From assembly GCA_001788795.1 (NCBI GenBank), contig MFXH01000018.1, positions 1-64,000 on the forward strand: a stretch of 64,000 nucleotides of DNA, written 5' to 3'. The position numbers and the translations under genes were made by a program. Origin of the DNA: Candidatus Peregrinibacteria bacterium RIFOXYA2_FULL_41_18. GTDB taxonomy: Bacteria > Patescibacteriota > Gracilibacteria > UBA1369 > UBA12470. Positions 1 to 64,000 of this stretch are shown here, piece after piece (position 1 is the stretch's first letter; each line of letters opens with the position of its first letter). The notes under the pieces were generated by a model, which worked only from the letters and a program-made list of their open reading frames with translations, ran no database searches and had not been told where the DNA came from.

Positions 1-1
1 T

Positions 2-3000
2 ACATTAAGCGGTTCTTATGGGGATGTTTCTTCCGCGCTGGATATTCAAGTTTTGGAAGGTATAAATCTTGTCGTAAATCCTCAAGATTCGATATTGACC
101 GCAAACGGTACAAGTTCAACAGCTTTCATAGTCTCCGCCAATGATGCGGACGGGAATATCCTTACGGGCTTCAACCCTACAGTCGATTTGAGCGTTGTCG
201 ATGACACTTATGGCGCTCTCGGTTCTTCATCTCAAATCACCCTTTCTTCCGGATACGGAGAAGGCACGTTCGTTTCTTCAACTGTCGCCGGCGATGCTTA
301 TATCATGGCTTCTTCTCTTGGCGTGGAACCCGGAACCGGTGTTGTTACTCTTGAACCTGGGTCTACTCATGAACTTCGTATTGAAACCGATGATGGGAAT
401 AATTTGATAATGACGGGTGAGACCAAAAACTTGGTTGTTAAGACTTATGATCAATACGGGAATTTCAATTACAAAGATTCTTCGACCGAAATCAGCATCG
501 GATTGACGGATTTCAGCGAAGACTATGGAAGCATGGCTGACAACATTATTTATCCTTCCGAGGGAGTTGCTTCCGCTTCCGTGACGGCCGGAGATATAAG
601 CGGTTCTCTGAACGTTGTGGCGGCAGGTAGCAATTTGATTTCCGGTACGATAAGTATCGATGTAAGAAGCGATATCACAAGCGATGAGATGAATGAAATC
701 GATCCGCAGGTTTTGTATGCAACTCTCCTTGGAGCTCCTGTCGGACAGGTAACTCACGAAGATTATTTCGCAGGATATTTCTTGTTCAACGGCAAGACGC
801 AAGCTGTTGCGAGTTTGCTTGATTATCCGGAACCTCATAAGAGACTTATGCAATTGGATTCGAGCGGCAAGAGTACTCTTATAGAAAGTAATTTTTTGGT
901 TGAAAAAGTTTTACCGCAAAGCTCTTCGGATCTTCCGATGAAGATTGTTTGGCAAGATGATGCCGATGATATAACTCTGGCAGAAATACTTCTTGTATTG
1001 GGAGATAGTGGCGTTTATGAGAGCACCGACCTTAAGTCCGAAACCGAATCCGGAGCTTACATCTCGATTCAAACTACCGATGATGAATATGAGCTCAAAA
1101 AGAAATTTTCGCGCATAAATAATTCGATAAGCTTGCTGCAGGACGGAGATGAGGTTGCAAGAGTCGGTTCAAACGGACAGATAAAACTTTTCTCCGCAAA
1201 CTACACTCTTCAAACAAATGGTGATTACAACTCCCCTGCCATAGACATAATGAACGATGAAACTCTCGTAGCAACCGTTCTTCTTGTAATAGATTCCACA
1301 AATGATGTTCAGGTTCTGGATCAAGACTTCGACTTGTCCGATTTCAATACTCTCGACGCCGGAGTTTATATAAAACAGCATGAGAATCAGGATTACGGGT
1401 TCGAATTGTCTTTCAGTGGAAATTCGAGCACTGATCCGAAAGGTTATTTCTTGGTTGATAAAAACGCCGTCTTGTCCGCCGATCAGTCCCCCGGACTAGG
1501 CTATTCGTCTCTTGAATCCGCGCAAAAAGATGGCGGCGTGGGTTTTGAAGATGACAATAAAAATATATTACTTTTCTCTGCAGGCAATACCGCCGGAGAA
1601 TCGAATAAATATGGCGTTTCGGAAATCGGCGTGTTGCTCGGGGATCCGACTGTAAGCCTTGATAATTCCGATTCGGCCAATACGCTGGGATATACGAAAG
1701 ATATTGGTAAAATTTTATTGAGTGGTTCGGAAACGATTCAGGACATTGCTCCTCTCGACTACAACAATGATGGATTGCAAGACTTGATGGTCGCTTATGA
1801 AAGCGGGAAAATCAGACTCCTGCAAAACTATGAATCCGATGAAAGGTTTGAGGACAAAGGGGAAATCCTTGATATAGTTAGTGGCATATTGAGTTTCGAC
1901 CATTCGGATTTCGACTTGGACGGATATGACGACTTGCTGATTGCAACGGAAGACAGTTGTATCGCCGGTGAAATTTGCGTTTATTTATATAGAAATAATG
2001 AAGGCAAATTCGAGAGAGAGAATTTAGCTTTAAATACGACAAGCCAAGTTTATCAAATCGAGGCTGTAGATATGAATGCAGACGGATATCCCGACGTAGT
2101 TGCTTCCGATACCGCCGGCACGATTACGGTTTTCTACAATGCGGAAGGCCAAATAGATACAGATGGTAATTATGTCGGAAATCTCGGTATAGAACTTGAC
2201 GGAGGAGATGATTTTGCCGATGAAGTTTTTGTTTATTATGATGGGGTTGTCGAAGATGACAGCACAACTACGGAAGATGACACTTATTTCTATGCATTGC
2301 CGATTGAATCTTCTGCCGGATTTGACTTGGTGGATGAAACTTTTGGAGATTCCGGCGTGGACGTTGTTGCGGATTTCGAAGACTTGCTCAAGACCGATAT
2401 AGGAGCTCTCGAAATAGCATCCGAAGAGTCAGCCGCAACCGAGATGGTTGATTTCGTACAGTCGAGTTATGACTCTTATCTTTCTATTGATAAGACCGGA
2501 ACAGATGTGAACGGCGAAGTGGTCGAAGTCGGAGACGCAATTGAATACGTGATTTCAATAACGAATAATGGCACTTCCGATATTGTTGATTTATATATAA
2601 GCGATTGGGTTTCAGGCGCGCTCGATGTTGATTTGGAGAGCATTGATTCCGATTTTGAAATATTCGATACGGGAGACTCTTCCAGACCTTTTATATTACA
2701 TGGAGTGTCTCTAAGTAGCGGTGAAACAATTGAGGTTTCTTATGACGCTTACGTATTGTCGACTCCTGCAGTTTCAATGACTATAGGAAACGACCTCGAT
2801 GATTATAGGGATGATAACTATCCCGATATTGCAGCCTCCCCTGCAGACAGTTCCGGCGGTGATGTTGTTTATTTCTATTCGAATGGATCTTATATGCGAC
2901 ATGAGGGCGGACTTATGAGTATGTTCGGCGGCGTTCGCGTTATCAATTACACCAAGTTGACTCCAGATGTGGCGACCGAATCCGAAGTTAGCGAAGATTT

Positions 3001-6000
3001 GATGGCTGAAATCCTCAGCAATGCCGGCATAGATATCGATATGACTACTGATGCGGATGAAGATGGAACTCCTGATGATATCGAACCAAGTGAAGACGGA
3101 GAGCCTTCCGGTGCCATCGAAGATCTCGGAAATGATACCAGTGATGCGGACGGAGATGGACTTGTGGACAGCTGGGATTCGGTAGTTTCAACGGCGACTG
3201 ATGTTGCTGCAAAAGCGTCCGCCGTTTCCGCTGTAGTCGAAGGTGTTTTGGAGGCTATGATATGCGGAGGAGGATGCATCGCTTCGCCTCTCAATCTTGC
3301 ATTCTTGTCAACGGGATTTGTTAATCTATATGGAATACCTGTCGGATATTCACCCGGATTCCCGATATTCGGAGTTACCTTTTCTCCACCGTGGGCGTGT
3401 ACCGGACCTATGTGTTACGCCCCCGGACCTTTTAGGCTTTATCTAGATATAACCACGACTCTCGGCACGGCGATGGCTGTTTGCGTAGGCACTTATCCTA
3501 TCGGCCAATGTTGGGCTTTCAATATACCGATACTTCAAATGACCGGCATTTGTGACAAGATAAATACTGCCATTTCTCAAGCCCTCGGCTTCTCAACGGC
3601 AACCGAATCTTCCGGCGATTCTATGGTGATGAATGTTGATTCCAGTTCGGAATCTACAGGCGATACTTTTAATTTTGATTTCCAGAAAAATATACAAGTA
3701 CCCGGCTTCCCTTCCGTATTTACCGAATGGTGGAAAAAACAGAAACAAGAGATCTTAGGACTGCTCGATTTACCCGATATTTATTTCATTTATCCGACCA
3801 ACATTCTCGGATCATTCAAGAATACTGCTACTTATGAGGGTCTTGAAACTTCCGATTTGAACGGCTTGTCGAAATTCCTCACCGTACTTAACAGCATACC
3901 AATCATACAGATAAATACCGAGCCTGTTACGTTCAACATACCTTCTCTAAGCAAAGAAGAATGGATGAAATACAAAGAGCAGTCTGAAGAATGGGTAGAT
4001 CATGCGAAAGACGAGGTTGTAAGGGTTGGAAGCGGATGGATTGAAAATGGATTCTCTGCGGAACTTAATGGCGTAAACGAGCTTATTTCGAATGTGGAAG
4101 CCAATATAAGAGTTATAGACGAGTACATGGAGTTCCCCGGTCAAATTATCGAATACCGAACCGCCGAGGTTAAACTGATAAAACAAATTGTCTGCTATCT
4201 CGATGCTATTATCACTTTCACCGGAGGTTATATCGACTTCAACAAGGATCGCATTGAGGCGTGGAAGCAATTCGGGAAAGATGTTGTTGAAGCTTTTGAA
4301 AGCTGGCAAGCGCTATTCCAAGTTGCAATCGATTATCAAGATTCTTGCGATAAATGTACGAATCAAAGAGGCAGCCTTATCGAACTTTTACTTAAATTAT
4401 TCTTATTCATACCTGAACCTCCGATAATAGATCTTCCGAAGTGGCCCGACATCGTCCTTGATATTTCTCAAATACAAGCCGGTCTTGAAATAAGCTGGCC
4501 GGATGTACAATTCCAAGCTGAACCTCTGGTACTCCCTGATTTGCCGACATTAACACTTCCCGATTTGCCGACTCTTAATGTTTCTCTCACTTTACCTTCA
4601 ATTCCTGTTTTGCCCGGACCGCCAGATTTGCCAGAATTGCCTGATTTACCCGGTATTCCTATACCTGATTTGCCGGATATACCTCCGCCACCTGAAGTTC
4701 CTTCTCTTGATGTTGCGCTTCAAATAACGCTTAAGCTTGTAGGCAATATTTTGAAAATCATATGTCTTGTAAAGCAAGGCATTATACCTACGCCTGAATA
4801 TCAATTGAGGTCAAAAGTTGAAGATCTTACTCAGAGACCTCTCGATGTTTTGTTCCCATGGGATCTCGGATTTGGATTTAATTCGCCATCCATCTCAATT
4901 GATTTCGTCAAACGCATAGAGGTCATTGCGAGGATGAATCTATCTATAGAAACCGAATTCTTGGTGACTGCCGTGCAATCGGTTGCCGATGTTGCCAATT
5001 CTGCTACGACTCTGTTCACAAGTACTTGGAATGATGTTTCCAATACGGTTGAAGATGCGGCGCAGGATACTCTCGATGAGGGAACCGAAGCTGTAGATGA
5101 TGTGACTGATACCGATGTTGATGTCGATGCAAGTGCTACTGATGTCGAAGCTGATATAAGCTCTCTTGATTTGTTCGATACGATTGGAGTTGATGAGTCC
5201 ATCGTCAATTCGGATGAAATGCAGGCGGAAGTTTCTTTGCTCGCTCAAACGCTTGAAGATCTGAATGATGACTTGGCGGCATATCAGGAAACGTTGCCCG
5301 AAGAAATTTCGATAGTCGCAGAACAAGGATATTTGGCTGCAGCCGATTTGCCGGATTATGAAGACGTTGCTTATGAGGACTATGATCAGTATTACAATTT
5401 GATTGCCGGAACACCGACTGGAGATCTTTTGAGTTTGAAAGAAATGCTTGTGGCTTATGTTGAAGACAACGAAGATTTGACTCAAGACTTAACAGATTGG
5501 GACTCTTTCCAAAGACTGATTGTCCAAGAACCTGACTCAGGTTATCTGTTTGCGGATTATGAAAGCGAAGATGGCGTTGAATGGAGCAATGCACATTCCG
5601 TAAACGATGTTCTTGAAAATGGAGAGCCTTTAACCAGCGAGGACTTCTCCGAAATCGAGAATACTTTCACAGATGCCGTTTCCAAACTTTTCGCCAGCTC
5701 TTCCGCAGATGATTCAAGCAGCTCAAGTTCTCAATCATACTTACAGCCCGTCACTCAAGGTCTGTTTATATACAACGAAGATGAAGAGGTCAATGAACGC
5801 CTTATAAACTACACGAATGAAAGCAAGAGCCCGAGCAAAATAGTTTCATTCGATATGGATAATGATGGCGACGAAGATATAGTTTACAGTTATGGCGGAA
5901 CGATTTATTTGAAAGAAAATTATGAGGACAATCCGTCAGAGCTTAAATACTATACCGAGGTTCCAAGACTTGCGAGCGTGGATTATTTCTTGCCGCAAAT

Positions 6001-9000
6001 CACAAGCGTGAACGCATTTATGTCCGGAGAACACGGAAACGAAGAAGCGACATTTACGTTCTTGGGTGAGGTTAATGAAATACTTACATCAGATTCGGTC
6101 GGATATGAAGTTGATTATTACGACAGCTTGGACGGACCGGAAGTCGAAGATACTCCGTTGGGGATAATAAGTCTTATCCAAGATGCCGATAATACCGATG
6201 TTTATTTCCAAGATGAAAGCGGAAATGAATACCAAGCCGGTTCGCAACTGGAAACGACCGAAGAAACCGTAATAGGAAACAGTGCTTATGATGATTTGAT
6301 AATGATTCCAGCCGAAGCCAAATTCTTAATGCCCGATATGCAAAAAGGCTTCGCTTATATAAATGAAGCGAATGAAGGAGTTCTTAAAAATTCTTTTGCT
6401 CGCACGCCGGTATATGAAAATGGCGAAACCTCAGTCTTGGCCGGACAGGTTCTGCATACTCTTGAAGATAGTGAAATCACCATTTATCTCGACGCTTCAG
6501 ATCCTTACACCCTTGTTTTGAGCCAAAACACCACCTTCCCTATCGGAGATAATTTGACTGGAGATTTGACAATGAGAGTTGAGTCGGGCGGAGTTGAAAT
6601 TATAGATTTCTCCGAAACCGGCAGGGTTGAAGAACAATCTATCGCGAGCGGAATGTTGTTATATGAAGATGATAGGATCGAAGTCTCTTCCGGTAATATC
6701 TCTGTTAATTTATCCATAGGAGGTACTGTCGAGTTAATAGAAGGTCAGGAATATTTCTATAGAGATCTTTCCGGTTCGGACAATCCTCTTACAAGTATTT
6801 CTCTGGATAATGGAGATTATTATGCGCAAGTATATGCGATAGATACAAACGGCACTCGTTCAACATCTTCAAATACAATTCTCTTGGCACCGCAAATTTG
6901 CGCTGATGATTCGACCCCGTATGCGGATGCCGGAGCCAGTGAAAAAGATGTACCGATATTCACGGTGCTTGAGCTTGATGCGAGTGGGAGTTTTGATTCC
7001 GAGTCTGAAATAACCGATTATTATATAGATGAAAATCTTGATATCGATTCCGATGGCGACTCCGATTCTGAAAATGATTCTGACATAACGGCTGATGCCG
7101 AAAATCCGGTATTCGAAATGGGTCCTTATGATGAAGCAGGTCCGCGTTATGTTAAATTGTGGGTAAAAGACGAGGCGGGCAATGCAAGCGGTCAATCCGT
7201 CACTATTAATGTTTACGTGCCGGATATTACCGTGGATTACGCTTCCGCTGAAACAGGGGTTGTAAACGGCAAAACCGATCCGGCGTCGCCCGATATGCCG
7301 TTTATATTGATAAGAGATCGTGATGGAGTCGTCGAACAATTAACTACCGTTGATTCAGATGAAAACGGCAAGTTCTATACAATCGACGATGGTTCTTATG
7401 AGGTTACCGATTTGGATATAAACAGCAGGATTCTCATATTGAACGGTGATGGAGAAACTATTGCAGAATTTAATCCAGACACCGGACAAATCCTCATAAT
7501 GGACGATAGATATAATGTTGATGTTTTGCCTACCGATCTGGAATGGCCGACAAGGCTGATTGTTTACGAAATCGCGAGCGGACAGGTGATTTACAGCATA
7601 TTCTTGGTAACTGACGCGAACACGGATGTTTCTCTGGATGATTATGAATATACTGTTGAAACCATCGATGGTCTTTCCGGTGTACACATGAGGATAACCG
7701 ATGACAAAGGCTTCACGATAAGCACTATCGGTGCTTCCGATCCCCTATTCCCCGGCAGCATTGAAGTAACTCGCGATGGCGACAGATATGCTCTCATTGC
7801 TTCCGACGGCAATATTTATTTATTGAATGAAGATTTTGATTTGTCGCTTGCTGTCGCCGAAAGCTTGGATGAGCCTCTAGTAATAAGTTTGAATTACAGG
7901 AACGAATCGATGGCTGACATCTACATTGCGACAAACGGATCTACCACCGAAGACACAACGCAATCTCTAGGTCTGCCTTCGATAAACGATTCTATCAATT
8001 CCGAGCTTGAATCACAGGATTCCGATGGTGGAAGCATTGAGGACTCGACCGAATTGATTTACGGTCTTGATCCAACCGATGGAAGCGATGATACCGCAGA
8101 TTACGATCAAGATGGTCTGAGCAACGCGGAAGAAATCGAAAATGGCACTGATATGAATAATAGCGATACCGATTCCGACGGCATTTCGGATTTTGACGAG
8201 GTTGCGAACGGTCTTGATCCTTTGACCGAAGTAATCGAACCGTTTGCGGACATCTCGGTTGAGGATCCTTTGTTCTTGGATATTTACGGCATGGTCGAAA
8301 AAGGCATATTAGATGGCTACGATGTCGACGGACTCACCTACTTATATCCAGATCAGGAAATCAATCGCGCCGAATTTACAAAAATCATTCTTGCAATCTT
8401 GTGTATCATCCCAAGCGACGAGGCTTATTTGTCTCCAAGCGTGTTTAATGACATCCCTTATGATGAGAATAATCTTCCTTGGTATTACGACGAAACGAAG
8501 GAGTCTTATTTGAGAGATTTCATTACCGGTTATTTGGGCGAAGTTGATGAAAATGGCATGGCGCCTTTCAAGCCGGCTGCAAATATCACAAGAGCTGAGG
8601 CTGTGAAAATCATTCTTGAAGCGCTTGATAAAGAAGGATTTATAAACCTTGGCGAAGTAACACCGGGCAATCCGTGGTGGGATCCTTACATGGCGATCGG
8701 ACAAGATTTAACTCCTTATTTGATAAACAATTCCGGCGGTGAGGAACAATATATAGTGACTGCGCAAGAGGCGCTCGATCCTTCTCATGAAATAACGCGT
8801 TATGAATTTATAGAAATGTCTGTTCGCGCACTTAAAGCTTACAACTGTTACTTGACTGACACCGATGGCGACGGATTGCCCGACTGGGACGAGGAGAATA
8901 TTTACGGAACCGATCCTTATGACGCGGACACGGATGATGGCGGTGTAACAGATGGCGAAGAGGTCTTGGAACTTATGACAGATCCTCTTGATGATAGCGA

Positions 9001-9355
9001 TGATGATTGGGATGACGATGGGCTCAGCAATAATGATGAGAGCAATGTATATGGGACAGATCCTTGGGATCCGGACACGGATGATGGTGGCGTTTGGGAT
9101 GGAGTCGAGGTTAATTCCGATATTGATCCTCTTGATGCAAGCGATGATGCCGGCGATACGTATTCGGGCGGCGAACTTTTGGTCGAACTTGATTCTGGAG
9201 TTTATTTCATCGATGACGCGTGCAATATATGTCCTTGTCCATCCAGCGTCGTTGATGGCGCTCAAATTATGTCGGGTGATATAATTTACGCCGCTATAAC
9301 AAACACAGAAAACACCCAGATGTATTCGGTAAGTAATGAATATCAAGTACCATAA
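2..9355 (+). CDS. Giant S-layer/adhesin-type surface protein, 5' end outside the window
   Basis: The reading frame is open from the first bases, so at least 3117 residues are visible and the start lies to the left. Immunoglobulin-like stretches fill 60-700. FG-GAP/VCBS-like calcium loops follow (DFDLDGYDDLLIA near 1910, DMNADGYPDVV near 2070, DMDNDGDEDIV near 5850). A DUF11-like repeat lies at about 2470-2770, a Pro-rich LPDLPTL segment at 4535-4710 and a PKD-like domain at 6900-7230. Three SLH-like modules lie at about 8235-8850, flanked by Asp-rich thrombospondin type 3-like repeats (8020-8225, 8855-9165). Family knowledge of SLH and TSP3 domains points to a Ca-dependent protein tethered to the cell envelope; the ligand is unknown. 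It is strongly acidic. Four exported proteins follow at once and probably share its operon. Confidence 0.88.
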   Translation, partial: TLSGSYGDVSSALDIQVLEGINLVVNPQDSILTANGTSSTAFIVSANDADGNILTGFNPTVDLSVVDDTYGALGSSSQITLSSGYGEGTFVSSTVAGDAYIMASSLGVEPGTGVVTLEPGSTHELRIETDDGNNLIMTGETKNLVVKTYDQYGNFNYKDSSTEISIGLTDFSEDYGSMADNIIYPSEGVASASVTAGDISGSLNVVAAGSNLISGTISIDVRSDITSDEMNEIDPQVLYATLLGAPVGQVTHEDYFAGYFLFNGKTQAVASLLDYPEPHKRLMQLDSSGKSTLIESNFLVEKVLPQSSSDLPMKIVWQDDADDITLAEILLVLGDSGVYESTDLKSETESGAYISIQTTDDEYELKKKFSRINNSISLLQDGDEVARVGSNGQIKLFSANYTLQTNGDYNSPAIDIMNDETLVATVLLVIDSTNDVQVLDQDFDLSDFNTLDAGVYIKQHENQDYGFELSFSGNSSTDPKGYFLVDKNAVLSADQSPGLGYSSLESAQKDGGVGFEDDNKNILLFSAGNTAGESNKYGVSEIGVLLGDPTVSLDNSDSANTLGYTKDIGKILLSGSETIQDIAPLDYNNDGLQDLMVAYESGKIRLLQNYESDERFEDKGEILDIVSGILSFDHSDFDLDGYDDLLIATEDSCIAGEICVYLYRNNEGKFERENLALNTTSQVYQIEAVDMNADGYPDVVASDTAGTITVFYNAEGQIDTDGNYVGNLGIELDGGDDFADEVFVYYDGVVEDDSTTTEDDTYFYALPIESSAGFDLVDETFGDSGVDVVADFEDLLKTDIGALEIASEESAATEMVDFVQSSYDSYLSIDKTGTDVNGEVVEVGDAIEYVISITNNGTSDIVDLYISDWVSGALDVDLESIDSDFEIFDTGDSSRPFILHGVSLSSGETIEVSYDAYVLSTPAVSMTIGNDLDDYRDDNYPDIAASPADSSGGDVVYFYSNGSYMRHEGGLMSMFGGVRVINYTKLTPDVATESEVSEDLMAEILSNAGIDIDMTTDADEDGTPDDIEPSEDGEPSGAIEDLGNDTSDADGDGLVDSWDSVVSTATDVAAKASAVSAVVEGVLEAMICGGGCIASPLNLAFLSTGFVNLYGIPVGYSPGFPIFGVTFSPPWACTGPMCYAPGPFRLYLDITTTLGTAMAVCVGTYPIGQCWAFNIPILQMTGICDKINTAISQALGFSTATESSGDSMVMNVDSSSESTGDTFNFDFQKNIQVPGFPSVFTEWWKKQKQEILGLLDLPDIYFIYPTNILGSFKNTATYEGLETSDLNGLSKFLTVLNSIPIIQINTEPVTFNIPSLSKEEWMKYKEQSEEWVDHAKDEVVRVGSGWIENGFSAELNGVNELISNVEANIRVIDEYMEFPGQIIEYRTAEVKLIKQIVCYLDAIITFTGGYIDFNKDRIEAWKQFGKDVVEAFESWQALFQVAIDYQDSCDKCTNQRGSLIELLLKLFLFIPEPPIIDLPKWPDIVLDISQIQAGLEISWPDVQFQAEPLVLPDLPTLTLPDLPTLNVSLTLPSIPVLPGPPDLPELPDLPGIPIPDLPDIPPPPEVPSLDVALQITLKLVGNILKIICLVKQGIIPTPEYQLRSKVEDLTQRPLDVLFPWDLGFGFNSPSISIDFVKRIEVIARMNLSIETEFLVTAVQSVADVANSATTLFTSTWNDVSNTVEDAAQDTLDEGTEAVDDVTDTDVDVDASATDVEADISSLDLFDTIGVDESIVNSDEMQAEVSLLAQTLEDLNDDLAAYQETLPEEISIVAEQGYLAAADLPDYEDVAYEDYDQYYNLIAGTPTGDLLSLKEMLVAYVEDNEDLTQDLTDWDSFQRLIVQEPDSGYLFADYESEDGVEWSNAHSVNDVLENGEPLTSEDFSEIENTFTDAVSKLFASSSADDSSSSSSQSYLQPVTQGLFIYNEDEEVNERLINYTNESKSPSKIVSFDMDNDGDEDIVYSYGGTIYLKENYEDNPSELKYYTEVPRLASVDYFLPQITSVNAFMSGEHGNEEATFTFLGEVNEILTSDSVGYEVDYYDSLDGPEVEDTPLGIISLIQDADNTDVYFQDESGNEYQAGSQLETTEETVIGNSAYDDLIMIPAEAKFLMPDMQKGFAYINEANEGVLKNSFARTPVYENGETSVLAGQVLHTLEDSEITIYLDASDPYTLVLSQNTTFPIGDNLTGDLTMRVESGGVEIIDFSETGRVEEQSIASGMLLYEDDRIEVSSGNISVNLSIGGTVELIEGQEYFYRDLSGSDNPLTSISLDNGDYYAQVYAIDTNGTRSTSSNTILLAPQICADDSTPYADAGASEKDVPIFTVLELDASGSFDSESEITDYYIDENLDIDSDGDSDSENDSDITADAENPVFEMGPYDEAGPRYVKLWVKDEAGNASGQSVTINVYVPDITVDYASAETGVVNGKTDPASPDMPFILIRDRDGVVEQLTTVDSDENGKFYTIDDGSYEVTDLDINSRILILNGDGETIAEFNPDTGQILIMDDRYNVDVLPTDLEWPTRLIVYEIASGQVIYSIFLVTDANTDVSLDDYEYTVETIDGLSGVHMRITDDKGFTISTIGASDPLFPGSIEVTRDGDRYALIASDGNIYLLNEDFDLSLAVAESLDEPLVISLNYRNESMADIYIATNGSTTEDTTQSLGLPSINDSINSELESQDSDGGSIEDSTELIYGLDPTDGSDDTADYDQDGLSNAEEIENGTDMNNSDTDSDGISDFDEVANGLDPLTEVIEPFADISVEDPLFLDIYGMVEKGILDGYDVDGLTYLYPDQEINRAEFTKIILAILCIIPSDEAYLSPSVFNDIPYDENNLPWYYDETKESYLRDFITGYLGEVDENGMAPFKPAANITRAEAVKIILEALDKEGFINLGEVTPGNPWWDPYMAIGQDLTPYLINNSGGEEQYIVTAQEALDPSHEITRYEFIEMSVRALKAYNCYLTDTDGDGLPDWDEENIYGTDPYDADTDDGGVTDGEEVLELMTDPLDDSDDDWDDDGLSNNDESNVYGTDPWDPDTDDGGVWDGVEVNSDIDPLDASDDAGDTYSGGELLVELDSGVYFIDDACNICPCPSSVVDGAQIMSGDIIYAAITNTENTQMYSVSNEYQVP

Positions 9356-9360
9356 ATATT

Positions 9361-9957
9361 ATGAAGAAAATGTTGGAAAAATTCTCGGAAGTAATAATAT
9401 TCGGCATGATAGTGCTGACAATAAGTGCTGTTGTAGATGTCGGATTTATAAGTCTTGCTGACGAAGCCGAAGAAACGACTGTAACTGAAGGTGGCGGAGA
9501 TAATTTTGATTGCAGAACTGCCGTAATGGAATACTTGAATCCTGTCGATGAAGAGTTTGGCGAATTTCTGGACTCGACTCTCACCAGCACCGGCACAACC
9601 AGTGATTTGATAACAAATTATCTTATCCCGAAATATGTCGAATATTTGGAAGGAGAAAAGGCTGCCCTTGAAAGTGCCACAAATGTTTCCGGCAGTTATG
9701 ACCTGCTCGACGTGAGCGATAAAATCTCCGAATGCAAAGCGATAATGGACGAGCATTTGGATGCCAACACCGAAATAATGAAATCCGAAGTGGCTTCCAG
9801 CGTCTCCGCAAAAAAAACCACAGCCCTCGTTGATGAATACAAATGGATAAATGAACATTTGCGCGAGATGTCCATGTCTGTTGCTTATATCCAATCTTAT
9901 TTATCCAAGATGTCCACAAGCTTTACTCGGTTTACAAAAACCTGCATACAACAATGA
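9361..9957 (+). CDS. Exported helical protein of unknown function (surface operon)
   Basis: This 198-residue protein starts five bases after the giant surface gene. Residues 8-28 form a hydrophobic segment, either a signal peptide or an N-terminal anchor. The rest is acidic and mostly helical, with Cys residues near 50, 122 and 195 that could form disulfides outside the membrane. I recognise no family. Its plan (anchor, CxxAxxEY-like segment, long helices, C-terminal Cys) resembles that of the next gene, so the two may be distant paralogues. The stop codon TGA overlaps the next start (ATGA), which implies translational coupling. A role as an accessory subunit of the giant protein is inferred from position only. 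Confidence 0.8.
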   Translation: MKKMLEKFSEVIIFGMIVLTISAVVDVGFISLADEAEETTVTEGGGDNFDCRTAVMEYLNPVDEEFGEFLDSTLTSTGTTSDLITNYLIPKYVEYLEGEKAALESATNVSGSYDLLDVSDKISECKAIMDEHLDANTEIMKSEVASSVSAKKTTALVDEYKWINEHLREMSMSVAYIQSYLSKMSTSFTRFTKTCIQQ

Positions 9958-10586
9958 AAATAAAAATAACAAAAAATATTCGGCTAACTCTTGCTTTCGT
10001 AATGATGGCGGTTTTTATAAATTGGCAAATAATTTCCGCTTATACCGCTCCTTCGGCAAGTAAGTATTCAACAAGTTATTACTCAAGCGTCTATGATGCG
10101 GTTGTCGCATATCACTCCACGTTGAATGATTTGATGAATGACAAAATCGAAATACTCATAACCGCCGACGAAGAGGATCTTTTGTTCGACTCAGAAACCT
10201 GTGATGACGAATTTAATATATCGACCTATTGCTTAGCGGAATCTATGGTGAAGGAGTATATCGAATTCAAATCGGGACTTGAAGATCATAGTCTTTATGC
10301 CATCGATGCGGAAGACAGCAACAGCGAAATCCTTCTTGTAGATATGTCTGCAAAGGCCGAAGCAAGATCGCGAATTATCTCACTCGAACAAGAGAATGCG
10401 ATAAAAATACTCGATATGTCTCTCGCCGCATACAATGAACTTCAAATAGCTCTTCCGATGCACAACAGCTATTTGGACACCTTGGATGTCCTGAAAGATT
10501 ATGATTCCGAATTGATAGATTTGAGAGAAGACGTTGCCGAGTGGGAAGCTGATTTCATAGACGTATCGACGACGGACTGTAAGTAA
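9954..10586 (+). CDS. Exported helical protein of unknown function (surface operon)
   Basis: A 210-residue product whose ATG overlaps the stop of the preceding gene by four bases. Residues 9-29 are a hydrophobic signal or anchor ending near SAYTAPSA. The mature part is acidic and helical, with Cys at about 83, 92 and 209. It resembles the preceding protein in length, anchor and spacing of Cys residues, and may be a diverged duplicate. No enzymatic motif is visible. Its place inside a run of secreted proteins suggests an envelope or appendage component, which is inference. Confidence 0.8.
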   Translation: MKIKITKNIRLTLAFVMMAVFINWQIISAYTAPSASKYSTSYYSSVYDAVVAYHSTLNDLMNDKIEILITADEEDLLFDSETCDDEFNISTYCLAESMVKEYIEFKSGLEDHSLYAIDAEDSNSEILLVDMSAKAEARSRIISLEQENAIKILDMSLAAYNELQIALPMHNSYLDTLDVLKDYDSELIDLREDVAEWEADFIDVSTTDCK

Positions 10587-10640
10587 GGAGCAAGACACAA
10601 GACACAAGACACAAGACACAGACAGCAGAGGGGAGGCGGA
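10587..10640 (+). repeat. ACACAAG tandem repeat and Shine-Dalgarno of the next gene
   Basis: Directly after the stop codon come about four copies of a CAAGACA-type heptamer, then GACAGCAGAG. The end of the spacer, GGGGAGG five bases before the ATG at 10641, is the strongest Shine-Dalgarno sequence in the window. A second copy of the same block lies after the last gene of this operon (13491-13520). Confidence 0.75.
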
Positions 10641-12422
10641 ATGCAAATAACAACAAAAATGCAAAAAAGTTTCGATCAAAAATGGGGTTCACTGATACTT
10701 GCCGGAGTAACACTCTTCATATCCTGCTTTGTCGCGATTAAATATATCGTTCCTCAATCATGGGGTGCGGATGAATACGATGATGATTATTCTTCGAGTG
10801 GATTTTACGGTAGCTATTATGAAGGAATGAGTGAAACCATTTATGAGGAGAACGGCATTGATCCAGATGTCACACCTAATTGGGATAATATTTTTGGCAA
10901 AACCGGAAAAGAGAATGGCAAGAATCTCTATCTGCTAATTTATAATAAAATAAAAAACGAACCTTCTTCCGAGGCTCTTGAAAACACCGCCAGATATTTC
11001 GGATATACGAAAAATCGAATGATAAACATCATAGATGGAGATTTGTATGCGATTTATTCTTTTGATCAAGCGGCATCCAATTACACTTGGGGCGAAAACA
11101 CTGCATCGGATCTCCAGTCTGTTGAAGGTCTGACAACAATGTACGACAATATCATCAATTATTACGAAGAGCAGCTTGCGGTTCAAACCCTCAACAGCGA
11201 ACTGGGCAGTACGGCTGCATCTCAAGAAATTTTTGCAAACGGCAATACGGAAGACTCTGGGTTCGACTTGATAGTCGATCTTTGGAATATCGAAGAAGTT
11301 CTGTTTTTCGGCAAAAACGAGGAAGGATTGGCAAGCAGTATGGATCCGTGGGATGGAGGAGTGGAGGAACCTGTTTCGTCTTCTGCCAGTGAAGATAGCG
11401 ATATCGGAGAGAGTAGCGATGAAAGTGCTGAGACCGATGTCGCCGATGAAGCGTCTTCTGAAACCGATACGGATGTTGATTCCGAAGATTCATCATCGGA
11501 AATCGAAGACACTACTCACAATACTTCTTTCGAATGTTTCGAAGACAACAGCCTGAGCAATGAACTGGCGGATGCTCTTGGCAATAACGATTCTTCGTCC
11601 GAATCCGATACTGAAAATACAAATGATACAGCTGCTGAAGGCGATACCTCATCAGGCGAAACGCCGGAAGAAAAATCTGAAACTCCTGCCGTTGAAGATA
11701 GTGGCGACTCCGGAGATGATACGGTGATTGAGGCTCCTTCCGCTGCAGACTGGTCGAACGATCTTCCATGCACTGAAACACTATGTCTTGAAATTAATTT
11801 CGTTTCGGAATCGGATGAGCCGGAAGAGGCCGGCATGGAAGAGGATTCAGACTGTATTTATTGCCATATTTCTTACATCGAGAAAATGCTTGAGAACATC
11901 ACCTCTCACGACTTGGCGGGGAGCAAAGTAACAGGCAACGCGCTTGAAGATGCAACTTGCAAGGAGGATAGTCTGAAAATAGTTCCAAATATGTATGTGT
12001 TCGCAATAGGCAGTCCTATTCTCACGCCTCCCAATGACGACACGATTGTTGATGTAGGGAAGTTGAAAGAAGATTTCTTATCCGCCTTGTTCCCTAATTA
12101 TGAAACACCCGATTCGAGCGAATATACCGACTCGGATGAGATACTTCTAAGGTTGCAAGCCGCCGGTCAGACGCAGAATATAATAGAATTGAGCGAGGAG
12201 GCTTCCGACTTGGCTTATGAACAGTTGCAGGCGCAAATCGAGGCCATAGAGAGTTTTGCGTTAAGCTCTCAAATGGGAGATATGAGCGCGATGTATCAAG
12301 CGGTTTCTTCCGAAATGGAGCAGATGAACGACTTTTTCTATGTTATGGAGTCAATTATTACCGGCGGTGATGACGGTTTTGTTTATTACCTGACTACAAT
12401 TCTTGATAAACCTTATAAATAA
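10641..12422 (+). CDS. Membrane-anchored acidic surface protein of unknown function
   Basis: 593 residues. One N-terminal transmembrane segment (about 17-37) is followed by a Tyr/Asp-rich region and a helical domain. A low-complexity Ser/Asp/Glu linker runs from about residue 235 to 375 (SSSASEDSDIGESSDES and similar), and a C-terminal domain contains a CIYC pair near residue 412. Such acidic linkers are typical of secreted proteins that span the cell wall. Unlike nearly every other gene here it has a good Shine-Dalgarno, so it can be translated independently within the operon. The last base of its stop is the first base of the next gene. Function unknown. Confidence 0.82.
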   Translation: MQITTKMQKSFDQKWGSLILAGVTLFISCFVAIKYIVPQSWGADEYDDDYSSSGFYGSYYEGMSETIYEENGIDPDVTPNWDNIFGKTGKENGKNLYLLIYNKIKNEPSSEALENTARYFGYTKNRMINIIDGDLYAIYSFDQAASNYTWGENTASDLQSVEGLTTMYDNIINYYEEQLAVQTLNSELGSTAASQEIFANGNTEDSGFDLIVDLWNIEEVLFFGKNEEGLASSMDPWDGGVEEPVSSSASEDSDIGESSDESAETDVADEASSETDTDVDSEDSSSEIEDTTHNTSFECFEDNSLSNELADALGNNDSSSESDTENTNDTAAEGDTSSGETPEEKSETPAVEDSGDSGDDTVIEAPSAADWSNDLPCTETLCLEINFVSESDEPEEAGMEEDSDCIYCHISYIEKMLENITSHDLAGSKVTGNALEDATCKEDSLKIVPNMYVFAIGSPILTPPNDDTIVDVGKLKEDFLSALFPNYETPDSSEYTDSDEILLRLQAAGQTQNIIELSEEASDLAYEQLQAQIEAIESFALSSQMGDMSAMYQAVSSEMEQMNDFFYVMESIITGGDDGFVYYLTTILDKPYK

Positions 12423-13486
12423 TGATGAGAAAATTAATTAAAATTTGTTTGACCGCAATCGTGATCGCATCTTTATCCCCTGCCGTAGTTTTTGCAGAGG
12501 ACGAAAATGAATGCGGAAAAGGTTTCGGTCAGTTTTTATCTTCAGTAATAGATTTCCAAGATGTTTCGGTTTATTGGGCGGATATTTTCACGAAAAATAT
12601 GTGCCAAATCGAAGATATTTTTGATGTGGAAGAGAATCTTGATGCGATTGCGGAGCAGCTTCGCGAAAGTTATTACTCTTGCGATTATGAGAATGTCGAT
12701 ATTTTGTCGCGTCAGTATAAGGTTACGAAAGCCGAGCTTTATTTCGTCAGAAATGTCGCGTTCGTGGATACCGATGCTCTTACTTCCGATGAACTAATTT
12801 TCGTTGAGGACGAAATAGATTTATACATACAAGACATGCTTTATCCGGAAATGGTCGAGAAATATGTAACAAATAAGGATTGGTTTGAAGAAGGTGAATT
12901 TGAGGGATATTTCAAAGGTTGGGTTGCAGAATATGAAGATGATATACCGACTTATATAGAGTGCAATTACGGAGATTGGAGCGAAGTTGCCGACAAATGG
13001 CAGGAGCTTATGGATGTTTTTAAGAAAACCGAAGTCGAGCCTCAACAAGAAGAGGATACCGAAGAGGAAAGCGGTGGATTGAGCGCCAAAGATGCTCCCG
13101 TGAAAGATAATGAAGGATTTTTCGCGAAACATTTCGGATTTAAAACACCAGGTGTCGATGAGATATCAAAAGATATAAAATCCGCCCTTGCACCTGCGGA
13201 AGACGAGTCCGAAGGTGATGAATCTTCTCATTATACAGACAACAGCATTATCAGCACTTCCGATACATATTCACAGTTGTTGGCGCAATATGATACCGAG
13301 GCCACCGAAGCCGAGCTGCTTGCCAAATACAAGACGCTATATTCCGAAGGTGGTGCCGAGATCGGTGACGCACTGAGCGGACTCATAGAAGATTTGAACG
13401 ATTCCATTGAATATACCGCAAAAATTCTATCTACAACCGTTAATAAGACATCACATAAGATAGCGAAGAAGCAGTGTAATGGGTAA
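12422..13486 (+). CDS. Secreted acidic protein of unknown function, last gene of surface operon
   Basis: 354 residues with a clear signal peptide (hydrophobic residues 7-22, likely cleavage after VFA). Mature Cys residues lie near 30, 61, 92, 181 and 352. The C-terminal half holds a Glu/Asp-rich linker, then helices. The start overlaps the preceding stop (TAATG); a second ATG follows immediately at 12425. The design matches the other small exported proteins of the operon. No family recognised. The operon appears to end here, followed by a tandem-repeat spacer and two genes on the other strand; no strong terminator is visible. Confidence 0.8.
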   Translation: MMRKLIKICLTAIVIASLSPAVVFAEDENECGKGFGQFLSSVIDFQDVSVYWADIFTKNMCQIEDIFDVEENLDAIAEQLRESYYSCDYENVDILSRQYKVTKAELYFVRNVAFVDTDALTSDELIFVEDEIDLYIQDMLYPEMVEKYVTNKDWFEEGEFEGYFKGWVAEYEDDIPTYIECNYGDWSEVADKWQELMDVFKKTEVEPQQEEDTEEESGGLSAKDAPVKDNEGFFAKHFGFKTPGVDEISKDIKSALAPAEDESEGDESSHYTDNSIISTSDTYSQLLAQYDTEATEAELLAKYKTLYSEGGAEIGDALSGLIEDLNDSIEYTAKILSTTVNKTSHKIAKKQCNG

Positions 13487-13490
13487 GAAG

Positions 13491-13520
13491 CAAGACACAA
13501 GACACAGACAGCAGAGGAAG
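13491..13520 (+). repeat. Second copy of the CAAGACA/GACAGCAGAG intergenic repeat
   Basis: AGCAAGACACAAGACACAG followed by ACAGCAGAGG matches 10591-10630, with fewer heptamer units. Both copies begin a few bases after the stop codon of a surface-operon gene. A shorter relative (GAGCAGACAGCAG) follows the eno stop at 44040. Confidence 0.7.
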
Positions 13521-13528
13521 AGGCGGAT

Positions 13529-13708
13529 TTATTTCTTCACAAGCGATAAGATAGTCCCTTTGTAAGTTTGATTGAGTAAACTTTTTTTCAGAACACCGCG
13601 ACCTCTCTCCATTTCTTGGATGTGGAGCGGAATTTCATGAGTGCAGTACGGGCAGAAGTCTTTTCTGTTCGATACGGTTTTGCCGCAGCTTAGGCAGTTG
13701 ATCAGCAT
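13529..13708 (-). CDS. Small zinc-ribbon protein (59 residues)
   Basis: An ORF from ATG at 13708 to TAA at 13529. The N-terminal half is a four-Cys zinc ribbon: CLSCGKT and CPYCTHE with 10 residues between the pairs. The C-terminal half is basic (RGRGVLKKSLL). Such ribbons bind Zn and often nucleic acid or a partner protein. It is followed, with no spacer for a promoter, by the surface operon's repeat spacer on the other strand. Reading-frame integrity plus the CxxC pairs make it a likely real gene; function unknown. Confidence 0.68.
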   Translation of the reverse strand: MLINCLSCGKTVSNRKDFCPYCTHEIPLHIQEMERGRGVLKKSLLNQTYKGTILSLVKK

Positions 13709-13763
13709 GGAGGGTGGAATAGATTAGATTTTTATTTTGATGTAGAGAGATTGCTTTCACTAC

Positions 13764-13934
13764 TCAAGAGTAATGCTTGTCGAGGAATGAATCGAAGTCC
13801 GATTCCCTTATTCTGTAAACACGTCCCAGTTTTATCGCACGCAATTTCTTATTCTTGATCAATTTCAGCACAGTCAGGTGATGTACTTGCAAGACCTTGG
13901 CCGCTTGCTCTGGTGTCATTAGGTTGCTTCCCAT
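13764..13934 (-). CDS. Small helix-turn-helix (excisionase/MerR-like) DNA-binding protein
   Basis: 56 residues, ATG at 13934, TGA at 13764. The sequence follows the HTH_17/excisionase pattern: MTPEQAAKVLQVHHLTVLKL (recognition helix), then KLRAIKLGRVYRI (wing) and a final SDFDSFLDKH helix. It probably binds DNA as a small regulator or directionality-type factor. It lies 55 bases upstream of the zinc-ribbon gene on the same strand, so the two may be co-transcribed. Its upstream region is a 300-base AT-rich gap. No integrase or phage gene is nearby, so a recombination role is not supported. Confidence 0.8.
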   Translation of the reverse strand: MGSNLMTPEQAAKVLQVHHLTVLKLIKNKKLRAIKLGRVYRIRESDFDSFLDKHYS

Positions 13935-14239
13935 TTTCTCGCGCGTTTAATTTTATTTAATTCTATTGTATTTTACTATGTCTTGTTAAGTTATACAAGT
14001 TTTTGTTTTTGTTTGTGTTTTCGAGATGTATTTTAGCATGTTTTATGAAAGTTAATAGCATTTTATATATTTCTAGTTGCATTTGGAGAGTTTTGTTTTG
14101 TTTATGTTAAAAGTAGTAGCTTTTATACAAGTGAATACGCTTTAAAGCTATTTTATTTAATTTGATTATATTTTATTAAATCTAGTTAAATACAAAAAAA
14201 GAGTTTTGCTAACGCAAAACAACTTATAATATAGGCCGC
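13935..14239. other. AT-rich intergenic gap upstream of the HTH gene
   Basis: About 300 bases without a convincing ORF. The left part must hold the promoter of the HTH gene. TATACAAGT occurs twice (near 13993 and 14123), and the phrase TATTTTA recurs irregularly (13968, 14029, 14143, 14168), as does TTTTATTTAATT (near 13949 and 14151). The right end carries a hairpin repeat that probably terminates uvrA. I see no further gene or RNA. Confidence 0.5.
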
Positions 14240-14250
14240 TTATGAAGCGG
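14200..14250 (-). repeat. Palindromic repeat copy at the uvrA 3' end, probable terminator
   Basis: The stem GTTTTGC-TAAC-GCAAAAC (14203-14220) is followed by AACTTATAATATAGGCCG and a second hairpin GCCGCTT-ATG-AAGCGGC that includes the uvrA stop region. The block resembles 41803-41845, where the hairpin loop differs but the stem and the AACTYATAATA...GGCCG phrase are kept. On the minus strand it would form a double hairpin after uvrA. Confidence 0.6.
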
Positions 14251-17137
14251 CTATCATCTTCTTCAGCCACATGCCCGTATAAGACTTTTTGCTTTCTGCG
14301 ACCTCTTCCGGAGTTCCTTCCGCAATCACCATGCCGCCTTTATCACCACCTTCCGGACCAAGGTCAACTATATAATCAACCGACTTGATAACATCGAGAT
14401 TGTGTTCGATAGTGAGTACCGTATTCCCCTTCTCGACAAGACGTTGCAATACATCGAGAAGCCTCTTCACGTCGTCGAAATGCAAACCTGTAGTAGGTTC
14501 GTCCAATATATAGAGAGTCTGGCCGGTTGATCTTTTGCATAATTCGGTCGCGAGCTTAATTCTCTGAGCCTCTCCTCCCGATAACGTTGTTGCCGATTGG
14601 CCGATATGAATGTAGCCAAGACCGACTTCGGATAGGGTTTTTAATTTCGTTTTTATCGAAGGGATTGATTTGAAAAATTCAAGCGCCTCATCGACAGTCA
14701 TTTCAAGAACGTCGGCTATGCTTTTACCTCTATAAGTAATTTCAAGTGCTTCTTGGTTGTATCTCCTACCCTTGCAAACCTCGCAAGGCACATAAACATC
14801 GGGCAAAAAGTGCATTTCGATCTTTTTGATACCATCACCCTGACAAGCCTCGCAGCGACCGCCTTTTACGTTAAAACTGAATCTTCCCGGCTTATAACCT
14901 CTTAATTTCGCTTCCGGTGTGCCGGAGAATAAATCGCGCACATCCGTGAACACCCCTGTATATGTAGCAGGGTTAGATCTCGGAGTTCGTCCTATCGGCG
15001 ACTGGTCTATGTTTATCAATTTATCCAAATGTTCAATACCGCGAATCTCTCTATGTCCTCCGGCAAACGCCTTCGACCTGTTTATAACTGCTGAAACTTT
15101 TCTCACCAAAATATCATTTATGAGAGTGGACTTACCAGAACCCGAGACGCCTGTTACACCTATAAATGTTCCGAGCGGCAATTTGATATCCACGTCCTTC
15201 AAATTGTGTTCGCAGGCACCGAGAACTTCCAAGAACTGTCCATTCCCTTTCCTCCTCTTCTCCGGAGTTTCTATTTTCTTCCTTCCGGAAAGATATTGTC
15301 CGGTTATTGAATGTTTATCTGTCAAAATCTCTTTCGGCGTTCCCGCGAAAATCACATTTCCTCCATGCTTACCCGCCCCCGGCCCTATATCCAAAATATA
15401 ATCCGATGCCATCATCGTATCTATATCGTGCTCCACAACAATTACCGTATTACCTATATCGCGTAGCGAATGAAGAGTTTTTATAAGCTTCTCATTGTCG
15501 TTCTGATGCAACCCTATAGAAGGTTCATCGAGAACATACAACACTCCAACCAAATGCGAACCTATTTGAGTCGCCAATCTTATTCTCTGCGCCTCGCCGC
15601 CTGAAAGCGTATTTGCCGCCCTGTCGAGCGTAAGGTATGAAATCCCCACGTTATCAAGGAATTGCAGCCTGCTCGATACCTCTTTCAATATAGGCTCAGC
15701 AATCATTTTTTCAGTTTCGCTCAAATTCATATCCGAGAAGAAATTTTTTGCGCCGGCAATCGATAATTCCGTCACGTCTATTATGCATTTCCCGTTAACA
15801 AGAACTGACAGCATCTCTTTTTTCAACCTTTTACCTCCGCACTTCGGACATTTCAAAACTCGCATATACATCTCGATTTTTCTTCTTACGTAATCGGAAT
15901 CCGTTTCAAGATATCTTCTTTCCAAATTAGGTATAACACCTTCAAATCGCGTCTTGTATTCCCCTTCGAATCCGCCGCCCTCCCCATTTCCTTCCATTTT
16001 TACCGCATATCTCTCCTCTCCTGTTCCGTATAGAACTTTTTGCAAATCTTCCTCTTTCATTTCATCTATAGGCACTTCTATGGAGAAATTATGTTTGCGC
16101 GCAACAGCTTCCAGTATTCTGTTATACCAATTCAAATGCGATGTCGTCGCAGACCATGGCATAATCGCCCCTTCCGAAATCGACAACTTCCTATTCGGCA
16201 TAATCAAATCCGGATCAACTTCAAGTCTCGTTCCAAGCCCATGACAAGCCTCGCAAGCCCCATGAGGGCTGTTGAAAGAAAAATTCCTCGGCTCTATTTC
16301 AGGAAGACTTATATTGCAATCAGCGCAGGCAAATCTCTCCGAGAAAACTTGTCTCTCGCCCTTCTCATAATCTTGTACGATCATCATACCGTTTCCATGC
16401 TTGATTGCGGTTTCTATCGAGTCGGCTAGACGCGATCTGTCTGGGTTCGGCAAGTCTATCTCTTGTCCAGAAGATAACTTTTGAGTTTTCCTTCCGAAAT
16501 CTTTTACAACAAGCCTATCTATAACAATATCTATCGTGTGTTTCTTGTTTTCGTCCAATTCCGGTAACTCGAGAATGCTGTGCATTTCACCATCAACCAC
16601 GACACGCACGAATCCTTCTTTCTTTATATTTTCAAAAACCTTCTGATGAGCGCCCTTCTTGTCATTTATCACCGGCGACAAAATCAAAACTTTGCGACCC
16701 TCCTCCATACTTGCGACGTGATCCACTATCTGACTCGCGCTCTGGCGCGCAATCGCCTTGCCGCATTTATAACAATGCGGATGTCCCACTTTCGCAAAAA
16801 GAAGTCTTAAGAAATCGTATATTTCGGTGACTGTACCAACCGTTGAACGAGGATTGCGGCTGGCTGTCTTCTGATCTATTGAAATCGCCGGCGAAAGCCC
16901 TTCTATCGATTCGACATCCGGCTTCTCCATCAACTGCAAAAACTGTCTGGCATAAGTCGATAAACTCTCGACATACCTTCTCTGCCCTTCCGCATATATT
17001 GTATCAAAAGCGAGCGAAGATTTACCCGAACCCGAAAGACCTGTAATAACTGTCATCTTGTCGCGAGGAATCGTGACATCGATGCTTTTCAGGTTATGGA
17101 TGCGTGCTTTTTTTACTACAATTGAATCAACTGACAT
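14240..17137 (-). CDS. uvrA: Excinuclease ABC subunit A
   Basis: 965 residues, close to the family's usual 940-950. UvrA is the dimeric damage sensor of nucleotide excision repair and loads UvrB. Visible motifs are two Walker A loops ([14 protein letters not shown] near residue 33, [13 protein letters not shown] near 645), two ABC signatures (LSGGEAQRI, twice) and zinc-module Cys pairs ([23 protein letters not shown] with CEVCKGR). No mutated key residue is seen. The ATG lies in a degenerate-repeat spacer and has no Shine-Dalgarno. LexA is encoded at 39081 but no copy of its putative operator palindrome is seen upstream of uvrA. Confidence 0.98.
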
Positions 17138-17142
17138 ATGTA

Positions 17143-17182
17143 ATGAATTACGAATACCGAATTCCGAATACTGAATACTTGG
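17143..17182. repeat. Degenerate GAATACC tandem repeat, left arm around S23 gene
   Basis: Four to five imperfect units of the form GAATWCC/GAATACT (ATTACGAATACCGAATTCCG and onward). The complementary orientation occurs on the other side of the S23 gene (17549-17586), so the two blocks form a loose inverted repeat around it. Related units occur at 32273-32295, 37421-37447 and 37782-37808. Confidence 0.7.
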
Positions 17183-17188
17183 AGAGAT

Positions 17189-17566
17189 TTAAGAATAGGA
17201 TTTTGTTTTGCGAATCAATCCACCGAGTATCATTTTTACTTTAATCGCTTGTTCACTTGCCGTTTCGAATTTTTGTTGAGTTATGTATTTTATATCTTTT
17301 GCTATTATCAATTGATTCTGTAGCTCTGTTAATGAACCATTCGATATCGCATAAAATTGCGCTTTCTCCCTGTAAGATTTTCTACTAAACCCTTCTGCAA
17401 TGTTGGATGTTATTGATACTACACATCTTCTCATCTGACTTACCAACCCGAATAATTCTGTCTTTGGGAACGCCTTTGTCATCTCATAAACAGCTAATAC
17501 TAATCTATGCCCTTCCTTCCATGCATCCAGATCTGTGAATATTTTTATCTTTTCGGTATTCGGCAT
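17189..17566 (-). CDS. Four-helix-bundle protein (S23 / 23S rRNA intervening-sequence family)
   Basis: 125 residues. The pattern of the TIGR02436/PF05635 family is plain: DLDAWKEGHRLVLAVYEMTK, FPKTELFGLVSQMRRCVVSI, SNIAEGFSR and a C-terminal helix. Members were first found inside intervening sequences of 23S rRNA and also occur as free-standing genes; the molecular role is not settled. The first codons (MPNTEK) are encoded by the degenerate GAATACC repeat, so the true start could be slightly downstream; the conserved region begins near residue 8. Inverted copies of the repeat bracket the gene, as for a small mobile or captured cassette (inference). Confidence 0.9.
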   Translation of the reverse strand: MPNTEKIKIFTDLDAWKEGHRLVLAVYEMTKAFPKTELFGLVSQMRRCVVSITSNIAEGFSRKSYREKAQFYAISNGSLTELQNQLIIAKDIKYITQQKFETASEQAIKVKMILGGLIRKTKSYS

Positions 17567-17586
17567 TCTGTATTCGATATTCGATC
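17549..17586. repeat. Degenerate GGTATTCGGCATTC repeat, right arm around S23 gene
   Basis: Units read CGGTATTCGGCATTCTGTA then TTCGATATTCGATC, the reverse complement of the type at 17143-17182. The block overlaps the first six codons of the S23 gene. Confidence 0.7.
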
Positions 17587-17651
17587 ATAAAACACAGCTT
17601 AGGGAGGATAACATACTTCACTTAGTCGTGCAAATTTGATATCTTTAATTC

Positions 17652-18194
17652 ATGATACTGTCTGATAAAACATTAAAACAGCTGATTGATTCTGGGAATC
17701 TCGTCTTCTCGCCAATCACAGATCACTCTATCCAACCCGCATCTATAGACTGCAGGCTTGGCAACCATTACCTTGTCGTGGAACAGAATAAAATGGAGTC
17801 TATAACCCTCGATTCGGAAATACAATATCGAGAGATAGAGGGTGATTCCATTACAATTCCACCTCATACTTTCTTACTCGCAACGACTGAAGAGTATATA
17901 GAGTTGCCGAACGATTTGACGGCCTTTGTAGAAGGACGAAGTTCTATAGGACGAATCGGACTTTTCATACAGAATGCCGGATGGGTTGATCCCGGATTTA
18001 AAGGCAAGATAACTCTTGAACTTTATAATGCCAACTCCCTTCCTATTAAACTCGAACGAGGGAGGCGAATATGCCAGTTGGTTTTCTGCAAAATGGACTG
18101 CCCTGCCGACAAGCCATATGACGGCAAGTATCAAGGACAGAAAAAAGCTGTAGGTAGCCGTGTTTTCAAGGATAAAGAGGTTGCTGGTTCCTAA
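17652..18194 (+). CDS. dcd: dCTP deaminase (possibly bifunctional with dUTPase)
   Basis: 180 residues, normal for the family. It converts dCTP to dUTP (or dUMP in bifunctional forms) for thymidylate synthesis. Visible signatures are the N-terminal MILSDKTLKQLIDSG, SIQPASIDCRLGNHY, the trimer-interface/active-site block EGRSSIGRIGLFIQNAGWVD with PGFKGKITLELYN, and the C-terminal YQGQ stretch that closes over the nucleotide. The NAGWVDPG version resembles the archaeal-type branch, where bifunctional enzymes are known; specificity cannot be decided here. Its stop overlaps that of the convergent peroxiredoxin gene by four bases. No Shine-Dalgarno. Confidence 0.94.
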   Translation: MILSDKTLKQLIDSGNLVFSPITDHSIQPASIDCRLGNHYLVVEQNKMESITLDSEIQYREIEGDSITIPPHTFLLATTEEYIELPNDLTAFVEGRSSIGRIGLFIQNAGWVDPGFKGKITLELYNANSLPIKLERGRRICQLVFCKMDCPADKPYDGKYQGQKKAVGSRVFKDKEVAGS

Positions 18195-18718
18195 GCCTTC
18201 CCAAGTGTTTTATCGCCCGGTTTCCAACCTACCGGACACAAGTCTCCGGTCTGGAAAGCTTTTACAAGTCTTAAAAGCTCTTCGACATTTCTACCTATCG
18301 TCACATCGTTCACTATGTAACTCTTCAAAAATCCGTCAGGATCTATAATAAAAGCTCCCCTAAGGCTGATCCCCTTATCCTCCATAAGCACTCCGTAATC
18401 TGCGCTGACTTTTTTGGTAAGATCGCTGAGAAGCGGATAGTTCAAATCGCCAAGGTCTTTTTTCGACCATGCTTCGTGAGAATAAACACTATCAACGCTG
18501 ACCCCAAGAATCTGTGCATTTGAGCTCTCGAATTCCGCGCTCTTCTTGCTAAGCTCTATAAGCTCCGTAGGACATACGAATGTGAAATCCAAAGGATAGA
18601 AGAAAAGGACAACCCACTTGCCTTTGTAGTCGGCAAGAGAATAATTCTTCTTCTCACCTTTGTGATATCCCTCCATTTGGAATGTAGGAGCTTGGCTTCC
18701 TATTTTTATATTACTCAT
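18191..18718 (-). CDS. 2-Cys peroxiredoxin (AhpC/TSA family)
   Basis: 175 residues. It reduces hydrogen peroxide and organic peroxides with a peroxidatic Cys in the motif FYPLDFTFVCPTEL (about residue 50). A C-terminal resolving Cys lies in GDLCPVGWKPG (about 164), placing it among typical 2-Cys enzymes. A catalytic Arg is expected near RGAFIIDPDG. It reads away from a palindrome resembling a PerR/Fur box. The start is preceded by TTAACAAAAACAAATC, the A-rich pre-start motif seen across this window, and not by a Shine-Dalgarno. Overlaps the dcd stop codon convergently. Confidence 0.95.
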   Translation of the reverse strand: MSNIKIGSQAPTFQMEGYHKGEKKNYSLADYKGKWVVLFFYPLDFTFVCPTELIELSKKSAEFESSNAQILGVSVDSVYSHEAWSKKDLGDLNYPLLSDLTKKVSADYGVLMEDKGISLRGAFIIDPDGFLKSYIVNDVTIGRNVEELLRLVKAFQTGDLCPVGWKPGDKTLGKA

Positions 18719-18763
18719 GATTTGTTTTTGTTAAAAAATAAAAATCATCATCGAGCATCTTAA

Positions 18764-18800
18764 TGATAATGATTATTAATAAGAAAGCAAGTCTTATTTA
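18764..18800 (-). promoter_or_regulatory. PerR/Fur-type operator over the peroxiredoxin promoter
   Basis: The 7-1-7 palindrome TGATAAT-G-ATTATTA (18764-18778) matches the known PerR box TTATAATNATTATAA at 13 of 15 positions. On the minus strand a -35 TTGCTT and a -10 TATCAT, spaced 16, can be read with the palindrome covering the -10. Repression by a Fur-family protein in the absence of peroxide or under iron sufficiency is inferred; no fur/perR gene is in the window. Confidence 0.55.
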
Positions 18801-18801
18801 C

Positions 18802-19644
18802 TTATCGCCCCACCACATTTCCGAATTCGACCTGTGATTTTTTCTTCGCGAACAGGTAGGAAAGACCCGAATACCCCCATATGAGGAACGGCACGATAAC
18901 ATATGTAATATCAAGCTCCAGCATAACGTTGAAGAATGCATGAAGGATCACCGCATACATAAGACCTTGTGCGATTTTCTCATCGGCGAAAATAGTTTCG
19001 GATTTGAGATTGAGAATTTTATGCAAAAAATTTATCGCAGGATGTCTATTCTTCCTTATCTCGTCTTGGTAAATAGGTTCTGCGAAATATGCCAATCCGT
19101 AATAATAGCCATAAACTCCGGAAAACAGGACGTGTGCAAAAGTTGAGAAGATCGCCCTGAATATGAAAGATAAATAAAGCGTATCTATCCCCTGATATTG
19201 CCATATGTAGAAAAAATACATCACGTTTTCGACGAACGAGAATCCGAGCGCCGCTATAATACTGTATTCAATCGAGTCATCTACATTCTTGAACTTGCCA
19301 CTGTCCGCAGTTTTAACCGCGAGATGCTTGGCATACTCCTCGATAACACCCACAAGCAAGAAGCTGAGAAGCGTACTTACCGGAAGATAGAGCAAACCTG
19401 TAAATCCAAGCGTGTTTTGACCGAATCTGTCGAAATAAGTGAATAAATTGAGTCCCGGAAGATATTGCCAGCTCAGCTTGTATATGATTATCGGCGCGAC
19501 CGATACCATACCTGCAACAAACGTAATCATTACCGTACCAAGCGGCTCTTTTCTCTTTTTGAGAAAAATGATCGCCCAAATAAATGCAGGCACAGCGGCA
19601 AGCGCTATCGAAACCAGAATTTTCAGGAGATGCGCTGATGGCAT
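18802..19644 (-). CDS. PrsW-family intramembrane metalloprotease
   Basis: 280 residues with about seven to eight transmembrane segments. The family signature is present: VIEEYAKHL (EExxK motif, about residue 108), VENVMYFF, HVLFSGVYGYYYG and HAFFNVML near the C terminus, the Glu/His set proposed to hold the metal. PrsW cleaves an anti-sigma factor in Bacillus; related CAAX-type proteases have other substrates, so the target here is unknown. It sits downstream of recF on the same strand, 38 bases away, and upstream of the peroxiredoxin, which has its own promoter. Confidence 0.88.
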   Translation of the reverse strand: MPSAHLLKILVSIALAAVPAFIWAIIFLKKRKEPLGTVMITFVAGMVSVAPIIIYKLSWQYLPGLNLFTYFDRFGQNTLGFTGLLYLPVSTLLSFLLVGVIEEYAKHLAVKTADSGKFKNVDDSIEYSIIAALGFSFVENVMYFFYIWQYQGIDTLYLSFIFRAIFSTFAHVLFSGVYGYYYGLAYFAEPIYQDEIRKNRHPAINFLHKILNLKSETIFADEKIAQGLMYAVILHAFFNVMLELDITYVIVPFLIWGYSGLSYLFAKKKSQVEFGNVVGR

Positions 19645-19682
19645 GAAATATGTTATTTACTATCCTATTATTATAACATATT

Positions 19683-20795
19683 TTAGCCGACTGGGCAATC
19701 CGCGTGGGTACATACGCCTGATCTTACCTCCACCATTTCAATCCTGTTCCCTCCGAATTTATCCAAATGTTCGGCGCAAGTCGTAGTCAAAAACGTCTGA
19801 TATCCCGATATCGCTTTAATCAAATGCTCTTGGTGCTTATGATCGAGCTCCGACAATACGTCATCAAGAAGTAAAATCGGTTTTTCTCCCGTTTGCCCTT
19901 CTACGAACTCCATCTCTATCAATTTGAGAGCCAGAACTATCGTTCTGCACTCTCCACGAGAACAGAATTTCTTAATCTCGTGTCCGCCCAAGGTCATCAT
20001 GAAGTCATCTCTGTGTGGACCGAAATTGGTCTTATGCATCCTAATATCAAAATCCTGAGATTCGTTCAGGCGTGATAGATATTCCTCTTTTGTGAGAGGT
20101 ATATACGTTTTTCTTTGTATATCAATTTCGCCTCCGTTACCGGAAAGCTCATGATATTTCGCGTTCATCTTGTTGCCGATGTAATCGAGTATTTCCTGTC
20201 TTCGGGCAAAAATTTCCAAACCTGTCTCAGCCAAGCATTCATCCCAAATTTCCAGATCCGCAATCTTACTTCTCCCTTTTGCAATGGATTTCAAAATCTC
20301 ATTTCTGTTTTTGAGTGCTCTGTTATAAGAAACCAAGATTTCCAAAAATCCACGGAAGACTTGGACTCCTATCAGATTCAAATATTTCCTTCTGTCATCC
20401 GGCTCGCCGATTATTATATGAACATCTTCCGGCGAGAACATCACTGCTGTCAGATGGTGAAGATATTTTTTGCTTTCAACCGTTACGCCTTCTTTTTTGA
20501 GGCGTTTCTGCTTGGATGGACCACCTGTAAAAGCTATCTCGAGTTTGTGCGTACGCTCCTTATTCGCGATCTCGCCTTTTATACGCCCATGTTCACGCCC
20601 CCACATGATCGCATCTTGAAAATTCTTGGTGCGGAATGATCTTGTGAGCGCAAGGGAGTAAATACTTTCCAAAATATTCGTTTTGCCTTGGCCGTTTTCG
20701 CCAAACAAAACCGTAAGATTTTTTTCTTCGCTGAAATTCAGGTCTAAAGACGGGAAATTACGGAAATTCTCTAATTCGAGTCGTGATATGAACAT
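19683..20795 (-). CDS. recF: DNA replication/repair protein RecF
   Basis: 370 residues, the usual length. RecF is an SMC-like ATPase that helps load RecA at gapped DNA. Motifs are the N-terminal LELENFRNFPSLDLNF, Walker A GENGQGKTNILESIY (about residue 33), signature SRGECRTIVLALKL (about 282) and Walker B ILLLDDVLSELD (about 305). The ATG directly follows the T-run of a strong terminator belonging to the gene upstream, and its only Shine-Dalgarno-like AAGG lies inside the terminator stem. This hints that recF is expressed by readthrough and that folding controls its translation (inference). Confidence 0.95.
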   Translation of the reverse strand: MFISRLELENFRNFPSLDLNFSEEKNLTVLFGENGQGKTNILESIYSLALTRSFRTKNFQDAIMWGREHGRIKGEIANKERTHKLEIAFTGGPSKQKRLKKEGVTVESKKYLHHLTAVMFSPEDVHIIIGEPDDRRKYLNLIGVQVFRGFLEILVSYNRALKNRNEILKSIAKGRSKIADLEIWDECLAETGLEIFARRQEILDYIGNKMNAKYHELSGNGGEIDIQRKTYIPLTKEEYLSRLNESQDFDIRMHKTNFGPHRDDFMMTLGGHEIKKFCSRGECRTIVLALKLIEMEFVEGQTGEKPILLLDDVLSELDHKHQEHLIKAISGYQTFLTTTCAEHLDKFGGNRIEMVEVRSGVCTHADCPVG

Positions 20796-20832
20796 AAAAA
20801 AACCTTATATCGCAATTAAGGGTATAAGGTTT
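20796..20832 (-). terminator. Intrinsic terminator abutting the recF start
   Basis: On the minus strand the ten-base arms AAACCTTATA and TATAAGGTTT (20800-20809 with 20823-20832) are followed by a run of seven T. It ends the transcript of the 74-residue gene at 20848-21072. The 3' arm contains AAGG, seven bases before the recF ATG. Confidence 0.85.
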
Positions 20833-20847
20833 GTTGGACGATTGCAA

Positions 20848-21072
20848 TTAAAGTTTCGGTGGATCTTCTTCGTCTATCATAGCGTTCGGCAGAATACTCC
20901 TTGCGCTTTCTCTTAGATTTATAGTCGGATCAAAATCTCCTTCAATAACAGGCTCTCCTGTAGGTTCTTCATATCCGGCATCGCCCGGTTTCAAGGCACC
21001 GATCGACTTATTCGGAATTACTGTTGTTTGATCTAAGCTAACTCCGTGAGGGCTAGGTATACTTGTTCCCAT
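20848..21072 (-). CDS. Small acidic protein of unknown function
   Basis: 74 residues, Pro- and Gly-rich with no Cys (VIPNKSIGALKPGDAGYEE), lacking predicted membrane segments. Support for a real gene comes from its surroundings: a strong promoter (TTGACA-18-TATAAA) upstream, the A-rich pre-start sequence TTAACAAAACATAT, and a strong terminator just after the stop. No family recognised. It diverges from thrS across a shared promoter region. Confidence 0.72.
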   Translation of the reverse strand: MGTSIPSPHGVSLDQTTVIPNKSIGALKPGDAGYEEPTGEPVIEGDFDPTINLRESARSILPNAMIDEEDPPKL

Positions 21073-21098
21073 ATATGTTTTGTTAAAATTTAGACTTT

Positions 21099-21128
21099 TT
21101 TATACACAATTACCTCCCCTTATGTCAA
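21099..21128 (-). promoter_or_regulatory. Promoter of the 74-residue gene
   Basis: Minus-strand TTGACA (21128-21123), an 18-base spacer and TATAAA (21104-21099). The -35 lies six bases from the -35 of the divergent thrS promoter. Confidence 0.75.
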
Positions 21129-21133
21129 ACGAA

Positions 21134-21163
21134 TTGACACAGGTGGCTTTTCAAGGATATAAT
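21134..21163 (+). promoter_or_regulatory. Promoter of the thrS T-box leader
   Basis: TTGACA (21134-21139), an 18-base spacer, TATAAT (21158-21163): both hexamers are perfect consensus. Transcription should start near 21170, giving a leader of roughly 205 bases. Confidence 0.88.
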
Positions 21164-21169
21164 TTTTTT

Positions 21170-21377
21170 GCTTAAGGACATGTTTTCAAGAAATTGTTTC
21201 GAAAGAGAATGAAGGTCGCGGCTGAAAGCCTTCTGAAACAAGACTTGTAAAATACTACCTTGAGAATCAAAACATTTTCACAAGAGCGCTCCGCCAAGTG
21301 CGGAGAAACAAGGTGGAACCGTCCATAAAAGGACCCTTGTAGATAATTTCTACAGGTTATTTTTAAACAACTATCAT
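21170..21377 (+). ncRNA. T-box riboswitch (tRNA-Thr responsive) of thrS
   Basis: Stem I: ATGTTTT/AAAACAT with CAAG/CTTG at the base, then TTGTTTC/GAAACAA and GAAGG/CCTTC. Its 3' specifier region reads AAATACTACC, offering ACU or ACC, both threonine codons. Stem III: CTCCGC-CAAGT-GCGGAG (21289-21305). Antiterminator: ACAAGG (21308-21313) with CCTTGT (21335-21340) and GTCC with GGAC, enclosing the canonical seven-base bulge UGGAACC. Binding of uncharged tRNA-Thr to the UGGA bulge would stabilise the antiterminator and allow thrS transcription. Confidence 0.93.
21335..21364 (+). terminator. Regulated terminator of the thrS T-box
   Basis: CCTTGTAGA pairs with TCTACAGG (one bulged T, loop TAATT), followed by TTATTTTT. 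The bases CCTTGT are shared with the antiterminator, so the two folds exclude each other. Confidence 0.85.
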
Positions 21378-23159
21378 ATGTCAAAAGAGAAAAAAGTTTT
21401 CGAACTATCAACTATGCGCCACTCGTGTTCGCACGTCCTTGCGCAAGCGGTCATGCAGATGTTCCCTGATGCCAAGCTGGCAATCGGTCCAGATATCGAT
21501 AATGGATTCTATTATGACTTCGACCTGCCTCGCACTCTCATACCGGAGGATCTGGTTTTGCTTGAGAAAAAGATGAAGCAAATCGTCAAGAATGCCCAGA
21601 GATTCGTGCAGAAATCAGTTCCTATAGACGAGGCCATTTCTCTCTTGAGCGGGGCCGGACAGACTTACAAAGTTGAGATGGCTGAGGATCTTAAGAAAGA
21701 GGGGGAACGCGAGATAAGTTTTTATGAAAATTTCATGCCAAGTGGAGAGGCAACTTTTATAGACATGTGCCGCGGACCTCACGTAGATCATTCCGGACAA
21801 GTTGGCGCGTTTAAGCTCACAACAATCGCCGGTGCTTATTGGCGCGGAGATGAGAAAAACAAGATGCTTCAGAGAATTTATGGCGTTTGTTTTGCAACAC
21901 AGCCGGAATTGGATGCTTATATGAAAATGCTTGAAGAAGCTAAGAAAAGAGATCATCGCAAACTAGGGAAAGAGCTTGAAATCTTCCTATTCGATGAAGA
22001 TGTCGGACCCGGATTGCCGTTATGGATGCCGAATGGCGGAGTTCTTATTGAGATGCTTGAAAAATTGGCGAAAGTTGTCGAGGATCGTGCAGGTTATGTA
22101 AGAGTCAGGACTCCACATTTAGCGAAAGAGTCTATGTACATCAAGAGCGGACACTTGCCCTATTATAAGGAATCGATGTTCCCACCGATGGATGTTGATG
22201 GAGTTAAATATTATTTGAAAGCGATGAACTGCCCTCATCATCACAAGATTTTCGGAGGCGTGAAGAGGAGCTATCGTGATTTGCCTCTGCGTCTTGCCGA
22301 ATATGGAACTTGCTACCGCTACGAACAGACTGGCGAGTTGTTCGGGCTTATGCGAGTTCGATCTTTGCAGATGAATGATGCGCACATCTACTGCACCGAG
22401 GCGCAGTTCGAGCAAGAGTTTCAAGCGGTTAACGAGATGTACTTGAAGTATTTTGAGATTTTTGGAATTGAAAAATACGTGATGAGATTTTCAACTCATG
22501 ATCCGAAAAAACTTGGTGAGAAATTCGTTAACGAGCCTGCTCTCTGGAAGAAGACCGAGGACATGGTCCGAAATGTTTTGATAAAAACCAAGACTCCGTT
22601 TATCGAGGTCCCCAATGAGGCCGCTTTCTATGGACCAAAAATCGATGTGCAGGTTTGGAGCGCGATTGGACGCGAGTTCACTCTGGCTACGAACCAAGTT
22701 GATTTCGCGGTGCCAAGAAGATTCGAACTAACTTATATAGATGAGAATGGGAAAGAAGAAACTCCGCTATGTATTCATCGCGCACCGCTCGGAACTCACG
22801 AACGTTTTGTCGGCTTCTTGATCGAACATTATGCAGGTGCATTCCCTGTTTGGCTTGCTCCTATTCAGGTGAAGATTTTGCCGGTGAGCGAGAAATTCAA
22901 CGAATATGCTTCTGAGTTGTTCGCGCAACTGAAAGCCGCTGGAGTTCGTGTTCGTCTCGACGACTCCGATGAAAGTCTTGGGAAGAAAATTCGCTCTGCA
23001 GAAATGATGAAAATTCCTTACATGCTTGTTGTCGGCGAAAAAGAGGTTGCCGATAAGACTGTCGCGGTAAGAGATTATGCGACAAAAAAACAGGAGGTTG
23101 TCGGAAAGGATGAATTTGTTGCGCGAGTGGCGAAAGAGGCTCAGGCGGTTTTCCAATAG
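21378..23159 (+). CDS. thrS: Threonyl-tRNA synthetase lacking the TGS domain
   Basis: 593 residues. It charges tRNA-Thr. The protein begins directly with the N2 editing domain (HSCSH near residue 12, CRGPHVDHSGQ near 131), so the roughly 60-residue TGS/N1 domain of longer ThrRS is absent; editing residues are kept. Class II core motifs follow with zinc ligands in KAMNCPHHHK, NDAHIYC and the IHRAPLGTHER motif, then the anticodon-binding domain (VKILPVSEKFNEYA onward). Expression is controlled by a T-box leader. There is no Shine-Dalgarno; TTAAACAACTATCAT precedes the ATG. It converges with the 1235-residue gene, 11 bases away. Confidence 0.97.
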   Translation: MSKEKKVFELSTMRHSCSHVLAQAVMQMFPDAKLAIGPDIDNGFYYDFDLPRTLIPEDLVLLEKKMKQIVKNAQRFVQKSVPIDEAISLLSGAGQTYKVEMAEDLKKEGEREISFYENFMPSGEATFIDMCRGPHVDHSGQVGAFKLTTIAGAYWRGDEKNKMLQRIYGVCFATQPELDAYMKMLEEAKKRDHRKLGKELEIFLFDEDVGPGLPLWMPNGGVLIEMLEKLAKVVEDRAGYVRVRTPHLAKESMYIKSGHLPYYKESMFPPMDVDGVKYYLKAMNCPHHHKIFGGVKRSYRDLPLRLAEYGTCYRYEQTGELFGLMRVRSLQMNDAHIYCTEAQFEQEFQAVNEMYLKYFEIFGIEKYVMRFSTHDPKKLGEKFVNEPALWKKTEDMVRNVLIKTKTPFIEVPNEAAFYGPKIDVQVWSAIGREFTLATNQVDFAVPRRFELTYIDENGKEETPLCIHRAPLGTHERFVGFLIEHYAGAFPVWLAPIQVKILPVSEKFNEYASELFAQLKAAGVRVRLDDSDESLGKKIRSAEMMKIPYMLVVGEKEVADKTVAVRDYATKKQEVVGKDEFVARVAKEAQAVFQ

Positions 23160-23170
23160 CCTGTGCACAT

Positions 23171-26100
23171 CTATGCTGCAAGTTTATGTCCTTGTTGATT
23201 TTCGATAGATCCTTCTCCATGCGCACCTGCGGCGTGTAATGCATGGCTATGCAATCCATGCCCTTTACCAGCTATTTCATCATCGAGTTCTTTCTTGTGT
23301 TGATTTATGTAGTCGAGTCTTGAGAATACACAGTCTGTTTGAATACCAGTAGTTTTTATCAAATCTCTGTGGTCTTGCAAAATTGTCGATCTCATGGACA
23401 TAAATCTTCTTTTCCCTTCATTTGTCCGCATTGCATTTTTTACGAATATTTGCGTCGCTTCATGCAGTGCATCCCCCGTTGTCGGATCTTTACCTTCGAA
23501 TACATTCTGGCCGTATCTCGCTTTCATTTGATTTACAAGTCCGGCTATATCGCCAGGACTTGCTGAAGAAGATTTGTTCATAAGGAAACCGAAATAATCC
23601 TTGTCAAAAATAGCCATGTATTCGCGAATTGTAGAAACGTAGTCTTTCGTTCGCAATCCCGATGTGAAACCCAATTGCGTTTTTCTACCTTTTGCGGCCA
23701 AGTCGGCGCCGCCAGTTCCTCTTCCGTAAGATGATTTATAAAGATATGTCGATCTAGGCTCTCTTTCATCCGACCCTCTCCATCTGAAATAATTCAAATG
23801 GCCTTTGAACATTCTATCCGATGTAATACCGTCCATAACCGCAAACGCTCCGGCAAGTCTTGCGAATTGATCGTACAAACCGCTTTCTCCCTCAAGAGGC
23901 AATTCATTCCCAAATTCCATAAGGTTATCAAAATAATGCAAAATGCCCACAGTCGCGTTTTGAATACCCGTAGGAGGCATTCTTAAACCTTGTGCGTTTT
24001 CCGATAATACAGTCTTCATCGTATTCATATCCGCAGCTCCAAACCATCCTGTTGCATCATCATGATCCTGCGAGATACCTTGCACCAGCGCTTTACTTAC
24101 GCGCTGATAAATTTTCGGCATATGTAGCAGTTTTGTGTACCACCATTTATGAAAAGCGGCTCCTGGTTGATTTAAGTCCCAGTCTATTCTCGCCCATTCT
24201 TTCACGTCCTTCGGCGTAGGTCTCTCTCCTCTTTCCGTACCTGAACCAAGAAGATCTATTACCGGATAGTCATTGATTTTCAAACTGCTTATCTTTGACA
24301 AAGTACTGTGAGGCAGAAGTCCACATGCCACCCCTTGAATCAAGAAGTACAACTTGGATTCAGGAGAACCTTTACCTTTATCTATACCGTAATGAATCAG
24401 TTTTTCGAATTTATGAGGATCGATTTTCGGGATATGTCCGTGTTTCTTTTCTGCCTTATATGCACTCAACATTGTCGCCATGGCACCATCTATACCTCCG
24501 GCCGATTCGGCGGTTTGATCACAATAACTGTTGTATTTTTCACGTTCTTGACCGGCATTCGTGCCATTTTCCTGCACCCATTTTTCATAAGTATCGAAAT
24601 CCCATATGTAACCGATCGCTTTCGAAAGTTTTTCTTCAAACATATGTTTCCTCCCTGTTTCAGCTTCCGGATTGTTAACATCGAACTGAACTGTACCGTG
24701 AGAGAAATACATAAGCTGTTTCCAAAACTTGATATTCTCCCACCTCATACGTCCATGATGTGAAAGAAGTTTTATACAAGCCTTAAACTCATCCACGTTT
24801 TTCGTGGTTTCCATTTTCTCCATAATCATCCAAGCATCCTTGTTCTTATAAGCATTTTCATACTGTTCGACTTCCTCAATTTCAGCGTGTTCTTTTAATC
24901 TGTCGAACTCGTTTGATGCGGTTTTGAGCGGACCGGGCAAGCCCTTGAAAAGTTTCGTACCGAAATCACCCATATGTGCGTCCGAACGTCTGTTGTATTT
25001 TCTTTTCGCCCACTCTACCAGCTTCTCTCCCATGTGTTGAAAGTCTTGCACCGAAAGGAAGTATATCTGATATTTTGTATTCAGAGACTGCCTTGTTTTA
25101 TTAAGAAGATGCGTTTTGTAACCGGAAATTGAATTATTATATTCCGGCATGAATTTTTCGAGCACGTTTTTCGGATCGTCCAATGTCGCCTTTGCCAAAT
25201 CCATCATTTCTGTCGCCGAGAGCAGAGCTCCTTTTTTCACAGATTCGCTCGCTCTTGGATCGGTGGCCAATGCTATATATTGCGCAATACCCGGATTTAC
25301 GCCTTCTTTTTCTATTACATTCCCATCTTTATCTATCTCCCATTCGAAAGCCGCCGGCCCTTCGAGCATCATGTCGTATGTCTTGTCCATATCCATCCAT
25401 CCCGCAAGGCTTTTTTTCGCACTTACAAGGCCTTCCGTATGCTGATCTTTTAAATCCTTTTTATCTTCGCCTTTGAATTGCGTGCTTATTATTGGGAATA
25501 ATTCGTTGTCTATTCTATCTATCATCGCTTGCGCTTTGCCTTTTATCGCCGCGACCAACGGATCGACTTTTTTCTTCTTTTCTTCACGCAATTCTCTGAA
25601 GCTCTTTTCTACAGATGCCGTATCGACGTTCTCTGATTTTTTCGAGTCGGTTTTCGCTTCTTCTGAATAGCCTTCGCGCGCTTTGATGCCATGCATCAGC
25701 TCGAGCCTCATGGTTATATCGTTCGTAAAATCAGGTTCTTCATCGATACTTTTCAACTCCTCGGTTGTCATATCAACTTCGTATTCCTCCGGTGAAATCA
25801 GATACCAGTTGGACCCTATGAAGTCCTTCATTTCTCTGGTTGACTCGTCCATGTCTTGAAGCTTCTCTCGAACCGATGTCAGTTTCTTTTTTTTGTTTAA
25901 ATTTGTTTCTCTGGCAACGTGTTTGTTTAACAGGCCGAGAATTATTTGGCGCAAATTGTTCACATCTCCAGCCTTTACACCATAAGATAAAAGATGCGCT
26001 TTTAATCCTATCAACGCCTCTCTTACGCCCGGAGCTCCTTGCACATGACGCTCCAACTCTTTCACTTGTTCGCTCGGAGTGCCCAAATGTATGTATTCGT

Positions 26101-26878
26101 TTGATCCGGTGTATTCTGTAAGTATTTGAATTCTTTGCGGTTTTGATTTGCCTGAAATTTTCCTCAAAAGGTCTATCGTTTCTCTCAATGCCGCAACCTG
26201 TTTTTTCATCGCCTCCGTTTTTTGCGGAGAGTTCTTATAATTTTCTTCTATTTTGTCTATCTCGCGAAGCAAAGTCGAATCGACTCTATCCAAGAAAGTT
26301 CGTTCCGCTTTGTCTTTTTGCTCTTTTACCTTTCTCATCATGCTTCTAACCACGTCCATCGCTTGTTTCTTGGTTGCAACGGCATCTATACTCGCTGTCG
26401 AAACACCGCTGATGCCGAGAGTTTTGCGTGCATGAAAAAGGCTGTCTTTAAAAGCCTGCAAACTTTCCGCTTTGCCTTCCGTCTCCGCAGGCAACAGCCA
26501 AAAACTATTATTTGTATCTATCGATCTCAACGTATGCTGCAGGAATTTCCCATAGTAATTGTATTCGTTTATTTCGCTTATGTTTTGATCCATTTCGCTC
26601 ACTATACTGTTGTCTTCGATGAACGGGACTGTTTTTTCTTTTAATCTATTTAATTCTTCAAGAGTCTTGCTTGAATAATGCCTAAGCTGTTCATTTTGCT
26701 GATCGGCGTTAATCAAATCCAAACCTTGATTTCGTCTTTGCTGTTCTTCCTCCGCTGGAGGAGGAGTCGGCGTCGTCGGAGTTCCCGGTGTTCCCGGAGT
26801 ACCCGGCGTTGCAGGTCCAGCCATATATATGAGTCTGTTTTCTTTCATGAACGAATTGTAGGGATTGTATTTGAACAT
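23171..26878 (-). CDS. Large soluble protein of unknown function, last gene of the VirB6-like operon
   Basis: 1235 residues with no signal peptide or membrane segment. A short collagen-like GPATPGTPGTPGTP and Pro-rich tract (about residues 20-45) leads into a predominantly helical, charged body with many coiled-coil-like stretches. The last 30 residues are His/Gly/Ala-rich (HGLHSHALHAAGAHGEG). I recognise no domain. ATG at 26878 starts 12 bases after the stop of the polytopic membrane gene; an internal ATG (26824, MAGPATPG) is an alternative start. Position suggests a cytoplasmic or secreted partner of the membrane complex encoded upstream. Size and lack of homology cues make it a prime unknown. 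Confidence 0.82.
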   Translation of the reverse strand: MFKYNPYNSFMKENRLIYMAGPATPGTPGTPGTPTTPTPPPAEEEQQRRNQGLDLINADQQNEQLRHYSSKTLEELNRLKEKTVPFIEDNSIVSEMDQNISEINEYNYYGKFLQHTLRSIDTNNSFWLLPAETEGKAESLQAFKDSLFHARKTLGISGVSTASIDAVATKKQAMDVVRSMMRKVKEQKDKAERTFLDRVDSTLLREIDKIEENYKNSPQKTEAMKKQVAALRETIDLLRKISGKSKPQRIQILTEYTGSNEYIHLGTPSEQVKELERHVQGAPGVREALIGLKAHLLSYGVKAGDVNNLRQIILGLLNKHVARETNLNKKKKLTSVREKLQDMDESTREMKDFIGSNWYLISPEEYEVDMTTEELKSIDEEPDFTNDITMRLELMHGIKAREGYSEEAKTDSKKSENVDTASVEKSFRELREEKKKKVDPLVAAIKGKAQAMIDRIDNELFPIISTQFKGEDKKDLKDQHTEGLVSAKKSLAGWMDMDKTYDMMLEGPAAFEWEIDKDGNVIEKEGVNPGIAQYIALATDPRASESVKKGALLSATEMMDLAKATLDDPKNVLEKFMPEYNNSISGYKTHLLNKTRQSLNTKYQIYFLSVQDFQHMGEKLVEWAKRKYNRRSDAHMGDFGTKLFKGLPGPLKTASNEFDRLKEHAEIEEVEQYENAYKNKDAWMIMEKMETTKNVDEFKACIKLLSHHGRMRWENIKFWKQLMYFSHGTVQFDVNNPEAETGRKHMFEEKLSKAIGYIWDFDTYEKWVQENGTNAGQEREKYNSYCDQTAESAGGIDGAMATMLSAYKAEKKHGHIPKIDPHKFEKLIHYGIDKGKGSPESKLYFLIQGVACGLLPHSTLSKISSLKINDYPVIDLLGSGTERGERPTPKDVKEWARIDWDLNQPGAAFHKWWYTKLLHMPKIYQRVSKALVQGISQDHDDATGWFGAADMNTMKTVLSENAQGLRMPPTGIQNATVGILHYFDNLMEFGNELPLEGESGLYDQFARLAGAFAVMDGITSDRMFKGHLNYFRWRGSDEREPRSTYLYKSSYGRGTGGADLAAKGRKTQLGFTSGLRTKDYVSTIREYMAIFDKDYFGFLMNKSSSASPGDIAGLVNQMKARYGQNVFEGKDPTTGDALHEATQIFVKNAMRTNEGKRRFMSMRSTILQDHRDLIKTTGIQTDCVFSRLDYINQHKKELDDEIAGKGHGLHSHALHAAGAHGEGSIENQQGHKLAA

Positions 26879-26890
26879 TTAAAGAGGTTT

Positions 26891-29260
26891 TTATTTGGCG
26901 GCTGGTGGTGGCGTTGTTGGAGGAGGCGTACTTCCTGTGCCGTTAGCCGGCGCTCCGCTGCCCTGAGCTGGCGAACCGCCACTTGGGTTTTGAGCCGCTT
27001 GCATCGCCGTCGTTGATGCCGCAACATCTACCTGCTTACCATCGGCAGTAAATTTAAGTACCGTGTCCGCCTGACCTTTATTTGCAGCAAGATATGTCAT
27101 GAGTGCTTCCAATTGTTGATCGGTTCCTCCTGATACAAGGTTCTGATCTTTTGCGGATTTCACTTTTTCAGTCGCAGTTTGACTGCCATTGAATATGGTT
27201 GTGAAATTTGCTTTTGCATCTCCACCACCTTCATCTCCACCTTCCGTTGTAGCCGATTCTTCAGATCCGCTTGATTGTTTTGGCTTCAATTGCACGCCCG
27301 TGAAATCCGTACCGCCGTAAGCACCACGAAGTGTTGATTGATTTGTCTCCATCCATCTATTGAATCCTGCAACGTCTGTCGGTATGGTTGCATTTTCAAG
27401 TCCTTTTGTTCTTTTCATTTCCGCGACAACTTCTCCCAAATTAGTTGCCTTGACTTCGCCCGATGCTAACATGGTTTTAAGATTTTCACCCTGTATTTTG
27501 CTTCCTCTTTCCGCATCTTTATATTTATCGAAAAGCTTCGAGTATTCAGCCGTACCTTCGCCTCTCATCCAATCATTAAGACCAGATTCTTGAGCCCATT
27601 CGCTGACTTTTGATCTCGATCTGCTTTCAGGTGCGCTTTTTATTGAATTCAATATACCCGTAATATCGCTGAAACTGTAAGGCTCTACGCCTTTGCTTCC
27701 CGTCATCATAGGCATAAACGGTGCATATTTCGGCAAGGTGCCTACGAACTTGGCGGCGCTTATACCTGCCTCTTTTATCTTGCCCGTAATCGAACCGGCA
27801 AGAGTCTTGTCTGCCGCTCCGAAAACGCCCATCCATACTATCGCGACAGCAAGCGCGGCAAGCATCAATTGATGAATGTCGCTGACGTTCGATGTTAGAA
27901 GTTGGCCACTGACATCCCCGGAACTAGCTATATCAAAGTTTATATCTCCCCCTCCAAAGTCTATTCCGCCTTTATCGTTTTTCATGGCATTGATCATCAC
28001 ATATCCGATAGACATGGAGAGCCCTATCACTATCGGGGCGATGATGTGCTGTATGAATCTTTCGCCGAGTTTAAGCTCGGATGCGTACTGTCCTATTTGA
28101 GGCATTACCGTCGTAAGCGCTATTATTGGCGACAGCGCTATAACCATCCATAGAACAACAACCCTTGCCAATAAGACACAGAACAAGGCTGCATAAGCGA
28201 ATCCGAACACCAAGTACATCACTATCCCGAATATTCCGTTTATCGTAAGCTGTTTTAATGTAAGATTACCAACTTCCGCGGTTTGCGTAAGTTCGTTCAA
28301 ACTTCCCAAATTGATCGCCATGATCACGCCTATATTGTTCTGATCTACCGTTTTGAAAAAACTCTCTCCGAAACTGTTAAATACCGGATAGACTGTTCCC
28401 GACGCACTCTTAACGCTATCGTATGATGATATATTCGCAGCGGAAGATGTACATGTCGTATCGGCTTTTTGGGTTACTTCTCCTCCCTCCTCTTGATCCT
28501 CCATGTCCGTCGTATCGCAACAGAAAATCTTCGATAGCGCCGGAGCGCTTTTCGTTTCCCATGTAATTTTATATTCAGATCCGGTATCGGAATCTGTACA
28601 TGTAAGAGGGGAGCTTTCTCCGCTTTCCACTCCCGCATCGCTGCCGGAGGATCCCGAATCGGACGAACCGCCACTTGATTTTATACAGTTTTGATAAGAT
28701 ATGTTTTGGCATATCGTACTCTCCGCTTCGTCATGTATTTCCGTCGCCGTCTCGCTGTTGTAAGAGCCTGTAAGATCATATACAGACATAGCAACTATAT
28801 TTGAAGCGTCCAGTATCACTTTGCATATGAAGAATGAGAAGTTGACCGCTATAAGCGCAATTACGAATTTTGGAAGGACTGATTTGAGAGCGAAATTCCC
28901 TTCGCCCCCCAACCCCGTAACATTATAAAAGGCGACAACCAGCAACACGAAAACGAATGCGATATTAACTATATTTCTAATCACCACCCATATTTCTCTC
29001 AATTTCTCTCCGACAGTCGGGCCGAATATAAGATCGTTATCCATCAAACTTCCTATAAGAAGAAGTATCGGCCAGAAAATCGCATGCACAACTCCAAAAG
29101 CCGTATTTACAAAAGTCTGCAATTTTTCAATCGCCTCATCTGAAGCGCTCTTGGTAGCCGCAAATGCAGTCAGAGGAATCAATACGCATATAAGAACTGC
29201 CGGCATAATAACTGCCGCCCTTACTTTTATGTGTGCTAGTTTTTCTTTTAAATTTTTCAT
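26891..29260 (-). CDS. Polytopic membrane protein, VirB6/TrbL-like
   Basis: 789 residues. An N-terminal signal or first membrane segment (about 14-34, ending LTAFAA) is followed by about three membrane helices (51-70, 92-111, 132-151). A Cys-rich extracytoplasmic loop spans about 180-280 (ENIGVIM region follows). Four more helices lie between about 338 and 487, and a 300-residue soluble tail ends in Gly/Ser/Pro-rich sequence (TPPPTTPPPAAK). This layout resembles VirB6/TrbL channel subunits of type IV secretion systems common in CPR genomes, but no VirB4 ATPase or PrgI is encoded nearby. The assignment is by topology, not by a diagnostic motif. It is two bases downstream of the preceding gene. 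Confidence 0.75.
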   Translation of the reverse strand: MKNLKEKLAHIKVRAAVIMPAVLICVLIPLTAFAATKSASDEAIEKLQTFVNTAFGVVHAIFWPILLLIGSLMDNDLIFGPTVGEKLREIWVVIRNIVNIAFVFVLLVVAFYNVTGLGGEGNFALKSVLPKFVIALIAVNFSFFICKVILDASNIVAMSVYDLTGSYNSETATEIHDEAESTICQNISYQNCIKSSGGSSDSGSSGSDAGVESGESSPLTCTDSDTGSEYKITWETKSAPALSKIFCCDTTDMEDQEEGGEVTQKADTTCTSSAANISSYDSVKSASGTVYPVFNSFGESFFKTVDQNNIGVIMAINLGSLNELTQTAEVGNLTLKQLTINGIFGIVMYLVFGFAYAALFCVLLARVVVLWMVIALSPIIALTTVMPQIGQYASELKLGERFIQHIIAPIVIGLSMSIGYVMINAMKNDKGGIDFGGGDINFDIASSGDVSGQLLTSNVSDIHQLMLAALAVAIVWMGVFGAADKTLAGSITGKIKEAGISAAKFVGTLPKYAPFMPMMTGSKGVEPYSFSDITGILNSIKSAPESRSRSKVSEWAQESGLNDWMRGEGTAEYSKLFDKYKDAERGSKIQGENLKTMLASGEVKATNLGEVVAEMKRTKGLENATIPTDVAGFNRWMETNQSTLRGAYGGTDFTGVQLKPKQSSGSEESATTEGGDEGGGDAKANFTTIFNGSQTATEKVKSAKDQNLVSGGTDQQLEALMTYLAANKGQADTVLKFTADGKQVDVAASTTAMQAAQNPSGGSPAQGSGAPANGTGSTPPPTTPPPAAK

Positions 29261-29261
29261 T

Positions 29262-30188
29262 TTAACTTATTAATTCCAATCCAAATATTCCTCCGACAAC
29301 GCCCCCTGTACCCAATCCTGTTAAAACTCCGATCCCTGTCGGACTCATAATTCTCGACATAATAGTTTTTTTATTTTTTGTTTGTGTCGTAACCGTCTGT
29401 CCGGATTTCTCGGCGGCCTTGCTTGCGTCTTTCGCGACTTCCTCTCCGACTTCGTCAACTCCTTTGTTGTATTTCTTAGCTCGTTCATTTTCCGCAGCCA
29501 TCGGTGTTGCAGGTATTTCATTCTTTACCGGCTCTTTTGGAGTCTCTGGAACTTTTATTTTTGCGCCTTCAACCTGATTTTTCACATAAGATTCTTCCGG
29601 CGACATTTGCGGTATTGGTGGCGGCGGAAGTATTGGAAGTGGCGGAAACGGAACTGCAACTTTTTGTTCAATAGGCAGTTCAATTTTGTTCGGATCGAAC
29701 TTAAAAGTCGTTTGAGTGCTTTGCATGCTCCCAACCTCTTTCTCCAATTCGGCATCCTCTCTTTCTTGGTTCCCGACCGCTCTTTCCACGCTGTTTTCAT
29801 CGTTCTGCGTTATGAATCCCGATATTTTCGGCTTAACTCTTTCCGCAACTTTTCTTGATGTGTTCTCAAGGAATTTCTTAGGATCGAATCCTCCACCGTA
29901 AGCTGGTATTCCTTCAAGAAAGTCTTTCAACAATTCCAGCTTTTCTTTTGTCGAAGCCGTTTTCAGCATTTCATTGAGCAGTAATAACTGCGCATCTTTA
30001 TCTTTCCCGAAAAACGGTGCAAGGTATCTGTCAGCGACGCTCTGTTTGAGCGAGTCCGTTGCAAGAGTCGGATTATTCAGAAGTGATCGCACCTCGCCAT
30101 CAACGTTTGCATTACGCATGACCGACCTTAGAGCCGGAATCACTTGGTTCTGCATTACCTCACGAGTTGTATAAGAATTTTCTGACAT
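29262..30188 (-). CDS. Pro-rich protein with a C-terminal glycine-zipper membrane segment
   Basis: 308 residues. The N-terminal 120 residues are helical and soluble; a Pro-rich hinge (PFPPLPILPPPPIPQM) sits near 185-200. A Lys/Glu linker follows, and a C-terminal segment of small residues (GIGVLTGLGTGGVVGGIFG) looks like a glycine zipper that could insert in the membrane. No family recognised. It is the third gene of a tightly packed operon (9 bases from the upstream gene, 1 base from the downstream one), which suggests a stoichiometric partner of the VirB6-like protein. Confidence 0.8.
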   Translation of the reverse strand: MSENSYTTREVMQNQVIPALRSVMRNANVDGEVRSLLNNPTLATDSLKQSVADRYLAPFFGKDKDAQLLLLNEMLKTASTKEKLELLKDFLEGIPAYGGGFDPKKFLENTSRKVAERVKPKISGFITQNDENSVERAVGNQEREDAELEKEVGSMQSTQTTFKFDPNKIELPIEQKVAVPFPPLPILPPPPIPQMSPEESYVKNQVEGAKIKVPETPKEPVKNEIPATPMAAENERAKKYNKGVDEVGEEVAKDASKAAEKSGQTVTTQTKNKKTIMSRIMSPTGIGVLTGLGTGGVVGGIFGLELIS

Positions 30189-30197
30189 TTTTGATTA

Positions 30198-31706
30198 TTA
30201 TGCTATTTCAGGTTTGCCGTTAATTACGTCGTACAAATACTTTTTCTGATCCGTTTTCGGATCTACTTTTCCTATATCGAAATAAAGTGTCGCGTACCAC
30301 TCGCTTATCGTAGTCTCGAGAAGCGCATCTTTGCGCCCGTCCTTCTCTCCCGGATTTGACACTCCCATATCTGCAAAAGTCATAGGCACAACTTGCTTGT
30401 CGTGTTTCACGTTAACCTTCTCAAATCCATTGTTTACAGCCGACAAGTTATCCATAAACCATCTTGCCAACTGCGGATGCCTCTGGAAATCAGCGCGAAA
30501 ATCGTTTTCTTTCTTATTCAGCGTGTCTGCTCTCTGTTCCGCTTCGGATTTTTTCGCGAGCGCTTTTTCCAAACCGCCTTTTGTAACATCGTTATAAATA
30601 TATGCCACGCCTCCCAAGCTCGCCCACATTGGAACGTTAAACAATATACCTCCAACATCTTTGTTTTTTGCATTAACAATCAAATTCAGGAATGCAGTTC
30701 CAAGCAACACATACCTACCCACTTCCCAAAAAAGCACATTCTTATATGTTATTTCTTCGGATGCAAATGTACCGTGGAACCATTTTGTAAGATCTTCCAT
30801 TGTCGTCTTATCAAGCTTGTTCATAGCTTCTTGAGCTTTTCCATATGTTCCATCTCTAACCGTTTTCATTAACTCGTCATATGTCTTTTGCGAGATTTTA
30901 CCCTTTCCATACTTCAAAAACTCTTCCATTTGCGAAACTGTAAATATATTAACCTTTGTGAGATTACTCACTATTTTTGCTCCCTTATCGCCATGATCGT
31001 CAGCAAGATGTTTCGCGACTTCGAATCTTTGGCTCGGCGATAAAAATACCATTACCGAAACCGCCGTTGTCTGACTTATAAGCGATATTGACCTCCTGAG
31101 ATCATCCATTTTTGCGAAATTAACCGACTGACCGGCAATGTCCACAAGCCTATTGGCAATATTTTTGTAATCCTGTTCCGTCAAAGCCTCTTTATTGGCA
31201 ACTTTTTCCGTAATCACAAAAAGTTCTTTATTCTCTTCGTGAGCCCCGCTATAAATCTTCTCTCCATTCGCCGTATTCACAAGCTCCGCCAAGTTGATCG
31301 AGTTAATCATGGGGATCGCATATCTCACAGTATCCAAGAACTCATCTTGTTCATCTATTTTTCTATTTTCACCTCCCGATAATTTCAATACTGACACTAT
31401 TCTGTCATAAAGCTTTCCAAGAGCATTCTTGTGACGTTCTCTGATTTCCGTCTTTGCGTCTTCATATGCCTGAGTTGCGGCACCTTTTTCCGTTTTTGCC
31501 GAATCTATTTCCGACTGCATTTTGCCGGTTATCTTTTCCGAAGAAAATTCCGCAGCTTCTTTTGCTTTCTCCATTGTGAATTTGCCCTTCGGCTGACCTT
31601 TCACAGATCCACCGAAAACCTCTTCAATCCTCTTGTCCAGTCTTGAATCAGCCTCTGATTGAGAGTGCTCCAATACCGTATCTTGTTTTTTTTCTTGTTG
31701 TGCCAT
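30198..31706 (-). CDS. Membrane protein with coiled-coil N terminus, unknown function
   Basis: 502 residues. The first 130 are strongly charged and coiled-coil-like. A helical domain follows, then two hydrophobic segments (FWEVGRYVLLGTAFLNLIV near 328, ILFNVPMWASLGGVAYIY near 358) form a hairpin, and a soluble C-terminal domain begins with another coiled coil. No signal peptide and no catalytic motif. The ATG follows the stop of the small membrane gene by one base. It is probably a cytoplasm-facing component anchored by the hairpin (inference). Confidence 0.8.
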   Translation of the reverse strand: MAQQEKKQDTVLEHSQSEADSRLDKRIEEVFGGSVKGQPKGKFTMEKAKEAAEFSSEKITGKMQSEIDSAKTEKGAATQAYEDAKTEIRERHKNALGKLYDRIVSVLKLSGGENRKIDEQDEFLDTVRYAIPMINSINLAELVNTANGEKIYSGAHEENKELFVITEKVANKEALTEQDYKNIANRLVDIAGQSVNFAKMDDLRRSISLISQTTAVSVMVFLSPSQRFEVAKHLADDHGDKGAKIVSNLTKVNIFTVSQMEEFLKYGKGKISQKTYDELMKTVRDGTYGKAQEAMNKLDKTTMEDLTKWFHGTFASEEITYKNVLFWEVGRYVLLGTAFLNLIVNAKNKDVGGILFNVPMWASLGGVAYIYNDVTKGGLEKALAKKSEAEQRADTLNKKENDFRADFQRHPQLARWFMDNLSAVNNGFEKVNVKHDKQVVPMTFADMGVSNPGEKDGRKDALLETTISEWYATLYFDIGKVDPKTDQKKYLYDVINGKPEIA

Positions 31707-31707
31707 T

Positions 31708-32205
31708 TTATAGTTTAAAGACTCTCGTTAAAATATCTGTTATAGCCTCTTCTTTCCCTTCCCATTCTGGGAGTTGAGTAAGTAGCAAATTCCTGACCTT
31801 CACCGGATCTTGATCTCCAAGTTGAATCAGTAGATCCCTGTTATTTCTGCTTGCAAACCTCATATGCAGAGTCTTAACCATTGGAGGATTGTAGATAATC
31901 CAAAACGTCTTGAAATGGCTGAAAGGATAAAATCTATCCTTCACTTTGACTCCCATTTCTGTAATCTCTATCGGTATATTCTCAGGTTTTGTTTTGTGCT
32001 CGATGAAATATACAATAGCCAGCATGAAAAAAGCTGCCGACATAGTCCAAGATTTGGTAAGTATGGCATATGCTATCAATCCCGCTGTAATTGAAATCGC
32101 CATCGTAACCCAAACAGTTCCCTTCTCGTTTTTCACATATTCCGGCGCAATCCACGACAGAATCGGAACTCCAAAATTTTGTTTTTCTTCATTTTGCATA
32201 TTCAT
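31708..32205 (-). CDS. Small membrane protein with two transmembrane helices and a PH-like tail
   Basis: 165 residues. After about 28 residues two adjacent membrane helices appear (VWVTMAISITAGLIAYAIL and MSAAFFMLAIVYFI), followed by a soluble domain of alternating strands (IPIEITEMGVKVKDRFYPF, FKTFWIIYNPPMV) and a final helix, an arrangement like small PH-like membrane proteins. First gene of a five-gene operon with its own consensus promoter. I assign no function; conservation of this type beside VirB6-like genes could be tested. Confidence 0.8.
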   Translation of the reverse strand: MNMQNEEKQNFGVPILSWIAPEYVKNEKGTVWVTMAISITAGLIAYAILTKSWTMSAAFFMLAIVYFIEHKTKPENIPIEITEMGVKVKDRFYPFSHFKTFWIIYNPPMVKTLHMRFASRNNRDLLIQLGDQDPVKVRNLLLTQLPEWEGKEEAITDILTRVFKL

Positions 32206-32226
32206 TCGCGGTTTTAAAATCTTATT

Positions 32227-32255
32227 ATTATAGCATATTTACATCAGTAAAACAA
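32227..32255 (-). promoter_or_regulatory. Promoter of the VirB6-like five-gene operon
   Basis: Minus strand: TTGTTT (32255-32250), 17-base spacer, TATAAT (32232-32227), 21 bases before the first ATG. It is the only good promoter between 32205 and the operon's end. Confidence 0.8.
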
Positions 32256-32321
32256 CCCTTGGGTAGGGACGCCTGATTCCGAATGCCGAATGCAGGGCTT
32301 AGCGAAGCCACAAACAGATAC

Positions 32322-32349
32322 AAAAAAACCCCGTCGGAACGGGGTTTTC
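32322..32349 (-). terminator. Terminator of the rpsF-ssb-rpsR operon
   Basis: Minus strand AAAACCCCG-TTCCGA-CGGGGTTTTTTT, a GC-rich stem with a T run, 28 bases after the rpsR stop. The plus strand also ends in TTTT, so it may work in both directions. Confidence 0.88.
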
Positions 32350-32376
32350 GATTTGAGTTTTGCTTATTGCGAACCA

Positions 32377-32574
32377 TCACGGAACGAATGGCAACAATGC
32401 CATTTCTCTGGCGATTTTCACAGCTCGTGCAACTTGCTTTTGGTGATGTAAGCAGAGTTTGCTGTATCTTCTGGCCTGTATTCTGTTGAAGCTCGTTACA
32501 TGAGATCTTAGCTTGCTAAGCTTTTTGTAATCTATGTATTCAACTGCGTCTGTGCAAAAATGACATTTTTTCAT
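32377..32574 (-). CDS. rpsR: Small ribosomal subunit protein bS18
   Basis: 65 residues, slightly short for bS18. It pairs with bS6 on the 30S platform near the mRNA exit and the 16S 3' end. The diagnostic C-terminal block DYKKLSKLRSHVTSFN plus RIQARRYSKLCLHHQKQVARA is present; two N-terminal Cys (KKCHFC) occur as in Zn-binding-type S18. Last gene of the classic rpsF-ssb-rpsR order. Its position near the anti-Shine-Dalgarno is of interest because genes here rarely use that signal. Confidence 0.96.
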   Translation of the reverse strand: MKKCHFCTDAVEYIDYKKLSKLRSHVTSFNRIQARRYSKLCLHHQKQVARAVKIAREMALLPFVP

Positions 32575-32601
32575 ATTGTTTGGTGAGAGATTATTATTTC
32601 A

Positions 32602-32619
32602 GTTTCGCTAATGCGAAAC
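32602..32619. repeat. Hairpin repeat GTTTCGC-TAAT-GCGAAAC between ssb and rpsR
   Basis: A perfect seven-base-pair stem with a TAAT loop. It is a stem-variant relative of GTTTTGC-TAAC-GCAAAAC at 14203, with a compensatory change at the fifth base pair. Confidence 0.65.
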
Positions 32620-32629
32620 AGATTAAAAA

Positions 32630-33073
32630 TTAACCTTCGAATGTTGCGTCGATGTCAGCACTTACCGCATCAGCCGCAGGAGCGGATTCTTCACTTACAG
32701 GGAGCATTTCTTCAGTAGCTCCGAGTGCGGAACCGCCATTCTTTTTCTTCTCCAAAATTATCATATCTTCAACGACAACTTCCGTTCTGTGTTTTCTTGT
32801 TCCATCCGGTAAATCCCAAACGCGAGTCTTCAAATAGCCTTCTACATAAACCAAATTCCCTTTTTTGAGAAGGTTTGCGCAGATTTCAGCCAATCTAGAC
32901 CATGCAACGCACTCTGTAAATTCTGCGGATTCGTGTTTTTCCGCATTTGACGTGACCCATTCTCTGTTTGTTGCAACTCCGAATGTTGCGATTTTTTGCC
33001 CGCCTTGAGTTTCTTTTAATTCAGGATCGCGGGTCAAGTTACCGATAAGTATTACCTTGTTTACTGTTCTCAT
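32630..33073 (-). CDS. ssb: Single-stranded DNA-binding protein
   Basis: 147 residues. The OB-fold occupies residues 1-110 (KVILIGNLTRDPELKETQGG, FTECVAWSRLAEICANLLKK, GNLVYVEGYLKTR). A short acidic tail ends in DIDATFEG, unlike the usual DDDIPF tip but likely serving the same partner-recruiting role. SSB coats single-stranded DNA in replication and repair. It lies between rpsF and rpsR as in many bacteria; a palindromic repeat separates it from rpsF. Confidence 0.95.
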   Translation of the reverse strand: MRTVNKVILIGNLTRDPELKETQGGQKIATFGVATNREWVTSNAEKHESAEFTECVAWSRLAEICANLLKKGNLVYVEGYLKTRVWDLPDGTRKHRTEVVVEDMIILEKKKNGGSALGATEEMLPVSEESAPAADAVSADIDATFEG

Positions 33074-33113
33074 TGTTCTAGTTATTAAGTTTTACGTTGA
33101 TAATTTATATGGA

Positions 33114-33187
33114 GATTGCATACGCAATCGGACTTATAGTATGGGCCGTCCGCCCTGTCTGCCGACAGGCAGGTTCGCTACCGGCCT
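33114..33187 (-). repeat. Palindromic repeat element between rpsF and ssb
   Basis: Hairpin GATTGC-ATAC-GCAATC (33115-33130), then GGACTTATAGTATGGGCC, GTCCGCC, an inner hairpin CTGTC-TGCC-GACAG and TTCGCTACCGGCC at the 3' border. The same order of parts appears at 41693-41747. It lies inside an operon, so it would be transcribed and folded. Confidence 0.75.
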
Positions 33188-33188
33188 A

Positions 33189-33848
33189 CTAAATACTGAT
33201 GTCTATATCAGTATCGTCCATGATAGCCTTCAGTTTCCTATCCAAATCATCCAAGCTATCGTCTTTCTTAGCTGTTTTCTTCTTTTCTTCTTTCTTCTCT
33301 TCTTTTACTTCCTCGACCTCTTCCTTAACTTCTTCTTTCTTGACAGTCTTCTTAACTTTCTTTGGCTTCTCTTCTTCCTTAACTTCCTCTTTCACTTCTT
33401 CAACTTCTTCTTTCTTTACAGTCTTCTTCACCGGCTTTTCTTTCTTCTCAACAACCGGTTTTTCTTCCTTTGGTCCTTCTTTTACCTTCACCTTCTTGCT
33501 GAAGTCCAAATCCGCCTCTGTTGTTTTGGTTGGGATATAGTCATCCGGAACCTTGATCAATAAAGACCTCAAGATAGACGCATCAATTCTTAGCGCCTCT
33601 CTCAATTCTTTCATTTTTGCAGATTCTCCTTTGAAATTCAGGACAACGTAGTACCCGACATCTTGACCTTTTATCCTGTACTTCATGTCTCTCCTACCCC
33701 AAACGTCCTCAAGTAAAACCTTCCCATCACCATCGGTAATGAGTTTCTTGATCGTTTCGAGTTGTTTTGCGATCACATCGTCGCTCTTATCAGCTCCGAA
33801 GATGACCATAAGCTCGTATTGTCGAGCTTCAGAAAATGTTTTTGGCAT
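33189..33848 (-). CDS. rpsF: Small ribosomal subunit protein bS6 with a Lys/Glu-rich extension
   Basis: 219 residues from ATG 33848. A longer TTG start (33887) is possible, but the family N terminus (EARQYELMVIFGADKS) fits the ATG. The bS6 fold (residues 1-100) includes DVWGRRDMKYRIKGQDVGYY and binds bS18. A tail of over 100 residues is repetitive and Lys/Glu-rich (KKTVKKEEVEEVKEE type) and ends in acidic DDTDIDISI. Such tails occur in CPR ribosomal proteins; their role is unknown. The leader has a CCCTT/AAGGG hairpin (33864-33890) that may take part in S6:S18 autoregulation, which is uncertain. Confidence 0.95.
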   Translation of the reverse strand: MPKTFSEARQYELMVIFGADKSDDVIAKQLETIKKLITDGDGKVLLEDVWGRRDMKYRIKGQDVGYYVVLNFKGESAKMKELREALRIDASILRSLLIKVPDDYIPTKTTEADLDFSKKVKVKEGPKEEKPVVEKKEKPVKKTVKKEEVEEVKEEVKEEEKPKKVKKTVKKEEVKEEVEEVKEEKKEEKKKTAKKDDSLDDLDRKLKAIMDDTDIDISI

Positions 33849-33957
33849 GTTCTTTCTTTGGTTACTACCCTTATTAGCCTTAAACAAGGGCAGAAAGATA
33901 AATTTAAATAAGGCGAAAGGTAAGTTACCAGAGGGGCTTGGCTAACGCAAGAGAAAA

Positions 33958-34818
33958 TCACCTGTTTGCAATGCTAATCGCCGACACCAACCACTCCGTA
34001 CCTTTTGGACCTTTTAATCTATTCCCCTTTCCATCAAATATAGGCAATGGCCACTTCTCTGACGATATATCTCCTACCGTAAACGGCGTGCCGAATTTCC
34101 CTTTCAAAAGAGCATGATCGTTCTTCCCGATACTGGGTTGATCTCCTATCACAACTATTTTCTGAGCATTTCTTCCTGCGTCTATGCCTCTTTTCGCGAC
34201 AAGAAATTCCGCCAATCTTTTGACCCCTTGATCCTTATTGGCGTTCTTCGGACTTATATGAACCGCCAAATCCGAATCCAATATTTCAAACTCATCTCCA
34301 TACTCGAATTTCTCAAGTATTTGCGCTCCTTTTTTGGCGATTGCCACTGTCATTCCGGGTCCTGTAGGTCTCAAAAGCAACTGAGTATGCCTCTCTTCAA
34401 CAGATTCACAGAGCTTCTTAAGTCCATGCTCAAGTTCCGCCTTAAGCGCTTTTCTATCGAGCCTTTGCATATCCCATTTTATTTCATAAAAAAGATCATA
34501 TTTCTTTTTGCGAGTGTCGAAAAAATATCCAAGCGCGCCGTTTTCACATATGAAATACCAGTTTTTTTGCGTTTTCAACGGATTACTGGAGAGAGCGAGA
34601 ATTTGAGATAAAATTTTATCGCGAGTATGCGAAATCGTTCGTCCCGTCACAAAAGCCAGAGGCATCTTCAAGCTAAGATCGGCAAGGTTTTGCGCTAGAG
34701 ACTGGGGGATTTTCGATTCACCTATTTCAGTAAGCGTTCCATCTATATCAAACATCACCGAAACGTACTCTTTGCCGAGAGATTTTCTAAATCTTGTTCT
34801 ATAGCCTTGTAAGTTCAT
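33958..34818 (-). CDS. HAD-family phosphatase (Cof/sucrose-phosphatase-like, IIB)
   Basis: 286 residues from ATG 34818, which lies inside the 3' end of mutS (20-base overlap). HAD motif I is VMFDIDGTLTEIG (about 25), motif II AFVTGRT (about 56), with a Lys in NKDQGVKRL and motif III/IV VVIGDQPSIGKNDHALL (about 225). The cap insertion and GDQPS pattern point to subclass IIB sugar-phosphate or trehalose/mannosyl-type phosphatases. The substrate cannot be told. A shorter start nearer motif I cannot be excluded because no Shine-Dalgarno guides the choice. Confidence 0.85.
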   Translation of the reverse strand: MNLQGYRTRFRKSLGKEYVSVMFDIDGTLTEIGESKIPQSLAQNLADLSLKMPLAFVTGRTISHTRDKILSQILALSSNPLKTQKNWYFICENGALGYFFDTRKKKYDLFYEIKWDMQRLDRKALKAELEHGLKKLCESVEERHTQLLLRPTGPGMTVAIAKKGAQILEKFEYGDEFEILDSDLAVHISPKNANKDQGVKRLAEFLVAKRGIDAGRNAQKIVVIGDQPSIGKNDHALLKGKFGTPFTVGDISSEKWPLPIFDGKGNRLKGPKGTEWLVSAISIANR

Positions 34819-37411
34819 CAAGTTTTTTTAGTGCTTCAAGCGGTGTCAAAGTATTTATATCAATTTTTTTGAGAGCTTCAAGAGCAGGATGTGTTAATTT
34901 GCCCGGTTCTCGAGAATCAGCGTATGTGCTTGTCGCTTGGCCAAAGATATTCATCTGATCTTCCGGTACGCGAGTTTTGCCTTTTGCAAGCCGTTCTTTG
35001 ATACCGCGCTCTACAACTCCTTCCTCAAGTTCTTCAAGAATTTGTTTAGCTTTGCTTGTTATCTCTACGGGCAGGCCGGCCAGACGTCCAACTTCAATAC
35101 CGTAGCTTTTATCTATACCGCCTTCAAGAATTTTATATAAAAATATTATACCCTTATCCTTATCTTCTTTTGCCGTGACATGGCAGTTCACCCCTTTTTC
35201 CAATCTCTCAACAACAGGTATAAGTTCGTGATAATGCGTTGCGAATAACGTCTTCGCCTTAATCTTATCGTGAATATATTCGCAAATCGCCCATGCAATC
35301 GACATCCCGTCGTAAGTACTAGTACCGCGACCTATTTCATCGAGGATTATCAAGCTTCTTTCTGTCGCATTGTTGATAATGTTCGCAGTCTCCTGCATCT
35401 CGACCATGAATGTACTTTGGCCTCTTACAAGGTTGTCAGAAGCACCGACGCGCGTGAAAATTCTATCTGTTAATCCAATCTCAGCAGAGGCTGCCGGAAC
35501 GAACGAGCCGATATGCGCCATCAAGGTTATGAGTGCAACTTGGCGCAAATAAGTCGACTTGCCGCTCATGTTCGGACCCGTAATAAGCAACAACTGCCTA
35601 TTCTCATGGTCGAGGAATGAATCGTTCGATACGAACGTTCTCGCAAATGTCATTTGCTCTACAACCGGATGGCGGCCTTCTTTTATTTTCAATAATTGTT
35701 TATTTGTAACTTCAGGTCTGCAGTAACGGTTTTTCACAGCAGTTTCCGCAAAAGATCCGATTACATCAAGTATTCCGATTATCTCAGCATCAGCCTGAAT
35801 TTCCTCTATGAATTCCAGCGCCTGAGATTTCACTTCCAAGAAAATTTTATATTCGAGCTCGATTATTTTTTCTTCCGCGGTAAGAACTTTTTCTTCATAC
35901 TCCTGCAGTTCCGGCGTCACAAATCTCTCAGCGTTCACAAGTGTTTGCTTGCGGATATAATCCGGTGGCACAAGGCTCAAATTCGCTTTGCTCACTTCTA
36001 TATAATATCCGAAAACCTTATTGAATCTGACTTTTAACGAGCTGATTCCCGTACGAGCTATTTCCCTCTGTTGAAGATTTTGGATAAAAGTTTTCCCTTC
36101 CGTGCTCAAGTTGCGCAAGTCATCAAGTTCGCGGAAAAATCCTTTTTTTATAAGACCTCCCTCACGCAAAATCATTTTTGGCTCATCCAAAATCGCCTTT
36201 TCGATTAAATCTGTTAATTTCTCTATTTCGAACAGGCGTTCGTTTGCTTTTTTCAGAATTTCCGACTCGGCACTGGAGAGGATTTTCTTCATCTCCGGAA
36301 CTGTTTGGAGTGAAATTTTCAGTGCTATCAAATCTCTAGCATTCCCTGTTGCGCAGCTCAATCGCGCAATTAATCTTTCCAAATCCAACATGGTTCCGAG
36401 TTTGGCGCGCAAGTCGTTTCTTAAAGTCGGTTTGCGCGTAAGCTCCAAGACACCATCGAGACGCGCATCTATTTCCTCTTTTTTAAGCAGCGGACGAAGC
36501 AGCCATTTCTTCAACATACGTCCACCCATAGCTGTTGCCGTCGAATCGATTACTCCGAGAAGAGAACCTTCGCGCTTGCCTTCTCGAAGAGTTGCAACCA
36601 GTTCAAGATTCTGAATAGTTGCTTCGTCGAGCAGCATGGTTTCAGCTGTCGAATATGAATTTATGCGTGTTATGTGTTTAAGGTCGCTTTTTTGAGTTTG
36701 TTTTAAGTAAGAGAGGAGAATTCCGCCGGCGCGCATGCCAAAAGGCCATCTCTCTATCCCAAATCCTTCCATACTTCGCGTATTGAAATGCGCGAGCAGA
36801 AACTTATAAGGATCTTCAAACGTTTCAAACGCAAATACGCACATGTCTTCGAATTCATGCAGGAATTTTTTTAAGCCTTCCTCCTCAAGAAAATCTTTTC
36901 TGATCACGCATTCCGCAGGTTTTATTCTTATGATTTCCGTTCTTAATTCGCTGTATCCGTTAAGCTCTGTTACTTTGAATTCTCCCGTTGTAAGGTCGCA
37001 AACCGCAAGACCGAAATAGGTCTGTTTAGGAAAAATACTTATAAGAAAATTATTCGTCTTGTTCTCAATTATATTTTCATTAAATGTCGTTCCCGGAGTC
37101 ACTATTCTCACAACTTCGCGCTCAACTATCCCCGGCAAATTCGGATCGCTTGTTTGCTCGCAAATCGCAACGCACTTGCCTGCGCGAGTGAGCTTGGCTA
37201 TGTAATTTTCCGCCGCATGATACGGAACTCCGCACATCGGAACTCGGTTGTCGCCTTTGTTTCGAGCGGTAAGAGTGATATTGAGAATCTTGGAAGCGGT
37301 GATCGCATCTTCTCCGAACATTTCATAAAAATCCCCAAGCCTGAAAAACAATATACAGTCCGCGTGTTTCGCGCGAATCTCCTCATATTGTTGCATCATT
37401 GGAGTTGGCAT
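34799..37411 (-). CDS. mutS: DNA mismatch repair protein MutS
   Basis: 870 residues, typical MutS1. The mismatch-binding FYEMFGEDA motif (GDFYEMF, about 27) is intact, with the connector, lever and clamp regions, Walker A GPNMSGKSTYLRQ (about 610), signature DNLVRGQSTFMVEM and Walker B IILDEIGRGTSTYDG. It recognises base mismatches and recruits MutL; mutL is not in the window. The ATG follows a degenerate-repeat spacer. It heads the minus-strand block running to rpsR and overlaps the next gene. Confidence 0.98.
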   Translation of the reverse strand: MPTPMMQQYEEIRAKHADCILFFRLGDFYEMFGEDAITASKILNITLTARNKGDNRVPMCGVPYHAAENYIAKLTRAGKCVAICEQTSDPNLPGIVEREVVRIVTPGTTFNENIIENKTNNFLISIFPKQTYFGLAVCDLTTGEFKVTELNGYSELRTEIIRIKPAECVIRKDFLEEEGLKKFLHEFEDMCVFAFETFEDPYKFLLAHFNTRSMEGFGIERWPFGMRAGGILLSYLKQTQKSDLKHITRINSYSTAETMLLDEATIQNLELVATLREGKREGSLLGVIDSTATAMGGRMLKKWLLRPLLKKEEIDARLDGVLELTRKPTLRNDLRAKLGTMLDLERLIARLSCATGNARDLIALKISLQTVPEMKKILSSAESEILKKANERLFEIEKLTDLIEKAILDEPKMILREGGLIKKGFFRELDDLRNLSTEGKTFIQNLQQREIARTGISSLKVRFNKVFGYYIEVSKANLSLVPPDYIRKQTLVNAERFVTPELQEYEEKVLTAEEKIIELEYKIFLEVKSQALEFIEEIQADAEIIGILDVIGSFAETAVKNRYCRPEVTNKQLLKIKEGRHPVVEQMTFARTFVSNDSFLDHENRQLLLITGPNMSGKSTYLRQVALITLMAHIGSFVPAASAEIGLTDRIFTRVGASDNLVRGQSTFMVEMQETANIINNATERSLIILDEIGRGTSTYDGMSIAWAICEYIHDKIKAKTLFATHYHELIPVVERLEKGVNCHVTAKEDKDKGIIFLYKILEGGIDKSYGIEVGRLAGLPVEITSKAKQILEELEEGVVERGIKERLAKGKTRVPEDQMNIFGQATSTYADSREPGKLTHPALEALKKIDINTLTPLEALKKLDELTRL

Positions 37412-37420
37412 GCGAAGAGG

Positions 37421-37450
37421 AATTACGAATATAGAATACCGAATGCCGAT
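37421..37450. repeat. Degenerate GAATACC/GAATGCC spacer repeat upstream of mutS
   Basis: ATTACGAATATAGAATACCG then AATGCCGATAGGAATGAG: four imperfect units of the same class that flanks the S23 gene. Another block, GAATTACGAATATC with ATTCGAAGAATAC, lies at 37784-37813 before the next pair of genes. Confidence 0.65.
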
Positions 37451-37460
37451 AGGAATGAGA

Positions 37461-37778
37461 TTATATATCTAAGAGCGGATATATGTCTATTACAGGCTCT
37501 TCGTACGGATGAACACGTTTCACTTCTTTTAATGCTTTTTGGAGGTTCTCTTGGGTGCAAATCGTTTCAATTCTCTCCTCTTCCACCTCTTCTATCTCGC
37601 CTTCCTTTCCTATGAACGGCTTGGATCCCTTAAGTGGTCGAAATCTTCCGGTACCTTTTACGGAAAAAGAGCATGCGTCGTAATTGCCGATGTGGCCCGC
37701 TCCAGACTGCGCTAATGCTTGGCGAATTTTATCGGCATGCGACAAGGGCGTATAAATTACTATTTTTACAAATGGCAT
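37461..37778 (-). CDS. NIF3/YqfO-like insert-domain (CutA-like) protein
   Basis: 105 residues from ATG 37778; an upstream extension would be translated from the repeat spacer and is unlikely. The sequence matches the central PII/CutA-like domain of YqfO-type NIF3 proteins: IVIYTPLSHADKIRQALAQ, GHIGNYDACSFSVKGTGRF, RPLKGSKPFIG and the C-terminal HPYEEPVIDIYPL. In other bacteria this domain also occurs alone. A metal or small-ligand role is likely from the fold; the exact function is unknown. Confidence 0.85.
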   Translation of the reverse strand: MPFVKIVIYTPLSHADKIRQALAQSGAGHIGNYDACSFSVKGTGRFRPLKGSKPFIGKEGEIEEVEEERIETICTQENLQKALKEVKRVHPYEEPVIDIYPLLDI

Positions 37779-37832
37779 ATTGGTCGAATTACGAATATCA
37801 TACATTCGAAGAATACAATTTAATCCAAAAAG

Positions 37833-38870
37833 ATGAAAAGCAAATTCGCAATTGTCGTTTTGTCGATAATCTTTATAGGAATGGCTGTTTATATAATCAA
37901 GGATCGAAATCCAACCCCAATAGTTGATACCGAAATTGAGACGACTGAACTTTTATATCTAACGACCATGACTCATCTGGAAGAAGGTTGGGATACGGCT
38001 GCGAGTAACGAATTTTATTTCAATAGTATTGCGGAAAAATTGCGATACGGGATGGATATTGCCGAGCAGTATGATGCCATTCTAACGCTTGAGAGCGCAT
38101 TACCATTTGCGCAAGGATGTGTGAATTTCGATGATAATGTATTGATGGAAGCCGTTGAAAGAGGTCATGGCGTTGGCACTCATGTTGATTTAGCTGCGAA
38201 AAAAGAGATGCCAATGGCTGAAGCCGTTTCTTATACAAGTGAACGTAAAGAGGCTGTGGATAATTTGGTTGGTTCGGAAAACAACCTAGGATGTTCTGGG
38301 GTTGGTGGAAAAACAGATTGGTACTCTGTCGCAAAAGGAGCAGGATGTTCATATATGGATGGAACCGTTGCAGCACATTATCTTGCAATGTCGCTCGATA
38401 ATAGACCGGAAGGATGGACTGATGAAACGATCATTAGTGATTTTTTTCATTATCCGGCCCCTGTTGGAGACTCTCGGTTTTATCCTTTTTGGATAGACAG
38501 TTCTGAGGATTTCGTTGAAGACTCTGATGGCGATATTCTTCTTAGTTCGGGAGAAACTTTTGATATATCGAGATGGGAAGAGATTGGAGGTCGTAATAAT
38601 ACGCCTGTTGATTGTGGCGAAGACGACTGTCCGTTTACAAATGCTGATATTGAAGCACTCGTTGACGATATTACAGAGCTTGCCGATGATCGCGATACAT
38701 CGAGAATCGCAAAATACAATCTTTACATACCGGCGAGATTATTCGTATCTGAAAATGAAGAGGTTCTCGAGTTATTATTTTCAGAAATGCAAAAACTTCA
38801 AGATACCGGCGTATTAGAATGGGCTTCGCAAAAAAGCGTTTATGAGGCGATGGTTGAGGAGAGAAAATGA
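37833..38870 (+). CDS. Membrane-anchored polysaccharide-deacetylase-like protein
   Basis: 345 residues. A membrane anchor (residues 5-23) precedes an extracytoplasmic domain. The order TMTHLEEGW, AILTLESALPFA and RGHGVGTHVDLA resembles the barrel and the His-containing motif of carbohydrate esterase 4/glycosidase-deacetylase folds, where an Asp and two His bind metal; the match is partial, so catalysis is uncertain. A later region has Cys pairs (CGEDDCPF). Diverges from the NIF3-like gene. Could act on wall or capsule polysaccharide (inference). Confidence 0.6.
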   Translation: MKSKFAIVVLSIIFIGMAVYIIKDRNPTPIVDTEIETTELLYLTTMTHLEEGWDTAASNEFYFNSIAEKLRYGMDIAEQYDAILTLESALPFAQGCVNFDDNVLMEAVERGHGVGTHVDLAAKKEMPMAEAVSYTSERKEAVDNLVGSENNLGCSGVGGKTDWYSVAKGAGCSYMDGTVAAHYLAMSLDNRPEGWTDETIISDFFHYPAPVGDSRFYPFWIDSSEDFVEDSDGDILLSSGETFDISRWEEIGGRNNTPVDCGEDDCPFTNADIEALVDDITELADDRDTSRIAKYNLYIPARLFVSENEEVLELLFSEMQKLQDTGVLEWASQKSVYEAMVEERK

Positions 38871-38914
38871 GTTTCGCGAACTCGAACATGGAGCGCTTCA
38901 CTTCCTTAGCGCTC

Positions 38915-38989
38915 TGGAGCCGGGAATGGGAATTGAACCCACGACCTACGCGTTACGAGTGCGTTGCTCTACCTCTGAGCTATCCCGGC
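38915..38989 (-). tRNA. tRNA-Thr (anticodon CGT), CCA encoded
   Basis: Acceptor GCCGGGA pairs with TCCCGGC, D stem GCTC/GAGC, anticodon loop CTCGTAA (anticodon CGT, reads ACG), T arm GTGGG-TTCAATT-CCCAT. The discriminator base is U73, followed by encoded CCA. The anticodon stem closes with an A-C mismatch next to the loop. U73 matches the fourth base (A) of the UGGA bulge in the thrS T-box. A GAGCGC/GCGCTC hairpin lies just downstream (38891-38914) and may end the transcript. Confidence 0.95.
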
Positions 38990-39080
38990 ACGACAAGAGC
39001 ACACGCAATTTAAGCATGTCGAGAGAAGCTCTTCAAGATAAAAAAGGTGCTACTTGGATCGCTTCGCCTGTCTGCTACTT

Positions 39081-39698
39081 CTAATAAGTCCTAATCAATC
39101 CGGTAATAACGCCTTGAATTTCAAGCGATTCGGCAGGATGTATGTCTTCGTATTCCGGATTTTCAGCTTTTAGATAAGTACGACGCCCATCTCTTATAAA
39201 CCTCTTTAATGTATTTGCGCCATCTACAAGTGCAACAACTATATCTCCCGTTCGCGGTTCTTTCCCTTGCATAACGATAACCATATCTCCGTCGAAAATC
39301 CCAGCACCTTCCATGCTTCTTCCGCTAACGCGAAGTACAAATGATGTCTCAGGACTCTTGACCATGCTTTTTCCTATCTCTATTCTATCCATTACTGTTT
39401 CAGAAGAGATCGCAGGTCCTCCTGCAGGAATTGTGCTTAATAGAGGCAAGCTACAAATTTGAGCCGCCGCATCCATACGTTCCTTCACGCTGCTTAGAAG
39501 CTTGATACTTCTTGGGGTGTCCCCTTTCTTGATAAGACCTTGAGATTCAAGCGCTTTCAGATGTTTCAGAATACTGTTATCGGAACTTACCCCGAAGCTG
39601 ATTCGCATTTCCTTAATTGTAGGAGAGGCTCCGTTTTTCAATTGATACTTCTCGATGTAATGCAGAATCGCTTTTTGTTTTTCGGTAGGTAGTTGCAT
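39081..39698 (-). CDS. lexA: SOS repressor LexA
   Basis: 205 residues. The N-terminal winged helix (KQKAILHYIEKYQLKNGASP, SSDNSILKHLKALESQGLI) binds operators. The C-terminal S24 protease has cleavage site Ala-Gly in STIPAGGPA (about 90), catalytic Ser in SGRSMEGAGI (about 126) and Lys in ANTLKRF (about 163). RecA-stimulated self-cleavage derepresses SOS genes. GRSM replaces the more common GDSM, a tolerated variant. It is preceded by a 54-residue membrane ORF and a promoter with a perfect palindrome between -35 and -10, probably its own operator. Confidence 0.96.
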   Translation of the reverse strand: MQLPTEKQKAILHYIEKYQLKNGASPTIKEMRISFGVSSDNSILKHLKALESQGLIKKGDTPRSIKLLSSVKERMDAAAQICSLPLLSTIPAGGPAISSETVMDRIEIGKSMVKSPETSFVLRVSGRSMEGAGIFDGDMVIVMQGKEPRTGDIVVALVDGANTLKRFIRDGRRTYLKAENPEYEDIHPAESLEIQGVITGLIRTY

Positions 39699-39716
39699 TT
39701 TGTGAAGATTATTAGG

Positions 39717-39881
39717 TTAAAAAAGAGTTGCTTGTGCGAAATCCCTCTTGCTTAAAATTCTAGCGCGCCATTGTCTTACTTTTAACTTCCTGATCTGTTT
39801 ATTCCTATATTCTTTATATAAAGGAATCAGCATAAGACCCAGTGCTATTTTCGCGGCATACATAATGATAAGAGTTGTCAT
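39717..39881 (-). CDS. Small membrane protein upstream of lexA (54 residues)
   Basis: ATG 39881 to TAA 39717, 18 bases before lexA. A single hydrophobic helix (TLIIMYAAKIALGLMLIPLY) is followed by a strongly basic tail (KEYRNKQIRKLKVRQWRAR). Located between the lexA promoter and lexA, it would be SOS-induced. Small membrane SOS proteins (such as SulA-independent division inhibitors) exist in other phyla; a similar role is only a guess. Support is ORF integrity, topology and the pre-start CTAACAAAAAAAG motif. Confidence 0.6.
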   Translation of the reverse strand: MTTLIIMYAAKIALGLMLIPLYKEYRNKQIRKLKVRQWRARILSKRDFAQATLF

Positions 39882-39943
39882 ATTCTTTTTTTGTTAGTTT
39901 TTCGTTACTGCTCTTTTTGGCGCCTTGGTGAGCTTACACGCAC

Positions 39944-39972
39944 ATACTAAGTGAGCGGTCGCTCACCGTCAA
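39944..39972 (-). promoter_or_regulatory. lexA promoter with operator-like palindrome in the spacer
   Basis: Minus strand: -35 TTGACG (39972-39967), a 17-base spacer, -10 TAGTAT (39949-39944). The spacer contains the perfect inverted repeat GTGAGC-GACC-GCTCAC (39966-39951). Expected transcript start is about 39937, 56 bases before the 54-residue ORF. The palindrome's placement is ideal for repression, most simply by LexA itself. Confidence 0.7.
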
Positions 39973-40053
39973 GAATCTTGTCGAAATCACGTGTTTACAC
40001 GAGCGACTTATGTTTTAAAGCAACAGTCGACTGTAAAATTAACGGGTTAAGAG

Positions 40054-40302
40054 CTAAACAATACCCAGCATCGGCTTCATTTGTTTTATAACAACGTCAT
40101 GCTCTTCTACTTTCTTATCCAGTCTTTCTATTATTCTAGACATTACCGTTAGCTCTTGAGAATTTCTCGCGCCAATTTCAACCACTTTATCTAATGTTTC
40201 GTAAATTCGTTCCAAATCTTTTTTTGTCGCAACATTTTCTTTTAACCATTCTATATCACTATCATGCTTGAGTAGCATTTCTACTATTTTTTTATTATCC
40301 AT
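40054..40302 (-). CDS. Small coiled-coil protein of unknown function
   Basis: 82 residues, almost entirely heptad-like helix (VATKKDLERIYETLDKVVEI, SRIIERLDKKVEEHDVVIKQ), charged, no membrane segment. Similar short coiled-coil proteins are common in CPR genomes and have no assigned function. Stand-alone: its downstream region carries the inverted repeats preceding the lexA promoter, its upstream region is a 200-base gap. Confidence 0.72.
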   Translation of the reverse strand: MDNKKIVEMLLKHDSDIEWLKENVATKKDLERIYETLDKVVEIGARNSQELTVMSRIIERLDKKVEEHDVVIKQMKPMLGIV

Positions 40303-40449
40303 ATCTTATTTGTTTATCAATTGCTTGCGGCAGGACTCCTAAAATACTACTCGCTTACAAGACTGGTCAATCCACTTTGGGTGGAAAATTTATTAAATTG
40401 TTGGGTGGGTTATTTTGTATTATTGAAACAAAAATTCCACACATCTGAT

Positions 40450-40481
40450 TTGACAAGAAGAAGAAGAAGAAGTGGTATCGT
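40450..40481 (+). promoter_or_regulatory. Promoter with (AAG)6 microsatellite in the spacer
   Basis: TTGACA (40450-40455) is followed by six AAG units (40455-40472) and TATCGT (40476-40481), a 20-base spacer. One unit fewer gives the optimal 17. A weaker -10 (TGGTAT, 40473-40478) sits at 17 now. Drives the gene at 40511. Confidence 0.5.
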
Positions 40482-40510
40482 TTAATCTTGTAAATAACCA
40501 AAAATCATAT

Positions 40511-40957
40511 ATGCCAAATCCTAATTCCGACGTCCAAAGTGGACCTAAGGAAAGTCCGGATATAGCATTGCTTAATGGAATACGCACTCTTTTTGAAGAA
40601 AATGATCCTCAATATGAAGGTGATAATTGGAAAACGACTATACCATATACACTCCAAGATGGATCTACCGTAGAAGCAATTTTGATATATAGCAGAAGTT
40701 CTTATGACAGGAAATTTGATGGGCCGGATTGGGTGACCGTTCAAGTAAATGCACCTGGACTCTTTCTTGAAATCAGTATTGGATATGGTGAGCGCTCTAT
40801 GATGGTGAACAAAGAATCTTTTGAATTAGACATGGATATTGTTGAAAAAATTGCCTTAGCCGTAAACGAAGAAAGACATAAAAGAGCGACTGAAAAAGCA
40901 CAAAAAGTCGCAGTCAGAAGAGAGCAGTTGAGCAAAAAGGCAAAGGCGGTTTTCTAA
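40511..40957 (+). CDS. Hypothetical soluble protein
   Basis: 148 residues from ATG 40511; an upstream in-frame start would fall on the predicted promoter, so it is rejected. The protein mixes strands and helices (DGSTVEAILIYSRSSYDRKF, WVTVQVNAPGLFLEISIGYG) and ends in a basic helix (KAQKVAVRREQLSKKAKAVF). No family recognised. Preceded by AATAACCAAAAATCATAT, the local pre-start motif. Expression may vary through the AAG repeat in its promoter. Converges with the antitoxin gene. Confidence 0.72.
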   Translation: MPNPNSDVQSGPKESPDIALLNGIRTLFEENDPQYEGDNWKTTIPYTLQDGSTVEAILIYSRSSYDRKFDGPDWVTVQVNAPGLFLEISIGYGERSMMVNKESFELDMDIVEKIALAVNEERHKRATEKAQKVAVRREQLSKKAKAVF

Positions 40958-40986
40958 AAAGAAGATTTCACAACCTATACCGACAA

Positions 40987-41268
40987 TTAGATTTTCGCAG
41001 ATAACGAAATTACGAAATTTAAGTTCAAAGCATCAGCAACTTTTTCAAGAAATCTCAAACTCGGGTTGTAATTACCAGATTCGAGGCGTGATATGGCGGA
41101 TTGCTTTGTGCCAATTTTTTTTGCAAATTCGGATTGAGTTAGCCCCTTTTCAAGTCGCTTTTCAATAATAATTTTAGCTATAGCGAATTCGGGCTCGAGT
41201 TGTTTGTACGCTCTACGAACAACTTTATCTTTCAGTAACCGTTTTTTGAAATCCGAGTAGTTTTTCAT
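40987..41268 (-). CDS. Xre-family antitoxin (HigA-like)
   Basis: 93 residues. The C-terminal half is a cro/C1-type helix-turn-helix (LTQSEFAKKIGTKQSAISRL, ESGNYNPSLRFLEKVADALN). It lies 24 bases downstream of a RelE-superfamily toxin gene on the same strand, the toxin-first order of HigBA modules. It should neutralise the toxin and repress the pair; a TTTCCA-TAAG-TGGAAA palindrome over the toxin start is a candidate site. Confidence 0.9.
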   Translation of the reverse strand: MKNYSDFKKRLLKDKVVRRAYKQLEPEFAIAKIIIEKRLEKGLTQSEFAKKIGTKQSAISRLESGNYNPSLRFLEKVADALNLNFVISLSAKI

Positions 41269-41292
41269 GTCATTGTAAGTATAACGTATATG

Positions 41293-41607
41293 TTATATCG
41301 GGTCAATGGAATTCAAATGTTTTTTCGCCAATTCAATATGTCTTTTTGGTATTTTTTGAGTTTTCTTAATGAAACCACGCAGAAGGATTGCGCTATTTTT
41401 ATGAAAACAATAAATAATTCTTACTTCTGTTTTGCCCCTTATTCGCAACTCAAAAAGATTGGCATCTATTTTTTTACTATGCGGCATGCTTAATTTGTCG
41501 CCGAATTGTTCCAGTAAATCTAAAGTCCTCAATGTTTTTGCAATTGTCGGCTTTTCCAACCCCCTGATGAAGTCTTCTATTTTTTGATTGAAAAATTTCA
41601 TTTCCAT
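41293..41607 (-). CDS. RelE/ParE-superfamily toxin (HigB/Gp49-like)
   Basis: 104 residues. It matches the phage-derived Gp49/HigB family: FIRGLEKPTIAKTLRTLDLL, KLSMPHSKKIDANLFELRI, EVRIIYCFHKNSAILLRGF and KKTQKIPKRHIELAKKH. Such toxins cleave mRNA on the ribosome. The Arg/Lys/His residues expected for activity (R in ELRIRG and VRIIY, K in FIKKTQKIP) are kept, so it is probably functional. The start is ATG 41607 or the nearby ATG 41601. A palindromic repeat region precedes it. Confidence 0.92.
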   Translation of the reverse strand: MEMKFFNQKIEDFIRGLEKPTIAKTLRTLDLLEQFGDKLSMPHSKKIDANLFELRIRGKTEVRIIYCFHKNSAILLRGFIKKTQKIPKRHIELAKKHLNSIDPI

Positions 41608-41616
41608 AAGTGGAAA
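41601..41616. promoter_or_regulatory. Candidate HigA operator over the toxin start codon
   Basis: Perfect inverted repeat TTTCCA-TAAG-TGGAAA covering the ATG of the toxin gene. A further ATGGAAA half-site lies at 41641-41647 and CATGGAAATGG at 41653-41663. Confidence 0.4.
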
Positions 41617-41692
41617 ATAGCAGTATCACATTAAATTTTTATGGAAAAAGTGCATGGAAATGGTTTGCGCAATTACTATGTTTTCTAAGAAG

Positions 41693-41752
41693 AGATTGCA
41701 TTCGCAATCAGCTTGATAATAAAAGCCGTCCGCTTCGCTACCGGCCTGCTCG
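41693..41752 (-). repeat. Palindromic repeat copy upstream of the toxin gene
   Basis: GATTGC-ATTC-GCAATC hairpin, AGCTTGATAATAAAAGCC, GTCCGC and TTCGCTACCGGCC, in the same order as 33115-33187 but with the inner hairpin missing. Immediately followed by another member at 41801-41871. Confidence 0.75.
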
Positions 41753-41800
41753 ATGGAACTCGCCTTCCTATCGCTTCGGAACGCCGCCCTCGCAACATAA

Positions 41801-41871
41801 GGAGTTTTGCTTTCGCAAAACAACTCATAATAGAAAGGCCGTTCGTTCGCCTAATGGCTCACTACCGGCTG
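41801..41871 (-). repeat. Palindromic repeat copy abutting tRNA-Arg
   Basis: GTTTTGC-TTTC-GCAAAAC hairpin, AACTCATAATAGAAAGGCCG, GTTCGTTCGC and ACTACCGGC at the border. The stem equals that at 14203-14220 while the loop differs (TTTC against TAAC). Confidence 0.75.
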
Positions 41872-41946
41872 TGGTGCCCCCGACAGGAATCGAACCTGTA
41901 ATTACTCCTTAGGAGAGAGTCGTTATATCCATTTAACTACGGGGAC
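41872..41946 (-). tRNA. tRNA-Arg (anticodon CCT), CCA encoded
   Basis: Acceptor GTCCCCG pairs with CGGGGGC (one G-U pair), D stem GTTA/ATAAC region, anticodon stem ACTCT/GGAGT with loop CTCCTAA (anticodon CCT, reads AGG), T arm ACAGG-TTCGATT-CCTGT, discriminator A, encoded CCA. Confidence 0.95.
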
Positions 41947-41971
41947 GCGAAGAGGAATACCGAGAAGAGAA

Positions 41972-42631
41972 TTAAGCCAACATCGGCTTCAAAACAATGT
42001 AATCCGTCTTATCGATCGGTAACTGTTCTTTTTTCTTAATATCAAGCGAGTCAAGCGCTTCCGCTCCGGGCTTCCCAACAGCTTTCATGAACTCCTCCAC
42101 TCCTGACAATTCGAGTTTGGAACCCGGTATCTTGTAATACATCGGTATAACGATTTTTGGCTCGATTTGCTCTATAACCTCTACGGCTTTTTTGTAATCA
42201 ATCACCAAATTTCCGCCAACTGGAACCAATAACACATCAACATTGCCGATAGATTCCGTAAGTTCGCTTGTAAGCCTGTGGCCAAGACCGCTCAAGTGGC
42301 AAACCTTGTATCCGTTTATGAAGAAATTATAAATTACAACTTTGCAATTCGCTTTTTTGGTATCTTCTTCGCTTTTTGCGAAATGAAATGCGTTATAACC
42401 TTCGATTCCGACCTCTTTCACGTCGTATTCTCCGGGCCAAGAAATTACCTTCGGATCTCCTGCAACAGGAGCGACATTGTCTTTCGTGTCAATGAGCTCG
42501 TCGGATAGAGTTAAGATATCCGCTTTCAGATCCGGCAATTTGGTGCCTAGATTTGTATATGGATCCGTAACGATTGTTACACCCTTATCCTTGATTGTGA
42601 AACATGAATTGCCGTGCCAGATGATTTCCAT
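41972..42631 (-). CDS. Metallo-beta-lactamase-fold protein with degenerate metal site
   Basis: 219 residues resembling the UlaG/Lactamase_B_3 group: IIWHGNSCFTIKDKG, VTIVTDPYTNLG, KVISWPGEYDVKEVGIEG, VCHLSGLGHRLTSE and IVIPMYYKIPGSKLEL. Where active members have THxHxDH this protein reads ILTLSDELIDTKDN, so the main metal ligands are missing. It may be non-catalytic, or use another chemistry. Divergent from eno; preceded by TTAACTCTC. Confidence 0.82.
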   Translation of the reverse strand: MEIIWHGNSCFTIKDKGVTIVTDPYTNLGTKLPDLKADILTLSDELIDTKDNVAPVAGDPKVISWPGEYDVKEVGIEGYNAFHFAKSEEDTKKANCKVVIYNFFINGYKVCHLSGLGHRLTSELTESIGNVDVLLVPVGGNLVIDYKKAVEVIEQIEPKIVIPMYYKIPGSKLELSGVEEFMKAVGKPGAEALDSLDIKKKEQLPIDKTDYIVLKPMLA

Positions 42632-42720
42632 GAGAGTTAATAGGTTATAGATAATAGATTATAGCGAAATGCATTTTAATAGAAAAAAACCCTGATGTCG
42701 AACACAGATTGATGTTATAA

Positions 42721-44037
<1,317 letters not shown>

Positions 44038-44054
44038 GGAGAGCAGACAGCAGA

Positions 44055-44936
44055 TTATTCAAACAAATCCGTACTCAAATATTTCTCACCTCTGTCCGGC
44101 GAAATTATTACGATAATTCCTTTATCAAGTTTCTTTGCGACTTCGCGCGCACCCCAGAGCGATGCACCTGAACTCACCCCTACGAGAAGTCCGTTTGTTT
44201 TCGCAACTTCACGCGCCATCGCCACCGCATCGGCACGCATGATATTTAATTTTTCATCAATAAAAGACATGTCGAATATGCTTGGCGGACTGGGCTCATT
44301 CATGTTTCTGAGCCCATCCACTCTTTGACCAAGAACAGGTTCGATTCCAATAATTTTAATCGCAGGATTATGTTTTCTCAGCACGGTACTTACACCTCTA
44401 AGCGTTCCGAACGTTCCCATGCCGGCAACAAAATGTGTTACAGTCGGCATCTGTTTGAGTATCTCTTCGGCTGTTGTCGTTATATGCGCCATCGGATTTT
44501 CTAACGTGTTGTGCTGATTGGACAGCCAGTATTTTTCAGGGTTGGCAGCGAGCATTGTTCTAGCCTCTTCTATTGCACCTCCGGTTCCTTTTTCCGCAGG
44601 AGTCAAAATCAATTCCGCTCCGTAAGTTCTTAATATCTTCTTGCGTTCTTCGCTCATGCTAGCAGGCATCGTAAGAGCTATCTTGTAACCTTTTACGGCG
44701 GCTATCATTGCCAATGCTATCCCCGTGTTTCCACTTGTTGATTCAAGTATTGTTTTCTCATGAGTTAAATCTCCTGATTTTTCCGCTTCTTCTATCATGC
44801 GAAGCGCAATTCTGTCTTTTACAGAACCTCCTATGTTTTGGCCTTCAAGTTTGGCGTAAATTTTTACATTCGGGTTTTCTGTTATACCTTTGATTTCTAC
44901 GATTGGAGTGTTGCCGATGAGTGATAATATGTTTGT
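44055..44936 (-). CDS. cysK: Cysteine synthase (PLP-dependent, CysK family)
   Basis: About 293 residues, ATG at 44939 overlapping the serK-like stop. PLP Lys in NIGGSVKDRIALRMIEEAE (about 42), ESTSGNTGIALAM substrate loop (about 67), GMGTFGTLRGVS phosphate loop (about 170) and GVSSGASLWGA. It makes cysteine from sulfide and an activated serine. Classic CysK uses O-acetylserine; with a SerK-like kinase translationally coupled upstream and no cysE in view, O-phosphoserine is a plausible substrate here (inference). It lies behind a cysteine-codon attenuator and converges with eno. Confidence 0.94.
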   Translation of the reverse strand, partial: TNILSLIGNTPIVEIKGITENPNVKIYAKLEGQNIGGSVKDRIALRMIEEAEKSGDLTHEKTILESTSGNTGIALAMIAAVKGYKIALTMPASMSEERKKILRTYGAELILTPAEKGTGGAIEEARTMLAANPEKYWLSNQHNTLENPMAHITTTAEEILKQMPTVTHFVAGMGTFGTLRGVSTVLRKHNPAIKIIGIEPVLGQRVDGLRNMNEPSPPSIFDMSFIDEKLNIMRADAVAMAREVAKTNGLLVGVSSGASLWGAREVAKKLDKGIIVIISPDRGEKYLSTDLFE

Positions 44937-45349
44937 CATTGTAATTTGGATAAATGGATATTAATTGTTGGAACGACGCACGCTATCGGAGATTTTTCTT
45001 TTCCCCAGACGTGCTTGGTTGTTTTACATGGAAGTAATCGACAGGCTTTGCCAGATTTGATCACTAGTTCTTTTGAAACAGGGATGTCTTCACGGAAAGG
45101 CAGAACCGAAATGTTTTCATCAAAAATGTCCAATTCCACAACCGGAATTTTTTTTATTCCAAGTATTTTCGCTATATTCCATCTGTGGTGTCCATCGAGA
45201 ATTATCTTGTGGTTCACATCAATGACAATCGGCTTACGCCATGTCTGATCTTTTTTCATAAGATCCAAGAGCTCGCTTAGATGATTCGGATCTATTTCTT
45301 CATGAGGCATAACCGATGAGACTTCTATGTATTTAACTGTGTAGTTCAT
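44936..45349 (-). CDS. SerK/ParB-like free serine kinase (predicted)
   Basis: 137 residues from ATG 45349; the longer TTG frame would start inside the terminator and is rejected. The fold is the ParB/sulfiredoxin-like domain: EVSSVMPHEEIDPNHLSELL, PIVIDVNHKIILDGHHRWNI, LGIKKIPVVELDIF. In archaeal SerK and staphylococcal SbnI this family phosphorylates free serine; the PHEE Glu and DGHHRW block correspond to functional residues of those enzymes. The four-base overlap with cysK supports a role in making O-phosphoserine for cysteine synthesis. Standing as a DNA-binding ParB is unlikely. C-terminal third is Cys-containing and unassigned. Confidence 0.75.
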   Translation of the reverse strand: MNYTVKYIEVSSVMPHEEIDPNHLSELLDLMKKDQTWRKPIVIDVNHKIILDGHHRWNIAKILGIKKIPVVELDIFDENISVLPFREDIPVSKELVIKSGKACRLLPCKTTKHVWGKEKSPIACVVPTINIHLSKLQ

Positions 45350-45364
45350 AAGGATTTTAATATT

Positions 45365-45396
45365 AAAAAAATACCGCCTCTGCAAGCAGGGCGGTA
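45365..45396 (-). terminator. Attenuator terminator upstream of serK-cysK
   Basis: Minus strand TACCGCC-CTGC-TT-GCAG-A-GGCGGTA followed by seven T (45371-45365): eleven base pairs with one bulged A. Its 5' arm contains CGCCCTGC (45393-45386), complementary over eight bases to GCAGGGCG (45433-45426) inside the leader-peptide ORF, so an antiterminator can form instead. Confidence 0.9.
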
Positions 45397-45419
45397 AAAA
45401 AGTTTATTTATGACACAAA

Positions 45420-45485
45420 TCAATACGCCCTGCAGTGATTGCAAGGACAGCAACAAGCCAAAGCTATTTGATTCGTGGTTTTCAT
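45420..45485 (-). CDS. Cysteine-rich leader peptide of the serK-cysK attenuator
   Basis: A 21-residue ORF, ATG 45485 to TGA 45420, ending ALACCCPCNHCRAY: five Cys codons in nine positions. It starts 16 bases after the 86-residue gene and lies 24 bases before an intrinsic terminator. Segment 1 CCTTGCA (45446-45440) can pair with segment 2 TGCAGG (45434-45429). Segment 2, as GCAGGGCG, can instead pair with the terminator's 5' arm. A ribosome stalled on Cys codons for lack of charged tRNA-Cys would cover segment 1, free segment 2 and prevent termination. This is the logic of trp and his attenuation applied to cysteine. Confidence 0.8.
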   Translation of the reverse strand: MKTTNQIALACCCPCNHCRAY

Positions 45486-45493
45486 ACGAGGCT

Positions 45494-45522
45494 CTTATAT
45501 ATTAATTAGCCTGTGATTGCAA
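45494..45522 (-). promoter_or_regulatory. Possible promoter of the leader peptide
   Basis: Minus strand TTGCAA (45522-45517), 17-base spacer, TATAAG (45499-45494), ending eight bases before the leader ATG. If used, the leader peptide would be almost leaderless. The -35 lies inside the end of the 86-residue gene. Confidence 0.5.
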
Positions 45523-45762
45523 GGCTGAATCCATTCTCGCTCCCGCTTTACCGACAAGCTGAGCAACCGTTTCGTCACCTTGAACTTCATCATAAACACC
45601 TTGTGCCTCACTAAGAGTTGTTAAGTTTGTCAGTCCAACCGAATCGCCTCCCATTTCATCATCTCTGCTTGCCACTACATGATGAGATGTCTCCCCGCTA
45701 ATCTCAACGACTTCTAATTTTACGACTCCATCAGCAACCGGTTTTTCTCCTAGTGTGTTCAT
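45502..45762 (-). CDS. Small protein of unknown function after the cysteine desulfidase gene
   Basis: 86 residues, acidic, no Cys and no membrane segment (VVKLEVVEISGETSHHVVAS, LTTLSEAQGVYDEVQGDETV). Starts ten bases after the desulfidase stop, so very probably co-transcribed with it, and precedes the attenuator. No family recognised. TTAAACAATAAAAC precedes the ATG. Confidence 0.75.
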   Translation of the reverse strand: MNTLGEKPVADGVVKLEVVEISGETSHHVVASRDDEMGGDSVGLTNLTTLSEAQGVYDEVQGDETVAQLVGKAGARMDSALQSQAN

Positions 45763-45772
45763 GTTTTATTGT

Positions 45773-47200
45773 TTAATTTATAGAAGAAACTCTAACTAAT
45801 TTGTCTACCGAAGCTGCAGCACAAAATCTTTCTGCAAGATTTACCGCTATCGCACCAAGAATCACCTCGTCCGCCTCTCTCATACCAATTGTAACAAATC
45901 GACCTAAATTCTGAATTGTTTCTTCCGGAGTATGCCCAACAAGACCTTGTCTCCTTAGCTCATATTCCGGGCTGTAAACTGCCGCAATTGCCGCTTGAAT
46001 TGCTGTTTCAACCGACACACCAACTTTTAATGCGCAAGATCCTTTTGCACCATCGCACGTCATACCCGAAATTGCTCCTGCGACATAATCTATCGCTCGT
46101 CCTATCACCTCTGGAGATTTATCATGCATGTAAGCGATTGCCGCAGCCGCACCAAGTCCTGCCGCAACGGAACATCCGCATACCGGAGCCAATTTGCCTG
46201 TGAAAACTTTTGCGTAAGCGTTTATCAGATGAGATAGAGCTACAGCCTCTTCTATTATCCGATCATCAATTCCTCTCTCTTTCCCATAAAGATATGGAAC
46301 CAACGCGGCTACAAATCCTTGATTACCACTTCCGCCGCTGCTCATCGCCGGCAATGGTATTCCGTTCATACGTGCATCAGCCGCTGCTACGGCGCCCATT
46401 TTTACCCTAGCGGCAATGCAATTGGCAAAAACACCATTATCAATTCCCGTACGCAATGTTCCTGCCGCTTGAAGGCCTAATCCCTCTCTCATAACACGCT
46501 GATTCATTTCAAATCCTTCTCTAAGATATGCCCTATCCTCTTCATCTACTGAACCGGCCATCGCTATAAGATCTGAAATCTTGCAAGCTCTTAATATTTC
46601 TTCGTAACTTTTTGGACCTGTAACCGCATCTTTTTTGGTTCCAATTGACGAATCGCTTGCAAAGGTATCGCCATTTAGCCTTTTAGATACGACATTCGTA
46701 TGACCTCCTTGTAAAACCACTTCGGCTCGTCTTCCATCATTCATTTCCACTTCTATTTTTACAAGAAAATCCCTATCTTCGCTTTTAGCAACTTTAACCT
46801 TGTTTTTTGCGCCAATAGCCTGAGCAACACCTTCATCTGTTACACCCGATAAACTCTGTAGAACTTTCGAAGGTTCTCCTTGTATGAAACCAAGTGCCGC
46901 AGCTATAGCAAGACCTTTTCCGTTTTTTACTCCGGGAATCGCCACTCCGGCTGCATTTTTCAAAGTTCCCGGATCCACAGTAACCAAAATCTGCTTCAGA
47001 TCATCCAAAGATGGCCTCTCCCCGTCAATCGTAAGCATATCCGCAACTATCGATGCCGCATAAGCAACCGCTCCCGGCTCTGTGCATCCGAGCGCCGGCT
47101 GAACCTCATGCGCAACAACTTGTTTGTATAAACCTTCACGTTGTGTCGGATCAACCTCTAAATCAATATCCAATACTGGTGCGTCTTCATCAGGTGACAT
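45773..47200 (-). CDS. L-cysteine desulfidase (UPF0597 / CyuA-CdsB family)
   Basis: 475 residues. It is predicted to split L-cysteine into sulfide, ammonia and pyruvate using an oxygen-sensitive [4Fe-4S] cluster. Family features: HEVQPALGCTEPGAVAYAAS near residue 30, VDPGTLKNAAGVAIPG, SSGGSGNQGFVAALVP, the Cys-bearing LAPVCGCSVAAGLGAAAAI and TCDGAKGSCALKVGVSVETA. Related iron-sulfur serine dehydratases share the fold, so serine as substrate is possible. It sits upstream of the cysteine biosynthetic pair but is separated from it by the attenuator, so breakdown and synthesis can be regulated apart. Confidence 0.92.
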   Translation of the reverse strand: MSPDEDAPVLDIDLEVDPTQREGLYKQVVAHEVQPALGCTEPGAVAYAASIVADMLTIDGERPSLDDLKQILVTVDPGTLKNAAGVAIPGVKNGKGLAIAAALGFIQGEPSKVLQSLSGVTDEGVAQAIGAKNKVKVAKSEDRDFLVKIEVEMNDGRRAEVVLQGGHTNVVSKRLNGDTFASDSSIGTKKDAVTGPKSYEEILRACKISDLIAMAGSVDEEDRAYLREGFEMNQRVMREGLGLQAAGTLRTGIDNGVFANCIAARVKMGAVAAADARMNGIPLPAMSSGGSGNQGFVAALVPYLYGKERGIDDRIIEEAVALSHLINAYAKVFTGKLAPVCGCSVAAGLGAAAAIAYMHDKSPEVIGRAIDYVAGAISGMTCDGAKGSCALKVGVSVETAIQAAIAAVYSPEYELRRQGLVGHTPEETIQNLGRFVTIGMREADEVILGAIAVNLAERFCAAASVDKLVRVSSIN

Positions 47201-47223
47201 ATTTGATTTTGATTAAGGGATTA

Positions 47224-47252
47224 TTTATCCCACGCCTCCCATGCTTATGCAA
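47224..47252 (-). promoter_or_regulatory. Possible promoter of the desulfidase operon
   Basis: Minus strand TTGCAT (47252-47247), 17-base spacer, GATAAA (47229-47224). Both boxes are imperfect. Confidence 0.4.
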
Positions 47253-47282
47253 GGCTTTTGACACAGGAATCAATCAATATAC

Positions 47283-47311
47283 TTGCGCGAGCCGCAAATG
47301 TGTTTTATAGT
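47283..47311 (+). promoter_or_regulatory. Promoter of the 47335-48012 gene pair
   Basis: TTGCGC (47283-47288), 17-base spacer, TATAGT (47306-47311), 23 bases before the ATG. Confidence 0.5.
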
Positions 47312-47334
47312 TAGGCACCTTTAAGTTAAAAATT

Positions 47335-47712
47335 ATGCCTGAAAGCCAATCAAGTCAGCCAATATCTGTCGTAGAGGGCAATATGAGAAGATTCATACCT
47401 GATGACAGGTATGCAGATAAGGATCTGGCTATATCTTTATTCCTAGACCTTGATGCATTATTGCAACCCCTATATACAGGTCAAGTTACTGTATTCCCCT
47501 CTGAATCTTCTGAAAATGAAAAAAACTCCGAACAGCTATTTGAAGAGGCTGTATGCTTGATAAGTAAAATGATTACAGATTTAAAAATACTGGAAGGGGA
47601 CGATACGTTATTTGCCGGATTTGAATCCGATATTGCAATGTGCGGACATTATGCGTCTCAGGCTTTGTACTATGCTCTTTTCAGATTTGCAAAAATTAAT
47701 AAAAATAATTAA
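47335..47712 (+). CDS. Hypothetical small acidic protein
   Basis: 125 residues, helical, with no signal or membrane segment (AISLFLDLDALLQPLYTGQV, NSEQLFEEAVCLISKMITDL). No family recognised. Six bases separate it from the next gene, with which it likely forms a two-gene operon. Its pre-start sequence TTTAAGTTAAAAATT is A-rich without a Shine-Dalgarno. Confidence 0.72.
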   Translation: MPESQSSQPISVVEGNMRRFIPDDRYADKDLAISLFLDLDALLQPLYTGQVTVFPSESSENEKNSEQLFEEAVCLISKMITDLKILEGDDTLFAGFESDIAMCGHYASQALYYALFRFAKINKNN

Positions 47713-47718
47713 TAAACC

Positions 47719-48012
47719 ATGTCAGAAACTCCATCTCTTTATCCAGATTCCGTAATCAAACCAATAACATTTGACTATCTTGTAGCTAGAAATATTACAG
47801 CTGCGGACATTATGGATGCTCTTCTGATTTTAAATGTTCGGGAATTGCTAATGGATTTAGAGGAGTGTGTTTTTAGACTTGAGTTCATAGCAACGGACTG
47901 TGAAGAGACTCCCTCTGGCACCTATTTGGTTATAGATGATGCTTGCGGACATTCCTCTCCTGTAAAAATACCAATTGATATTATACCGAATGGTAACGCT
48001 TTAAGTATTTAG
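47719..48012 (+). CDS. Hypothetical small protein
   Basis: 97 residues, acidic (IKPITFDYLVARNITAADIM, LMDLEECVFRLEFIATDCEE). No recognised domain. Second gene of a pair; followed by the repeat-rich gap that precedes RNase P RNA on the other strand. No terminator of note after it other than the repeat hairpins. Confidence 0.7.
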   Translation: MSETPSLYPDSVIKPITFDYLVARNITAADIMDALLILNVRELLMDLEECVFRLEFIATDCEETPSGTYLVIDDACGHSSPVKIPIDIIPNGNALSI

Positions 48013-48074
48013 ATTTCTTTTTTTGCGGAATAATACTACTTGCGGACATCTGTTCTTTCTCATTGTTCCCGTTC

Positions 48075-48370
48075 AATAGGGAAATTCTCGCTACTACTTC
48101 AACAGGGATTTGCTCGATTTTTTGCGAAATAAGAAACTTATTTCTTAAAAATCGTTGTCCGCTCCGAGAGGTTTCGACGGAGCTCGCCTAAATTCCGCTA
48201 CGGATCGAAAAACTCGCTACTCTTCAATAGGGAAATGCTCACCTCATTGATAATTTTGTCTTCTGTTCTCACGAACAGATATAACAAAATTATCATTCGG
48301 TGTCCTTCGCTCTCAGAAGCCTCACGGAGTTCGGCTTCTTACCGCTCCGGATCGCATTTCTCGCTACTAT
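48075..48370. repeat. Two tandem hairpin-rich repeat units in a non-coding gap
   Basis: The phrase TCAATAGGGAAAT...CTCGCTACT recurs near 48073-48094, 48208-48232 and 48351-48368. Each unit has an AT-rich hairpin (AATAAGAAACTTATT; GATAATTTTGT with ACAAAATTATC enclosing CTGTTCTCACGAACAG), then GTCCGCT or GTCCTTCGCT, then CCGCTACGGATCG or CCGCTCCGGATCGC. The plan (hairpin, GTCCGC, CGCTACCGG) resembles the elements at 33114 and 41693. No gene is seen between 48013 and 48370. Confidence 0.6.
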
Positions 48371-48372
48371 AC

Positions 48373-48855
48373 AAAAAACAGCCGCTAGTTCTGAAATCCT
48401 ATCAACGAGTTCTTTGACTGCTGAGGATAATGCCCAGAATAAACGGCTGGTAGGTAGGTGACCAAACCTCCTTTGATGGTGCCTTGCTCCGGTCTAGTTT
48501 ATGGCCTGACCACGGCCGCCCCTTTATGTATTTTAGTGGCTGCGTAAAGCTGCACTTGGAGAGACTAAAATACGAAGCTTATTTTCGTGCGAGCCTACAA
48601 GCGTCGCGCGCGGCCCCTTGGGTCTCCGGATTCCATAACGGAAGCGGTAAGGGACACGTTGCAAAGCGATCCTGAGAACCGAGAACTGCGACCTTTTGAA
48701 TCGATTTTTTTAAAAAATGATTCGGGGGTAGCGCGGCTGAGGGGGATTTCTCCACCTCTTTAAGCGAGATTCTAATCTGATAGATGTCGCTGTGAAGCCG
48801 TGAAAACCGTTTTTGAGGTGAGCCTGGTAAAAATAATTTAATTTTCCGGCTGCAA
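48373..48855 (-). ncRNA. rnpB: RNase P RNA
   Basis: The catalytic RNA that matures tRNA 5' ends. Minus strand: CATAAACTAGACCGGAGCAAGG (about 48500-48479) corresponds to the conserved GTAAACTCCACCCGGAGCAAGG of E. coli. CAGAACTAGCGGCTG near the 3' end corresponds to CR-V. P1 pairs CAGCCG (48852-48847) with CGGCTG (48384-48379), followed by a T run. The P4 halves AAATCC and GGATTT match. CACCTC/GAGGTG encloses a P3-like arm. At about 480 bases it is longer than usual (350-420), with an extra A/T hairpin near 48700-48725. The 5' end is approximate. Confidence 0.8.
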
Positions 48856-49053
48856 TCCTATATAATGCGGTTGTTCTTAGCTCTACAGGATGACTTTTGT
48901 TTTTGTTTGAGTTGTGAAGGAACTGTTTGGAACATTTGATCGTTATCAAGTGTTCACGTCATTGTATCCAAAATAAATAAAAAGTCAAACATTTAGCACT
49001 AGACTACCCTTAGCATCTATTCTCTAATTCGACACTTAACAGATAAGGCTATT

Positions 49054-49677
49054 ATGCAAAAAACTTTTAAAATTGCTGTTCTCGCGTCCACAAAAGGTAC
49101 GGATCTTCAGGCTATTATAGACGAAATCAAGGCTGGGACCCTGCCTGTCGAGCTCGCTTGCGTCATCACTAATAAGGAGTGTTACGCCTTAGAGAGAGCT
49201 CGCGCTCAAGGATATGAGGCTTTTTATTTAAACCCCAAGGACAAAACCAGAGAAGAGTTTGACAAGGAGATGGCGAAGATATTGGACGAACACCAAGTTG
49301 ATCTTATAGTACTTGTTGGATACATGAGGATATTAAGTGAATGGTTCGTGCACCACTTCCCTAGAAAAATAATCAACGTACACCCTGCGCTTATACCTAA
49401 ATACTGTGGGAAAAGTTTTTATGATGCGAGCGTCCATGAAGCTGTACTTGCCAATCACGACAAGGAAACCGGCATGACTATCCATTTCGTAGATGAGTTA
49501 TGCGATCATGGAGAAATAATCGTACAGAAGAAATGCGAGGTTAAGCCTGATGATACGCCCGATACGTTAAAGGATCGCGTACAGGCTTTGGAAAAGAAGT
49601 GGTATCCGGAAGTTATAAGAATGTTCGCTAACGGAGAGAGAAGGCAGAAGGCAGAAGGCATGAGGCATAGGTCATAA
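49054..49677 (+). CDS. purN: Phosphoribosylglycinamide formyltransferase (PurN)
   Basis: 207 residues. Third step of purine synthesis, formyl-THF dependent. Motifs: KIAVLASTKGTDLQAIID (about 5), LVGYMRILSEWFV, catalytic Asn and His in INVHPALIPKY (about 110) and Asp in DELCDHGEIIVQK (about 150). The usual GxGMHGxxVHxA is replaced by CGKSFYDASVHEAVLA, as in the shorter divergent group. The final residues (RRQKAEGMRHRS) come from a degenerate GGCAGAA repeat that runs over the stop. One of few genes with a Shine-Dalgarno-like AAGG. PurP at the right edge belongs to the same pathway. Confidence 0.92.
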   Translation: MQKTFKIAVLASTKGTDLQAIIDEIKAGTLPVELACVITNKECYALERARAQGYEAFYLNPKDKTREEFDKEMAKILDEHQVDLIVLVGYMRILSEWFVHHFPRKIINVHPALIPKYCGKSFYDASVHEAVLANHDKETGMTIHFVDELCDHGEIIVQKKCEVKPDDTPDTLKDRVQALEKKWYPEVIRMFANGERRQKAEGMRHRS

Positions 49678-49680
49678 GTC
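49632..49680. repeat. GGCAGAA/GGCATGA degenerate repeat at the purN 3' end
   Basis: About five imperfect heptamers (AGAAGGCAGAAGGCAGAAGG, then CATGAGGCATAGGTCATAAG) spanning the last codons and stop of purN. Another block (GCATGAGGGATGAGGCAGAA) follows the ferredoxin stop at 49959. Confidence 0.7.
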
Positions 49681-49742
49681 TTATGGCTTTTGGATTTTTT
49701 TAAAGTATAATTTTCTCGCTATTAAACACTTAACAAAAACAT

Positions 49743-49964
49743 ATGGCTAAATACACTGTTAAACACGATCGAGATAACTGCATCGGATGCGGAGCTTGCA
49801 CTATGGTTTGTCCTGATTTCTGGAGTATGTCAGATGACGGCAAATCCGTATTGAAAGGCAATGTAAACAATCAGCTCGATATAGAAGAGAAAGATTACGC
49901 ATGCAACAAGGAGGCGGCGGATTCTTGCCCTGTGAATGTAATTCACGTTGAAGAGAAGGCATGA
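49743..49964 (+). CDS. [4Fe-4S] ferredoxin
   Basis: 73 residues. Single cluster: CIGCGACTMVCP (three Cys, about 14-23) and a distant CP (SCPVNVIHV, about 62). Probably the electron acceptor of the 2-oxoacid oxidoreductase encoded 85 bases downstream. A TATAAT box is at 49706-49711; the -35 is weak. TTAACAAAAACAT precedes the ATG. Confidence 0.93.
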   Translation: MAKYTVKHDRDNCIGCGACTMVCPDFWSMSDDGKSVLKGNVNNQLDIEEKDYACNKEAADSCPVNVIHVEEKA

Positions 49965-50049
49965 GGGATGAGGCAGAAGGGATAAGTAAGAGAAGAGAGG
50001 AGATTTTTCTTCAATCTATAAGCTATCATCTATCACCTATAAGCTATTC

Positions 50050-51735
50050 ATGGACTTCACCTGGAAAATCGGGGGCGAGGCAGGAGCCGGAATAATGACA
50101 ACCGGTACCATGTTTTCTCGCGCTTGCATGAGAAGTGGAGCTTATACTTTTGATTATTCCGAATATCCTTCGCTCATTCGCGGGGGACACAATACTTTTC
50201 AAACAAGAATTTCCGACAAACCTGTAAAATCGCAAGTTCAGACTGTAAATCTTCTTATAGCCTTGAATCAAAACGCAATCGAGTTCCACAAATCCGAATT
50301 GGCGAGAGATACAGGAATTATCTTCGATCCGGAGAATGTTAAGGTGGATGACTTACCGAAAACCTTGAATTTCTTCCCAGTTCCTTTAACTGCAATTGTT
50401 AATCAGTATAAGGGAGAAAAAGTCATGAGAAATATGGTCGCGTTGAGTGCTTCGCTTGCACTTATAGGCATCGACTACTCTATTCTGGAAGATTTGATTA
50501 AAAAATCTTTTGGCAAAAAAAATAAAGATGTAGTCGCTCACAATCTCGATAATGCAAAGGCTGGATATCAGGCGGTAAAAGATAAAGAGTTTTCTTTCAA
50601 AATTTCGCGAGCTACAAAGGACAAGATGATATCTATAAGCGGACATGATGCTCTTGCCATGGGAGCTGTTAAATCTGGTTGCAGATTCGTTTCTACTTAT
50701 CCCATGACTCCATCAACTGCAGTAATGCATTTTTTCGCCAAGCATAGCGAGAAGATGGGACTTGTCATGAAGCACACCGAAGATGAAATCGCCGGTATAT
50801 TGATGGCTATCGGAGCTTCGCATGCCGGAGTAAGGTCTATGGCTGCGACTTCCGGCGGAGGGTTTTCATTAATGGTTGAATCTCTCGGACTTGCCGCTAT
50901 GACCGAGACTCCACTTGTACTTACAGTTGCTTCACGTCCCGGCCCTGCAACAGGACTGCCGACTTGGACCGAACAGGCGGATTTGAGGTTTGTAATGCAT
51001 GCGGCTCAAGGAGATTTTCCACGTGTTGTTTTGACACCCGGAGATATCGAGGAATGTTTTGAAGCGGGATTGCAGGCGTTTAATTACGCCGAGAAATATC
51101 AGATACCTGTAATAATTCTTACAGATAAGTTTTTGGGTGAAAGCTATCAGAGCGTGCCGCCGTTTAAGGTGCCGAAAGGATGGACTGTCGATCGTGGTAA
51201 ATTGGTTTCAAGTCCGGTAGCCGACTATAAAAGATACGAATTTACCGATGATGGCGTTTCACCTCGCGCACTTGCCGGAGATGTTGTATTCGGTGCTTTT
51301 TCAAATGAGCATAATTGTGACGGCGATTTCACCGAGGATGCGGACATCAGAAGAAAGATGGTTGAAAAACGACAGAAAAAAAACATAGTCGTGGATAAAC
51401 GCGTGCGAATTTATGGCGATGATGAAGCCGATGTAACTGTGTTTTCTTGGGGTTCGACAAAAGGACCTGTCTTGGAAGCGATGGAATTGGCGAAAAAAGA
51501 AGGAATAAAAGTTAAGCTCGTTCATACTTTTTGCGTCTTGCCGTTCCCTACCGAAGATATTGCACGAGAATTGGCAGGAGCGAAAAAAGCTGTGATTATA
51601 GAAGGCAATATCGGCGCGCAATTTGCCGGAGTCGTACGTGAATTTACGGGTGTTGCGGTTGGACATAAGTTGTTGAAATATGACGGAAGACCTTTTTATC
51701 CTGAAGAAATCTTAAAATTCATTCAGCATGGTTAG
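50050..51735 (+). CDS. korA: 2-oxoacid:ferredoxin oxidoreductase, fused gamma-alpha subunit
   Basis: 561 residues. The gamma domain is N-terminal (GGEAGAGIMTTGTMFSRAC to about 180), followed by the alpha domain with YPMTPSTAVMHFFAKH, HTEDEIAGILMAIGASHAG, MAATSGGGFSLMVE and the C-terminal transketolase-like part (VFSWGSTKGPVLEAMELA). With KorB it oxidises 2-oxoglutarate or a related 2-oxoacid to acyl-CoA and reduces ferredoxin; the substrate is not certain. Its 3' end overlaps korB by eight bases. The spacer before it is a degenerate CTATAAG repeat. Confidence 0.94.
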   Translation: MDFTWKIGGEAGAGIMTTGTMFSRACMRSGAYTFDYSEYPSLIRGGHNTFQTRISDKPVKSQVQTVNLLIALNQNAIEFHKSELARDTGIIFDPENVKVDDLPKTLNFFPVPLTAIVNQYKGEKVMRNMVALSASLALIGIDYSILEDLIKKSFGKKNKDVVAHNLDNAKAGYQAVKDKEFSFKISRATKDKMISISGHDALAMGAVKSGCRFVSTYPMTPSTAVMHFFAKHSEKMGLVMKHTEDEIAGILMAIGASHAGVRSMAATSGGGFSLMVESLGLAAMTETPLVLTVASRPGPATGLPTWTEQADLRFVMHAAQGDFPRVVLTPGDIEECFEAGLQAFNYAEKYQIPVIILTDKFLGESYQSVPPFKVPKGWTVDRGKLVSSPVADYKRYEFTDDGVSPRALAGDVVFGAFSNEHNCDGDFTEDADIRRKMVEKRQKKNIVVDKRVRIYGDDEADVTVFSWGSTKGPVLEAMELAKKEGIKVKLVHTFCVLPFPTEDIARELAGAKKAVIIEGNIGAQFAGVVREFTGVAVGHKLLKYDGRPFYPEEILKFIQHG

Positions 51736-52591
51736 CCTACAAGATCTTGATACAACTGGAGTCGGAAGAAAGCCGGATTGGTGCCCCGGATGCGGGAATT
51801 TCGGGATTCTTATGGCTATGAAACAAGCTGTTTCCGAACTTGAACTTGATCCGAAAAATACCGTACTCGTTTCCGGAATCGGATGCGGACCTAAAATGCC
51901 TCTTTGGGTAAATGTTAGCGGTTTCCAATCTCTACATGGCAGAACACTACCTGTTGCCGCCGGAATTAAATTGGCAAATCACAAACTTGACGTCTTCGCG
52001 ACAAGCGGTGATGGTGATGCTTATGGAATCGGCACTTGCCATTTTATACACGCAATGAGGAGAAATATAGATATGGTTTATATCGTACATAACAATCAAG
52101 TTTACGGTCTTACTCAAGGACAGGCTTCGCCTACGACAGACAAAGGGATGCATACGAAATCCACACCGTTCGGCGTTATAGAGGTGCCTATGAGGCCGTT
52201 ATCACAAGCGATCGTTACTGGTGCGACTTTTGTCGCGCGTGGATTTGCAGGCGACATCCCACACTTAAAATCGCTAATCGTCGAGGCGCATAAACATCGT
52301 GGATTCGCCCTTATCGATGTATTACAACCGTGCGTGACTTTCAACAAAATCAATACTTACAAGTGGTTTCAAGATAAAGTCTATAAAGTAAGCGCCGACC
52401 ACAATCCTTCAGATAAGATGGAGGCGCTCAAGCTTGCTGAACAATGGGATAAAAAAATCCCGCTCGGAGTGTATTATCAAGAGGAGAAGCCGACTTATAA
52501 TGACGAATTGCCTCAACTGGCCGATAAGACGTTACGTGAATATGGCGTCGAGGACGTAAATATCGCCCCGTTGATGAAGGAGTACGAATAG
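51728..52591 (+). CDS. korB: 2-oxoacid:ferredoxin oxidoreductase, beta subunit
   Basis: 287 residues. Thiamine-diphosphate binding motif GDGDAYGIGTCHFIHAMRRN with NNQVYGLTQGQ (about 95-135), N-terminal Cys pair WCPGCGNFG and GIGCGPKMP that take part in the Fe-S cluster, and a later LQPCVTFN Cys. Pairs with the preceding gamma-alpha subunit. It is translationally coupled through an eight-base overlap. Oxygen-sensitive chemistry fits an anaerobic, fermentative host. Confidence 0.95.
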   Translation: MVSLQDLDTTGVGRKPDWCPGCGNFGILMAMKQAVSELELDPKNTVLVSGIGCGPKMPLWVNVSGFQSLHGRTLPVAAGIKLANHKLDVFATSGDGDAYGIGTCHFIHAMRRNIDMVYIVHNNQVYGLTQGQASPTTDKGMHTKSTPFGVIEVPMRPLSQAIVTGATFVARGFAGDIPHLKSLIVEAHKHRGFALIDVLQPCVTFNKINTYKWFQDKVYKVSADHNPSDKMEALKLAEQWDKKIPLGVYYQEEKPTYNDELPQLADKTLREYGVEDVNIAPLMKEYE

Positions 52592-52594
52592 GCC

Positions 52595-53626
52595 CTAGTA
52601 ATCTGTTACTCCCTTAGCTTCCATTTCTTCAGCGTAAGTGCGGAAGCTTTTCACAACAGATTCGAATTCTTCCATACATGTGGCAATTTGGCTTTGATCA
52701 ATATTTCTCAATTCAAAGCTGTACGTCAGCTCGTCGTGTACGAATGTCACGATTTCCATAGATGTTTCTCCTGTTTCCGTTGTAACGATATATTTTGTGG
52801 CTATCTCGTTGTTGTCCAAAACCAGAACGTCTTCGCTATAAGTCAGCCCTGTTAAATCACGCTGTGCCGCACCTGCATATGTTTCGCAGCTCGTCTCTTG
52901 ATCCGTGATTATATACTGACTCAATTTGTCTCCTTCGTTGTTTGTAAGAACCCAATTCGGCGGATAGTCCACTATTATTTCATATTCATCCCCTTCTGTT
53001 CCATATGGATTTAATACAAGAGAAATCCATTTCGGTTGGAAAATTTCTTCCTCAACATAAGTTTCTTCCAATTCGATATCCAACGTGCTGAATGTTGCCA
53101 CCATATTTGAAAAATCCGCACTGCAAGATTCGTAATCGGTTTCTGGGAATCTGGCTTCAAGGATATAATAATTTTCTTCAGCGTCCGAGAAAGTAACTAT
53201 TCTCAATACCGGTCTTTTTTCCGTATCCGAAATTCTTTCATAAAAATAATAATCTTCCGCAACCCCGTACGATGTTGTTGTTTGCCATATTTCTTTTTCA
53301 TATTCGTCACTTATTCCATAACCCACGGTTCCCGCCAAAACAATACATGAGTCGTTATCATATTCGTCGGAAGACATATATATATCCGTATTATATAAAT
53401 CGTCTTCATCCATTTTGATTTCCCAATAATCAGGTATGAGCATTTCAAAAGCCGCCGTGTTCGACCATGCCGTTGTTGATCTGAATACGTTTCTGTTGCT
53501 CGGGTCGCCCACTAGATTGGCGACATAATAACTTTGATTTTCCGTTTCTATAACCGTATCTTCCGCACATCCAGAGATTGCAATCATGGATAGAGCGAGC
53601 AAGATGATGAGAGATGTTCTTTTCAT
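52595..53626 (-). CDS. Lipoprotein with two PsbP/DUF1795-like repeats
   Basis: 343 residues. A lipoprotein signal ends in AISGC (Cys about 20). Two related halves follow: FEMLIPDYWEI ... IVTFSDAEENYYILEARFP ... FSNMVATF, and YEIIVDYPPNWVL ... IVTFVHDELTYSFELRNI ... FESVVKSF. Each half has one Cys pair (SCIVLAG and ESCSAD; SCETYAG and ATCMEEF) suitable for a disulfide. This repeat resembles PsbP-like domains in bacterial lipoproteins. Function unknown; attached to the outer face of the membrane. Three bases from the korB stop, convergent. Confidence 0.85.
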   Translation of the reverse strand: MKRTSLIILLALSMIAISGCAEDTVIETENQSYYVANLVGDPSNRNVFRSTTAWSNTAAFEMLIPDYWEIKMDEDDLYNTDIYMSSDEYDNDSCIVLAGTVGYGISDEYEKEIWQTTTSYGVAEDYYFYERISDTEKRPVLRIVTFSDAEENYYILEARFPETDYESCSADFSNMVATFSTLDIELEETYVEEEIFQPKWISLVLNPYGTEGDEYEIIVDYPPNWVLTNNEGDKLSQYIITDQETSCETYAGAAQRDLTGLTYSEDVLVLDNNEIATKYIVTTETGETSMEIVTFVHDELTYSFELRNIDQSQIATCMEEFESVVKSFRTYAEEMEAKGVTDY

Positions 53627-53703
53627 ATTTTTGTTGTTAAAAATTATCGGAATTGGATTTTACATCATGGAATGGTCGATGACAAATGAGCGACGATTGT
53701 ATC

Positions 53704-54498
53704 CTAGCGCTTCCACTTCCAGAAGTACTTGAAGGCGCTTGAAACATGAATCCAAAAAACTTTTTTTGTAAGCTGGCCGAGAATTGAGCCGCCGCTAAGA
53801 CGTTTGTGGTAATGAATAGCTTCCACTTCTGGGAAATAGACCACTTTATACCCTTTCGCCCACACTTTTCTGCATAGATCGAAATCTTCCATAAACAAAA
53901 AATACCTCTCGTCGAATCCGCCGGCTTCGTCAAAAACTTTTTTCGGCATAAGCAAAAACGCCCCTACGAGCAAATCGACTTCTTGCGTCTTGTCGTGGTC
54001 GAAATCTCTCATCAAATAGTTATCGCATCGACGGCGGAAATACGGTAAAAATTTAAGAGGTGTTCGCTTTGCGATTAAATCGGAGAATTTCATAATCCTT
54101 CTGCATGAATCCTGAACGTGTCCGCTATGATAAACAAGTTTTGGTGCAAGAATTCCTATTTCGTGATGACTCTCCATATAATCAACCATCTTTTGCAGCA
54201 AATCTTTTTCGACCGTAATGTCGTTGTTCATTATCAAGATATATTTGCCTTTTGCATTCTTGGCGCCGAGGTTGTTGGCGCGACCGAAGCCGAGATTTTT
54301 TGGCGATTTGATAAGCTTTATTAAATTTTGCTTTTCGGCTTTTTCAAGATAAGTGATGCTCTCGTCCGTAGAATTATTGTCCACAAATATAATTTCATAT
54401 TCAAAATCAACTTTGCTTTGACGCAAAGATTCCACGCACATACGCGGGAAGTATTTTTGGTTGAAATTGACAATTGTTATGGAAAGTTTTGGCGTCAT
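53704..54498 (-). CDS. Glycosyltransferase family 2
   Basis: 264 residues from ATG 54498, which overlaps the upstream stop as ATGA. GT-A signatures: LSITIVNFNQKYFPRMCVES, EIIFVDNNSTDESITYL, GFGRANNLGAKNAKGKYIL, MNNDITVEKD (the DXD-equivalent) and FLFMEDFDLCRKVWAKG (catalytic ED). Closest in style to rhamnosyl/N-acetylglucosaminyl transferases that build surface polysaccharide. Translationally coupled to a sugar-nucleotidyltransferase, so both probably serve the same glycan. Confidence 0.92.
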   Translation of the reverse strand: MTPKLSITIVNFNQKYFPRMCVESLRQSKVDFEYEIIFVDNNSTDESITYLEKAEKQNLIKLIKSPKNLGFGRANNLGAKNAKGKYILIMNNDITVEKDLLQKMVDYMESHHEIGILAPKLVYHSGHVQDSCRRIMKFSDLIAKRTPLKFLPYFRRRCDNYLMRDFDHDKTQEVDLLVGAFLLMPKKVFDEAGGFDERYFLFMEDFDLCRKVWAKGYKVVYFPEVEAIHYHKRLSGGSILGQLTKKVFWIHVSSAFKYFWKWKR

Positions 54499-55787
54499 GG
54501 TTTTTTGCAAGTACGATCTGTTACTTTGGCTGTGTTCGCCGTGATTTTCAGTTTCATTTTCCCCCTTACGAAACTGTTATTCGGTACGTCTTCCGCTATT
54601 GCCAGTCCGCCTCCTATGAATGATCCGCTCCCGATTTTCACCCCCGGCATCATGCTGACATTTATTCCGATTCTTGTGTTCGCACCTATAATTGAGCCAA
54701 GTTTTGTCGTACCGGTATTGATTTTATTGCCTTGAATTTTCACTTTTATCTCACCTTCATCAAGCCTCAAATTCCCCGTGACCGAACCTGCTCCAAGCGC
54801 GACATTATCGCATAAGACTGAGTCTCCGATATAGTTGGTGTGAAGCCAAACCTTATTTGACAAATGGCTGCGCGCAACTTCCGAATTGAAACCGATAACG
54901 CAATCCTCGCCTATGCACGATTCTCTTACGAGAGAGTTATTCGCGATTATAGTATTGTGGCCGATATATGCCGGACCCGCGATAGTCGCGTGATCGAAAA
55001 CCTTAGCTCCCTCTTCAATAATTACCGCACCTTTTATTACCGCCGTCTTGGCGATTTGCGATTTGCGTGAAATTTTTGCGTGCGTGATTTGCGACAAGAA
55101 ATGTTTTTGTAATTCGAGGATGTGCCACGGATATTTGAGCGCTTGCCAGAAGCCGCTGAACGGAATGGCCTCAACATGCGCGCCAGATGCGATCATCTTG
55201 TCGATTGCGAGTTCGTAATGGTCGTCATTCTTGGTCTTCAATTTCTTGAGCGTACTAATGAATTCGAGCGGTTTTCTGTGGATATGAAGCACAATATTTA
55301 TCATATCGCTCGGTTCCTTCCCCTCTCCCGGTTTTTCGATTATCTTTTGGACCCGATTTTGCGAGTCGACTTTTATGTAGCCTCCGGGGAAATAAGATTT
55401 TACTTTTTTCGCAAGCAAAAGGGTTGTGGCGTGGCTTTTTTGTGCGGCTTTTTTCATTAACTGAAATGCCTCCAAATCCAAATAGTCGTTCGCGCTCAAA
55501 ACAATAATTTCTTCATTCGGCTTGAGGTGGCGTTCGAGACTAAGCATCGCACCAGCCATACCTTGATCGAGGTTTTCCTGCTCTATAACTTTTATCTTGG
55601 GGTCGATTTTCTTGAGCTGCGCGAGGTTGTGCGCACCTCCTATTATTGTGATGTCTTTGAATCCCGCTTTTCTTACGTTTTCTATCTGATGAATTATAAG
55701 CGGTTTGCCTAAAAATTTGATGAAATTTTTGTCCTCTATCGGCTTCATTCTATTCGATCGGCCGGCTGATAGGATTATTGCGCGCAT
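54495..55787 (-). CDS. Sugar-1-phosphate nucleotidyltransferase with left-handed beta-helix domain
   Basis: 430 residues. N-terminal nucleotidyltransferase: IILSAGRSNRMKPIEDKNF, GKPLIIHQIEN, VLSANDYLDLEAF and KIIEKPGEG. The C-terminal third is a hexapeptide-repeat beta helix (AVIKGAVIIEEGAKVFDHA, ATIAGPAYIGHNTIIANN, LGSIIGANTRIGINVSMMPG), the architecture of GlmU and related bifunctional enzymes. The exact sugar cannot be assigned. TTAACCAAATTCA precedes the ATG. Forms a two-gene operon with the GT2 gene. Confidence 0.9.
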   Translation of the reverse strand: MRAIILSAGRSNRMKPIEDKNFIKFLGKPLIIHQIENVRKAGFKDITIIGGAHNLAQLKKIDPKIKVIEQENLDQGMAGAMLSLERHLKPNEEIIVLSANDYLDLEAFQLMKKAAQKSHATTLLLAKKVKSYFPGGYIKVDSQNRVQKIIEKPGEGKEPSDMINIVLHIHRKPLEFISTLKKLKTKNDDHYELAIDKMIASGAHVEAIPFSGFWQALKYPWHILELQKHFLSQITHAKISRKSQIAKTAVIKGAVIIEEGAKVFDHATIAGPAYIGHNTIIANNSLVRESCIGEDCVIGFNSEVARSHLSNKVWLHTNYIGDSVLCDNVALGAGSVTGNLRLDEGEIKVKIQGNKINTGTTKLGSIIGANTRIGINVSMMPGVKIGSGSFIGGGLAIAEDVPNNSFVRGKMKLKITANTAKVTDRTCKKP

Positions 55788-55850
55788 TGAATTTGGTTAA
55801 TAACGTGATTATTTTACCAGAAAATCCATTATTTACTGAGTAAAGCCGGA

Positions 55851-55879
55851 TTGACCTATCTGTCGAAATGGCGTATAAT
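55851..55879 (+). promoter_or_regulatory. Promoter that fixes the start of the M15-like gene at 55903
   Basis: TTGACC (55851-55856), 17-base spacer, TATAAT (55874-55879). Transcription would begin near 55886, after the in-frame ATG at 55882, so that codon is excluded and ATG 55903 is the start. Confidence 0.82.
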
Positions 55880-55902
55880 TAATGGATTGGAATTGTATCA
55901 AA

Positions 55903-57150
55903 ATGGTAGAAAAACCACCTTTAAAACCTACGGAATCCGACAAGGAAAGTCCATCAGTCTTCAAGAGGCTTTCTATAACTTTTGGAGTACAACGAGCTCT
56001 TGATGGCTTAAAGAAACTTTTAAATACGACTGGGGACTCTCATACCGGAAACTTAAAGGATGTTTTCAACAGAATTACCCCTTCGCCGGAAACCATTGTC
56101 GATATTAGACAAAGACTCAATATGCCGGAAACTCATATCACAGAATACAATGGGATTAGATATTTGTGCATACCCATTCGCAATACGGCGGATAGACGTT
56201 CGATTCTGGAAGCGTTGTTTGAAAGAAAAGTTGATAAATTCGAACCGGTTTATCGATCTGTCACAAAGTCTATCAATGGAGAATTCATTGAAATTCCCAT
56301 TAGCGAAATACGAAGCGGCGACTATGCCGATGAAATAGCTCAGATCGAGAAATTCTACGAGATAAGCCTTTTTCGAGCTGAATTTTCTAAGTATAATTTC
56401 AATTCTTATCCCGATTCCGATTCTCTCGAGAGTTATCGCAATGCTCTTCATAAATTCGGCAATCAAGATTTTCAAGCAGAATATCATTTCGAAAATCGCG
56501 GAAAATTCCCTGTCATTACCGATTCAAATGCTTATGATGTCGTCGAGCAACTTACGGAATCCGGAAAAATGATAAAGGTTGATGATGTTGGATCATACCA
56601 TCTGCTTGGAAATGTATATGGCGAAGTCGATCCGGAGCTTCCCAGTGCGGAAAAAGAAAAACGCGAACAGATGGCGAAACACGTTTATGCTTCGTCTTAC
56701 AAGCTGTTGGAAGGCATGGGACAAGCGATAAATGAAGATTTACATAAACGTGGCATGATGGCCGGCGCTACCGTGAAAATACCTGTCGGGGCACTTATCA
56801 GAACACGCGAATACAGCGACCATTTAGCAGATATCCGAACCGAAAAGGGGCCGAAGAAATATCCATATGCAACCAAGGTTAAAACAGATAAGGATGGAGA
56901 AATTACCGAAGCATCTTCTCATGTAATCGGCGATGCCATCGATGCTACTTTTTCAAGAGTTGTTGTTTGTTCGGAAGGAGATATTTGCTTCGCAATTACG
57001 GAAGAAGAAAATCCTGAATTGGTAAGAGGCGTAAGAGCTATAGCTGCCAAATATTTGCTTGATAATGTAAAACAAGGGAAAGCACTCGGCATCCTTGAGC
57101 CGAATAACGTGCTGCATTTTGTGGGGGTTGAGGAGAGAGTTGAGAGTTGA
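55903..57150 (+). CDS. M15-peptidase-like protein (DUF5715-type), function uncertain
   Basis: 415 residues, no signal peptide. The C-terminal half carries SSHVIGDAIDATFSRV (about 345), which matches the SxHxxGxAxD zinc motif of M15 D,D-peptidases, and EPNNVLHFVGVEE near the end, in the place of the usual WHxE. The N-terminal half is unassigned, with a possible helix-loop LNMPETHITEYNGIRYL region. The metal-site match is partial, so activity is uncertain. Neighbour of a 1385-residue protein with a clear M15 domain, across a lipoprotein gene; the two may act on the same wall. Confidence 0.65.
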   Translation: MVEKPPLKPTESDKESPSVFKRLSITFGVQRALDGLKKLLNTTGDSHTGNLKDVFNRITPSPETIVDIRQRLNMPETHITEYNGIRYLCIPIRNTADRRSILEALFERKVDKFEPVYRSVTKSINGEFIEIPISEIRSGDYADEIAQIEKFYEISLFRAEFSKYNFNSYPDSDSLESYRNALHKFGNQDFQAEYHFENRGKFPVITDSNAYDVVEQLTESGKMIKVDDVGSYHLLGNVYGEVDPELPSAEKEKREQMAKHVYASSYKLLEGMGQAINEDLHKRGMMAGATVKIPVGALIRTREYSDHLADIRTEKGPKKYPYATKVKTDKDGEITEASSHVIGDAIDATFSRVVVCSEGDICFAITEEENPELVRGVRAIAAKYLLDNVKQGKALGILEPNNVLHFVGVEERVES

Positions 57151-57170
57151 TGTTATTTCGTTGTGGTTAT

Positions 57171-57203
57171 TTGACAAAGCCAGAAAATAGCCTAGTCTAT
57201 ATT
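57171..57203 (+). promoter_or_regulatory. Possible promoter of the lipoprotein gene at 57234
   Basis: TTGACA (57171-57176) with TAGTCT at a 16-base spacing (57193-57198); TATATT (57198-57203) gives 21, which is too long. Confidence 0.5.
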
Positions 57204-57233
57204 ACTAGTTTTATTTAAATTATTTATTTCAAA

Positions 57234-57836
57234 ATGAAAAATTCTTTAGCAACCGGATCTTTTATAGCAATTACCGCTTTATCGTCATGTAACGGAGCTG
57301 CTGCACAATCTGTTAAAAGTTTTTCTCCTATGGAAAGAGATCAATCTTCAACCGAAATATGTATAAAAAAAGGCGAAGACTCCGCTAGGACATCTCCCAC
57401 CCCCGATACCGCACGCGCAAACGAACTTTCTGTTGCGTTGGCCTGTGTTGAAAGATCCTTTCAGGGATATAAATGCATGTCAACAACGGAATCTTCTCCT
57501 TTGCAAGGATCTGACTTCATGTGTACTCATGGCACTCCCCCTGAAAGATTTATAAGAATTGACCCTAAAGTCATTGATCCTTCTTTGACTGATAAATGCG
57601 CTATGGAATCTCAAATGGCTGGTGATCAGGAAGAAGAAAGAATAAGAGAATTTTATAAAACCAGACCAGTAACACTTGAAAATACTGAACAGAGTGAGGA
57701 ATTGATATTTCATACTGACGATCTTGTCAGGCACAGAATGAATGCGTGTATTGCAAGTTTGGGATTAACAGATTGTTTGCAAAATTATGGCCAAGGTGGG
57801 CAAGCAGCTTGGACGTGCAATCAGAAAATTAATTAG
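57234..57836 (+). CDS. Cys-rich lipoprotein of unknown function
   Basis: 200 residues. Signal peptide with lipobox TALSSC (Cys about 20). The mature part has eight or more Cys (ICIKKGE, LACVERSFQGYKCMS, DFMCTHG, DKCAMES, NACIASLGLTDCLQ, WTCNQ), likely disulfide-bonded outside the cell. No domain recognised. Its stop overlaps the stop of the giant cell-wall gene by four bases. Confidence 0.82.
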   Translation: MKNSLATGSFIAITALSSCNGAAAQSVKSFSPMERDQSSTEICIKKGEDSARTSPTPDTARANELSVALACVERSFQGYKCMSTTESSPLQGSDFMCTHGTPPERFIRIDPKVIDPSLTDKCAMESQMAGDQEEERIREFYKTRPVTLENTEQSEELIFHTDDLVRHRMNACIASLGLTDCLQNYGQGGQAAWTCNQKIN

Positions 57837-60800
57837 ATTGCGCTTATTATTACGGGTGTTCCGGTAGTTGCATATTCCTCCAATGTTCTTGAAAATGTGA
57901 ACGATATTCTTACGCAACCGCTTGATGCAGTTTGACCAAGCAGATCCGGTCTGTTCGTAGGATGTAGGGCAATTCCCAGCCCCGGAGTTCGTGATATATC
58001 AAAAGCTCTATAATCATATTCATCACGTTCCGATCCATAACTTTTACCCCATTCTCTTACAGCATTGATTCTGCTTATTTTGTGGACACCTTTTAATGTT
58101 GCGGTTTTTGATCTACCAGTTGAAATCTTATCGTATTTAACGATATCAAAATTACCATCTCCATTGTAAACACCTAAAAATATATACTGTTTTGCTGAAT
58201 TTTTATTAACAAAAATAAAATGCTGTCCTGTTTTCAATTCAAGCTTGCCGTTTTCTATATATTTACCAATTTCCGCTTTAGCCTTAGCGGCATCATTATC
58301 GATCTTAGCTGACAATTTCGTCATGTAATCCAAGTCTTCTATGACGTATTTACCGCCTGTTAATCTCATCGGATTCCCCGTATCAACGAAGAAATAATTT
58401 TTCTTACTCGCATTCCATAATGCTTCTTTTCCATTCACCGAAATTCGTTCATATACAAAAGCTTCATGAAAATCCCTTCCAGTTTTAGTGATAAACTCTC
58501 CGTAAATCTGAATTCCATATCTAGTTTCTATAAACGTATCCGGCTTCAATTGCTGCTCGAGTCTCTCCTTAGAAGCTAATCTTATTAAATAATCATGTTC
58601 ATTCAGAAACTTCACTTCTCTATAAGTATCCATGTAATAATATTTCTCCATTATAGGATCCCATTTCGCAGGCTTCCAATCGTCAATATTCTCCGATTCT
58701 CTGACCATCAAAGGATTGTGCGTCTTTACTTCTATATAATCGGCTTTTATTTTTCTATCTCCCATGTAATTGTAGAAATCGCGTGGCGACGCACTTATCC
58801 TCTTCCCTCCGATTGAATAAGTTGCATATTCTTTTGTAGCTGAAAAAGCAGCTCTGTTCTCATATTCCTTGATTTCCTCATTGGATGGTATTTTTATTTC
58901 ATATTTATTCTTATTCATTAACATAACTTTTTCTTTCCCGTCTTTGTTCCCGAAATAATATCCTTCTTTCTTGTCGTTATATCTCGCCAAGCGCCACCTA
59001 CCATCGTTTTTTCTAATTAATATAGTACTTTCTCCGCTTACTCGATATAAGTCTTTACCGCTACTGACTATTGCATCTCCACTTATTTCATAATTACCGT
59101 CTTTGTTTTCTTTAAATTGAGTGCCCTCAAGAATGACTTCTTTTATTTCCGACTCTCTATATTTTTCTGCAAATCCGCCTACTCTACCCCATGCAGATAA
59201 ATAGTCTTGAGATTGCAATTTCTCTTTCTTGCCAATCTTTTTCTGCTCTCTGGATACTTCTTCAAACAACCTATGATCGGTTTTTGACATAACCCTTAGC
59301 AGAGTTCCTCCTACATAGTTACTTGTAGTGGTAATTTCCGTTTTTATCTCAGGGATCATCAGCTTAAGATCTGACACTTTTAATCCTTCGCCTACGTATA
59401 GCACCTCGTGTAAATCAATTATCGATTGATATATGGCCAATTTTTCGAGTTCTTTTGAATAACCTGTTTTTTGCTCTAGGAATATTTTCTCAACATATTC
59501 TGGTTGAAATAAAAGCTCATAGCTATCAATATTAATACCCCTTTTGAGAAGATTTCCCTTAACCTCCGGTTTATTCAGATGCGCTAAAAGCTTTTGCAGA
59601 TAATCTACCGTTCGTTTACCAAGATCACCATCCACAAACTCTTCCGGTATCTCTATTTCAGACCCTGTAAGCTCCGCTATTTCCAATAGTGCATTTTGGA
59701 AAAATGCATTCCTAGATGAAAACTCCCCCGCATTATAATCTGCAATTATATACGGAAGTTTGTTTGTTATATCAATCCTAGCTTCTTGATTACAATTATG
59801 AGATCCATAACATGCATCATAATTATTCAAAAGATTTCTTACGTACAATGTTGATGCAGTGATGCCTCCTTCAATTGTATAGAGGTAATTTTCAACTGTA
59901 TTCACGCTTAACTCACCTGTCGATTTATATTCCGCCATCATATCTGGTGGGAAGCTTGTACTGCTTGGATTGTCTCTTATGTTCTCTTCAATCAATAGCT
60001 TGGCCTTATGTACATTTACCTGTCCTATACCGACAGAAGATGGTTTTATGCCCATCTTATCTATAAGATAATCGACAAGTGAACTTGTAATTCCTCTTAC
60101 GTATTCGTCTTCAAGCGGTTTTGACTCCACGCCTCCAAACCCTATACGACTTCCCTCCACTATTTTTTTTGTGATCCTGTCTACAAGCTTATCTCTAAGA
60201 TTTGTTTCGAATTTAAATATGTCATATTCCGTTTGTGGCTTACCCATTGGCAGACTTTTCTTCCAATCCGCATATGTAACTCTTACTTCATCAAGTATTT
60301 CCTCATCAAGATTTGTATTTTCAAGACACCATTTTATTACTCGCTTTGCCATGCCGGAATGCTTATTCATTTTGGTATCTGCAAGTGTCTTGTCTATAAA
60401 CTCTTGCAAAAGGGCATCAACGGCATCCGGTCTAAGAATCATCTCTACATATTTCTCCATCTTCTCAATCTGCTTCTCGTTGATTTCAGGATATTGTCTA
60501 AATCCTGATTCACGATGAAATGTTGAAACCAGAAGAGCGATTGTTTCCGGAGTTATCGGGAAATCAGAACACTTATCTATGCTTTTCTGAATCATATTCG
60601 CTAGATAGATAGCTTCAACATCGCTTGAGGCATATCCTCTAACCATTTCTTTTATGGTATTAAAATCATCGGCATCGCTTATACCCGTAACCTCTGTAAT
60701 TATGTTATAAGCATCATAAGCCCTACCTCCGTCTCTCTTATCAGGATTAAACTCGAAATGCCAATCCTCGGACTCATATACCTGATGAAATCCATAATTC

Positions 60801-61990
60801 GCCAGTATTGCTACAGCTTGTTCTCTTGCAGCCGGATCTAGTTTTTCTATCTTTTCGTCGTAGCTTGCAAGACTTACATCTATTGCCCCACCTGTTTGAT
60901 GAGTACTTAGACCCGGCATTTCAGCCTTAAGAGGGTCTTTCTTCTTTAATCGTTTTTGGTCGTCTTCGCTTCTGAATGATTCGTTAACCAAAAGTTTAAC
61001 ATTGATTCCTACCATATCTTTTGTAGCACTCTGCAATGCTCTCATGGCATTAATTCTCAGTATAACTCGTCTCCCTACAATTTCATTTTCTACCAATGGC
61101 TCATCTCTTGATATTTCCTTATATGCATCTTGCGCTACTGACTCGATAGGCACTAGAGTTGATATATCCTTGGTTTCAGCCAATGAAGGCATTACTTCTA
61201 TCACCATGCCTTTTCGTGCAAAAAACGTATTTCTTGGAGAGTCCTCGTCTGGGTTTGAACAATAAAATCTATCACCTATTCTGACATATAACTGAATGTA
61301 ACCGTCTGAATCTGTGACTTTTATATGTCTGCAATCTGAAGGCGCAATTAAATTTATATCTATGCCGTTTTTATATATCTTATATGTATTTTCGTTTGTT
61401 CGCTCCATTTCTCTTCCGTTACTATCCTCTTCAACTTCTTCTACGACCTCTTCACCTTCTTGTAAGGTATCGCTTGCGAATAAAACGGTTTCTACCACTT
61501 TTGTTTGCTTATCTTTATCTGCATATACTGTAATCGTATTGTTGCTTATTTCCACGAGCTGTCCTTTCTTTATGCCGTCAACATCCATCCTTTGTGCCAA
61601 ATTGCCAAGCATTACATACATATCTCCTTCTGTATTCCTACTTCCGCATTTCTTTGCAAAATTTTTCAGAACATGTCCCAAATAAGTTTTATCATCTGGT
61701 ATATACATCGAATACGATTCCGTCTTCAGCTTCTCTATTGGGGCAAGTCGCAATTGATTTCTCAGATCAACCGTATCGTCTCTGTACAAGTCTTCGATTT
61801 GAAATCCAATCGACTGTCTTTCGTCCTTGTATTGCTTCAGCAATATATCCCTATATAGCTCAGCCTTTTCTGCTGTAAAATTTACTGATGGTTCTGTTTC
61901 GCGTCCCGACTCGGTTAATTCTGGATTTTCTACTTCCTGAAATACAAGTCTATTTGGCGTGAAACACGTTTTTCTATACAAATTTAACAT
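57833..61990 (-). CDS. Multidomain peptidoglycan enzyme: M15 peptidase, lytic transglycosylase-like and L,D-transpeptidase
   Basis: 1385 residues. An M15 (VanY-type) domain near 340-415 has SFRSEDDQKR, LSTHQTGGAIDVSL (Zn ligands) and EDWHFEF. A lysozyme/SLT-like region follows: STFHRESGF (Glu about 492), SVGIGQVNVH (about 650) and IIADYNAGEF (about 750). Three roughly 80-residue repeats (RWRLARYNDKKEGYYF, DWKPAKWDPIMEKYYYMD, LWNASKKNYFFVD) occupy about 960-1220. The C terminus has a YkuD-like core (GLGIALHPTNRPDLLG, SSGCVRISF). It would trim stems, cut glycan and form 3-3 links. No signal peptide is visible at ATG 61990, which is odd for a wall enzyme; export route unknown. Confidence 0.85.
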   Translation of the reverse strand: MLNLYRKTCFTPNRLVFQEVENPELTESGRETEPSVNFTAEKAELYRDILLKQYKDERQSIGFQIEDLYRDDTVDLRNQLRLAPIEKLKTESYSMYIPDDKTYLGHVLKNFAKKCGSRNTEGDMYVMLGNLAQRMDVDGIKKGQLVEISNNTITVYADKDKQTKVVETVLFASDTLQEGEEVVEEVEEDSNGREMERTNENTYKIYKNGIDINLIAPSDCRHIKVTDSDGYIQLYVRIGDRFYCSNPDEDSPRNTFFARKGMVIEVMPSLAETKDISTLVPIESVAQDAYKEISRDEPLVENEIVGRRVILRINAMRALQSATKDMVGINVKLLVNESFRSEDDQKRLKKKDPLKAEMPGLSTHQTGGAIDVSLASYDEKIEKLDPAAREQAVAILANYGFHQVYESEDWHFEFNPDKRDGGRAYDAYNIITEVTGISDADDFNTIKEMVRGYASSDVEAIYLANMIQKSIDKCSDFPITPETIALLVSTFHRESGFRQYPEINEKQIEKMEKYVEMILRPDAVDALLQEFIDKTLADTKMNKHSGMAKRVIKWCLENTNLDEEILDEVRVTYADWKKSLPMGKPQTEYDIFKFETNLRDKLVDRITKKIVEGSRIGFGGVESKPLEDEYVRGITSSLVDYLIDKMGIKPSSVGIGQVNVHKAKLLIEENIRDNPSSTSFPPDMMAEYKSTGELSVNTVENYLYTIEGGITASTLYVRNLLNNYDACYGSHNCNQEARIDITNKLPYIIADYNAGEFSSRNAFFQNALLEIAELTGSEIEIPEEFVDGDLGKRTVDYLQKLLAHLNKPEVKGNLLKRGINIDSYELLFQPEYVEKIFLEQKTGYSKELEKLAIYQSIIDLHEVLYVGEGLKVSDLKLMIPEIKTEITTTSNYVGGTLLRVMSKTDHRLFEEVSREQKKIGKKEKLQSQDYLSAWGRVGGFAEKYRESEIKEVILEGTQFKENKDGNYEISGDAIVSSGKDLYRVSGESTILIRKNDGRWRLARYNDKKEGYYFGNKDGKEKVMLMNKNKYEIKIPSNEEIKEYENRAAFSATKEYATYSIGGKRISASPRDFYNYMGDRKIKADYIEVKTHNPLMVRESENIDDWKPAKWDPIMEKYYYMDTYREVKFLNEHDYLIRLASKERLEQQLKPDTFIETRYGIQIYGEFITKTGRDFHEAFVYERISVNGKEALWNASKKNYFFVDTGNPMRLTGGKYVIEDLDYMTKLSAKIDNDAAKAKAEIGKYIENGKLELKTGQHFIFVNKNSAKQYIFLGVYNGDGNFDIVKYDKISTGRSKTATLKGVHKISRINAVREWGKSYGSERDEYDYRAFDISRTPGLGIALHPTNRPDLLGQTASSGCVRISFTFSRTLEEYATTGTPVIISAI

Positions 61991-62014
61991 TGTACATGTT
62001 TTTAATATCTTATA

Positions 62015-62043
62015 ATTATATCACATTACCTCGAAGTAATCAA
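62015..62043 (-). promoter_or_regulatory. Promoter of the multidomain cell-wall gene
   Basis: Minus strand TTGATT (62043-62038), 17-base spacer, TATAAT (62020-62015), 25 bases before the ATG at 61990. Confidence 0.82.
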
Positions 62044-62114
62044 CCCTTGCGCTGGGGTCGTTCTTTCATACTCAAATTGGACATCATCATACATTTTGTT
62101 TATTTTTGTTATGT

Positions 62115-62429
62115 ATGATTTTGCAGTTCAACGACAACAATTTATTCATTTCAAATTCTGATCATGAGGATCTTTCTTCCCCTGATCCCGAATCCCCCGG
62201 CATCTTCGACTCCGAAGATCGCAAGAAACGCCGACTTCGAGCAATGATCAAGACGCTACTTGGCAATTCTTCTCTAGGCACAAGTAAGAAGGATGATATT
62301 TTGAAAAAACTGAACCAGTACACTCTAGTCGAACTTGAAAAGACGAAGGCCGAATTGCAAAAAGAAGGGCAGGCGGAAAGACGGGATCAGCAAATGCTCG
62401 AGCAGCCGAGTGAAGATGTTTGGAATTAA
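62115..62429 (+). CDS. Small charged protein of unknown function
   Basis: 104 residues from ATG 62115. N-terminal part acidic and Pro/Ser-rich (DLSSPDPESPGIFDSEDRKK); C-terminal part a helical pair (SKKDDILKKLNQYTLVELEK, TKAELQKEGQAERRDQQMLE). Soluble. No family recognised. Reads away from the cell-wall gene and precedes a lipoprotein gene by about 50 bases. Confidence 0.7.
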   Translation: MILQFNDNNLFISNSDHEDLSSPDPESPGIFDSEDRKKRRLRAMIKTLLGNSSLGTSKKDDILKKLNQYTLVELEKTKAELQKEGQAERRDQQMLEQPSEDVWN

Positions 62430-62480
62430 ACATTTTTCGTAGTATTGTTTATTCAAATTCTATTTTTTAATAAAAAACTC

Positions 62481-62855
62481 ATGAGAAAGGTAAACCTCAT
62501 TCTCGTTCCAATTATTATGCTTTTTGCGGGATGCGGAGCTTCATATACTCCTTCCGCTGACGCACAAGATTCTCCGGAGAATGTTGTGAAGTCTTTCTAT
62601 GAGGCATTCGCCGTTTCTCCTGATAGCGCGTTACAATTCGTATCTGCTGAAGCACAGGAAAATGAAAAATTTCAACGCAATTGGGAAGAAATCCAAACTT
62701 GGGAATTTACAAAAGTCGAGGTTGTTGAGTTTTCAGATCCTTATGTCACCATCGACATGGAAGTAATAATAGATGGTGAAGCCGATTCCGCTACTGACGA
62801 AGCAGAGGTCGAAGAAATCGATGGAAAATGGTGGATTGTCTCCATTCCAACCTAA
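62481..62855 (+). CDS. Lipoprotein with NTF2/DUF4878-like domain
   Basis: 124 residues from ATG 62481. Lipobox MLFAGC (Cys about 17). The body follows the DUF4878/NTF2-like pattern: SPENVVKSFYEAFAVSPDSA, then a strand pair (WEFTKVEVVEFSDPYVTIDM) and a final DGKWWIVSIP. Such lipoproteins are common and of unknown role. TTAATAAAAAACTC precedes the ATG. Convergent with purP, seven bases between stops. Confidence 0.85.
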   Translation: MRKVNLILVPIIMLFAGCGASYTPSADAQDSPENVVKSFYEAFAVSPDSALQFVSAEAQENEKFQRNWEEIQTWEFTKVEVVEFSDPYVTIDMEVIIDGEADSATDEAEVEEIDGKWWIVSIPT

Positions 62856-62862
62856 GTTATTC

Positions 62863-64000
62863 TTAGCTCAGAATTTTCTCCAGCTTCTCCTCTTTCACCG
62901 CCTCTTTCACTTCCATCGCTATCCTCTCCCCGTAGCTGATCGATTCGCCGTAGAGGTAGCTTGAGTAAGGCGTGAATGGCGTTCCCGGAGATCCTGGGAT
63001 TCTCATGCTGACATCGAATATAACGATTTCTTCCTTCCCGTGTTCGGCTGCAATTGCTCCTTGAAGCGCGAATGCACCGATGATTCCGGGAGCGTGTTCT
63101 TTTTGAGTTGCCGCAACGAATTTTTCGCCAGCTTCGAAAGCTTTTTCTACAATCGATTCCTTAACAGTACATGTAATGTGACCCGTTTCGATCATGCTCG
63201 GCTTGTAACCGCCATCGAGTAATTCCGTTTGTACTTTTGCGTCGAGACGCAAGAATCCATCAAGGCTTGTTTGCCTGCGCGTGTCTGTGCCCATAAGCTC
63301 AAGCTCTCCTGTTAATGAAGAATAAAAATAGTTGAAATTAACCTGCGCACCGATTATGAACTCTTCGATTGTCGCATTATTAACATTTTCGCGAGTTGTA
63401 ATCCCCGCTTTAATCATTTGCCCGGATTTCTCAGCGTATTCATTCGTATTCGTTATTACGAAAAACGCTCGCTCGTAAGACCTTGTCGCTTCGTTCGCCT
63501 TAACGAGAAGCGGTTTCCCTTTTGCGTTTTTGAAAAACTCATTCAATCTCTTATGGTTCTCATCATCTGATAGGTTTTCGCCACCTTTGCGAATTATTTT
63601 TGGAGTTTTTATGCCGGCTTGTTCAAGCAAGTAATACTGATTCTTAGGCTGATCGCGCTCTTCAAGTCTGACCATATCGCGAGAGCCCAAGATCGGTACT
63701 CTGAATTTATTTTCGATTTGAGAATAATCCTTGAAATAAACCCAGAAGTATCTGTTGTGAACAAAAAGAGTATTGAGCGCGCAGAGTTTTTCCTGCACAT
63801 CTTCATTCACTATATCCGAGAATTTATCGACCAAAATCACTTCATCTATACATCCTTTGCCGTCTCGAGTTTTGTAGTATTTTGCGTAAGTTTTTTCGCG
63901 TCCTTTCTGGCAAACAACTACAGTCTTGAAGCCGTGCTTTTTCGCACCTCTGCATACATCGAGAGCGCTGTGGCCTCCGAGTGCGCCGATAGTTATGTTT
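62863..64000 (-). CDS. purP: PurP-like formate-dependent FAICAR synthetase, 5' end outside the window
   Basis: 379 codons are visible and the frame stays open to the right edge, so an internal GTG at 63840 is not the start. Near the edge the frame reads GALGGHSALDVCRGAKKHGF, the PurP N-terminal motif. Further on are TVVVCQKGREKTYAKYY, RVPILGSRDMVRLEERDQP, an ATP-grasp region (KGKPLLVKANEA) and VSMRIPGSPGTPFTPYSSYL. PurP is an ATP-grasp ligase that formylates AICAR with formate, best known in archaea, replacing the transformylase half of PurH. Its presence with PurN implies a purine route partly of archaeal type. Confidence 0.93.
   Translation of the reverse strand, partial: NITIGALGGHSALDVCRGAKKHGFKTVVVCQKGREKTYAKYYKTRDGKGCIDEVILVDKFSDIVNEDVQEKLCALNTLFVHNRYFWVYFKDYSQIENKFRVPILGSRDMVRLEERDQPKNQYYLLEQAGIKTPKIIRKGGENLSDDENHKRLNEFFKNAKGKPLLVKANEATRSYERAFFVITNTNEYAEKSGQMIKAGITTRENVNNATIEEFIIGAQVNFNYFYSSLTGELELMGTDTRRQTSLDGFLRLDAKVQTELLDGGYKPSMIETGHITCTVKESIVEKAFEAGEKFVAATQKEHAPGIIGAFALQGAIAAEHGKEEIVIFDVSMRIPGSPGTPFTPYSSYLYGESISYGERIAMEVKEAVKEEKLEKILS

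Follow-up and report, generated by a model that had tools for sequence, protein, structure and literature searches.

The serK-cysK locus

The window, by which we mean the whole stretch of 64,000 nucleotides analysed here, carries on its minus strand a serK-like gene followed by a cysteine synthase gene, cysK, and upstream of both a short Cys-rich leader ORF and an intrinsic terminator (Table 1). The start of cysK overlaps the stop of serK by 4 nt. The best NCBIfam match of the serK-like gene is SerK (E 5e-15); it covers the N-terminal domain only and lies below the curated cut-off, as does the Pfam ParB_N match, and the SerK function of this gene is suggested by that N-terminal domain. Together, the two enzymes would convert serine to cysteine by way of O-phosphoserine. 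No serine acetyltransferase scores above its family cut-off in the genome, where weak family matches exist, which fits a serine-kinase route. The genes of the window read TGA as stop. Just upstream of the leader and on the same strand is a gene for a 475-aa SDH_alpha-domain protein (45773-47200, minus), of the serine dehydratase alpha or possibly the L-cysteine desulfidase type, so that a Cys- or Ser-degrading gene may neighbour the Cys-making operon. Between this gene and the leader is an 86-aa ORF (45502-45762, minus) for which no Pfam or NCBIfam match was found, and the promoter-like sequence of the leader overlaps its 3' end.

Table 1. Features of the serK-cysK locus, in window positions
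Feature	Positions	Strand	Remarks
-35-like hexamer TTGCAA	45517..45522	-	17-nt spacer to -10 box
-10-like hexamer TATAAG	45494..45499	-	8 nt upstream of leader ATG
Leader ORF MKTTNQIALACCCPCNHCRAY*	45420..45485	-	21 codons; ATG 45485-45483, TGA 45422-45420
Regulatory Cys codons in tandem, TGT TGC TGT	45447..45455	-	window sequence, comparison across loci
Segment 1 as first proposed, CCTTGCA	45440..45446	-	pairing with TGCAGG not above shuffles
Segment 2, antiterminator 5' arm GCAGGGCG	45426..45433	-	starts 22 nt after first Cys codon
Segment 3 CGCCCTGC	45386..45393	-	antiterminator 3' arm and part of terminator 5' arm
Intrinsic terminator hairpin TACCGCCCTGCTTGCAGAGGCGGTA	45372..45396	-	-14.6 kcal/mol
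Segment 4, terminator 3' arm GGCGGTA	45372..45378	-	window sequence, fold
Terminator U tract T7	45365..45371	-	window sequence
serK-like gene, 137 aa	44936..45349	-	ParB_N/ADP-dependent L-serine kinase N-terminal domain, DGHHR motif
cysK/cysM-type cysteine synthase, 294 aa	44055..44939	-	TIGR01136 above curated cut-off

The Cys-rich ORF and the other named elements are located on the minus strand where the original prediction had placed them. The predicted peptide contains CCC within its 21 codons and is followed by a cysteine synthase gene, the tandem codons thus specifying the amino acid of the operon; two further Cys codons are found 3' of the TGT TGC TGT run. The promoter-like sequence immediately before the ORF, TTGCAA-N17-TATAAG, scores higher than 97% of shuffled sequences. 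Judging from the position of the -10-like box, the 5' UTR would be some 0-3 nt long, so that the leader transcript is probably leaderless, with a putative transcription start at or next to the ATG. Comparable -10 boxes, 5-9 nt before the leader start, were scored at six related loci described below (L009, L029, L033, L034, L042 and L066), and similarly placed boxes were read by eye at L010 and L049, the latter with a GTG start. This placement suggests leaderless transcripts across several leaders. The missing Shine-Dalgarno (SD) motif was rejected as a further argument: SD-like motifs occur at chance level in the window (3/47 versus 2.8 in shuffled sequence), and their absence is therefore no evidence for leaderless starts.

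T-boxes control Cys genes in Firmicutes, and a T-box or another ligand-binding RNA might govern this operon as well. An Rfam scan of positions 44000-48000 returned no family at gathering score, and hence no covariance-model match that would assign the leader to the T-box riboswitches; the two sub-threshold matches (E 0.012 and 0.32, about half of the respective cut-offs) belong to unrelated sRNA families. We give this explanation practically no weight. A nucleotide search of the leader region against its own genome recovered only the self-match and one match of 30 bases.

Alternative folds of the leader

The terminator begins 23 nt past the leader stop codon, and the serK start at 45349 follows 22 nt past the hairpin and 15 nt past the T tract. 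The original prediction described an eleven-base-pair stem followed by seven T. The T tract is as described, but the fold has 7+3 bp, that is, ten pairs with one bulged A. A terminator of equal quality was obtained in 0/60 shuffles of the intergenic stretch of the window. The predicted pairing of segments 2 and 3 (2:3) was recovered exactly, as a helix of 8 bp between GCAGGGCG and CGCCCTGC. The duplex has an energy of -18.1 kcal/mol versus a mean of -8.4 kcal/mol in shuffled sequences (z -4.7, p ~0.002), and the 2:3 antiterminator and the 3:4 terminator are mutually exclusive. The proposed pairing of CCTTGCA with TGCAGG (1:2) does exist, with a bulged T, but is no better than in shuffled sequences (p 0.26). 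In the minimum-energy fold, segment 2 is hidden by pairing of GCTTTG (ORF nt 22-27) with CAGGGC (nt 54-59); this pairing lies in a long leader hairpin that ORF nt 9-18 closes with bases around and just past the stop codon. The 129-nt leader as a whole is much more structured than its shuffled versions (z -4.5, 0/200).

The leader was folded by partition function after removal of the part that the ribosome would cover, an equilibrium model that ignores co-transcriptional kinetics. With the ribosome stalled on the first Cys codon of the window leader, the terminator probability is 0.26, and on the third it is 0.06. The probability rises to 0.97 when the ribosome is at the stop codon and is likewise 0.97 without a ribosome. 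The spacing between the first Cys codon and the 2:3 helix and the contrast of 0.26 versus 0.97 are those expected of a trp/his-type attenuator.

Cys-run leaders across cysK loci of Patescibacteria

To compare relatives of the locus, cysK loci were gathered with CysK as query; with SerK, only two good matches were obtained within the order and nothing usable in genome contigs and viral contigs. Neither serK nor cysK had a match in two genomes of the same family that were searched, indicating that cysK is patchily distributed. Some genomes of the class have numerous TGA codons within cysK that interrupt it, presumably a mark of Patescibacteria in which TGA is recoded (Gracilibacteria and their relatives).

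A Cys-run short ORF precedes cysK or serK-cysK in 16 of the 30 cysK loci of the class, when leaders are chosen by Cys content and position, with L012 (only CC) and L029 accepted by inspection. From the end of these leaders to the first gene, the distance is 67-99 nt. Three more were found elsewhere in Patescibacteria (L134, L135 and L066). About half of the cysK loci of the class are without a Cys leader, including the serK-cysK locus L030. Under one strict automated criterion, a Cys-run ORF is found in 13/30 loci of the class and 1/12 loci of a further set from the phylum, versus 2/78 loci of other phyla and 0.8% (about 1%) of shuffled sequences; two Patescibacteria of the control set, L053 (no leader) and L066 (leader present), are not counted among the 78. 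As for the two ORFs outside Patescibacteria, one is without a terminator, the other is 200 nt upstream and its hairpin is poor, and their attenuator architecture is not convincing.

The terminator is tied to the leader, being present in 16/16 leader loci versus 1/12 loci without a Cys leader (Fisher p 6e-7). The leader peptides, by contrast, are mostly not conserved apart from the Cys run. The original prediction had proposed aligning related genomes for conserved Cys codons and for covariation in the three pairings. In these relatives, the Cys run, 2:3 and 3:4 are kept with entirely different nucleotides, and their recurrence argues for the attenuator interpretation. For 1:2, there is a modest signal when all loci are combined (p 2e-4), the segment 1 first named in the window itself being weakly supported. 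The nearest serK-cysK relative, L029, with a CysK 72% identical, keeps the leader, the terminator and a 2:3 helix (7 bp) in different letters.

We scored the 2:3 pairing between the stretch from the Cys codons to the terminator and the 5' arm of the terminator against 1000 dinucleotide shuffles; since the tested stretch excludes the 3' arm of the terminator, the outcome does not depend on the terminator itself. The pairing is significant (p<0.05) in 16/20 leaders, with a combined p of 2.9e-17 when the window and a Trp case described below are left out. The helices are of 6-11 bp in nearly all leaders and have unrelated sequences, such as AGAGGTCGTT (L009), ATTCCGAGA (L010), GGGGCTTAAA (L014) and CGGGAGGTT (L066). 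One compensatory change (A-T to G-C) is seen in the helix when the related loci L010 and L011 are compared. Three leaders are individually marginal (L029, L042 and L135, p 0.06-0.08), and L045 (1315-1497) has a CCCC leader and a terminator-like hairpin without 2:3 pairing, so that its arrangement has either decayed or is of another kind. L046 has a terminator without a leader. Loci of these two kinds, which retain a terminator but have lost the Cys run or the 2:3 pairing, are the pattern that would speak against the original prediction; they are rare, since loci without a Cys leader are almost always without a terminator.

The geometry is similarly maintained. The 2:3 helix starts a median of 22 nt after the first Cys codon (21-24 nt in 11/20 leaders), and the terminator starts 19-29 nt past the stop codon in most leaders. 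The footprint of a ribosome usually extends ~15 nt from the A site. With this footprint and the median spacing, the helix would remain free whichever of three successive Cys codons the ribosome stalls on. The contrast in terminator probability between a stall and the stop codon is clear in 17/20 leaders; in L036 and L134, the 2:3 pairing is present and the fold model predicts little switching. L010, L011 and L048 have a second Cys cluster past segment 2 (CLCSC, CLCS and CCCC, respectively), and stalling there could place the ribosome over segment 2.

These comparisons bear on the simplest alternative, that the terminator merely ends transcription of the 86-aa ORF and the SDH_alpha gene and that the Cys-rich ORF is there by chance. 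The upstream genes are indeed co-directional, ending 16 nt before the leader ATG, and TGYTGYTGY occurs 165 times genome-wide with frame ignored, the pattern being uninformative by itself. However, Cys-run leaders are placed like that of the window, with equal spacing, in 18 other Patescibacteria loci that have different upstream genes. The association of terminator and leader, the combined 2:3 signal and the promoter-like sequence immediately before the leader likewise make a chance reading frame highly improbable.

Proposed mechanism and known attenuators

We consider it highly likely, judging from sequence and predicted folds, that the window element is a ribosome-mediated, trp/his-type Cys attenuator of transcription that responds to charged tRNA-Cys. 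The Cys-rich ORF would be the switch, and serK-cysK is very probably transcribed only under cysteine shortage. From the elements, geometry, recurrence and predicted switching described above, we infer ribosome stalling and a resulting change in expression as follows. The short transcript would begin at the leader ATG or right beside it, and its translation would follow at once. When Cys-tRNA is sufficient, the ribosome would reach the stop codon and cover segment 2, segments 3 and 4 would form the terminator and RNA polymerase would stop near 45365. Under a shortage of Cys-tRNA, the ribosome would stall on the three Cys codons with its leading edge just short of segment 2. The free segment 2 could then pair with segment 3, blocking the terminator, and serK and cysK would be transcribed. 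Without translation, the leader hairpin would hide segment 2, making the terminator the default.

Classical ribosome-mediated attenuators are those of the enterobacterial trp and his operons (PMC1183508). The window element has in common with them a leader ORF, tandem regulatory codons, exclusive 2:3 and 3:4 hairpins and, as proposed here, antitermination upon stalling. Unlike them, it is predicted to sense Cys, precedes serK-cysK, belongs to Patescibacteria and is probably leaderless, with no SD usage detected. A closer counterpart is uORFC-8-2 upstream of cysS in Rhodobacterales, which the pertinent part of the source presents as a predicted tandem-Cys ORF followed by an intrinsic terminator and as a sensor of charged tRNA-Cys (PMC8632094). 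As far as that part goes, the two have in common the short tandem-Cys ORF, the intrinsic terminator that follows it and charged tRNA-Cys as the predicted signal. They differ in that uORFC-8-2 precedes a gene for cysteinyl-tRNA synthetase, occurs in another phylum and has its own conserved motif; a test of 2:3 pairing is not described in the portion of the source dealing with it (PMC8632094). The window element, which precedes serK-cysK rather than cysS, is not a member of uORFC-8-2 and works alike.

With the mycobacterial poly-Cys ORFs, the window element has in common a poly-Cys short ORF before Cys genes; like them, it is predicted to respond to Cys, and it is probably leaderless. Poly-Cys leaderless short ORFs of mycobacteria were reportedly described by Canestrari et al. 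in 2020, a study to which PMC9094748 and PMC13236596 refer. The parts of the literature devoted to these ORFs present them as Cys-responsive (PMC4633059, PMC13236596) and, in one case, as a matter of translation attenuation (PMC13236596). The common poly-Cys and probably leaderless design raises the possibility of a similar arrangement here, in which stalling would alter how accessible the downstream start codon is, control being exerted at a point other than termination. Yet an intrinsic terminator with a U tract, together with an exclusive antiterminator, is found in nearly every leader locus, so that the window element is not of the mycobacterial type, which is without a conserved terminator (PMC1262725); and the chance level of SD-like motifs in the window gives no sign of an SD to mask. 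Translational control of this kind is very unlikely. Cys leader peptides with Cys-codon runs before cys/cbs genes have also been predicted in the actinobacteria Mycobacterium, P. acnes and B. longum; no terminator hairpins were found there and Rho was suggested by the authors (PMC1262725), whereas the window element has an intrinsic terminator.

The mechanism is thus not new, nor is the window element the first Cys transcription attenuator to be proposed, because Cys-codon attenuators are already known or predicted in mycobacteria and upstream of cysS in Rhodobacterales. What is probably new is a widespread set of such candidates in Patescibacteria, placed to control cysteine synthesis and probably leaderless. 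We found no ribosome-mediated attenuator described in Patescibacteria in the open-access literature, which is not proof of priority.

Trp and His counterparts

The original prediction supposed that the logic had evolved in the genome of the window. This logic is found repeatedly within the class and also elsewhere in the Patescibacteria, and versions for other amino acids are present in the class. At L005 (1363-1488), a Trp leader, MASQNQILNWWQNLFWRE, and a terminator precede a serK-like gene adjoining trpB (2:3 p 0.01). Trp-run leaders followed by a terminator were found in 3/30 trpE-family loci (L163, L169 and L182) and His-run leaders followed by a terminator in 3/30 hisG loci (L197, L204 and L208), versus 0/300 shuffles in either case. 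The 2:3 pairing is significant in three of these six leaders, with a combined p of 2e-4; the samples are small, and L182 and L208 are weak.

The Trp and His versions are informative regarding what is sensed. Cys-rich peptides can in principle bind metal or respond to redox, and a Cys-rich nascent arrest peptide could sense metal, redox state or free cysteine rather than Cys-tRNA charging. However, the peptides are mostly unconserved outside the Cys run, the helix lies at a fixed distance from the Cys codons, and the Trp and His versions precede trp and his genes, which fits tRNA charging. Sensing by an arrest peptide is extremely improbable.

In a broader reading, which covers Cys (cysK, serK-cysK), Trp (trpE, serK-trpB) and His (hisG), largely leaderless ribosome-mediated attenuation would be a general control of the few amino-acid pathways retained by Patescibacteria, the sequence drifting while the geometry stays fixed; we regard the chances of this as evenly balanced. 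Gene regulation in Patescibacteria is little studied because few of them can be grown. In the leaders described here, both the input, Cys-tRNA charging, and the output, cysteine synthase, can be read from the sequence, offering a testable handle on nutrient sensing. Such leaders would mark which amino acids the reduced cells make on demand, and they suggest close coupling of transcription and translation. Being short and self-contained, the elements can be tested in ordinary laboratory bacteria.

A scan of the entire window for attenuators gave two further weak candidates, chance-like in character, at 38291 (plus) and 18902 (minus), where short WW ORFs and terminator-like hairpins precede longer ORFs.
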